Assembly: GCA_027021385.1 (NCBI GenBank) | Contig: JALUUL010000055.1 | Coordinates: 1-36,453, forward strand | Reading direction: 5' to 3' | Length of the DNA: 36,453 nt | Source of the DNA: Planctomycetota bacterium | GTDB taxonomy: Bacteria; Planctomycetota; UBA1135; GCA-002748355 | Part shown: piece by piece, positions 1-36,453 of the stretch | How positions within the stretch are numbered: position 1 is the stretch's first letter | Layout of the letters: every line of letters begins with the position of its first letter | Program-made: the position numbers and the translations under genes | The notes under the pieces: model-generated | Told to the model about the DNA's origin: nothing | What the model saw: the letters and a program-made list of their open reading frames with translations, nothing else | Database searches by the model: none

Positions 1-12
1 GCCCTCCGCGGG

Positions 13-1140
13 TCAATCCGCGTCGGAGAGCGGAATCCTCCCCGCGGCCTCGTCCGCGACCGGAGGGCGCCGGAGCCAGGGCCTTCCCCGGACGCCCGGA
101 CGGAACATCCACCACGCGAAGAAGGAAGTCGTCAGGAGACGGAGGAACCACTCGAAGGAGGGGGGAAGACTCCCCCGGAGATCGAGGAGCATGCCGTCCC
201 CGGGGAAGGGTCCGAACCCGAAGAGGGCGGGAAGACGGAACCAGTAGTAGCAGGCGACCGCGAGGAAGGCGAAGGTCCGGCGCAGGAGGGCCCCCCGGCT
301 CTCCGGAAGGAGCCTTCGGCAGAGGGTGAAGAGGAGGAGGCTTCCGGCCGCTCCTCCTAGAGGAGGGAGGTAGATCGCGCTCCAGAGGTCCAGGCCCTCC
401 CCGGGGAGATAGTCGGGAACCTGGAACCATCCGTAGATGAAGCCCGGGAAGAGCGCCGGCATCCAGAAGGAGGCCAGGGCCGAGGAGAGGCGGAGGGAGC
501 GGCGGTGGTTCGGGCGTTCGGTCGGGATGCAGTCGGGGCAGCGCTCGACGCAGAGCGCGCAGGCCCGGCAGTGCGCGTTCTTCGGAGCGTAGAGCGGCCG
601 ATCGCCGTAGAGCTCCTCGACGGGATGCACCGGACAGAGACCCGCGCACCAGGCGCTCTTCCAGTCGAAGAACAGCCCCAGCATGAACCCCGCGCCGACG
701 AGGACGAGGAGGACGACGAAGGAAGCCCCGGCGTCGAGATCCAAGCGGGCGTGGCGCAGGGGAACGATCCCGAGGAGGAGCAGGAAACCGAGGACCCGCA
801 AACTCGACCTCGCCCGCGGGGAGGGCCGGATCTCGAGCGAGAGGCCGAGTGTCCTCGGCGCGAGGACCGTGACCGCGATCGGACAGACGTTCCTCCAGAG
901 GCCCGGGGCGAGGACGAGGAGGGCCGGGGCGGCCGGGATCAGGACGTTCCAGAGGAGGTCGAGACCGAGTTCCGGCAGGAAGGCCAGGGAGAGGAGGATC
1001 GCGGCGCCGAAAGCGAGGAAGAGGACCTGGAGCCCCCGCCAGGCGAGGCGCTCCCTCCTCGAGAGGAACGCGTCCCTCTCGGTTCTTCGTGCTTCGAACA
1101 GACTCGGTTCCCAGAGCGTCAAACGGCCTCCCGCATCCAT
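13..1140 (-). CDS. Polytopic membrane protein with a 4Fe-4S ferredoxin motif (NapH/CcoG-like)
   Basis: A 375-residue protein with several hydrophobic segments (roughly residues 32-55, 60-80, 113-128, 135-158, 255-275 and 325-345). In the middle, at about residues 160-205, is a hydrophilic cysteine-rich stretch. It holds CAGLCP followed by CRACALCVERCP, a classical CxxCxxCxxxCP motif for one [4Fe-4S] cluster. This layout resembles membrane ferredoxins of the NapH/NosR/CcoG type, which pass electrons between quinones and soluble or periplasmic partners. It has only one complete cluster motif, where many relatives have two. It is transcribed away from the small gene at 1294 and lies a few hundred bases from the box region, so a role in electron supply there is possible but not shown. 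The ATG at 1140 has no clear ribosome binding site. The redox-protein class is fairly sure; the partner is unknown. Confidence 0.75.
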   Translation of the reverse strand: MDAGGRLTLWEPSLFEARRTERDAFLSRRERLAWRGLQVLFLAFGAAILLSLAFLPELGLDLLWNVLIPAAPALLVLAPGLWRNVCPIAVTVLAPRTLGLSLEIRPSPRARSSLRVLGFLLLLGIVPLRHARLDLDAGASFVVLLVLVGAGFMLGLFFDWKSAWCAGLCPVHPVEELYGDRPLYAPKNAHCRACALCVERCPDCIPTERPNHRRSLRLSSALASFWMPALFPGFIYGWFQVPDYLPGEGLDLWSAIYLPPLGGAAGSLLLFTLCRRLLPESRGALLRRTFAFLAVACYYWFRLPALFGFGPFPGDGMLLDLRGSLPPSFEWFLRLLTTSFFAWWMFRPGVRGRPWLRRPPVADEAAGRIPLSDAD

Positions 1141-1293
1141 ATCCGGGGCTCGAGACCCCGCCCGGGAAGACTAGGTCCGGGATGTCCCCGGAACGGCGGA
1201 ACGGCGTAACAAGGCTGTCGAAGTTTTCGCGGCTCCCGGGAACCGCTACGATCCCCGCGATCCGCCTTCCCCCGAAAAAGACCGGAACCCCCG

Positions 1294-1602
1294 ATGGTCA
1301 GGATCGAAGGACCCCAGGACGAACAAGCCCGGCTCGACGCCCTCGTGCACCGGCTCGCGAAGGCCCACGGTCTCCACCTCGTCGAGACCGGATGGGCGCG
1401 GAAGACCTACGAGCTGTTCCGTCCGATCCCCGGGGACGCCCGCAGGCGGAAGAAGGCCGTCGCGAGGCTCGAGAGCTATGTCCTCCAATCGGGCGAGATC
1501 CTCGTCCTCGACGAGGACGGACTCCCCTTCGCCGAGGAACTCGGGAAGGCCCTCGAGGAGGACCTCGGCCTGACCGAGGTGGTCCTCCGGCGTCACCCCT
1601 GA
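1294..1602 (+). CDS. Small hypothetical protein, 102 residues
   Basis: I do not recognise a family. The reading frame has the same strong G/C preference at third positions as the sure genes around it, which supports real coding. The product is soluble and highly charged: a basic stretch near residues 50-55 (ARRRKKA) and an acidic, leucine-rich C-terminal half. It has no signal peptide, membrane segment or cysteine. It is divergent from the Fe-S membrane protein and convergent with boxR, 67 bases away. The ribosome binding site before the ATG is weak. Function is unknown. Confidence 0.55.
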   Translation: MVRIEGPQDEQARLDALVHRLAKAHGLHLVETGWARKTYELFRPIPGDARRRKKAVARLESYVLQSGEILVLDEDGLPFAEELGKALEEDLGLTEVVLRRHP

Positions 1603-1669
1603 CCAGATTCTTCCGCATCCCCCGCCGGGGGGACCCCGGCCGACCTGAAAGAAGGCCCGCCCGGACCGC

Positions 1670-2458
1670 TCACAGGCGGGCGGCGATCTCGGCCGCGAGG
1701 GAGCCCGGATCGCGCCCCGAGGTGTCGAGGACCAGGTCGGCCCGCCGGTAGAGGGGTTCACGTTCGGCGAGGATCGCGCGGAGGTCGGCGAAGGCGCGTT
1801 CCCGATCCCGCATCGGCCGGGTGTCTCCCTGGGAGAGGACGCGTTCCCAGTGGTCCTCGGGCCTCGCCCGGAGCCAGACGCAGAAGCAGGACGCGCGGAG
1901 CCGGGCGTAGGTCTCCTCCTCGCCGACGAGGCCGCCGCCGGTCGCGATCACGAAGGGTTCCTGGCGGTCGAGACAGGCCTCGAGAGCCTCGCGCTCGAGA
2001 ACGCGGAACCTGCGCTCGCCGTGCATCTCGAAGAGTTCGGAGAGGGCGAGACCGGCCCGTTCCTCGATACAGGCATCGAGTTCGAGGAAGCTCCACCCCA
2101 GGCGCGCGGCGAGACGCGCTCCGACGGTCGACTTGCCCGCTCCACGGAGACCGAGGAGGGCAACCCTCGACCGGCGCCCCCCCTCCCCGAGTCCGCCGAG
2201 CAGGGCTCCGAGCGAGAGGCCGAGCGCGGCCGCGAGATCCAGGAGGCGGCTCAGGCTCGGGTTCCCGCGTCCGGCCTCGAGGTCCGCGAGGGACCGCTCC
2301 GAGGAGAGGGCCCTCTCCGCGAGGGTTCGGCGCGACCAGCCCTTCCGCTTCCGGATCCTCCGGATCCTGCGACCCAACTCCTCGCGGACCTCTTTTCCGG
2401 AGGGACGGGGAAACGAGGGGGATCCGGGGAACCCGACCATGCATGCAAGATATTGCAT
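1670..2458 (-). CDS. boxR: BoxR-type regulator: XRE HTH fused to a shikimate-kinase-like domain
   Basis: The N-terminal part (about residues 28-85) is an XRE/Cro helix-turn-helix. From about residue 98 follows a shikimate-kinase-like P-loop domain with Walker A GLRGAGKST (103-111), the acidic LELD position, the ATGGG glycine loop and a TRPM lid-like arginine. This HTH plus shikimate-kinase fusion is the hallmark of BzdR/BoxR, which in Azoarcus-type bacteria represses benzoate genes and uses benzoyl-CoA as inducer. The gene is divergent from boxC, as expected for a local regulator. The start is uncertain. ATG 2458 and ATG 2440 are in frame, neither has a good ribosome binding site, and the TGCA palindrome overlaps both, so the message may be nearly leaderless. 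A true shikimate kinase is less likely because of the fused HTH and the context. Confidence 0.88.
   Translation of the reverse strand: MQYLACMVGFPGSPSFPRPSGKEVREELGRRIRRIRKRKGWSRRTLAERALSSERSLADLEAGRGNPSLSRLLDLAAALGLSLGALLGGLGEGGRRSRVALLGLRGAGKSTVGARLAARLGWSFLELDACIEERAGLALSELFEMHGERRFRVLEREALEACLDRQEPFVIATGGGLVGEEETYARLRASCFCVWLRARPEDHWERVLSQGDTRPMRDRERAFADLRAILAEREPLYRRADLVLDTSGRDPGSLAAEIAARL
2440..2458. promoter_or_regulatory. Candidate BoxR operator 1 (TGCA palindromes)
   Basis: An AT-rich island in very GC-rich DNA. It contains TGCATGCA (2440-2447) and a perfect inverted repeat ATGCAA-GATA-TTGCAT (2443-2458). BzdR and BoxR are known to bind repeats built on TGCA. The site overlaps both possible boxR start codons, which would suit autoregulation. 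The assignment rests on motif and position, not on binding data. Confidence 0.6.
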
Positions 2459-2483
2459 AGAGGCCGGGGGAATCCAGCATCAT

Positions 2484-2491
2484 ATTGCAAT
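2484..2491. promoter_or_regulatory. Candidate BoxR operator 2 (ATTGCAAT)
   Basis: A perfect 8-bp palindrome with a TGCA core, 25 bases from operator 1 and 7 bases upstream of the proposed -35 of the boxC promoter. On the minus strand the adjoining TATGAT (2484-2479) could be a -10 for boxR, giving a leader of only about 14 bases before ATG 2458. I see no good matching -35 for it. Confidence 0.5.
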
Positions 2492-2497
2492 CCATTC

Positions 2498-2526
2498 TTG
2501 AGAAACGCCCCTTCCCTCCCTATGAC
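2498..2526 (+). promoter_or_regulatory. Candidate sigma70 promoter of the box operon
   Basis: TTGAGA (2498-2503), a 17-base spacer, then TATGAC (2521-2526). These match the consensus hexamers at 5/6 and 4/6 positions. It is the best promoter-like pair in the 259-base boxR-boxC intergenic region and lies just downstream of the TGCA sites. The implied leader to the boxC ATG is about 185 bases, in which I see no further structure I would defend. Confidence 0.4.
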
Positions 2527-2717
2527 CTTCGGGCTGAAACCGTCCGGCGGCCTCCCGCAGCACCTGGAGACGCGCAACCCGCCGGCCTCCGGGCGGCTTC
2601 CTCGACTCCGGAAGCCGGAATCGGAGCGCCCCGCCCCGGACGGTCCGGCCGCCTCCCTCCAGCCCCGGAATCCTTAGGCATCCCCCGCGGGGGCGGATCG
2701 AAGGAACGGAACACACG

Positions 2718-4342
<1,625 letters not shown>

Positions 4343-4346
<4 letters not shown>

Positions 4347-5761
4347 GCGAAGTCGATCTCGAAGCAAGGATCCCGAACAACGTCGGCCTCAGGGACAACA
4401 AGCGCCTGATGCGGGCCCTCGAGACCTGGCAGCCCGCCTTCCTCGACTGGTGGAGGGGACTCGGCCCCTCGGACTTCAACGAGGACCTGATCTATCTCCG
4501 GACGGCGGTCGGCGTCGGCAAGGGCGGCTGGGCCCATTACGACTACGTCAAGATGCCGGACTATCGCTGGGGTATCTTCCTGGCCGAGCCCTCCGGCGAC
4601 CAGAAGATCCACTTCGGGGACCACCTGGGCGAACCGGTCTGGACGGAGGTTCCCGGGGAGTTCCGCAACCGGCTGCGAAGGCTGATCGTCACGCAGGGGG
4701 ACACCGAGCCGGCCTCGGTCGAACAGCAACGACTCCTCGGCAAAACCGCCCCGTCCCTGTACGACCTCCGGAGCCTCTTCCAGGTCAACGTCGAGGAGGG
4801 ACGCCACCTCTGGGCCATGGTCTACCTCCTCCATACCTATTTCGGGAAGGACGGCCGGGAGGAGGCCGAGGCGATGCTCCACCGCCATTCGGGCGACCCC
4901 GACAACCCGAGGATTCTCGAAGCCTTCAACAAGCCGATCGAGACCTGGGTCGACTTCTTCTGCTTCACGACCTTCACGGACCGCGACGGCAAGTACCAGC
5001 TCGCCGCCCTCGCCGAATCGGGTTTCGATCCGCTGGCCCGGACGACGCAGTTCATGCTGACCGAGGAGGCCTACCACATGCAGACCGGGGAGAACGGGGT
5101 CGGAAGGATCCTCCACCGCTCCGCAGAACTCATGAGGGAGGGCATCGACCCGAAGAGCCGGGGGGCGATCCCCCTCGACCTGATGCAGCGTTACATCAAC
5201 TTCTGGGCCTCGGCCTCGATGGACCTGTTCGGCGGCGAGGATTCGACGAACGCGGCCGAGTCCTTCGCGATGGGCCTCAAGGGCCGCTATCGCGAGGGCG
5301 ACGGGATCTACAAGGATCCGAAGGCCCTCGGCGCGGAGTATCCCCTCGAGGTCCCCGCCGAGGACGGGACGATGACGAAGAAGAGCATCCCGCTGCGCCG
5401 CGCGATGAACGCTCTCCTCCTCGACGCCTACGTCCAGGACTGCACGAGGATCGTCAGCCGCTGGAACCGCGACCTCGATCGCCTGGGCGTCGATTTCCGG
5501 ATCCGGCTCCCGAGCAAACGATTCAACCGCAACCAGGGGGTCTACGCCGGCCGCCCCTTCTCCCCCGACGGAGACCTCCTGACGAGGGAAGAGTGGGAAG
5601 CCCGCAAGGACGAATGGCTTCCGAGCGAGAAGGACCGCGACTACGTGAAGTCCTGTATGAAGGCCGTCTACGAACCCGGAAAGATCGCGAATTGGATCGC
5701 CCCGCCCCACCAGGGTGTCGACGGCAAGCCCTTCGAGTTCGAGTACGTCAAGTTCCACTGA
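4343..5761 (+). CDS. boxB: Benzoyl-CoA 2,3-epoxidase, diiron oxygenase subunit BoxB
   Basis: A 472-residue soluble diiron oxygenase that uses O2 and two electrons to epoxidise the ring of benzoyl-CoA. By sequence correspondence with the characterised enzyme, all six iron ligands are present with a constant offset: Glu122 (GDTEPAS), Glu152 and His155 (VEEGRH), Asp213 (FTDRDG), Glu242 and His245 (TEEAYH). Its start overlaps the boxC stop. The usual reductase partner BoxA (FAD/NADPH and ferredoxin domains) is not in the window. Instead a [2Fe-2S] protein and a NuoF-like flavoprotein follow on the same strand. The enzyme call is confident; the identity of its electron donor is open. Confidence 0.96.
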
Positions 5762-5784
5762 GCCGGCGAAGGGGCGATCCAGGA

Positions 5785-6117
5785 ATGAGTACACGTCTCG
5801 TCTATGTCTGCGAGGGCGGCGACTGCACCGAGAAGGGTTCGGTCGAACTCTTCGAACGGTTGCGGAACATGCTCCACGAGTGGGATCCGGAGGAGCGGCG
5901 CATCCGGGTCCGGAAATACCCCTGCTTCGGGGGCTGTGAGTTCGGAATCAACATCACGATCTGGCCGGACCGGATCTTCTACAGCAAGGTCGGGGTCGAG
6001 GATCTTCCGGACATCGTCGCCCACATCCGGGGGGGCGAACCGGTCAAGCGCCTGACGGGAGCCGTCCGGCCCGACGTCGAGGACATCATCTGGCAGATGC
6101 TCGATTCCCCCTGGTGA
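5785..6117 (+). CDS. Thioredoxin-like [2Fe-2S] ferredoxin, NuoE-C-terminal type
   Basis: A 110-residue protein with a thioredoxin-fold [2Fe-2S] pattern: Cys9 and Cys14 (CEGGDC), then Cys47 and Cys51 (CFGGC), i.e. C-x4-C and C-x3-C. This is the cluster arrangement of the C-terminal domain of NuoE (24-kDa subunit) and of stand-alone shethna-type ferredoxins. The N-terminal helical part of NuoE is missing. AGGA lies directly before the ATG at 5785. It sits 23 bases after boxB and 13 bases before the NuoF-like gene, so all three are probably one transcript. I infer that it relays electrons from the flavoprotein to BoxB. A generic NADH-linked ferredoxin role cannot be excluded. Confidence 0.85.
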   Translation: MSTRLVYVCEGGDCTEKGSVELFERLRNMLHEWDPEERRIRVRKYPCFGGCEFGINITIWPDRIFYSKVGVEDLPDIVAHIRGGEPVKRLTGAVRPDVEDIIWQMLDSPW

Positions 6118-6130
6118 GGACCGCGGAACG

Positions 6131-7414
6131 ATGGGGACGGACTACCTCCTGACCGGACGATCGGACCGCGAGAATCTCGAGGCCTACCGCGGGCGCGGCG
6201 GTTACGAGGCCCTCGAGCGGGCTCTCGCGGAAGCCTCGGCCGAAGACCTGCTCAGGACGGTCGAGAGGAGCGGCCTCAGGGGCCGGGGCGGCGCGGGCTT
6301 TCCCGCGGGACGGAAATGGAGGCTCGCGGCGGAGACACAGGCCCCGCGCCGGTTCGTGATCGCGAACGGAGGCGAACACGAACCGGGAAGTGGGAAGGAC
6401 CGCTTCCTCGTCGCCGTCCATCCCCACGCCGTCCTCGAAGGCGCTCTGTTCGCGTGTATCGCGACCGGAGCCGACACGGCCTATGTCTACCTGATCGAGG
6501 ACATGCGCCCCCAGATCGAGGCGGTGGAGGCCGCAATCGGGGAGGCGCGGGAAGCGGGACTCCTCGAGACCGCGAACCGCTTCGCTCCCAAGGGCTTCCG
6601 GATCCTCGTGCACCTGGCGCCGCCGACCTACGTCGCCGGGGAGGAGACGGCCGCGATCGACGCGATCGAGGGCGGACCCGGGAAGCCCCGCTCCAAGCCC
6701 CCCCTGCCCGGGCAGGCGGGGCTCTTCGGAATGCCGACGACCGTCAGCAATGTCGAGACCCTCGCCCACGTCGCCGCCCTGATGCGGATGGGCGTCGAGG
6801 CCTTCCGGGGGATCGGCACGGAGGAGAGCAAGGGAACGATGCTCTTCACCCTGGACGAATCCTTCGTCCGTCCGGGGATCCACGAGCGTCCTTTCGGCAC
6901 GACCTGGCGGGAACTCTTCGACGAGGCCGGAGGAGGTCTGAAGGACGGGGGGAGGGTCCGCGCGATCCTGCCCTCGCAGTCGAGCGCTTGGATCGACGGC
7001 TCGCAGTTGGACACGCCGATCGCCTACGAGACTCTCGGCCCCCTCGGAAGCGGACCGGGTTGCGGGGGGGTCCGCGTGCTGAGGGAAGGAGAGGATCCGC
7101 TCCCCATCCTCGTGGAGATCGCCCGCTTCTTCCACGGATCGCAATGCGGCCAATGCCCCCCCTGCAACATGGTCACGACGCAGATCCGGATGGTCCTCGA
7201 GGGCCTCGCCCGCGGGGTCCGTGGAGATTTCCTGACCGCCTTCGATCGCCTCGAAGCCTTCGCCGCCGGCAAGGGGCGCTGCTCCCTGATGCGCATGGAC
7301 CTTGCGCCGACGGCCGGCGGGGTTCGGCTCTTCCGGAACGACCTCGGCTCCCCCCCGGGCCCCGAAATACCCGAAACTCCGGCCGAAGGGGGGACTCCGG
7401 GCGTAAGCCTCTAA
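6131..7414 (+). CDS. NuoF-like NADH-binding flavoprotein (FMN, 4Fe-4S)
   Basis: A 427-residue relative of the 51-kDa NADH-oxidising subunit of complex I and of NAD-linked hydrogenases and formate dehydrogenases. The FMN/NADH glycine-rich loop GRGGAGFPAGRKW is at residues 51-63. The SLBB-like middle part is followed by the [4Fe-4S] motif CGQCPPC (Cys339, 342, 345) with the fourth ligand at Cys384. The rest of complex I is absent here, so it is not part of a nuo operon. Placed directly behind boxB and a NuoE-type ferredoxin, it is a good candidate for an NADH-dependent BoxB reductase standing in for BoxA. The proline-rich C-terminal tail (about 405-427) is not conserved in NuoF. The family is sure; the physiological partner is inferred. 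Confidence 0.88.
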   Translation: MGTDYLLTGRSDRENLEAYRGRGGYEALERALAEASAEDLLRTVERSGLRGRGGAGFPAGRKWRLAAETQAPRRFVIANGGEHEPGSGKDRFLVAVHPHAVLEGALFACIATGADTAYVYLIEDMRPQIEAVEAAIGEAREAGLLETANRFAPKGFRILVHLAPPTYVAGEETAAIDAIEGGPGKPRSKPPLPGQAGLFGMPTTVSNVETLAHVAALMRMGVEAFRGIGTEESKGTMLFTLDESFVRPGIHERPFGTTWRELFDEAGGGLKDGGRVRAILPSQSSAWIDGSQLDTPIAYETLGPLGSGPGCGGVRVLREGEDPLPILVEIARFFHGSQCGQCPPCNMVTTQIRMVLEGLARGVRGDFLTAFDRLEAFAAGKGRCSLMRMDLAPTAGGVRLFRNDLGSPPGPEIPETPAEGGTPGVSL

Positions 7415-7477
7415 GAAGTCCTCCCCTCCCCTAACCGGGAAGGGCGCGCCCGCAGGCCGATTAACAGGAATCCCGCT

Positions 7478-9841
7478 ATGATCCCCGATCCGATGCCGCT
7501 CCCTCCCCGATTTCCCCTGCCTGCCCGATTCCTCACGGCAGGAGCTGCGTTCCTGCTCGGAATACTTCCGGCCTGTGGAGGCGGATCCGCCGGCTCCGCT
7601 CCCGCCCCGGGTTCAGGCGGAGGGCCTGCCCTCAAGAAACCCGGGAACCGATCGGTCCCCGCGCCCACCGCCGCCCGGGGCCCCCGTCCCTGGAAACCCG
7701 CCCCGACTCCACGACCCGACGGCCCGCCGCCCGCCATTCCCGGCCCCCTACCCTTCGGCCTCCCCTACCGGATCCCGGTCAAGGGGCTCAAGCTCCCGAT
7801 CGACAGGGGGAACCCCGCCGCCGTCAAACTCGCCCGCGCGTTCCCGAAGCTGCGCTTCGCGAGTCCGCTCTACCTGACGGCAGCCCCCGACGGCCGCGAC
7901 CGGGTCTACGTCGTCGAGAAGGCGGGCCGGATCCTGATCTTCAAGAACACGGACGCGGTGACGACCTCGACCGTCTTCCTCGACATCCGGAACAAGGTCT
8001 ACCCCTACGGGGAGCGGGGTCTCCTCGGACTGGCCTTCGACCCGGACTATGCGAAGACCGGAATTTTCTACGTCTACTATTCGACTCCGGGAAGACACCA
8101 CTCGATCGTCGCCCGCTACAAGGTCTCGGCGACGAATCCGGACCTCGCGGATCCGAACAGCGAGGAGATCCTGATCCGGCTGACCCAGCCCTACGGCAAC
8201 CACAACGGCGGCATGATCGCCTTCGGTCCGGACAAGATGCTCTACATCGCGTTCGGGGATGGGGGGTCGGGCGGAGACCCGAAAGACAACGGACAGTTCC
8301 TGGGCAACTTCTTCTCGACGATCCTCAGGATCGACCCCCACGGGGTGAAGACCTACCGGATCCCCCCGGACAACCCCTTCAAGGGCAACAAGAAGGGCTG
8401 GAAAGAGGAGATCTGGGCCTACGGGCTCAGGAACCCCTGGCGCTTCTCCTTCGACCGCCTGACGAAGGACCTCTGGTGCGCGGACGTCGGCCAAGGGGCG
8501 ATCGAGGAGATCGACCTCATCGTCAAGGGTGGGAACTACGGCTGGAGGCTCTACGAGGGGACGCGCAAGTACAGGACCACGAAGAGAACCCCGCCCGGCC
8601 CGCCGATCCCCCCGATCTTCGAGTACGACCATCGTATCGGACGCTCGATCACCGGCGGCTACGTCTACAGGGGTAGGAGCGCCCAGAATCTCCGGGGCGC
8701 CTATGTCTACGGGGATTACGTCGTCGGACAGGTCTGGGCCCTGCTCTACGACCGCAAGAGCCGCAAGGTTCTCTCGAACACCAGGATCGGCAGGGTGCCC
8801 TCGGTCGCCTCCTTCGGGGAAGACCGGGACGGGGAACTCTTCGCGATCTCACTCGGCGGATCCATCTTCCGCTTCCTGGACACGATCCCCGGCAACGGGC
8901 AGATCCCTGGAAAGCTTTCGGCGACGGGTCTCTTCGAGAATCTCGCACCGCTCAGACCCTCCCCGGGAATCCTCGAGTTCGAGGTCTCGAGCCGCCTCTG
9001 GTCCGACGGCGCGGTCAAGAAGCGCTTCCTCGCCCTCCCTGGTCTCGCCCGGATCGGATTCCGCGAGAAGGAGCCCTGGTCCTTCCCGATCGGAACGGTC
9101 CTCGTCAAGCACTTCGAGATCGACACCGGAGGGAAGAACCTGACGAAGCTCGAGACGAGGGTCCTCGTCCACGAGAAGCAGGGCTGGGCAGGATACACCT
9201 ATATCTGGAACGCCGCGGGAACCGAGGCCTACCTCAGTCTCACCCCGAAGACGGCCGCCCTGAAGGTCAGGGATCCGAAGGCGCCCGGGGGATTCCGCAA
9301 CCAGACCTGGGACTTCCCCGGATCGATGCAGTGTCTCCAGTGCCACACGAGGGCCACGGGCTGGGTCGTCGGCCCCTCGACCGCCCAGCTCAATCGCGAT
9401 CGTCTCTTCGGGACCGTGGTCGACAACCAGATCCGCGCATGGAACCACATCGGAGTCTTCGACCGGAAGGCCCCGAATCCGACGCGGCTGCCGGCGCTCC
9501 CCTCCCCGACCGATCCCAAGGTTCCGCTCGAAAAACGGGTGCGCTCCTACCTCCACGCCAACTGCGCGCACTGCCACAGGCCCGGGGGACCCGCCCCGGG
9601 GAGGATCGACCTGCGTTACGACACCCCGCTCAGCGCGACCCGTTTGATCGAGGTCCCTCCGGAACACGGGAGCTTCGGAATCAAGGGGGCCCGCCGGATC
9701 GCAAAGGGGAGCAAGGAGCGGAGCATCCTCTGGCGGAGGATGCTCCGGCTCGATCAGGAACGGATGCCGCCGCTCGGCAGCCGGGTGATCGACACCGAGG
9801 CGGTGCGGATGATCGGCACCTGGATCGACGGGCTCCGTTGA
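7478..9841 (+). CDS. Exported lipoprotein: sorbosone/glucose dehydrogenase-like propeller plus diheme-type C-terminus
   Basis: A 787-residue protein with a lipoprotein signal peptide (LPAC lipobox near residue 33) and a Gly/Pro/Ala-rich linker to about residue 100. The next ~370 residues form a glucose/sorbosone dehydrogenase-type six-bladed propeller (GERGLLGLAFDPDY, NHNGGMIAFGPD, AYGLRNPWRFSFD, GGNYGWRLYEG). This family oxidises sugars or alcohols with PQQ. The C-terminal part has two c-type heme motifs, CLQCH (619-623) and CAHCH (696-700), as in SO2930-like diheme proteins. A periplasmic dehydrogenase that passes electrons straight to its own hemes is likely. The substrate is unknown. AGGA at 7466-7469 precedes the ATG. 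It follows the NuoF-like gene by 63 bases and could be co-transcribed, though its role looks unrelated. It is convergent with the selenoprotein gene, 6 bases away. Confidence 0.85.
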   Translation: MIPDPMPLPPRFPLPARFLTAGAAFLLGILPACGGGSAGSAPAPGSGGGPALKKPGNRSVPAPTAARGPRPWKPAPTPRPDGPPPAIPGPLPFGLPYRIPVKGLKLPIDRGNPAAVKLARAFPKLRFASPLYLTAAPDGRDRVYVVEKAGRILIFKNTDAVTTSTVFLDIRNKVYPYGERGLLGLAFDPDYAKTGIFYVYYSTPGRHHSIVARYKVSATNPDLADPNSEEILIRLTQPYGNHNGGMIAFGPDKMLYIAFGDGGSGGDPKDNGQFLGNFFSTILRIDPHGVKTYRIPPDNPFKGNKKGWKEEIWAYGLRNPWRFSFDRLTKDLWCADVGQGAIEEIDLIVKGGNYGWRLYEGTRKYRTTKRTPPGPPIPPIFEYDHRIGRSITGGYVYRGRSAQNLRGAYVYGDYVVGQVWALLYDRKSRKVLSNTRIGRVPSVASFGEDRDGELFAISLGGSIFRFLDTIPGNGQIPGKLSATGLFENLAPLRPSPGILEFEVSSRLWSDGAVKKRFLALPGLARIGFREKEPWSFPIGTVLVKHFEIDTGGKNLTKLETRVLVHEKQGWAGYTYIWNAAGTEAYLSLTPKTAALKVRDPKAPGGFRNQTWDFPGSMQCLQCHTRATGWVVGPSTAQLNRDRLFGTVVDNQIRAWNHIGVFDRKAPNPTRLPALPSPTDPKVPLEKRVRSYLHANCAHCHRPGGPAPGRIDLRYDTPLSATRLIEVPPEHGSFGIKGARRIAKGSKERSILWRRMLRLDQERMPPLGSRVIDTEAVRMIGTWIDGLR

Positions 9842-9847
9842 GGCCGG

Positions 9848-10945
9848 TCAGCCGCCTTGCTTCCGGCGGCCTTCGTGCTCCTCTTCCTCCTCACCTTCCT
9901 CGTCGCTGTCCCCGATCTTCGACTCCAGCTTCTCGATCACGGGCTTCAGGTAGCGGCCATACATCGGGACCTTCTTCCGGAAGCTCTCGAGGGTATCGAG
10001 GACCTTTTCCCGAAACTTCGCGTCTCCGCTTTCGAGAGCCGCGCTTCCGAGCTGCACCATGTATCCGATCCCGGACCTGTCGCTCGGGACCATTCCCTTC
10101 CGGAACAGATCCACGACGGTCTCCCGGTAGGCCTTCATGATCTCCGTCCGCGGCTTCCCGCGGAGGGCCCGGAGCCTCCGGTTCAGCTCCCCGGCTACCT
10201 CCTTGTCGACGATCTTCTGCTCGGCCTTCTCCCGATCCTCCTCGGACATCGAATCGCCGAGGGCGTCGAGGCGGTCGCGAGCGTCCTTCGGATCGAAGCC
10301 GCCCATCTCGAGATCGAGGAGCAGGAGCCGGACACGGGCTTTTCCATCGCCCTTGGCCGCGGCCTCACGGAGCCGGAGGTACTCCCGGGCCTTCTCGGCG
10401 GATTTCGTGAAACCCTCGAGCGAACGCGGCCCCCTATGCACGGCGAGGACCTTGCCCTCGGCATCCATGAACATCAGGGTCGGAAACCCTGTCCCTCCCT
10501 TCTCCTTCAGAAGGTTCGGGTAGGGCTCATCCTCGACATGCGAAGTGTTGTGCAGGAAGAGGACGTAGTCCTTGCCCCATTCGACGAAATCGTCTTTGGA
10601 GAGCACACGGCTCTCCAGCATCTTGCAGGGGCCTCACGGAGCGTAGGAACGCGTGAAGTAGGTGAAGATCATCCTGTTCGTCTTCTTCGCGAGGGCGCGC
10701 GCCTTGTCGTAGTCCGTGATCCAGCCTCCCTTCGCGATCCATTCCAGTGCGAGCTTCTTCTCGCGGCGCTTGATCAACTCCTCCTGGCTCGGCACCGAGC
10801 GCTTCTGCGGCGTCACCTTCCGCATCTTCGCTGCCGCGGGGGCCCGTCTCTTCGAGACTCCCTGGGCCGGAAGGAGAGGTGCCCCGCAAAGTGCGAGGAC
10901 CGATCCGGCCGCCAGGATCCCGGGAAGGATGGTCGAGTTCTTCAT
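9848..10945 (-). CDS. Exported thioredoxin-like selenoprotein with UGPC motif (TGA at 10634-10636 read as Sec104)
   Basis: Two open frames in the same phase are separated only by one TGA (10636-10634). Read through, they give a 365-residue protein starting at ATG 10945, which has a strong ribosome binding site (GAGGAG, 5 bases upstream). Residues 1-29 are a signal peptide, followed by a basic linker. A thioredoxin fold begins near residue 67 (ALEWIAKGGWITDYDKA, FTYFTRSYAP). The TGA falls exactly at the first position of the redox motif, giving SYAP-U-GPCK. The fold continues with KDDFVEWGKDYVLF and the cis-proline loop GGTGFPTLMF. The remaining ~150 residues are helical and charged, with an acidic C-terminal tail. 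Without readthrough, the first part lacks the active site and the second lacks export and a start with a ribosome binding site. A bSECIS-like hairpin follows the TGA. The role is presumably thiol-disulfide or peroxide chemistry in the periplasm. Confidence 0.85.
10597..10617 (-). promoter_or_regulatory. Candidate bacterial SECIS hairpin
   Basis: In the mRNA sense the sequence is UGGAGAGC, loop CGUGU, GCUCUCCA: a perfect 8-bp stem with a 5-base loop. The stem starts 16 bases after the UGA and the apical loop 24 bases after it. Bacterial SECIS elements lie within the coding sequence just after the UGA, with the loop about 16-37 bases away and a G among its first two bases. This hairpin meets all of these. 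It is the main support for Sec decoding at 10634-10636. Confidence 0.8.
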
Positions 10946-11113
10946 GCAATCTCCTCTAGATCGAATCGAATGTGAGGATCGGATCCTCCTGGAAGAACGC
11001 CTCCTTTGCCAGGGCGTCTTCTCTCTTCGAGGAGGATTTCCCCCTGGAGGCGGCCCTCGGGGGGGGATAGAACGGCGGGCCTTCATGGAACGCGGATCGG
11101 AGTTCGGCGCAGG

Positions 11114-13372
11114 ATGAGGGTCGTCAGTATCGGCGGAGGGCCCGCGGGCCTCTACGCCTGTCTTCTGCTCAAGAAGAGATGGCCGGACGCGGAGATCCGA
11201 CTCCATGAACGGAACCGTCACGACGACACCTTCGGCTGGGGAGTCGTCTTCTCCGACGAGACGCTCGAGAATTTCGAGGCGGCCGATCCGGAGACCTACG
11301 CGGAGATCCGGGCCCGCATGATCCACTGGGACGCGATCGAAACCCACTTCGCGGGGACGACGAGGGTCTCGACCGGGCACGGCTTCTCCGGCCTCTCGAG
11401 AAAACGACTCCTCCTGATCCTCCAGGAACGCTGCCGGGAACTCGGAGTCGAACTCGTGTTCGAGTCCGAGATCGACCGGATCGAGGATGTCGGGGAAGCG
11501 GATCTCGTCCTCGGAGCGGACGGGATCAACTCCAGGGTGCGCGAAATCCACGCCGAGGTCTTCCGCCCGAGCCTCGACTGGCGGAAGTGCAAGTTCGCCT
11601 GGTTCGGAACCGATTTCCGCCTGGAAAGGTTCACGTTCCACTTCAAGGAGAACGAACACGGCCTCTTCCAGGTCCATGCCTACCCCTTCGAGGAGGGCAT
11701 GAGCACCTGGATCGTCGAGTGCAGGGAGGAGACCTGGAAGCGAGCGGGCCTCGATCGCGCGGGCGAGGAGGAATCGGTCGCGTACTGCAAGGAGCTGTTC
11801 GAGGAGGAACTCCGGGGACACGACCTCCTCACGAACCGCTCGGTCTGGCGCACCTTCCCGACGGTCCGGAACGAACGCTGGCACCACGGCAATCTCGTAC
11901 TTCTCGGAGACGCCGCCCACACCGCCCATTTCTCGATCGGATCCGGCACCAAGCTCGCGATGGAGGACGCGATCGCCCTCGACGCCGCCCTGGCCCGCCT
12001 CGGGGAGACGGGGATCGAGGAGGCCCTGGCGGCCTACCAGGAATCCCGCCGGATCGACGCCCTCAAGCTGCAGAAGACCGCCCAGACCAGCCTCGAGTGG
12101 TTCGAGAACTCTGCCCGCTATCTCCGGCAGGATCCCGTGACCTTCAACTTCAACCTGATGACCCGGAGCAAGAGGATCACCTACGACAACCTCTCCCTCA
12201 GGGATCCGGATCTCGTCACGGAGGTCCGCCGGCGCTTCGCCGAGGCGGCGGGTCTCGTCCCCGGGGACGGGGAGGAACCTCCTCCCCCGATCTTCGTCCC
12301 CTTCGAGTTCGGAGGGCTCCGTGTCGAGAACCGAATCGTCGTGTCGCCGATGTGCATGTATTCGGCGGAGGAGGGGAAGGTCGGGGACTGGCATCTCGTC
12401 CACCTGGGAAGCCGCGCGATCGGCGGCGCCGGTCTCGTCATGACCGAGATGACCGACGTCGAACCCGAGGGGAGGATCACGAGGGGTTGCGCGGGCCTCT
12501 GGACGGACGAGCATCGCGAAGCATGGGCGCGCATCGTCGATTTCGTGCACGCGCATACGAGGGCCAAGATCGGGATCCAGCTCGCCCACGCCGGCCGGAA
12601 GGGTTCGATGCGCCACGGTTGGGATTTCCGGGACCGGCCGGCTCCCCCCGCAGAGGGGGGATGGCGGACCCTGGCGCCTTCCCCCCTCCCCTTCGAGAAG
12701 GGCTGGCCCGTTCCGAAGGAAATGGACGAGACCGACATGGCGCGCGTCCGCGAGGCCTTCGTCCGCGCGGCCGCCCGGGCCGCCGAAGCCGGCTTCGACC
12801 TCTGCGAACTCCACATGGCGCACGGCTATCTCCTTTCGAGCTTCCTCTCGCCCCTCTCCAATCGACGGAGCGATCGCTATGGAGGGAGCCTGGAGAACCG
12901 GATGCGGTGGCCCCTCGAGGTCTACGAGGCCGTCCGGAAGACCTGGCCCGAAGACCGGCCGCTGACCGTGAGGATCTCCGCCACGGACTGGATGGAGCCC
13001 GAGGGCTTCACCTGCGAGGAAGCCGTGATCTTCGCCGGGGAACTGAAGGAGCGCGGATGTCCGTTGATCGACGTATCGACCGCGGGAAACGATCCGGGAT
13101 CCGTCCCCGAATACGGGAGGATGTACCAGGTCCCCTTCGCCGAACGGATCCGCCACGAGGCCGGGATCCCGGTCATGGCCGTCGGCGCCATCCTCGGGAC
13201 CGATCACGGCAACACGATCCTGGCGGCGGGCCGGGCGGACCTCGTCTGCATGGCCCGCCCCCACCTCGGGAACCCCTATCTCGGCCTCCACGCCGCCGCC
13301 CGCTACGGCCTCGGAGCATCCCTCTGGCCTCCCCAGTATCTCGCGGGGCTGGAGCGCCCCGACCTGTCCTGA
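11114..13372 (+). CDS. FAD monooxygenase fused to Old Yellow Enzyme: 2-aminobenzoyl-CoA monooxygenase/reductase or salicylyl-CoA 5-hydroxylase type
   Basis: A 752-residue two-domain flavoprotein. Residues 1 to about 385 are a class A FAD monooxygenase: dinucleotide motif GGGPAG (7-12), the LGADGINSRVR motif, and GDAAHT near residue 270. From about residue 394 it is an Old Yellow Enzyme/NADH:flavin oxidoreductase barrel (VSPMCMYS, IQLAHAGRKG, HMAHGYLLSSFLSP, NRRSDRYGGSLENR). This fusion is known from 2-aminobenzoyl-CoA monooxygenase/reductase, which hydroxylates and then reduces the ring of anthraniloyl-CoA, and from proteins annotated as salicylyl-CoA 5-hydroxylase. Both act on CoA esters of substituted benzoates, which fits the box/bcr surroundings. 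ATG 11114 is chosen because the dinucleotide fold begins right after it. The gene is divergent from the selenoprotein across 168 bases that must hold both promoters. Which substrate is used cannot be read from sequence. Confidence 0.88.
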   Translation: MRVVSIGGGPAGLYACLLLKKRWPDAEIRLHERNRHDDTFGWGVVFSDETLENFEAADPETYAEIRARMIHWDAIETHFAGTTRVSTGHGFSGLSRKRLLLILQERCRELGVELVFESEIDRIEDVGEADLVLGADGINSRVREIHAEVFRPSLDWRKCKFAWFGTDFRLERFTFHFKENEHGLFQVHAYPFEEGMSTWIVECREETWKRAGLDRAGEEESVAYCKELFEEELRGHDLLTNRSVWRTFPTVRNERWHHGNLVLLGDAAHTAHFSIGSGTKLAMEDAIALDAALARLGETGIEEALAAYQESRRIDALKLQKTAQTSLEWFENSARYLRQDPVTFNFNLMTRSKRITYDNLSLRDPDLVTEVRRRFAEAAGLVPGDGEEPPPPIFVPFEFGGLRVENRIVVSPMCMYSAEEGKVGDWHLVHLGSRAIGGAGLVMTEMTDVEPEGRITRGCAGLWTDEHREAWARIVDFVHAHTRAKIGIQLAHAGRKGSMRHGWDFRDRPAPPAEGGWRTLAPSPLPFEKGWPVPKEMDETDMARVREAFVRAAARAAEAGFDLCELHMAHGYLLSSFLSPLSNRRSDRYGGSLENRMRWPLEVYEAVRKTWPEDRPLTVRISATDWMEPEGFTCEEAVIFAGELKERGCPLIDVSTAGNDPGSVPEYGRMYQVPFAERIRHEAGIPVMAVGAILGTDHGNTILAAGRADLVCMARPHLGNPYLGLHAAARYGLGASLWPPQYLAGLERPDLS

Positions 13373-13444
13373 AGCCCGCTCCCGGCCCGCGGAGCTTGCC
13401 GGGATCCCTCGCCTCCCCCTATCCTTCCCGGCACGGAGGGCCCC

Positions 13445-13870
13445 CTGCTGATCGTCACCGATAGAATCCGCATCCCCTTGCGGGAACTCGAATTCCGTTT
13501 CGTGAGAAGCTCCGGGCCCGGCGGCCAGAACGTGAACAAGGTCGCGACCAAGGCCCTTCTGCGCTGGAAGGTCGCGGAAAGCCCTTCCCTTTCCGCCGCG
13601 GTCAGGAAGAGGTTCCTCGAGCGCTTCGGCCGGCGGATCGACAAGGCCGGAATCCTCGAACTCAGGAGCCAGCGCTTCCGCGACCGTGGCCGGAACGTCG
13701 CCGACTGCCTCGAACGCCTGCGCGCGATGCTCCTCGAGGTCGCCACGCCTCCGAAGAAGCGCGTTCCGACACGCCCGACGCGGGGCTCCCAGGAGCGGCG
13801 CCTCCAGGGGAAACAGAAGCGGTCCCGAATCAAGAAACTGCGCCGCCGGCCGGGGAGCGAGGACGCATGA
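13445..13870 (+). CDS. arfB: ArfB-type peptidyl-tRNA hydrolase (ribosome rescue), apparent CTG start
   Basis: A class-I release-factor-like protein of about 141 residues that hydrolyses peptidyl-tRNA on stalled ribosomes. It has the catalytic GGQ in SSGPGGQNVNK (residues 26-28, as in E. coli ArfB) and the basic C-terminal tail (RLQGKQKRSRIKKLRRR) that enters the mRNA channel. The start is unusual. The conserved N-terminal strand is encoded upstream of the first TTG (13478), and no ATG, GTG or TTG occurs in frame between the preceding gene's stop (13370-13372) and that TTG. Two CTG codons at 13445 and 13448 follow GGAGGG (13435-13440) at normal spacing. CTG 13445 gives exactly the family's usual N-terminal length. 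The stop overlaps the next start (ATGA). Confidence 0.85.
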   Translation: MLIVTDRIRIPLRELEFRFVRSSGPGGQNVNKVATKALLRWKVAESPSLSAAVRKRFLERFGRRIDKAGILELRSQRFRDRGRNVADCLERLRAMLLEVATPPKKRVPTRPTRGSQERRLQGKQKRSRIKKLRRRPGSEDA

Positions 13871-16551
13871 AGAACCTCGAACGCAACCTCGGGCTCTGGT
13901 CGGTGATCGCGATCAGCATCTCGGCGATGCTGGGCAGCGGGATCTTCGTCCTGCCGGGCCTCGCCTTCGCCAAGACGGGGCCGTCGGTATGGATGGCCTA
14001 CCTCGGCGCCGCGGTCTGCGTCCTCCCCGCTGCCCTCTCGAAGGCCGAACTCGCGACGGCGATGCCGACCTCGGGGGGAACCTACGTCTACATCGACCGC
14101 ACCTTCGGCCCCCTGGCCGGAACGATCGCGGGACTCGCCCTCTGGCTCTCCCTCCTGCTGAAGAGCGCATTCGCCCTGATCGGGTTCGGAACCTATCTCG
14201 AGGTCGTGGCTGGCCACCTTCCGTTGAAGGCGGTCGCCCTCGCCCTCCTCGCGGGGATCCTGCTCCTGAACATCTTCGGCGCGAAGAAGGTCGGAAAGGT
14301 CCAACTCTATTCGGTGGGGATCAGCATCGGATGCCTGTTCCTCCTATTCCTCTTCGGGATCCCGAAGATGTCGCTCGAGAGGCTCTCGGATCCTTTCGAG
14401 CACGGGCTCTCCGGCTACATCGCCGCGATGGCCTTCGTCTTCGTCTCCTTCGCGGGCGTGACCAAGGTCGCGGCGGTGGCGGAGGAGGTCTCCGAACCCG
14501 AGCGAAACCTCCCTCGGGGCATCCTCCTCTCGCTCGTGATCGTCGCGACGATCTACGCGGTCATCGTCCTGACGATGGCGGCGATCCTCCCGCACGAAGC
14601 CCTGAAGACGGACCTCCACCCGGTCTGGACCCTCGCCCGGGCCGTGGCCGGTCCGGGTCCCGCCCTCGTCGTCGCCTCGATCGCGATCCTGACGATGACG
14701 GCCATGTCCAACTCCGGGCTCCTCGCGGCCTCCCGCTTCCCCTTCGCGATGGGAAGGGAGAAGCTCCTTCCCAAGGCCCTGGGCAGGGTCCATCCTCGCT
14801 TCCTGACCCCGATTCTCAGCATCCTGCTGACCGGCGCGGTCATGGCGATCGCGATCCTCTTCCTCGACGTCGAAAAGCTCGCGAAGCTCGCGAGCGCGGC
14901 GATGATCTTCCTCTACTCGGCCGAGAACCTCGTCGTCATCGTCCTCCGGGAGAGCGGCGTGCAGTGGTATCGACCGAGCTTCCGGTCCCCGTTCTTCCCG
15001 GCGATCCAGATCTTCGGCATCCTCTCGGGGCTCGGTCTCCTCCTGATGCTCGGTCTCTCGGGCATCTTCGTCCTCGTCGGCTGCTCCCTCGGGGGTCTAG
15101 TTCTCTTCTGGACCTACGGAAGGAACCGCGTCGACCGCAGGGGAGTCGTCGGAAGGATGGGCCGGCGCCTCGACCTCCTGCTCGAGGGCGGGGAGGAGGA
15201 CGACGGCTTCCAGGCCTCCTGGGTCGAGGAGGCCGAGGTCATCATCGGCCTCTACGGCCAGGAGCGATCCCCCGAGATGCTCGCGGAGGTCGGAACGACC
15301 CTCTGTCCGGACCTCCCCGCGCACGTCGTGCACTTCACGGCGATCCCCGAGCAGAGCAGCCTCGAGGCCGCCCTGATCCAGGCCCCCCTCGTCAGGAGCC
15401 TGAAACGACGCCTGATCGCGATGGCCGAGGAGGAGGGTGTCGAGATCCGCTTCCACGCGGTCGTCACGAGGGACGTCCTGGCGACCCTGCACCGCATCAG
15501 CACCTCCTCCGCGAGCCGATGGATCGTCCTCGGGTGGAAGGACTTCCGCCTCTACAACCCCTTCGGCTGGCTCGTCAATCACCTGTCCTGCAACCTGGCC
15601 CTCTTCCGCGACACCGGGGTCCGCTACATCCGCAAGATCCTCGTCCTCGCCGAACCGGGACCGAACGACGCCCTCGTCGTGCATACGGCCGACCACCTCG
15701 CCGACCTCTTCAAGGCCGAACTGGTCTTCATCGCCCTCGTCCCCCCGGACGCCCCCGCCCCCCTCGTCCAGTCCAAGGTGGACTACGTCGACCAGTGCCG
15801 CCATCTCTGCCGTTCCCAGAGCGAGATCCTCGTCCTCCGCGGGAAACGGGGCGAGAAGGTCATCCCCCCGATCACCGACGACTTCGATCTCCTCGTGACC
15901 GGCATGACCGCCCTCTCTCCGCTGCACAGCCTCTTCCTCCCCTCGGACAAGGATCGCCTCTGCGCGAGGTCCAAGTGCTCGGTCCTGCTCCTGAAGACCC
16001 CGCGGACCCTCGTCTCGAAGACGTACAGCAAGCGCGCCGGAATCCCGGGAGGGGTCTCCGCGGCCGATCGCCCCCCCCTGAACGAAAGGACCGTCCGGCT
16101 CGACCTCGAGATCGACTCCAAGGAGGAGGCCTTCTCGCGGATCGCCGGGACCTTCGCCGCCGCCCTCGATCGCAAGACCGAGATCGTCGAGGTCACCCGG
16201 ACGATCGAGACCGCGTTGTGGGAGCGGGAGCGGAGCCAGAACACGGCGGTCGGCATGGGCCTGGCGATGCCGCACGCCACGGTGGACGATCTCGAACGGA
16301 CGTACCTCGGAGTGTTCCGCCTCAAGAAGCCGATCGACTACCAGGCCCCGGACGGAGGCCGGGTCGACGTTCTCTTCGTCACGGTCGGACCGCCCTCCGA
16401 CCGCCAGACCCATCTCTTCCTGCTCGCCTCGCTCTCCCGGAAGGTCCTGCGGGAAGGACTCCTCGAGGAGATCCGCGGGGCCAGCGCAGCGGAAGAGGTC
16501 GTCACGCTGCTCGCGTCGCCTCCGGAAGGAGGCGCGGAGGAAGCCTCATGA
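13867..16551 (+). CDS. APC-family permease fused to two universal-stress-protein domains and a PTS EIIA domain
   Basis: An 894-residue protein. Residues 1 to about 425 are an amino acid/polyamine/organocation permease with about twelve membrane segments, including the family signature near the N-terminus (SAMLGSGIFVLPG). About 450-560 and 590-710 resemble universal stress protein (UspA) domains. The last ~145 residues resemble a fructose/PtsN-type PTS EIIA domain with the phospho-acceptor His803 in AMPHATV. The soluble parts probably regulate transport in response to nucleotide or PTS phosphorylation state. The substrate is unknown; amino acids are most likely by family. It overlaps arfB upstream and the thioesterase downstream by four bases each, so the three are translationally coupled. 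Confidence 0.85.
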   Translation: MKNLERNLGLWSVIAISISAMLGSGIFVLPGLAFAKTGPSVWMAYLGAAVCVLPAALSKAELATAMPTSGGTYVYIDRTFGPLAGTIAGLALWLSLLLKSAFALIGFGTYLEVVAGHLPLKAVALALLAGILLLNIFGAKKVGKVQLYSVGISIGCLFLLFLFGIPKMSLERLSDPFEHGLSGYIAAMAFVFVSFAGVTKVAAVAEEVSEPERNLPRGILLSLVIVATIYAVIVLTMAAILPHEALKTDLHPVWTLARAVAGPGPALVVASIAILTMTAMSNSGLLAASRFPFAMGREKLLPKALGRVHPRFLTPILSILLTGAVMAIAILFLDVEKLAKLASAAMIFLYSAENLVVIVLRESGVQWYRPSFRSPFFPAIQIFGILSGLGLLLMLGLSGIFVLVGCSLGGLVLFWTYGRNRVDRRGVVGRMGRRLDLLLEGGEEDDGFQASWVEEAEVIIGLYGQERSPEMLAEVGTTLCPDLPAHVVHFTAIPEQSSLEAALIQAPLVRSLKRRLIAMAEEEGVEIRFHAVVTRDVLATLHRISTSSASRWIVLGWKDFRLYNPFGWLVNHLSCNLALFRDTGVRYIRKILVLAEPGPNDALVVHTADHLADLFKAELVFIALVPPDAPAPLVQSKVDYVDQCRHLCRSQSEILVLRGKRGEKVIPPITDDFDLLVTGMTALSPLHSLFLPSDKDRLCARSKCSVLLLKTPRTLVSKTYSKRAGIPGGVSAADRPPLNERTVRLDLEIDSKEEAFSRIAGTFAAALDRKTEIVEVTRTIETALWERERSQNTAVGMGLAMPHATVDDLERTYLGVFRLKKPIDYQAPDGGRVDVLFVTVGPPSDRQTHLFLLASLSRKVLREGLLEEIRGASAAEEVVTLLASPPEGGAEEAS

Positions 16552-16991
16552 TCTTCTCCAAGAAAATCCGCTACCGATTCGGAGACATCGACGACGCGGG
16601 GATCGCCTACTACCCGTCCTTCTTCCACTATTTCCATTGCCACTTCGAGGACTGGTGGAGCGACGCCTTCGGCATCAAGTACGCGGAGGTCCTCCACGAC
16701 CGGAACTTCGGCCTCCCCGCCGTCCGTATCGAGACCGATTTCTATCGCCCCATCCGCTATGGAGACGAACCGAGGATCCATCTCGCCGTCCTCGACATCG
16801 GGAACCGGTCCGTCGAACTCGGTTTCTGGATGACCGACGAGGAGGATCGACTCCTCTGCCGGGCCCGGATCCGCACGGTCGCCGCGGACATGCGGACGAA
16901 AAACAAGCGGGACCTTCCCCCCGAATGGAGGGAAGCCTTCCGGAGGTTCCTGATCCCGGAAGAATCCTTTCCGGACGGGAGGAAGGAATGA
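16548..16991 (+). CDS. Hotdog-fold acyl-CoA thioesterase, 4-hydroxybenzoyl-CoA thioesterase type
   Basis: A 147-residue single hotdog domain. The N-terminal motif RFGDIDDAGIAYYPSFFHYF closely follows the Pseudomonas-type 4HBT/YbgC signature, with Asp15 at the catalytic aspartate position. These enzymes hydrolyse aromatic or short acyl-CoA thioesters in the cytoplasm. With benzoyl-CoA genes on both sides, a housekeeping role in releasing CoA from dead-end aromatic thioesters is attractive but is inference. The start overlaps the permease stop by four bases, and its own stop overlaps the next start in the same way. Confidence 0.85.
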   Translation: MIFSKKIRYRFGDIDDAGIAYYPSFFHYFHCHFEDWWSDAFGIKYAEVLHDRNFGLPAVRIETDFYRPIRYGDEPRIHLAVLDIGNRSVELGFWMTDEEDRLLCRARIRTVAADMRTKNKRDLPPEWREAFRRFLIPEESFPDGRKE

Positions 16992-19228
16992 AACCCCGAC
17001 ACGCGACCGGTCGGAGACCGGGAGGGACGCGGGTCCGGCTCCTGCTCCCCCTCCTCCTCCTCGCCGCCCTGCCCCCCGCCGGAAGGGCCCAGGAAACCCC
17101 CGCTTCCCTCGACCGCCTCCCTTCCTGGCTCTCGCCCCTCGTCCGGAGCCGGATCGAGAGGACGATGCGACGGCAGGGGCTCGTCGGCATGTCGGTCGCT
17201 CTGATCCGGGATCGGGAGATCGTCTTCGCCCGCGGCTTCGGCTTCGCCGACCGCGAGAGGCGGATCCCGGCCGACGCGGAAACGAAATACCGCTGGGCCT
17301 CGATCTCGAAGTGCGTCACGGCCGTCGCCGCCCTGCAGCTCGTCGAACGAGGGAAGCTCGACCTGGGAACGAAGGTGAGGGACTATCTGCCCGCCTTCCC
17401 GAAAAAACCCTGGCCGATCCCGGTCGGAAGCCTCCTCTCCCACATGGGAGGCATCGTCCACTACGACAACGGGAAGGTCGTGCGCACGCGGAGGGACTAC
17501 GGGGTCCCCCACCCCTTCACGGATCTCCGAAACGCCCTCGACCTCTTCCAGGAATCCCCTCTGGTCGCGGAGCCCGGAACCCGATTCAGCTATTCGACCT
17601 ACGGGTACGTCCTCCTGGGGGCCGTCCTCCGGGAAGCGGGGGGGGCGCCCTACTGGACGCAGGTCCGGGAACGGATCGCCAAGCCCCTCGGGATGAACAG
17701 CTTCGAGCCCGATTATCCCTGGAAGAAGATCGAGGGGCGCGCGAAGGGATACCGTCTGGTGAAGGACGGGAGCCCCAAGCCCTCGACCGACACGGACGTG
17801 AGCTGGAAGCTCCCGGGCGGCGGATTCCTCTCGAACGTCCTCGACCTCGCCCGCTTCGGAAAAGCCGTCCTCCGCGGTCGGCTCCTGGAGCCCGGGAGCT
17901 ATGAAGCCGCCTTCCGGCCCGCCCGGACCAAGGAGGGAAAAACCGTCTCCTACGGGATGGGGTTCTCGCTCGGAACCTGGCGCGGAGTCCGGGTCGTCGG
18001 GCATTCCGGGGCTCAGGAGAAGACGAGGACGAGGCTCGCCCTCCTCCCCGAGACCGGCGTCGGCGTCGCCTTGATGTGCAACACCGAGGGCGCGCGGCTT
18101 GGAAAGCTCGCCAGGGACCTCGCCGACCTCTGCGCCCCCGACGGAATCCGGGCCTCGATCACCCACCTCGCCTCCCCCGGGTTCGGGGGGAGGGGTTTCG
18201 GGACGGAGGAGAACCGGCGGGCCGCGCGGTGGATCGCCGAACGCTTCGAGGAGATCGGACTCGAGCCCCTCGAGAAGGGGTCCTGGTTCCTCGAGTTCGA
18301 CTACAAGGGGAAGACCGGCCGGAACGTCTGCGGTGTGCTCCGCTCCTCCCGGGAGGACGCCGACTGGGTCCTCGTCGCCGCCCACCACGACCACCTGGGG
18401 AGGAGAAACGGAAGGATCCGTCCGGGAGCGGACGACAACGCCTCCGGGGTCGCGATGATGCTGGCCCTCGCCCGGGCCCTCGCCTCGAGACAGGAGAAAC
18501 CGGATCGGAACTTCGCCTTCCTCTCCTTCGACGCGGAGGAGAAGGGGCTCGTCGGCTCCCGCGCCTTCGTCCGCCAGGAACGCCTGGACCCCGCGAAGAT
18601 CCGCTTCCTCCTCGTATTCGACCTCTGCGGGGGGGACTTCCTGCCGTGGCGGCGCGGAGAGATCTACGCGATGGGGGCCGAGCATTCTCCGGAGGTCTCG
18701 GCCTCCCTCCGCGCGGCGACCCCGCGCAAGGGGCTCCGGGTCCTTTCCCTGGGGACATGGGTCCTGGAACCGCTGGGCCCGCTCTCCGCCCGGAGCGACT
18801 ACGCGGCCTTCCGCGCGCGCGGGGTCCCGTACCTGTTCCTGAGTTCCGCCACGCCCTGGTACTACCACACCCCTTTCGACACCCCCGACCGCCTCGACTA
18901 CGAGAAGCTCGCCGAGGTCCGTCGATTCTCGCTATCCCTTCTCGAACGGATCGCGGGACTCCCCAAACGCCCTTCGTTCATCCCCCGCCCCAGACCTCGC
19001 GGGAAGGACGGGGCGGCCCTCCTCGAGGCCCTCGAGGACGCCCTCGCCCACGCCCGGAACCTCCGCCTCGACGAGCGGATGCGGAAGGAGTTCGAGGCCG
19101 TGAGGGCCCGGCTGGCTAAGATCGAGGGGAAGGAGACTCTCGGAAGCCGCGGGAAGCGGACCGTCTGGAGGGCCCTGGCCCTTCTCTTCCGGGCCGTGGC
19201 CTCCTGGAGGCCCCCCCGCGGCGGATGA
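16988..19228 (+). CDS. Exported class-C beta-lactamase-like domain fused to an M28 metallopeptidase
   Basis: A 746-residue protein with an N-terminal signal peptide (hydrophobic stretch about 17-33, ending near GRAQE). Residues ~50-380 are a serine beta-lactamase/D-alanyl-D-alanine-peptidase-like domain: SxxK at Ser105-Lys108 (SISK), a Tyr motif in FSYSTYGY, and HSG near residue 338. Residues ~400-650 are an M28 zinc aminopeptidase: His466-x-Asp468, DDN (482-484), the Glu-Glu pair (517-518) and a late HTPFD histidine. The C-terminal ~90 residues are charged and helical. Both catalytic sets look intact, so it could act on cell-wall or other peptides outside the cytoplasm. I know both families as separate proteins, and the fusion is unusual. 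It is coupled to the thioesterase by ATGA. Confidence 0.85.
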   Translation: MKPRHATGRRPGGTRVRLLLPLLLLAALPPAGRAQETPASLDRLPSWLSPLVRSRIERTMRRQGLVGMSVALIRDREIVFARGFGFADRERRIPADAETKYRWASISKCVTAVAALQLVERGKLDLGTKVRDYLPAFPKKPWPIPVGSLLSHMGGIVHYDNGKVVRTRRDYGVPHPFTDLRNALDLFQESPLVAEPGTRFSYSTYGYVLLGAVLREAGGAPYWTQVRERIAKPLGMNSFEPDYPWKKIEGRAKGYRLVKDGSPKPSTDTDVSWKLPGGGFLSNVLDLARFGKAVLRGRLLEPGSYEAAFRPARTKEGKTVSYGMGFSLGTWRGVRVVGHSGAQEKTRTRLALLPETGVGVALMCNTEGARLGKLARDLADLCAPDGIRASITHLASPGFGGRGFGTEENRRAARWIAERFEEIGLEPLEKGSWFLEFDYKGKTGRNVCGVLRSSREDADWVLVAAHHDHLGRRNGRIRPGADDNASGVAMMLALARALASRQEKPDRNFAFLSFDAEEKGLVGSRAFVRQERLDPAKIRFLLVFDLCGGDFLPWRRGEIYAMGAEHSPEVSASLRAATPRKGLRVLSLGTWVLEPLGPLSARSDYAAFRARGVPYLFLSSATPWYYHTPFDTPDRLDYEKLAEVRRFSLSLLERIAGLPKRPSFIPRPRPRGKDGAALLEALEDALAHARNLRLDERMRKEFEAVRARLAKIEGKETLGSRGKRTVWRALALLFRAVASWRPPRGG

Positions 19229-19301
19229 GGCCGGAGCCTTGTTTCGGGTTCCCGCCGGGGCCGGCCATCCGCGACCCGGCCCACCCCCAAGACGTCCACA
19301 G

Positions 19302-19718
19302 ATGGAATGGACCTGCAACGCCGACGCCGGATGCCTCGCTTGGATCCGGGACTCGATCCGGAAGGAGCTGAGTTCCCGCCTCGACGCCAAGCAGCTCGAC
19401 GAGGTCGTCCTGGGGGTCGGGGAAGCCTGTGCGAACATCGTCAAGCACGCCTACGAGGGGAAGGGCGGCCCCCTGACCGTCCGCCTCGAGAAGGGGGCGG
19501 AGGATTTCGAGATCGAACTCCGGAATCGGGGAAAGCCCCTGGACCCCGGGGCCTGCCGCCCGCGGAGCCTCGACGACATCCGCCCGGGAGGACTCGGGAC
19601 CTATTTCATGTCCTGCGTCTTCGACGAGATCCGCTATGAACGGGAGCCGGACGGAACCAACGTTGTCGTCATGCGAAGGAAATGGACGCGACCGGATCCG
19701 AAGGACGGAGACCGATGA
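19302..19718 (+). CDS. RsbW/SpoIIAB-like serine kinase (HATPase), anti-sigma factor type
   Basis: A 138-residue GHKL ATPase. It has the N-box GEACANIVKHAYEG (about 46-59) and the G2-like loop PGGLGTYFM (about 94-102), as in anti-sigma-factor kinases and the SpoIIE-linked switch kinases. Such proteins bind a sigma factor or another client and phosphorylate a partner STAS protein. The partner is evidently the next gene, which overlaps it by four bases. No sigma factor gene is nearby, so the controlled client may be something else, possibly the transporter encoded downstream. The ATG at 19302 has only a weak ribosome binding site; an in-frame TTG at 19239 would add 21 residues without conserved sequence. 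Confidence 0.85.
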   Translation: MEWTCNADAGCLAWIRDSIRKELSSRLDAKQLDEVVLGVGEACANIVKHAYEGKGGPLTVRLEKGAEDFEIELRNRGKPLDPGACRPRSLDDIRPGGLGTYFMSCVFDEIRYEREPDGTNVVVMRRKWTRPDPKDGDR

Positions 19719-20056
19719 ATATCCGCAGAGAAGCCCGGGAAGCCTGCGAACTCCTGACGGTCGAGGGGGATATCGATCTCTCGACCTCCCCTTCCCTCAG
19801 AAAGCACCTCGAGGGCATCCTCGACCGGGAGCGGACCTCGCTCGTCATCGACCTGTCCTCCGTCCGCCACATGGATTCCTCCGGGATCGCGGTCCTGATC
19901 GAGGCCGAGCGGTGGGCTCGGAAACACGGCCGGAGGCTCCTCCTGGCCTCTCTCTCCGATCAGGTGCGGATGGTGCTCGAACTCGCCCGGCTCCAGGGCT
20001 TCTTCTCGATCGCCGAGGACCTGGAAGGGGCGCTCAGGCTCTGTCGAGCCGGCTGA
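19715..20056 (+). CDS. STAS-domain protein (anti-anti-sigma factor / MlaB-like)
   Basis: A 113-residue STAS domain. It has the phospho-acceptor loop HMDSSGIAVL, where Ser55 or Ser56 is the likely target of the neighbouring kinase, after the usual strand VIDLSSV. Two readings are possible. As an anti-anti-sigma factor it would be switched by phosphorylation from the kinase it overlaps. As an MlaB-like subunit it would bind the MlaF ATPase, because in E. coli a STAS protein is part of the MlaFEDB complex and the Mla genes follow directly. Both may be true. It overlaps the kinase gene and precedes MlaE by 12 bases. Confidence 0.85.
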   Translation: MNIRREAREACELLTVEGDIDLSTSPSLRKHLEGILDRERTSLVIDLSSVRHMDSSGIAVLIEAERWARKHGRRLLLASLSDQVRMVLELARLQGFFSIAEDLEGALRLCRAG

Positions 20057-20068
20057 CCCGGCCCCACG

Positions 20069-20833
20069 ATGAAAGACTCCTTCTTCGCTCTCCTGGAGGA
20101 CTGGGGCGCGTCCCTGCGCTTCTTCCTCCGGACCCTCTCGACCCTGTTCCTCGGGGGCGGGCGGGCGTGGCGGTTCCGGATCCCCCTGGTTCTCGACCAG
20201 ATCCGCCGGACGGGCGTCATGAGCGTTCCGATCGTCCTGCTCGTCGCCGGCCTGACCGGGATGATCCTCGTCCTCCAGACCGCCTACCAACTCGCCCGAT
20301 TCGGCCAGGTCGAACTCGTGGCGAGCCTGGTCGGGGTCTCGGTCACCCGCGAACTCGGCCCCCTGATGACGGCGATCATCGTCGCGGGGCGCGTAGGCGC
20401 GGCCTTCACGGCCGAACTCGGCACGATGAACGTCAACCGGGAGATCCTGGCCGCGGAGACGATGGCGGTGGATCCCGTCGACTTCCTCGTGGTCCCGAGG
20501 TTCCTAGCGCTCGGGATCACTCTCCCCTGCCTGACGACCCTGGCCAACATCGCCGCGATCCTCTTCGCGATGATCGCGGGCTACGGGATGTACGACATCC
20601 CCTACGACACCTTCCTCCGGGTGGCCCGGCAATGGATCCAGACGAAGGACATCCTCCACGGCATCGTGAAGAGCTTCTTCTTCGGACTCCTGATCACCCA
20701 CGTCAGCTGCTACACCGCCTTCTCGTTGAAGGGCGGGGCCTCCTCGGTCGGAATCGCGACGATGAAGGCCGTCGTCGCCGGGATCGTCGGAATCCTCGCG
20801 ACCGACGTGATCTTCACGGCGGTCCTCGGATGA
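20069..20833 (+). CDS. mlaE: MlaE-type lipid ABC transporter permease
   Basis: A 254-residue integral membrane protein of the MlaE/YrbE family. After an amphipathic N-terminal part it has about five or six membrane segments. It shows the family signature ELGPLMTAIIVAGRVGAAF and the EL/GTM segment contacting the ATPase (TAELGTMNVNREI). MlaE is the inner-membrane channel that moves phospholipids between the inner membrane and the MCE subunit. It is part of a run STAS-MlaE-MlaF-MlaD-TPR lipoprotein, so the complex is complete apart from an outer-membrane lipoprotein (MlaA) and a periplasmic carrier (MlaC), which are not in the window. Confidence 0.93.
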   Translation: MKDSFFALLEDWGASLRFFLRTLSTLFLGGGRAWRFRIPLVLDQIRRTGVMSVPIVLLVAGLTGMILVLQTAYQLARFGQVELVASLVGVSVTRELGPLMTAIIVAGRVGAAFTAELGTMNVNREILAAETMAVDPVDFLVVPRFLALGITLPCLTTLANIAAILFAMIAGYGMYDIPYDTFLRVARQWIQTKDILHGIVKSFFFGLLITHVSCYTAFSLKGGASSVGIATMKAVVAGIVGILATDVIFTAVLG

Positions 20834-20852
20834 GCGCTACGGAGGGGTCTCG

Positions 20853-21686
20853 ATGAACGGCATGAAGGAAAGGAGCGGCCCGGAAGAACCGGTCCTCGAG
20901 GTCCGCGGCCTCCGCAAGAGCTTCCAAGGGAAGGAGGTCCTCGCGGGGATCGATCTCGAGGTCCGCGGGGGAGAGCGGCTGGTCATCATGGGTCCTTCCG
21001 GCTGCGGGAAGACCACCCTCCTCTCCTGCCTGATCGGGGCCCTGAAACCCGACGCCGGCAAGGTGATGCTGTTCGGAGAGGACTTCCATGCCCTCGATCG
21101 GAAGGAGCGGGATCGGCTCCGCCTGAAGTTCGGGGTCATGTTCCAGGGCGGAGCCCTCTTCAGTTCCCTCACGGTCGGGGAGAACGTGGCCCTCCCCCTC
21201 GAGCGGCACTCCGACCTCCCGAAGGAGACGATCGACATCCTCGTGAAACTCAAGCTCAATCAGGTCGGTCTCGGCAAGGCCGTGGACCTCCTCCCGGCGG
21301 AGATCAGCGGAGGGATGATCAAGAGGGCGGCCCTCGCGAGGGCCATGGCCCTCGATCCCAGGATCCTGTTCTGCGACGAGCCCTCCGCGGGCCTGGATCC
21401 CGTCACGGTCACCGGAATCGACCGCCTTCTCGTCGACCAGGCGAGGACCCACGGCACCGCTCTCGTCGTCGTGACCCACGAGATGACCTCGGCCTTCCGC
21501 ATCGCCGACCGGATGATCATGCTCTACGATGGCCGGGTCGTGGCGGAAGGCGCCCCGGACTCGATCCGGAGGAGCCGCGATCCGATCGTCGCCCAGTTCA
21601 TCGAGGGGAGGATCGAGGGGCCGATCGGTTTTTCCGAGACGGCCGAAGATTTCGCGGAGAGTCTTCTCGAGGGCACGGACCGATGA
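20853..21686 (+). CDS. mlaF: MlaF-type ABC transporter ATP-binding protein
   Basis: A 277-residue ABC ATPase: Walker A GPSGCGKTT (about 49-57), Q-loop MFQGGALFSSLTV, signature ISGGMIKRAALARA, Walker B ILFCDEPSAGLDP, and the H-loop VVVTHEM. ISGGM with a Met after the signature glycines is typical of the MlaF branch. It powers lipid transport by MlaE/MlaD. ATG 20853 is chosen for the GGAGGGG about 6 bases upstream. An 8-codon mini-frame (20830-20856) links the MlaE stop to this start through two ATGA overlaps and may carry ribosomes across. The gene overlaps mlaD by four bases. Confidence 0.93.
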   Translation: MNGMKERSGPEEPVLEVRGLRKSFQGKEVLAGIDLEVRGGERLVIMGPSGCGKTTLLSCLIGALKPDAGKVMLFGEDFHALDRKERDRLRLKFGVMFQGGALFSSLTVGENVALPLERHSDLPKETIDILVKLKLNQVGLGKAVDLLPAEISGGMIKRAALARAMALDPRILFCDEPSAGLDPVTVTGIDRLLVDQARTHGTALVVVTHEMTSAFRIADRMIMLYDGRVVAEGAPDSIRRSRDPIVAQFIEGRIEGPIGFSETAEDFAESLLEGTDR

Positions 21687-22783
21687 AATCCAAGGACCTG
21701 ATCGCCGGCTCCTTCGTCTTCTTCTCCTTCCTCCTCTTCGTCGGATTCATCGCCTGGGGAGGGAGGCTCCGCGGCCTGCTCGACGACCGCGTCCATGTCC
21801 GCCTGTTGATGGCCCGCGGCGTCCCGATCGAGGTCGGCGCCCCGGTCCGCGCCGAGGGCATGGTCGTCGGCGAACTCGTCAAGATCCGCTGGAGAGGCCG
21901 GGAGGAACGCGCCGGACTCCACCCCGACCGGCCCCTCGAGCTCGAACTCGCCCTGGACCGCGGATTCCCGCTGGCGGCCGGAACCGAGGTCCTCGTCCAT
22001 GCCGACGGCCTGCTCGGAGCCCGCTTCATCGATCTCCTTCCCGGGCCGGAGGAAGCCCCGCCGCTTGAAAAGGACGCCGTCCTCCTCGGGGACCTCGGAG
22101 GCATCGACAGTTTCCTCGAGAAAGGGCACGTCCTCTCGCGGAGCCTGGAGCGGATCGCCACGAACCTCGAGAGCCTCCTGGCCCCCGGCGGCGGAAGGGG
22201 GACGCTGACCGGCCTCCTGAAGAGTCTCGACGAAGTCTCCTCCCGCGGCGGGGAGACCCTGGCACGGCTCGACGAACTCCTCCTTCGATCCCGCGGAATG
22301 ATCGACGAGGGAAGGGGACTCGCCCGCGATCTGCGCGCGCTGACCTCGGGCGAGGACGCTCCGATTCCCGCTCTCCTCGCCCGCCTGGATTCGACGGCGG
22401 AGGAGGCGGCCCGGACGATCCGGCGGGTCCGCGGCCTGTTCGAGCGGAGCGAGCCCGACCTCCGGGAGATCCTGGACCGGGGCCGGACCCTCCTCGCCGA
22501 GGCGGGGTCGGTCCTGACCGAGACCGGGACCCGCCTCGGCCGTCTCCTCGAACACGGAGATGAACTCCTCCTCCGCAGCGACAAGGACTTCTTCCTCCTG
22601 CTCCATCATCTGCGGGTCGCCGCGGAGGAGTTCAAGCTCCTGGCGGCGCGGCTCCGGGCGGACCCGAGTCAGCTCCTGTGGGGCGGAGGAGAGAGCCCCG
22701 ACGAGGCCGAGGCCGCCGCCCGCCGTTCGATGGAGCGGGACCTCCTCGAAGGGGACCAGCTCCCCCCCAGGTGGAAACGATGA
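21683..22783 (+). CDS. mlaD: MlaD-type MCE-domain protein
   Basis: A 366-residue protein with one N-terminal membrane anchor (about residues 8-27) and an MCE domain (about 35-130, with a VPIEVGAPVRAEGMVVGEL core). A long helical C-terminal region rich in Leu/Arg/Glu runs from about 145 to 345. MCE proteins form hexameric rings that bind lipids between the two membranes. The long helical tail is bigger than in E. coli MlaD and more like the helical-tail MCE proteins that form a needle across the periplasm. It overlaps mlaF upstream and the TPR gene downstream by four bases each. Confidence 0.9.
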   Translation: MKSKDLIAGSFVFFSFLLFVGFIAWGGRLRGLLDDRVHVRLLMARGVPIEVGAPVRAEGMVVGELVKIRWRGREERAGLHPDRPLELELALDRGFPLAAGTEVLVHADGLLGARFIDLLPGPEEAPPLEKDAVLLGDLGGIDSFLEKGHVLSRSLERIATNLESLLAPGGGRGTLTGLLKSLDEVSSRGGETLARLDELLLRSRGMIDEGRGLARDLRALTSGEDAPIPALLARLDSTAEEAARTIRRVRGLFERSEPDLREILDRGRTLLAEAGSVLTETGTRLGRLLEHGDELLLRSDKDFFLLLHHLRVAAEEFKLLAARLRADPSQLLWGGGESPDEAEAAARRSMERDLLEGDQLPPRWKR

Positions 22784-23643
22784 GACTCCTTCTCGCGGGA
22801 GCCTTCCTCGTTCCGGCGGTCTTCGCCTCCTGCCGGTCCGCTCCCGAGGACGGACCCTTCGAGCGAGGGGTCCGCCTCCAGGCCGAGGGGAAGCTGCGCG
22901 ACGCGGTCGACCGATATCGCAAGGCCGTTTCGCGCGATCCCCGGGACGGGGACGCGTGGTACAACCTCGGCACGGCCCTCGCGGCCCTGGGTCTCGAGGA
23001 AAAGGCGCGGAAGGCCTACCTCGGCGCCCTGCGCGTCGAGGAAGGCGCCGCGGACGCGATGGCGAACCTGGGCCTCCTCGCCCTGCGGGCCGGCCGGGAA
23101 CGCGAGGCGCTCGACTGGTTCGCCAAGGCCGCCGGGGCGGCCCCCGCCCGCGCCTTCCCCCTCGTCCTCGAGGCCCGGGTCCTGCGCGGGCGCGGCGAGC
23201 GGACCGCGGCAGCAAGCCTCCTCGAGGAGGCCCTCCGCCGCGAGCCCGGGAGCGCCCTCGCCCACCTCGAACTCGCCCGCCTCCTCCGGAAAGAGAAGAA
23301 GACGGCCGAGGCCCTGGCCCACGCCGGGACCGCCTTCGAGCGGGATCCCCTCTCGGGGCCCGCGGCCCGGCTCTACGCCTCCCTCGCGCTGGAGGCGGGC
23401 GAAGGGGACCAGGCGCTCAGAGCCGCGCGCCGCCTGGTCTCGAAAAAACCCGACGACGCCGGGGCCCTCGTGCTCCTCGCCAGGTCCTGGCTTCTGCGCG
23501 GGGACCCCGAACGCGCCCTCCCCCCCCTCCTCGAGGCCCGGCGTCTCGCCCCGTCCTCCTCCGAGATCCGGACCCTCCTGGACCGGACCTTCGCGGAGAT
23601 CCGGAAACGGGTCACCGCCGGAAACGGTAGAGGTCGGAACTGA
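22780..23643 (+). CDS. TPR-repeat lipoprotein, last gene of the Mla cassette
   Basis: A 287-residue protein with a lipoprotein signal peptide (lipobox ending at Cys18 in VFASC) and about six tetratricopeptide repeats covering the rest, with the first clear unit in DAWYNLGTALAALG. It is exported and probably anchored in a membrane facing the periplasm. Overlap with mlaD suggests it is made together with the transporter and serves as a scaffold or partner for it. No enzymatic motif is present. Its last 32 bases overlap the end of the convergent gene on the minus strand. Confidence 0.85.
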   Translation: MRLLLAGAFLVPAVFASCRSAPEDGPFERGVRLQAEGKLRDAVDRYRKAVSRDPRDGDAWYNLGTALAALGLEEKARKAYLGALRVEEGAADAMANLGLLALRAGREREALDWFAKAAGAAPARAFPLVLEARVLRGRGERTAAASLLEEALRREPGSALAHLELARLLRKEKKTAEALAHAGTAFERDPLSGPAARLYASLALEAGEGDQALRAARRLVSKKPDDAGALVLLARSWLLRGDPERALPPLLEARRLAPSSSEIRTLLDRTFAEIRKRVTAGNGRGRN

Positions 23644-26263
23644 GGCCGGGGGACCTCCGTCCCTTCCGCCGCAGAGCGAGACGATGCGGGACGTAGAGCG
23701 GAAGGACGCATCGGCTCCGATCCAGGAACTCCCGGATCCTCCCGTAGGCGCGAAGCAGGTCCTCCGGACTCCCCGCGTTCACCGCTTCCTCGACGAGGCG
23801 GCGCATCTCCCGGAGAACGACCCGCTCCTCCTTCCGGCCGGCGGCGGAGGGTTTCCGCGTCGGGGGAAGGAAGCGCGCCGCCAGGGAAAGGAAGGGGTCG
23901 TAGGGGTATCCCCAACTGTGCTCGATCCGGAGATCCCAGTCCTCCGCCTTCCTCGAACTCCCACCTTCCAGGATCCGGCAGGGGATCCCGCGCGTCCTCA
24001 GACCCTCGGCGATCGCCTTGGCCAGGACCAGGTCCGCGGCTCCCTCCCCCGGATCCAGTCGCAGCGGCTCCCGCGGTCTCTCCGGTCGGAACTCCGCGCC
24101 TTCCGAAGCGGATCGCCCGCTCCGCGGGAAGGACGGACTCCAGGACTCCGCGACCTCGGCCCGCCCGTCCTCGGCGGCATCGATCAGGGCCTTCCGGTCG
24201 AGGGCCGCCGCCACGGCCCGGCGCAGCCCGACGGAGGCCGTCGGGCCCACGAGGGAGAACCCGAGGTAGACCAGCGAGGAACCGCGGGTCTCGAGGACCT
24301 CGACCTCCGGGTCGGCCCGGAAGGCCGGGATCTTCGTTCTCGGGATCCGGTAGGACCAGCAGTCCGCCAGGAAATCCAGGGAACCGTCCTCGAAATCCCG
24401 GAGCGGATCCCGGTCGACGTCCCTGCCGTAGCGGATCAGGTGCAAGCCCTGCGCCGGGTCGTCCCGGAGCCGCAGGATCATCCCGGCGGCCTCCGGATCG
24501 AGAGAGTCGAAGACATAGGGCCCGCTGCCGATCGGCTTGCGGAACTCTCCCTCGCGGTCGAAGCTCCTAGGCGCGAGGACCGCGCAGGGATTGATCGCGC
24601 ACAGCTCGGGAATGAGGGCGCCTGGGCTCGAAAGGCGGATCTCCAGGCGATCCTCGGAGAGAGCCTTCACCGAACGGATCCTCGAGGCGACCCTCAGCCA
24701 GCCGTGCTCGGGAAGGCCGACCCAGCGGCGGAAATGGAGGACGAGATCGGAGGCGCGGACCGGGGAGCCGTCGTGGAACCGCGCCCCCTTGCGGATCGTG
24801 AAGAGGAACCTCCTCCCTCCCTCCTTCCACTCCCAGGAAGAGGCCAGCCCCGGAACCAGACGGCCCCGGTCGTCCCGGCGCACGAGGGTTTCGCAGATCA
24901 GGGTCTTCGCGAGGAAGCCCCCGCGATATCGCAGCGGAGACAGACGCGCGAACCCGTCCTTCCCGGCGAAGACCGCGACGCGGGGGAAGCGCTTTCGATC
25001 GAGTTCCACGAGGACTCCGGCCTTCGATCCTTCCTTCTTCCTCTCCTCCTTGCTCTTCTTTCCCTTCTCCGGATCCGGATCGACCGGGATCCCGGAGAGA
25101 CCGTAACCCGGGGGCCTGCTCAGGAGAAAGATCCGCCCTCCGTATCCCGAACCGAGGATCTCCTCGGTCCCGTTCCGGCCGTCCAGTTCGGCGACCTCGA
25201 GCCAGTGCCCCTTGTCCCTGTCGACGAAGATCGTCTCCGCCTTCCAGCGACCGCCCTTCTTCCGGCTCAGGAGCTGGACCTTCTTCGAATACCCGAACAC
25301 CGCGACGGTCTCGACCTCGGGGTCCGCGTCGAACCGTCCGGCCACGCATCCACGCATCCCCTGGGGCCCAAGGTAGATCGTCTCCTTCTTCCACCGCCCT
25401 CCCTCCCCCTCCTCGAAGCGCAGGATGCGCCCGTCGTCGAGGGTCGCGTAGAGGACCGGAGGAAGGGAACCGCGCCTGAGGGCGAGCCGTCCCATCCCCA
25501 TCGCGCTCCGGAAGACCGTCTTCCGTTCGACCTTCCCCCGGAAGACCGTGAAGAGATCCAGGGTCCCCGACCTCGAGACGGCCGCGATCCGGGGCGATCC
25601 GCCCCCGGAGGCCGGAAGGACCGCGGCGTCCCGATACCTCCCCGGGAGTTCGGCGAGCTTCCTCGAAACGAAGGTTCCGTCCTTTCCGGTCGGCGTGACC
25701 AGGTAGAGGGCTCCGGGCCTCGTGAAGACCAGGACCTCCCGTCCGGGGGAACCGGCGTCCAGATCGCCCGCCACGATCGTGTGGATCTCCCTCCCCGGGA
25801 AGCTGGCGATCCTCCGCCCCGAGAGGCCGCCGTCGTCGTGCGGAAGGACCTGGAAGAGATGGCCCTTCTGCCCGCCGAGATAGAGTTCGCCACCAAGGAT
25901 CCGCGGGTCGATGTCCCCGAACGCGATCCCGCCCAACCACCGGCCGTCATGGATCACGCGGCGGGGAAACCACTTCCCGCTGTAGGAGACGAGGACATGG
26001 GCGACACCCTCGTCGTCGAGTCCCACGACCTCGGGGGCCGCGTACTGGGTGAAGATCGGAAACGACCGGACCGTCCAGATCCCGGTCTTTCCGTTGTCCA
26101 GGACCAGGGACGCCTTCCATCCTCCCTCCGCCTCGAGGGGGACCTCGCCGAAGCGGGGGTCCTCCGCCTGCGCAGCGAGTCCGGGCCCGTTCGACAGGAT
26201 CCAGGAGAAGACCAGAAACGGAATCCATCCCGCCGAACGGGCCTTTCCACAGTATTCAGCCAT
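23612..26263 (-). CDS. Exported beta-propeller fused to a family-5 solute-binding protein (NikA/OppA-like)
   Basis: An 883-residue protein with an N-terminal signal peptide (WIPFLVFSWILSNGPGLAAQA). About residues 45-410 are a series of repeated beta segments with Asp/Gly turns (AGDLDAGSPGREVLVF, AGRFDADPEVETVAVFG), consistent with a VCBS/FG-GAP-like propeller. A lysine-rich linker (about 415-430) leads to a bacterial extracellular solute-binding family 5 domain (about 435-870). That domain shows the typical LVPGLASSWEWKEGG, IRKGARFHDGSPV and PIGSGPYVF motifs. This family delivers peptides, nickel or similar ligands to ABC permeases, but no permease gene is nearby. The start overlaps the upstream gene's stop by 8 bases, so it is the third gene of a minus-strand run. 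The fusion is unusual. The ligand is unknown. Confidence 0.8.
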   Translation of the reverse strand: MAEYCGKARSAGWIPFLVFSWILSNGPGLAAQAEDPRFGEVPLEAEGGWKASLVLDNGKTGIWTVRSFPIFTQYAAPEVVGLDDEGVAHVLVSYSGKWFPRRVIHDGRWLGGIAFGDIDPRILGGELYLGGQKGHLFQVLPHDDGGLSGRRIASFPGREIHTIVAGDLDAGSPGREVLVFTRPGALYLVTPTGKDGTFVSRKLAELPGRYRDAAVLPASGGGSPRIAAVSRSGTLDLFTVFRGKVERKTVFRSAMGMGRLALRRGSLPPVLYATLDDGRILRFEEGEGGRWKKETIYLGPQGMRGCVAGRFDADPEVETVAVFGYSKKVQLLSRKKGGRWKAETIFVDRDKGHWLEVAELDGRNGTEEILGSGYGGRIFLLSRPPGYGLSGIPVDPDPEKGKKSKEERKKEGSKAGVLVELDRKRFPRVAVFAGKDGFARLSPLRYRGGFLAKTLICETLVRRDDRGRLVPGLASSWEWKEGGRRFLFTIRKGARFHDGSPVRASDLVLHFRRWVGLPEHGWLRVASRIRSVKALSEDRLEIRLSSPGALIPELCAINPCAVLAPRSFDREGEFRKPIGSGPYVFDSLDPEAAGMILRLRDDPAQGLHLIRYGRDVDRDPLRDFEDGSLDFLADCWSYRIPRTKIPAFRADPEVEVLETRGSSLVYLGFSLVGPTASVGLRRAVAAALDRKALIDAAEDGRAEVAESWSPSFPRSGRSASEGAEFRPERPREPLRLDPGEGAADLVLAKAIAEGLRTRGIPCRILEGGSSRKAEDWDLRIEHSWGYPYDPFLSLAARFLPPTRKPSAAGRKEERVVLREMRRLVEEAVNAGSPEDLLRAYGRIREFLDRSRCVLPLYVPHRLALRRKGRRSPGLSSDLYRFRR

Positions 26264-27506
26264 CGATGCGCACCGTGCTCGGAGGACTCGCCAGGAAGGA
26301 CCGGCTCCGGGGATGGTAGGCGATTCCCTGCGTATGGAGGAAGATCCCCTTGGTCACCGCGGGGATCTTGGGAACCCGGATCTTCGTGGAGGAATGGACC
26401 CAGAAGAACGGGCTCCAGGGATCCAGGAACAAGAGCGGATCGAAGGGGTTCCCCTTCCGCCGCATCCGGTTCGTCGTGAGGAGGAAGGCGGAAGGATCCG
26501 AACTTCCGAGCCTCCACTCGATGACGGAGCCTCCCCTCGCCAGGACCGGTCCCGATCCGTTGCCGTCCACGACGACATGGAGAGAGGGGAAGGCGGGGTC
26601 GAGCCGGTAGATCATGCCCTTTCCCTGGAGGACCGGGCCCCTCGGGTTGCCCGCACCCCCACGGAGCACGGCCGAACCGACCCTCACCGGGGAGTCGCTG
26701 CGGATCGCGGGCCCGCCCGCCGCCAGGAATCCGCCGGTCCCTCCGAGGATCGTCGTGGCGCCGTGGATCGACTCGACCTTTCCGACCCGAACCTCGAGTC
26801 CGGGGCCTCCCGGCTGTCCCTTCGCGCCGTTCCCCCCGACCAGCAGGGACTGGTCCATCCTGAGAACGGCCCCACCCTCCAGGGCCAACCCGGCCATCGG
26901 AGGCCGATAGGGCGAAAGGGAGCCCGGCGAGGCCTCGATCCTGCTGCGGTGCATGCAGGCGACGACCCCGTCCCCCTCGAGGCGCAGGGTCGCTCCGCGG
27001 TCTCCGGCTCCCGGCCGGTCCCCTCGAATCCTGGAGTTGTCGATCGTCAGGCGGAAGGACTCCCCCTTCCCGACCCCTAAGGACACCCCACCGTCCAGGA
27101 TCATGCTCTCCAGTTCGAGGCTCCCTCCTCCGAGTTCCGCTCCGGAGAGCACGACCTGCGTCCCCGTGGACGGAGGGAGGACCCGAAACCCCGAAAGGCG
27201 CACCTCGTACCCCCGTTGGGGATGCACGGGATGGAAGCGGATCGCGCCGACCCGGACCTGTCCGGGTGCGGAACCGAGGGCGAGGATCGTGACCGAGCGG
27301 TCGATCGAAAAGGACGGATAGATCCCGGGGTGGACCAGGATCCGGTCCCCGATCCGGGCCGCGCGAACGGCCGATTGGATGTCCTTGTAGAAACCGGTTC
27401 CACCGCTCCTCCTGACGTGGAGGTCACCCGCCGGTACCCGCGACACGGAAAGGAGGATGGCCGCGGAAAGCGGAGCGAGGACAGAGACTCGAAGGGAAGG
27501 GTTCAT
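26256..27506 (-). CDS. Secreted right-handed beta-helix protein
   Basis: A 416-residue exported protein with a signal peptide ending near VPAGD. The N-terminal GFYKDIQSAVRAARIGDRIL and HPGIYPSFSIDRSVTI segments are typical of pectin-lyase-like right-handed beta-helix proteins of the periplasmic copper-binding/NosD style. They are followed by repeating short beta rungs (LRLEGDGVVACMHRSRIEAS, GAVLRMDQSLLVGG). No catalytic residues can be assigned. GGAG 8 bases before the ATG supports the start. It lies 14 bases after the upstream gene and overlaps the propeller/solute-binding gene, so the three secreted proteins are probably co-expressed. Confidence 0.75.
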   Translation of the reverse strand: MNPSLRVSVLAPLSAAILLSVSRVPAGDLHVRRSGGTGFYKDIQSAVRAARIGDRILVHPGIYPSFSIDRSVTILALGSAPGQVRVGAIRFHPVHPQRGYEVRLSGFRVLPPSTGTQVVLSGAELGGGSLELESMILDGGVSLGVGKGESFRLTIDNSRIRGDRPGAGDRGATLRLEGDGVVACMHRSRIEASPGSLSPYRPPMAGLALEGGAVLRMDQSLLVGGNGAKGQPGGPGLEVRVGKVESIHGATTILGGTGGFLAAGGPAIRSDSPVRVGSAVLRGGAGNPRGPVLQGKGMIYRLDPAFPSLHVVVDGNGSGPVLARGGSVIEWRLGSSDPSAFLLTTNRMRRKGNPFDPLLFLDPWSPFFWVHSSTKIRVPKIPAVTKGIFLHTQGIAYHPRSRSFLASPPSTVRIDG

Positions 27507-27520
27507 GTCATCATCTCCGA

Positions 27521-29383
27521 TCAGAGGGAAAGGATTTCGGTCGTCGTGATGCTCGAAGAGGGAAGCTTGACCGTGAGAACGGGGACCTGGATCCCGAAGG
27601 AAAGGAGGTTGATCCCGCTCGTCTGGTAGAAGAGTTCGTCCCCGTCGGCCTGGACCAGGTAGGTCGCCAGCAGGGAGTTCGTACGCGTCCAGAGATTGAA
27701 GCTCGCGCGCCGGGCGCCGAAGGTCTTCGGGGGCGGGCTCACCCGGTTCCCCGCGTCCCGGAAGGACCTCGGAGGAATCGCCGGGAATCCCGGGATGTTG
27801 ATGTCCCTGGGGAGTTTGCGATAGGTGCGCGTATCCGTGGCCAGGCTTCCCGAGACCTTGTGCGGAAGCAGGACGGCGTGCGCCGCGGTCTGCGCGAACT
27901 GCCCGAAGAGACTCGCCTGTCCGAACATCATGAGCGGCATGTCCCAGGGTTCGAAGACCGTCGGCAGGCCGTAGGCGCGCTCGGTCCGTTGATCCCTGAG
28001 GGAGATCAGGGTCCTCATCGGGTCCTGCAGGGGGTTGAGCGCGCGGGCGTCCGGAACGGCGAGGACTTCGGAGCCCGAGGTCCCGGGGTTCGGGGCTCCG
28101 GGGTAGTTGACGGTGGTCACGAAGAGGTTCTTGCCGTCACGACTCCAGAGGGGACGGTCGGTGACCTCGACTCCGATCCTCCCTCCCAGCGGGCCGGCCG
28201 TTCCGATCACCCCTCCGAGGGTCCCGGCTCCCAGGGGGTCCAGCGGCGTGTAGAGAACGTTCAGTCGTTCGCTCCCCCCCTTCGGATGCGGCCACCATCT
28301 CGGGCTCTGGGAGGTCATGAAAGCCATCCGCGCCCCGTGCACGGCGATCTCGGCGAAGGGTTCCCCCGCGGCGGCCGTGGTCCGGACGACACAGAAGGTC
28401 TCCCCCGTGGGGGCGCCGGCCCCCAGGACCGCGACTCCGGCGGGTTTGGTGTATCCCGTCCCCGGTTCCTTCTCCCGCAGCAGGAAGGCGACGTAGCTGA
28501 TCCCGTTCCTGCTGGCCACGCCGGGGGAATGGAAGCCGACCGCGGGGACGTAGGGCTTGGGAGGGGAGGTGTTCGGCACGTTCCCGACCGGATGGGTCTT
28601 CGCGTTCCCGGAGGCGTCGAAGCTGAGCACCGCCGCGTCCTTGGGCCGGAGATCCCCGGTATCGAAATCGGAGCAGAGGATCGCAAACCTGCGATTCGAA
28701 CCGCTGGGGAAGGCGGCGAGATTCGTCACCGGGGATCGGGCGCCGCTGGAGACGAAGACCTTGGGCTCCAGGACCTTGGATCCGCCCAGGATCCTCAGGA
28801 CATGGACGCCGGCGGTCGTCGGGACGAAGCAGAGGTCCCCCTCGCGATGCATTCTCGTCACCCCCCCGGCCGGCGAGCCCTTGACGCGGACGCGGCCGAG
28901 GCTCTTCGCCCCTCCGGCGCCGGACCAGGACACGCATTCCAGCACCGTGTCGCCGGTCCCCGAATCCGAAGCGCAGACCGCGAGACGGCGGTCCGTGTCC
29001 AGAAGAGGTTCGTAGTTCGGTGGGGAGACGAGCTTGATCTCGGTCTTTCGCAAGGCCCCCGACCGGAAATCGAGGACCGCCAGCGCGCCGTTGGTCTTCG
29101 AGTCCCCGAGCGGGAGGATGAAGACGCTCCCGTCTCTCAGGATCCGGACCTCCTCGGGAGCCATGTGACGGCGCCCGTTCCACCACCGCGAGGGCGGGGC
29201 CGAGAGATCCGCCAGCTTTTGCGTCGTTCCGATCCGGGAAGCCATCCAAAGGGAATGTCCTCCACGGGCGTCCTTCAAGGCGAACAAGTCCAGACCCCAG
29301 GTCCCGGATCTGGGAACCTCCTGTGCGAATCCGATCCCGGCACATAGGGAGAGGGCGAAACATGACAGCGTTCGAGGGAGCAT
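27521..29383 (-). CDS. Secreted protein of unknown function, probable beta-propeller
   Basis: A 620-residue protein with a clear signal peptide (MLPRTLSCFALSLCAGIGFA) and a strong ribosome binding site (AGGAGG, 7 bases before ATG 29383). I do not recognise a named family. The body is rich in beta segments of the type DGSVFILPLGD, DTDRRLAVCASD and SGVHVLRIL-like strands, with TolB-like SRDGKNLFVTTV near residue 415. This suggests a propeller that scans or stores lists of values. It is first in a three-gene minus-strand run of exported proteins. The upstream in-frame extension to about 29638 lacks a signal sequence and is not favoured. Confidence 0.65.
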   Translation of the reverse strand: MLPRTLSCFALSLCAGIGFAQEVPRSGTWGLDLFALKDARGGHSLWMASRIGTTQKLADLSAPPSRWWNGRRHMAPEEVRILRDGSVFILPLGDSKTNGALAVLDFRSGALRKTEIKLVSPPNYEPLLDTDRRLAVCASDSGTGDTVLECVSWSGAGGAKSLGRVRVKGSPAGGVTRMHREGDLCFVPTTAGVHVLRILGGSKVLEPKVFVSSGARSPVTNLAAFPSGSNRRFAILCSDFDTGDLRPKDAAVLSFDASGNAKTHPVGNVPNTSPPKPYVPAVGFHSPGVASRNGISYVAFLLREKEPGTGYTKPAGVAVLGAGAPTGETFCVVRTTAAAGEPFAEIAVHGARMAFMTSQSPRWWPHPKGGSERLNVLYTPLDPLGAGTLGGVIGTAGPLGGRIGVEVTDRPLWSRDGKNLFVTTVNYPGAPNPGTSGSEVLAVPDARALNPLQDPMRTLISLRDQRTERAYGLPTVFEPWDMPLMMFGQASLFGQFAQTAAHAVLLPHKVSGSLATDTRTYRKLPRDINIPGFPAIPPRSFRDAGNRVSPPPKTFGARRASFNLWTRTNSLLATYLVQADGDELFYQTSGINLLSFGIQVPVLTVKLPSSSITTTEILSL

Positions 29384-29643
29384 CCGTTTCCTCCTGCAGA
29401 AGAACGAAGCGGCTGCGGACGGGAAGCTGCCGGTCGACGGGAGAGCCGCGAGTCGGAGCGAAATCCGTGCCTCGCCCCGCCGTCCCGGGGAGAACCCGGG
29501 AGGGACTCCCCCCGATCCCCCGGGAATCCCCCGTTTCTGGGTCCATCCCCCCGATCTGTTCCTGCTCCGGCCGATCGCTCTCCGCGTCCGGTTCGCGTTT
29601 ACCACAGGCCTCGTTCCGGAAGCCCGACTCTTCCCCACCCGGA

Positions 29644-29661
29644 CGTTTCCATCCGGAAACG
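29644..29661. terminator. Second hairpin downstream of rrf2
   Basis: CGTTTCC-ATCC-GGAAACG: a perfect 7-bp stem with a 4-base loop, 40 bases beyond the rrf2 stop. It is less GC-rich than the surroundings, which makes chance less likely than for the pure GC hairpin. It has no T-tract. It could be a transcript-end structure or a protein-binding palindrome. Confidence 0.3.
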
Positions 29662-29683
29662 CCTCTCCACGGCAAGGGCGGCC

Positions 29684-29702
29684 CCGCCCGCGCGGCGGGC
29701 GG
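29684..29702 (-). terminator. GC hairpin directly after rrf2, possible terminator
   Basis: CCGCCCGC-GCG-GCGGGCGG: a perfect 8-bp stem with a 3-base loop, directly adjoining the rrf2 stop codon. There is no T-tract on the minus-strand side, so it is at most a weak or factor-assisted terminator. Confidence 0.35.
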
Positions 29703-30113
29703 TCAGGAGCGGACGAGGGTCTCGAGGGAGACGGAGGCGAAGGTGCAGCGGGCCTGTTCCTCGACCTCGTCGAAGAGGCGGCGCAGCCGGCACTCGGGCA
29801 TTCCCTCGCAGCGGTCCTCCCCGGAATCGGCCAGGAGGCAGCTCTCGAGGCTTCGCGGCGGCTCGAAGATCTCGATGATCTCGAGAACCGTCACTTCCGC
29901 GGGGGGTCTCGCGAGGCGGTATCCCCCTCCGACCCCCCTCGTCCCCAGCGCGATCCCCGAGCGGACCATCTGCTGGAGCACCTTCGCGAGCGCGCTCTCG
30001 GGAATCCGATAGCGCTCGGCGATCTCGGTGACCCGGACCGGCCGCTCCGGCCCGGCCTCGGCCATCTCCATCGCCGCGTAGAGGGCGTAGCGCGTGCTCT
30101 TCCCCCAGTTCAA
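29703..30113 (-). CDS. Rrf2-family transcriptional regulator with three Fe-S-type cysteines
   Basis: A 136-residue winged-helix regulator beginning with the usual Rrf2 opening (STRYALYAAMEMAE). It has the recognition-helix region PESALAKVLQQMVRSGI and wing GTRGVGGGYRLARP. Cys92, Cys102 and Cys108 lie in the place where IscR, NsrR and RsrR carry cluster ligands, so it probably senses iron-sulfur status, oxygen or NO. The start is a TTG at 30113, chosen because the conserved first helix begins right there. It follows the GNAT gene by 42 bases on the same strand and may be part of the bcr transcript, making it a candidate regulator of the anaerobic genes. The ligand and targets are inferred. Confidence 0.85.
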   Translation of the reverse strand: MNWGKSTRYALYAAMEMAEAGPERPVRVTEIAERYRIPESALAKVLQQMVRSGIALGTRGVGGGYRLARPPAEVTVLEIIEIFEPPRSLESCLLADSGEDRCEGMPECRLRRLFDEVEEQARCTFASVSLETLVRS

Positions 30114-30155
30114 GGGCTCACCCCGCGCGACAGGACGGACCCGGGCCCTCCCGCC

Positions 30156-30638
30156 TCACGAATCCCGCTCGCCGGGTCGGGGCGAGGAGGGATCGAGATC
30201 GAGGCAGAACCTCGGAGCGGGACGGAACCCCATGTGCTGGAAAAAGGTCAGGAGCCCCGGGGTCTCCCAGGCGACCTCGGTGCGGAGACTCCGCACGTTC
30301 AAACCGCGGAGGTTCGTCTGCAGCTGGTCGATCAGGGCCGCGCCGACGCCCCGCCCCCGATAATCGGGATGGACGCCGATCGTGTCGAGGACCGCGGCGG
30401 GCTCGATCGCGCCGAATTCCCCGTAGTAGACGCGCGCCAGGAGGAAGCCCGCGAAGAGCCCGTCGACCTCGGCCGCCAGCGAGACCTTGATCCCGGTCTC
30501 CTGGAGGTTCTGCTGGAGTTTCAGCCGGAAGAACTCCTCCCTGCGACGCCCGGTGTTCTTGGCGTCCAGGTTCACGACCTCCTCGAAATCCTCCGGCCTG
30601 AGCCCCCGGACGATCACTTCGCCAGTCCTCGTTTCCAT
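30156..30638 (-). CDS. GNAT-family N-acetyltransferase at the end of the bcr operon
   Basis: A 160-residue GNAT domain with the acetyl-CoA-binding motif VHPDYRGRGVGAAL (about 91-104). ATG 30638 is preferred over an in-frame GTG at 30644 because GAGG lies 9 bases before the ATG. It comes 10 bases after the SDR gene. In Rhodopseudomonas palustris the lysine acetyltransferases Pat and KatA inactivate benzoate-CoA ligase BadA and related ligases, so control of an aromatic acyl-CoA ligase is a reasonable guess. The substrate cannot be read from sequence. Confidence 0.8.
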   Translation of the reverse strand: METRTGEVIVRGLRPEDFEEVVNLDAKNTGRRREEFFRLKLQQNLQETGIKVSLAAEVDGLFAGFLLARVYYGEFGAIEPAAVLDTIGVHPDYRGRGVGAALIDQLQTNLRGLNVRSLRTEVAWETPGLLTFFQHMGFRPAPRFCLDLDPSSPRPGERDS

Positions 30639-30648
30639 TTCCACGACC

Positions 30649-31392
30649 TCATGCGATCAACTGTCCGCCGTCCACTCGAATGACCTGACCGGTGATGTGT
30701 TTCGACAGGTCCGAAACCAGGAAGAGGCAGAGGGCCGCCACGTCCTCGGGTTCGGCGATCCTACCCAGGACGCTCTCCGATTCCGCCTTCTCGAGGACCT
30801 CGGCCGGCAGCTCCTCCGCCATCCTCGTCCGCACCATGCCCGGGGCGACGAGGTTCACCCGGATCCCGAAGCGGCCCAGCTCGCGCGCGGCCGTCTTTCC
30901 GAACCCGATCAGCCCCGCCTTCGAGGCGGCGTAGTTCGCCTGCCCGAACTTCCCGCGCTCCCCGTTGATCGAGGTCGTCAGAACGATCGAGCCGCCCCCG
31001 GCCGCCCGCATCCTCGGGACGGCTTCCTTGACGATCAGGAAGGCGGACTCGAGATTGACGCGCAGGACCCGCTCCCAGTCCTCTGTGTCCATCTTCCAGA
31101 GCACGGCGTCCCGCGTGATCCCGACGCAGTGCACGCAGAGATCCAGCCCCCCCATCTCCTCGTCGAGGCGGCGGAAGCAGGCCGCGACGTCTCCGGGATC
31201 GGACCCGTCCCCCTCGATCCCCAAGGTCCCCTCGACCGCCTCCGAACCCGGGAGATCCAGGACGGCGACCTCCGCCCCGGCCGCCAGGAGCGAACCGACG
31301 ACGGCGCGCCCGATCCCCCCGGCGCCCCCGGCGACGAGGGCGCGCCGGCCCACGAGGCTCAACGGGCCGGGACTCCCGGTGAAGAGCGTCAT
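30649..31392 (-). CDS. Short-chain dehydrogenase/reductase (FabG-like) in the bcr operon
   Basis: A 247-residue classical SDR: cofactor loop GGAGGIG (22-28), Asn113, and the catalytic Ser141, Tyr154 and Lys158 (YAASK). The C-terminal VDGGQ is typical of FabG/PhaB-type enzymes acting on 3-hydroxyacyl or 3-oxoacyl thioesters. Its ATG overlaps the bcrD stop by four bases and has GGAGGAG upstream, so it is made with benzoyl-CoA reductase. I infer that it oxidises a hydroxyacyl-CoA intermediate after ring reduction and hydration. It could be a functional substitute for the zinc-type 6-hydroxycyclohexenecarbonyl-CoA dehydrogenase Had, or a BadH-like 2-hydroxycyclohexanecarboxyl-CoA dehydrogenase. 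The usual NAG motif reads CVG at about 89-91. Confidence 0.85.
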   Translation of the reverse strand: MTLFTGSPGPLSLVGRRALVAGGAGGIGRAVVGSLLAAGAEVAVLDLPGSEAVEGTLGIEGDGSDPGDVAACFRRLDEEMGGLDLCVHCVGITRDAVLWKMDTEDWERVLRVNLESAFLIVKEAVPRMRAAGGGSIVLTTSINGERGKFGQANYAASKAGLIGFGKTAARELGRFGIRVNLVAPGMVRTRMAEELPAEVLEKAESESVLGRIAEPEDVAALCLFLVSDLSKHITGQVIRVDGGQLIA

Positions 31393-32264
31393 GCCCCCGC
31401 TCCTCCGAGTCCGAGACCGATCCCCTTGGCCGCGAGCTTCCGGGCGCGGTAGCCCCCCCAGAGCGCCGCGCCGATCGCACCGGCAAGCATCGAATGCTCA
31501 TGGCTGCGGATCTCGAGCTTCAGCCCCTGGGACTCCCCGGCCTCCCGGATCGCCTGGAGCAGGCCGACGTCCGCGGCCAGTCCCCCGGTCACGAGAGCGA
31601 CCTTCTTGATCCCGATCGAGTTCAGGAGGCGGAGGTAGCGCCCGGCCATCGACTGGTGGATCCCCTTGATGATGTCCGGGGTCGGGATGCCCCGCGAGAC
31701 CATGTTGATGACGTCCGTCTCCGCCAGAACCGCGCAGATCGACGAACATTGCTCGGGGTTCTGGGCCTGGAGCGAGAGCGGGCCGATCTCATCGATCGTG
31801 ATGCCGAGATAGCGGCTGATGTTCTCGAGGAACTGCCCCGACCCCGAGGCGCACTGGCTCGTCATCCGATACCCCAGGACCTTGGCCTTCTCGTCCATCT
31901 TGACCGCGCGGGCGTGCAGGCCTCCGACGTCCAGGACGGCCTCGGCCTCGGGATCCATCCAGCGCCCTCCCCGGGCGTGCGTCGTCATGCCGTAGAAGTG
32001 GCCGGTGCGGAACGGTACTCCTTCCCCTTCCCCCGTCGTCGCGACGTAGGCGAGCCGGTCCCTGCGGACCGAGGCCTCCGACAGGGCATGTTCGAAGAGG
32101 TCGGCGGCGACCTGGTGGGGATCCCGCTTGCGGATGCGTTCTCCCCGCCCGAAGAGGAGGTCCGCCCCCTTCTCTCCGCGATCCTCCATGACCGCGACCT
32201 TGACGGCCGAGGAGCCGATGTCGATCCCGGCGACGAGCAGAGTCTCCATGTTCGGATTCGTCAT
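31389..32264 (-). CDS. bcrD: Benzoyl-CoA reductase subunit D (ATPase/activator, BcrD/BadG)
   Basis: A 291-residue ASKHA-fold ATPase (N-terminal GIDIGSSAVKVAVM, LDVGGLHARAV). It has the two cysteine motifs that hold the [4Fe-4S] cluster bridging the A and D subunits: SQCASGSGQFLE and CSSICAVLAETD. With BcrA it forms the module that couples ATP hydrolysis to transfer of low-potential electrons to the BcrBC ring-reducing module. Length and motifs match BcrD/BadG. AAGGAA 7 bases before ATG 32264 supports the start. It lies 26 bases after bcrA and overlaps the SDR gene. Confidence 0.93.
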   Translation of the reverse strand: MTNPNMETLLVAGIDIGSSAVKVAVMEDRGEKGADLLFGRGERIRKRDPHQVAADLFEHALSEASVRRDRLAYVATTGEGEGVPFRTGHFYGMTTHARGGRWMDPEAEAVLDVGGLHARAVKMDEKAKVLGYRMTSQCASGSGQFLENISRYLGITIDEIGPLSLQAQNPEQCSSICAVLAETDVINMVSRGIPTPDIIKGIHQSMAGRYLRLLNSIGIKKVALVTGGLAADVGLLQAIREAGESQGLKLEIRSHEHSMLAGAIGAALWGGYRARKLAAKGIGLGLGGAGA

Positions 32265-32289
32265 TTCGAGTTTCCTTGTCGGCAGGAGG

Positions 32290-33603
32290 TCAGGCGGCGC
32301 GCGTCCGCCGGTGGTCGCGCCAGCAGAAGAGGGCGGCCCCGAGCGCCCCGGTGTAGATCGAGTCGGGGGAGATGTTGATCGTCTTGTCCCCGTAGTTCTC
32401 CCGGACGAGTTCGCGAAGCGCGTTCACGGCGGCCTCGTTCTTGGCGACCCCGCCCGTGAACGTGAACTCGTCCTCGATCCCGCCCGAGCGGGCGAGCAGG
32501 GACATGGCCCGAAGGATGATCGCGCGATGCAGGCCGGCGAGGATGTCCTCGCGCTTCTCGCCCAGGGACAGCCGCTCCCGGAGTTCCGCGCCGGCGAAGA
32601 CCGTGCAGGTCGAATTGATCTTGACCGGCCTGTTCGACTCGCAGGCCAAAGGGCCGAGTTCATGCAGGCCGAGATTCATCTCGTCGGCGATGTATCCGAG
32701 ATAGCGCCCGCACCCCGCCGCGCAGCGGTCGTTCATCTGGAACGAGGTCACGATGCCGTTCTCGTCCACCTGGATGGCCTTCGTGTCCTGGCCCCCGATG
32801 TCGAGCACCGTCCTCGTCCCCGGGAACATCGCGTGGGCGCCGAGGCCGTGGCAGAGGATCTCCGAACGGATGCTCTCCTTCGGGAAGGGAAGGGTCTGCC
32901 TTCCGTAACCCGTGCCGACCGATCCCCCCTCGATCATTTCGAGTTCGCGGACGGCGGCGATGGCATCGCCCAGGGCCTCGGGCGCCCCCTCGAGGTCCGC
33001 GAGGGCGGCCGAGGCGTGGGCCGCGAAGGCGTCCTCCGCCGCGGGCATGTTCTCGACCTCGAGGATGGCCTTGTCGTAGAGCCCCACGAGGAGGTCGTAG
33101 GGGACCCCCCGCCCCCGGGCCTCGCTCTCCGCGAGGCTCAGGTAGCGGCTCCCGGCGAGATCGCGGAAGAAATCGCTCTTGCGGCTCGAGCCCTCGGCAT
33201 AGAGCTCCGAGACCTCCTCGTTCATCGTGGAGAGGACGGTGTCCGCCGCGAGCACGACCGCCGGATCCTCCTTGCGCTCGTCCAGGATCTTCCGGATCGT
33301 CACGCAGAGGTTGTCGAGCTGGGCCCTGTACTGCTTCTCCCGGAACCTAAGTTCGAGGGCCTTCAGGAGTCTCCCGCACTCCTCCTCCCCGACGCCCCGT
33401 CCCTTGAGATCCCGCTCGATCAGCCCGAAACGGGCGTCTATCAGGGCCTCCCCGGACGCCACCTCGCAGGCGACCTCGTAGTTGCTGCGGCTGTTCGTGA
33501 TGCCGCGGCCGAGGATCCGCCCCTCCTCGTCGAGGACGACGGACTTGGTCGTCGTCGACCCCAGATCGATTCCGACGAAATACCGGAGACTCGTCATGCT
33601 CAC
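32290..33603 (-). CDS. bcrA: Benzoyl-CoA reductase subunit A (ATPase/activator, BcrA/BadF)
   Basis: A 437-residue ASKHA ATPase, the larger partner of BcrD and of the same length as Thauera BcrA. It has the N-terminal phosphate loop [29 protein letters not shown], and the cluster cysteines in [12 protein letters not shown] and [12 protein letters not shown]. It also has the insert of about 130 residues (roughly 55-220) that distinguishes A from D subunits. The reading frame can start at GTG 33603, which overlaps the bcrB stop as GTGA, or at ATG 33597 two codons later; the ATG is equally plausible. It is required for the oxygen-sensitive ATP-dependent reduction of benzoyl-CoA to the 1,5-diene. 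Confidence 0.94.
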
Positions 33604-34901
33604 GCCCCCCGGGCCGCGACCCCGGCCCGCTTCTGTTCGATCATCTGGAAATAGGACTCGAGACGGTTCTTGATGTTCGCCGCCGAGAAGTATCTCGGAT
33701 CGACGAGGTCGCTCTCGATGAAGCCCCCCGGCTTCCCGGTCCGGTTCTCGACCTCGCGCAGCATCATCAACTGTCCCGCGCTGAAGGAATTGCAGCTCTT
33801 GATCGAGTTGATCAGAAGACCGTCGGCCTCGTACTCCTCGACGTACCGGACGAGCATGTCCACGCGCGAGGGGAGATTGAGGTTCGTGTAACAGCCCATG
33901 CAGTATTCCGCGAGGGTCTCGAGCGGACGGGAGGGGTCATGACGGAATCCGTTGTCGTAGACCCCGCCGACCTTCGTGTAGGAGGAAGCGACGACGACGG
34001 CGCCCTCTTCGGCGAACATCCGCCAGAACTCCCGGAAGCTCGTCCAGTTCGGCGGCCCCTCGACGACGATCCGGTACTTCTCCGGCCCCATCTCGCCGTC
34101 GGGGGTGATCGGCCCCTTCCCCAGGCGGACACGCTCCTCGATCTCCGCCCTCAGGGCCTCGTAGTAACCGACGGCCTCCTCGCTGCCCCGGAAGGCGGTG
34201 AAGATCGGTCCGATGTAGTAGACCCCGCCGAAGTAGGCGTCGATCGGGGAGGGTTTGTTCCTGGCGGATTCGAGGACCGCGACGAGGTCGTCCTCCGCCT
34301 TCGCGGACCTGGCGAGCTCCTCCTTGAGGCGGTCCTCGTCGTAGGCCCGCCCCGAGACCTTCTCCATCGCCGGGATGACCTTGTTCCTCAACTGGTCGAC
34401 GACGTACTTCCGCATCGAATCCGTGATCTCGCCGTCCCCCTGGTAGGGCACGTGGAGCATCGCGACCGGCGCGTCGTATTCCTCGCGGAGGATCTCGAAC
34501 CACTTCATGAACGTGAAGCAGCCCGTGTAGGAGAGGAGGAGGAGATCCGGATCGGGAAGCCTCTCCCCGGTCGGTCCGATGTTCCCCGATTCCATCATTC
34601 CGAGGTCGCACTTGACGTAGGTGCACACGTCCTCGGAATGGCCGGCCTTCTCGGCCAACCGGATGTAATCCCTCGACTTCCCGCGCATCGCCGATTGGAG
34701 GGCGTTGATCTCGGGCAGGACGGGGAGGAGGTCGAAGGACCGCAGGAGTTCGGTCAGGTTCCCCGGGACGAAGGTGTAGGCGCATTTCTCCCCGGTCTCC
34801 GGAGCCCGGGCCAACCGGGAGTAATGGGCCGCGATCATGTTCTTCTGGCGGATCTGGGACGAGTCCTTCTGCGCCGCCTTGGATTCTTCCTTCTTGTTCA
34901 T
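33600..34901 (-). CDS. bcrB: Benzoyl-CoA reductase subunit B (BcrB/BadE)
   Basis: A 433-residue member of the 2-hydroxyacyl-CoA dehydratase D-component family that forms the active-site half with BcrC. Conserved segments include [60 protein letters not shown] and [13 protein letters not shown]. The last five cysteines include the probable [4Fe-4S] ligands. GGAG 7 bases before ATG 34901 supports the start. It begins one base after the bcrC stop codon. Lengths and the C-B-A-D order are those described for Thauera aromatica. Confidence 0.94.
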
Positions 34902-34902
34902 C

Positions 34903-36075
34903 TCAGACTCCGCTCCAAAGCTTGATCGAATCGGCGAAGGTGCCGGCCTGTTCCCGGATCACCTGGAACTGGCCGTTGTTCTCCGCGTACTTGAACGCGG
35001 TCCAGGGGATGCCCGCCTTTTCGACGGCCTTGACGACCATCGGCTGATCGAGAAGGGCGGGATCGCAGAAGCTGGGCGCGCAGAAGATCACTCCCTCGGC
35101 CCGGCTCCCCTCGACCCTCTCGACGAGTTCCTTGCCCTTCCCCCGCTCGTCGATGTAACGGGTCGGACTCTCCATCGAGTCGTCGAGGAAGGCCTGGACC
35201 AGGCGGTCCATCGGATCCCCGTCCTCGGGGATGTCGTGCAGCAGCCAGCGGTGGATCTGCACGAGGTCGTCGTCGACGATGTAGCAGCCGGCCCGTTCGA
35301 GCGTCTTGATCAGGCCCAGCGGGGGCTGCTCGCAGAAGGATCCGGTCAGGAGGATCCTCGCCTGGTCCATGGGTTTCCGGTCCTCGTCCGCCCGGACCCC
35401 GTCGAGATACTCGCGGAGCATCGCCGTGAACTCCTCGACCGGAAGAACGAGCCCCGCGCGCATCAGCACGTAGAGTTCCGCGCTCGGCACCTTCCAGGGC
35501 TCCCGGATCCGGAGGTCGTAGACCTCCCGGACGAGAGCGCGGTTCTCGTTGAAGACCCGGATCGACTCCCGGAGGGCTTCGGGCTCCAGGGGTTTCGCCC
35601 CCCTCCGCTCGAGTTCGGAGGCCAGTTCCTCGAGTTCGTGGCGATAGAACATTCCGCCGAGTTCCGGCTCGAAGACCTGGGGCACGTCGAGATAGCGGGA
35701 AAGCTTGTCCGGGAACTTGAGCTTCCAGATCCCCGAGAGATTCCGGATCACGTCGCAGATGGCCGGGAAGAGCATGCCGTCCAGGCAATCCAGGCTCCCG
35801 TTCAAGCCGAGTTCGATCGTCGATCTCGGGATGTGGCAGATATAGGACTGGTAGAAGGCGTCCCCCCGGATGATCTCGAGGTCGTCTCCGCCGCCGAGGA
35901 TCCCGACGGGCAGGCAGCCCTGGGCGTGCAGGAGTTCCCGGGGGACGTAGATCGGCATGTAGCCGATCGCGAGACCTCCGGTCCGCTCCTTCCAGCGGCG
36001 GACCGTCGTGAACTCGTAGTCCCGGTAGATCTCCTCCGACCGTTCGGCGAGCGTCTTCGGATCGGCGGCGCTCAT
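34903..36075 (-). CDS. bcrC: Benzoyl-CoA reductase subunit C (BcrC/BadD)
   Basis: A 390-residue 2-hydroxyacyl-CoA dehydratase D-component family protein, the partner of BcrB and close in length to characterised BcrC (about 386). Typical segments are AIGYMPIYVPRELLHAQGCL, YICHIPRSTIELGL, LLTGSFCEQPPLGLIKTLE, FCAPSFCDPALLDQP and the C-terminal YAENNGQFQVIREQAGTFAD. The ATG at 36075 overlaps the dch stop (ATGA) and has GGAGGAA upstream. Another in-frame ATG lies four codons earlier. A longer upward extension runs only through the antisense of dch and is not supported. Confidence 0.94.
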   Translation of the reverse strand: MSAADPKTLAERSEEIYRDYEFTTVRRWKERTGGLAIGYMPIYVPRELLHAQGCLPVGILGGGDDLEIIRGDAFYQSYICHIPRSTIELGLNGSLDCLDGMLFPAICDVIRNLSGIWKLKFPDKLSRYLDVPQVFEPELGGMFYRHELEELASELERRGAKPLEPEALRESIRVFNENRALVREVYDLRIREPWKVPSAELYVLMRAGLVLPVEEFTAMLREYLDGVRADEDRKPMDQARILLTGSFCEQPPLGLIKTLERAGCYIVDDDLVQIHRWLLHDIPEDGDPMDRLVQAFLDDSMESPTRYIDERGKGKELVERVEGSRAEGVIFCAPSFCDPALLDQPMVVKAVEKAGIPWTAFKYAENNGQFQVIREQAGTFADSIKLWSGV

Positions 36076-36453
36076 GCGTTCCTCCATTCGGGTTTCCGTT
36101 TCTCGAGGAAGGCCTGGAGCCCCTCGACGGGGTCCTCGAGCTTCATCAGTTCCTCGACGTAGAGGCGCTCCGCCTCGGCGAGGTCGCGCCTGAAGCGCGC
36201 CCCCATTCCGGCCCGCAGGGCGCGCACCCCCATGCGGAGGCTGGCCGCCGACTTCGGGAGCAGCCGGTCGCGGATCCATTCCAGCGCGGCCGCCTCGGGA
36301 TCCTCGGCGCAGGCGTCCGCGAGCCCCTGGGCCGCGGCCTCCTCGCCCGAGAGGTCCCGCCCGCCGAGACAGATGTCCTCGGCGAGCCCGCGCCCGATCC
36401 TCTCGGTCAGGAAGACCGAGGCGACCGGCGGGAACACGCCCAGCACGATCTCG
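36072..36453 (-). CDS. dch: Cyclohexa-1,5-diene-1-carbonyl-CoA hydratase, C-terminal part (cut by window edge)
   Basis: About 126 C-terminal residues of a crotonase-family enzyme; the start lies beyond the window. The visible part begins EIVLGVFPPVAS and continues with ERIGRGLAEDICLGGRDLSG and KSAASLRMGVRAL. The C-terminal EDPVEGLQAFLEKRKPEW is the usual crotonase end. Sequence style and the position directly before bcrC, with a four-base overlap, point to Dch. This enzyme adds water to the diene produced by benzoyl-CoA reductase, giving 6-hydroxycyclohex-1-ene-1-carbonyl-CoA. A general enoyl-CoA hydratase is the alternative. Confidence 0.82.
   Translation of the reverse strand, partial: EIVLGVFPPVASVFLTERIGRGLAEDICLGGRDLSGEEAAAQGLADACAEDPEAAALEWIRDRLLPKSAASLRMGVRALRAGMGARFRRDLAEAERLYVEELMKLEDPVEGLQAFLEKRKPEWRNA

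Follow-up and report, generated by a model that had tools for sequence, protein, structure and literature searches.

A predicted selenoprotein family of likely exported thioredoxin-fold proteins with a Sec-x-x-Cys active site in Planctomycetota

Introduction

A 2026 catalogue recognises 119 families or subfamilies of prokaryotic selenoproteins (PMC13188914), and in Planctomycetota selenoproteins have been reported earlier, FdhA and FmdB being those named in the text of that work (PMC4807772). The described proteins that are closest to the gene considered here are thioredoxin-like proteins of several kinds. Two of these are selenoproteins with models of their own, viz. the Trx7/PDZ domain selenoprotein (NF041199), which like our protein is a Thioredoxin_7 selenoprotein (PMC9312934; PMC13188914), and GOS_C (NF045500), an uncharacterised marine UxxC selenoprotein whose thioredoxin-like fold it shares (PMC2398784). 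A third is the catalogue row 'Thiol:disulfide interchange protein' (PF13098, UxxC), and the others are the periplasmic disulfide reductase DsbH (NF043050; PDB 2ju5), DsbD-gamma and the chaperedoxin YbbN (CnoX), in which a thioredoxin domain is joined to TPR. YbbN is cytoplasmic and is not known to be a selenoprotein.

In the present work, we describe a gene from a 36,453-nucleotide stretch of DNA of a Planctomycetota bacterium (contig JALUUL010000055.1 of assembly GCA_027021385.1), which in its full length is referred to as the window. It is very probable that this is one gene, in which an in-frame UGA is decoded as selenocysteine (Sec) with the aid of a hairpin just 3' of it, and that the product, which is likely exported, is a thiol-disulfide oxidoreductase of the thioredoxin fold whose active site is Sec-x-x-Cys.

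This protein differs in several regards from the systems listed above. Against the DsbH model it scores 31 bits, where the cut-off is 190, and that model spans 166 positions without a helical C-terminal domain, whereas the window protein has this domain and carries Sec in place of the first Cys. Unlike DsbD, it is without membrane domains. On PF13098 it scores 18 bits, below the cut-off of 27, although the catalogue row concerned, represented by WP_011366075, is broad and was compared by its label. The Trx7/PDZ selenoprotein is named for its PDZ domain and has CxxU where UxxC is found here, and the window family reaches 18.7 bits against a cut-off of 300 for this model. GOS_C, which carries the domain label cd02973, does not appear when eight family members are scanned with E allowed up to 10, a result that assumes the presence of its model in the library and is qualified by the HMMER filters, which drop weak matches. 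The order in YbbN, with helical repeats behind a thioredoxin domain, may be comparable, and its structures (3qdn and 3qou) are the top Foldseek rows for the window protein at E of 2.4e-5 to 4.7e-5, but with TM-scores of only 0.22-0.28 and an rmsd of over 20.

None of the NCBIfam cut-offs was passed by the eight family members, and there was no match to the family in the 119-family catalogue where the rows consulted had testable models, the rows labelled by Pfam, CDD or PANTHER being compared by label (PMC13188914). A description of the family was found in no publication within the literature covered, which left out bioRxiv, most subscription journals and the selenoprotein table S9 of PMC4807772; a term search of the text of PMC12013277 gave no match. 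As far as these sources go, the protein is of a known kind, a thioredoxin-fold bacterial selenoprotein, in a form found in no catalogue, although the broad PF13098 UxxC row could include it. It adds a well-supported selenoprotein family, with a domain arrangement that falls under every NCBIfam cut-off, to a phylum for which few printed accounts of selenoproteins were found.

Results

The gene, its product and its surroundings

The positions of the gene and its features are given in Table 1. The frame 10945..9848 on the minus strand codes for 365 residues, and its sole internal stop is the TGA at 10636-10634. As the original prediction had stated, this TGA occupies the first Cys position of a CGPC motif, in the context SYAP-U-GPC; the strong ribosome binding site and the N-terminal signal peptide that it described are also found, the latter as a likely one. 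Other than the residue at 104, Cys107 is accompanied only by C20, which lies inside the likely signal peptide. The predicted mass is 41.1 kDa for the whole product and 38.5 kDa for residues 28-365.

Table 1. Features of the predicted selenoprotein gene, with positions in the window
Feature	Position	Strand	Basis
Predicted selenoprotein gene	9848..10945	-	ATG start to terminal TGA (9850-9848); full-length homology to relatives
Ribosome binding site AGAGGAG	10951..10957	-	Read from sequence, five bases 5' of ATG
Likely signal peptide, residues 1-27	10865..10945	-	Hydrophobic N-terminus; A27 and Q28 almost invariant across 49 aligned members
Thioredoxin-fold domain, residues 54-170	10436..10786	-	AlphaFold2 model; Pfam Thioredoxin_7
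Predicted selenocysteine codon UGA, residue 104	10634..10636	-	TGA in 133/152 distinct family genes
Cys107, partner to residue 104	10625..10627	-	Cys here in 133/133 TGA genes
SECIS-type hairpin	10597..10617	-	Arms 10617-10610 and 10604-10597, loop CGUGU 10609-10605
Pro155	10481..10483	-	Almost invariant across 49 aligned members
Helical C-terminal domain, residues 176-363, eight helices	9857..10420	-	Predicted structures, pLDDT 95.1 alone

A boundary of the A27/Q28 type is typical of cleavage by signal peptidase I, and the protein is likely exported, as predicted from its N-terminus alone. The Pfam family Thioredoxin_7 (PF13899) is matched with 30.6 bits, above its cut-off of 27, and 48 of the 49 aligned members match it at E up to 0.01. 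By its position, we take Pro155 to be the cis-proline of the thioredoxin fold, and in the predicted structure this fold is nearest to those of DsbH and DsbD-gamma. The helical extension, earlier put at about 150 residues, comprises about 190 in the models. Searched by itself, the helical domain gave neither a Foldseek match within an E threshold of 0.1 nor a confident PDB fold match, which does not imply a new fold.

Located singly on the minus strand and provided with a ribosome site of its own, the gene lies between a convergent glucose/sorbosone-dehydrogenase-type gene ending at 9841 and a divergent flavin-enzyme frame at 11006-13372. No sigma-70-like promoter or terminator was seen at 9600-11200, plasmid records gave no match, and a scan of 9700-11100 against Rfam at E up to 10 returned nothing of interest, which means only that no such curated family is present. 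When the frames from 80 relative loci and the window were clustered, the families present in at least three loci were the two halves of the gene, the antisense frame discussed below, and kinase-like (9), sulfatase-like (4) and sigma-factor-like (3) families, these last three being assigned by eye; no conserved gene neighbour pointing to a function was found across these loci. Elsewhere in the window, a 130-aa RF-1 domain protein is encoded at 13478-13870 (+), which resembles ribosome rescue factors of the ArfB type. Two BcrAD_BadFG ATPase-type genes lie at 31389-33603 (-) and an enoyl-CoA hydratase-family gene at 2718-4346, and the setting that these genes form is one of aromatic or acyl-CoA degradation.

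The bases of the predicted selenoprotein gene also contain, on the opposite strand, a 372-aa frame (9857-10975, +), which is open across it. Because the DNA is GC-rich, open frames alone mean little, and conservation is therefore what counts. A gene on the plus strand was rejected on the grounds that the family motif, the TGC/TGT codons for Cys and the identities by codon position all fit the minus frame. Mirror frames of this kind occur in many relatives and are a by-product of high GC.

Conservation of the TGA codon in related genes

The first search covered the source genome and 60 relatives, and matches at E up to 0.001 were found in 56 of these 61 genomes, the weak ones being mostly other thioredoxin-fold proteins without a TGA. 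In the strong-match set (63 distinct genes), the codon aligned to residue 104 was TGA in 52, TGC in 9, TGT in 1 and TAC in 1. From an alignment of 49 members a pattern was made that ends before this codon, and its use on 84,980 named species genomes yielded 110 relatives, of which the best 80 gave 81 occurrences of the motif, 79 with TGA and 2 with TGC; these best 80 are titled Planctomycetota, taxa within Planctomycetota, or just 'bacterium'. Further, of 392 genomes covered by a phylum-wide search, 112 gave matches with E no higher than 1e-15. After pooling, there were 152 distinct genes, with TGA in 133, TGC in 14, TGT in one, and TAC, AGC, TTG and TGG in one each, and as the set was gathered by likeness to the family, this share of TGA describes the genes fetched and not all homologues. 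The original prediction had called for a search for homologues with CGPC at this place; Cys is found there in 15 of the genes, and CGPC is among the forms seen in the protein database. If the codon were an ordinary stop or a product of decay, then TAA and TAG should be expected as well, and neither is present in any of the 152 genes. One relative (G085:C2) had been listed with a TAG and no TGA, which raised the possibility of UAG as a Sec codon; its aligned sequence (L201) has TGC in the Sec position, with the TAG at another site, and this candidate was rejected.

In all of the TGA genes a Cys follows at +3 from the UGA, mostly as UPPC (72) or UGPC (44), and this Cys is absent in 6 of the 19 non-TGA genes. 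In the family members L077, L078, L076 and the second copy of L010, the TGA and the partner Cys are both gone (CGTS, CPSS, CGAA); such members are perhaps no longer dithiol enzymes. A disrupted frame past the TGA had been named at the outset as a result that would speak against Sec. The frame continues there under purifying selection, with a dS of 0.67 and a dN of 0.17 in the pair most alike in this part. Synonymous substitutions predominate both before and after the TGA, pN being lower than pS past it in 1062 of 1176 pairs and before it in 1134 of 1176, most pairs being near saturation.

The source genome contains a second copy of the gene (L065 989-2137, i.e. G000:C70 around 78231-79379), with TGA at the Sec place in the context SYAP-U-GFC. 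In some relatives (L094, L132, G170:C29 and G121:C181), two or three family genes stand in tandem, each listed with its own TGA.

A SECIS-type hairpin downstream of the UGA

In the published bSECIS model, the loop has 3-9 nt and the stem 4-16 bp, a G occupies one of the first two loop positions, the distance from the UGA is 16-37 nt and the energy is at most -7.5 (PMC13188914). The hairpin of the window gene, with 8 pairs, a 5-nt loop with G in its second position, a loop start 24 nt past the UGA and an energy of -12.4 kcal/mol, lies within all of these limits, as does that of the second copy L065. Of the 133 TGA genes, 114 pass this model, 106 of them having a loop that begins at 28 or 29, and 19 fail it, although the passes are perhaps undercounted because the model as coded allows no bulges. 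Among the controls, the passes numbered 3/19 for the non-TGA homologues, 13/48, 14/51 and 10/26 for genes at their terminal TGA, TAG and TAA, respectively, and 15/133, 13/133 and 5/132 at three internal places.

When the U of the UGA is numbered 1, positions 20-28 pair with positions 32-40, and in 100 distinct TGA genes the loop carries G29 in 94 and U30 in 80. Standard pairs fill 86.8% of the pair cells in these genes, whereas shuffles give 80.8% and a shift of the partner by 1-3 bases gives 36-67%, and cells changed on both sides number 50 versus 12.5 in shuffles (0 of 500 shuffles as high), the relatedness of the genes inflating such measures. Two of the five covariation measures, viz. the pairs with a change on both sides and the further pair types, were not above the shuffles. 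Under a codon null that keeps the protein and the codon usage of each gene, the mean hairpin energy is -5.0 kcal/mol, versus -12.1 observed, and p is up to 0.05 in 79 of the 100 TGA genes versus 0 of 9 non-TGA homologues. For the window gene p is 0.013, and for the second copy L065 it is 0.10.

Selenocysteine machinery in the source genome and its relatives

The original prediction implied that the organism has the machinery for Sec, and all of its parts are present in the source genome. SelA (465.0 bits, cut-off 267.9), SelB (283.2 bits, cut-off 242.25) and SelD (349.4 bits, cut-off 125) were found, and selA adjoins selD on the same strand (G000:C58:49948-52332). The tRNA-Sec scores 78.1 bits with a cut-off of 47, and because this cut-off is lenient, the call rests on the 78 bits together with the anticodon TCA given by ARAGORN. 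SelD of the source genome has an in-frame TGA in the motif SCAGUAAK and is therefore probably itself a selenoprotein; in the order, 1 TGA is listed for nearly all of the SelD matches that exceed the cut-off. Across the 61 genomes, scores over the cut-offs were obtained for SelA in 61, for SelB in 59, for SelD in 59 and for tRNA-Sec in 58, the cut-off for the last being passed also in 5 of 14 control genomes, while 57 of the 61 genomes score 68 bits or more.

Discussion

The UGA is predicted to be read as Sec because it stands at the place of a redox-active Cys, is conserved in over 100 related genes and is then followed by a conserved hairpin. Insertion by the SelB route is a prediction strongly supported by sequence: the hairpin, at +20 to +40 counted from the U of the UGA, would be the binding site for SelB loaded with Sec-tRNA, which would place Sec at residue 104. 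Directed by its signal peptide, the protein would then cross the inner membrane, where Sec104 may attack a disulfide or an oxidised thiol of an envelope protein and Cys107 would resolve the mixed bond. The Sec-Cys bond could plausibly be re-reduced by a DsbD/CcdA-type membrane protein of the source genome, in which matches to DsbD_TM of 54.6 and 34.7 bits (cut-off 27.1) are present, and the helical C-terminal domain may hold substrates or partners. The fold, the UxxC motif with both residues kept, and these DsbD_TM matches suggest a reductase mechanism, and the least certain part of it is the direction in which electrons would flow; the electron donor and the role of the helical domain are likewise proposals.

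If the protein is a selenoprotein but not a reductase, then it could oxidise or isomerise envelope disulfides, act as a peroxidase or handle metals. The fold and the UxxC motif leave the direction of electron flow unfixed, and among uncharacterised selenoproteins there are peroxidase-like and metal-related examples (PMC13188914). However, disulfide reductases or isomerases supply the nearest folds and models, though far below family cut-offs, the partner Cys is kept throughout the TGA genes, and VKOR was not found in the source genome, where DsbB or other oxidases may be present. We regard such a function as rather unlikely, though a real contender, and prefer that of a reductase.

It may also be proposed that the TGA is a true stop, either in a decayed pseudogene or between two proteins made separately, with 103 and 257 residues. 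The original prediction held that the C-terminal piece has no plausible start; this is not borne out, since an ATG is present at 10621, four codons past the TGA, and a database entry of 257 aa (P0002) begins there. Nevertheless, a true stop is highly improbable, as 133 of the 152 genes share this TGA in the same position and none has TAA or TAG, and the active-site partner and the fold continue under selection beyond it. A thioredoxin fold cut within its active site would leave neither piece a domain, and Pfam sees no Thioredoxin_7 in the 257-aa piece. Slightly less probable still is read-through of the UGA by a near-cognate tRNA (Trp, Cys or Arg) or a general reassignment of TGA: although the inserted residue is not named by sequence alone, TGA is still a stop here, because the window gene and 48 of the 133 family TGA genes end at it, a complete Sec system and a SECIS-type hairpin are present, and Cys codons make up 15 of the 19 alternatives at the residue-104 place.

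A profile search of a 5.8-billion-protein database, confined to the candidates with the most words in common, found at least 28 proteins, and the 23 that were read comprise 15 with Cys, 1 with Thr and 7 that start past the residue-104 place, in contrast to the 133 distinct TGA genes recovered by searches of DNA. The window protein itself was obtained only as the truncated piece P0002, in agreement with the earlier expectation that gene calling would lose its N-terminus, and standard annotation seems to lose the family. On balance, we lean towards regarding these genes as an uncatalogued exported redox family across Planctomycetota, in which Sec is the rule and Cys the repeatedly arising exception, with the disulfide chemistry of the envelope run partly on selenium, and which has escaped notice because gene prediction truncates it in the active site. 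Whether envelope redox in these bacteria depends on selenium, and why Sec is kept although Cys forms arise repeatedly, are questions that can now be tested.

Members with CPAC, CGPC, CPPC and similar motifs are seen at the protein level in the database. In a quick FastTree tree built without the trait column, at least 7 changes on well-supported branches are required to explain the 11 Cys rows, and therefore Sec and Cys have been exchanged many times. Four more distant thioredoxin-like genes (L212-L215) have a TGA at the same place within another motif, one example being IFLYFGRHAPQ-U-PPC, and these perhaps represent further selenoprotein subfamilies.
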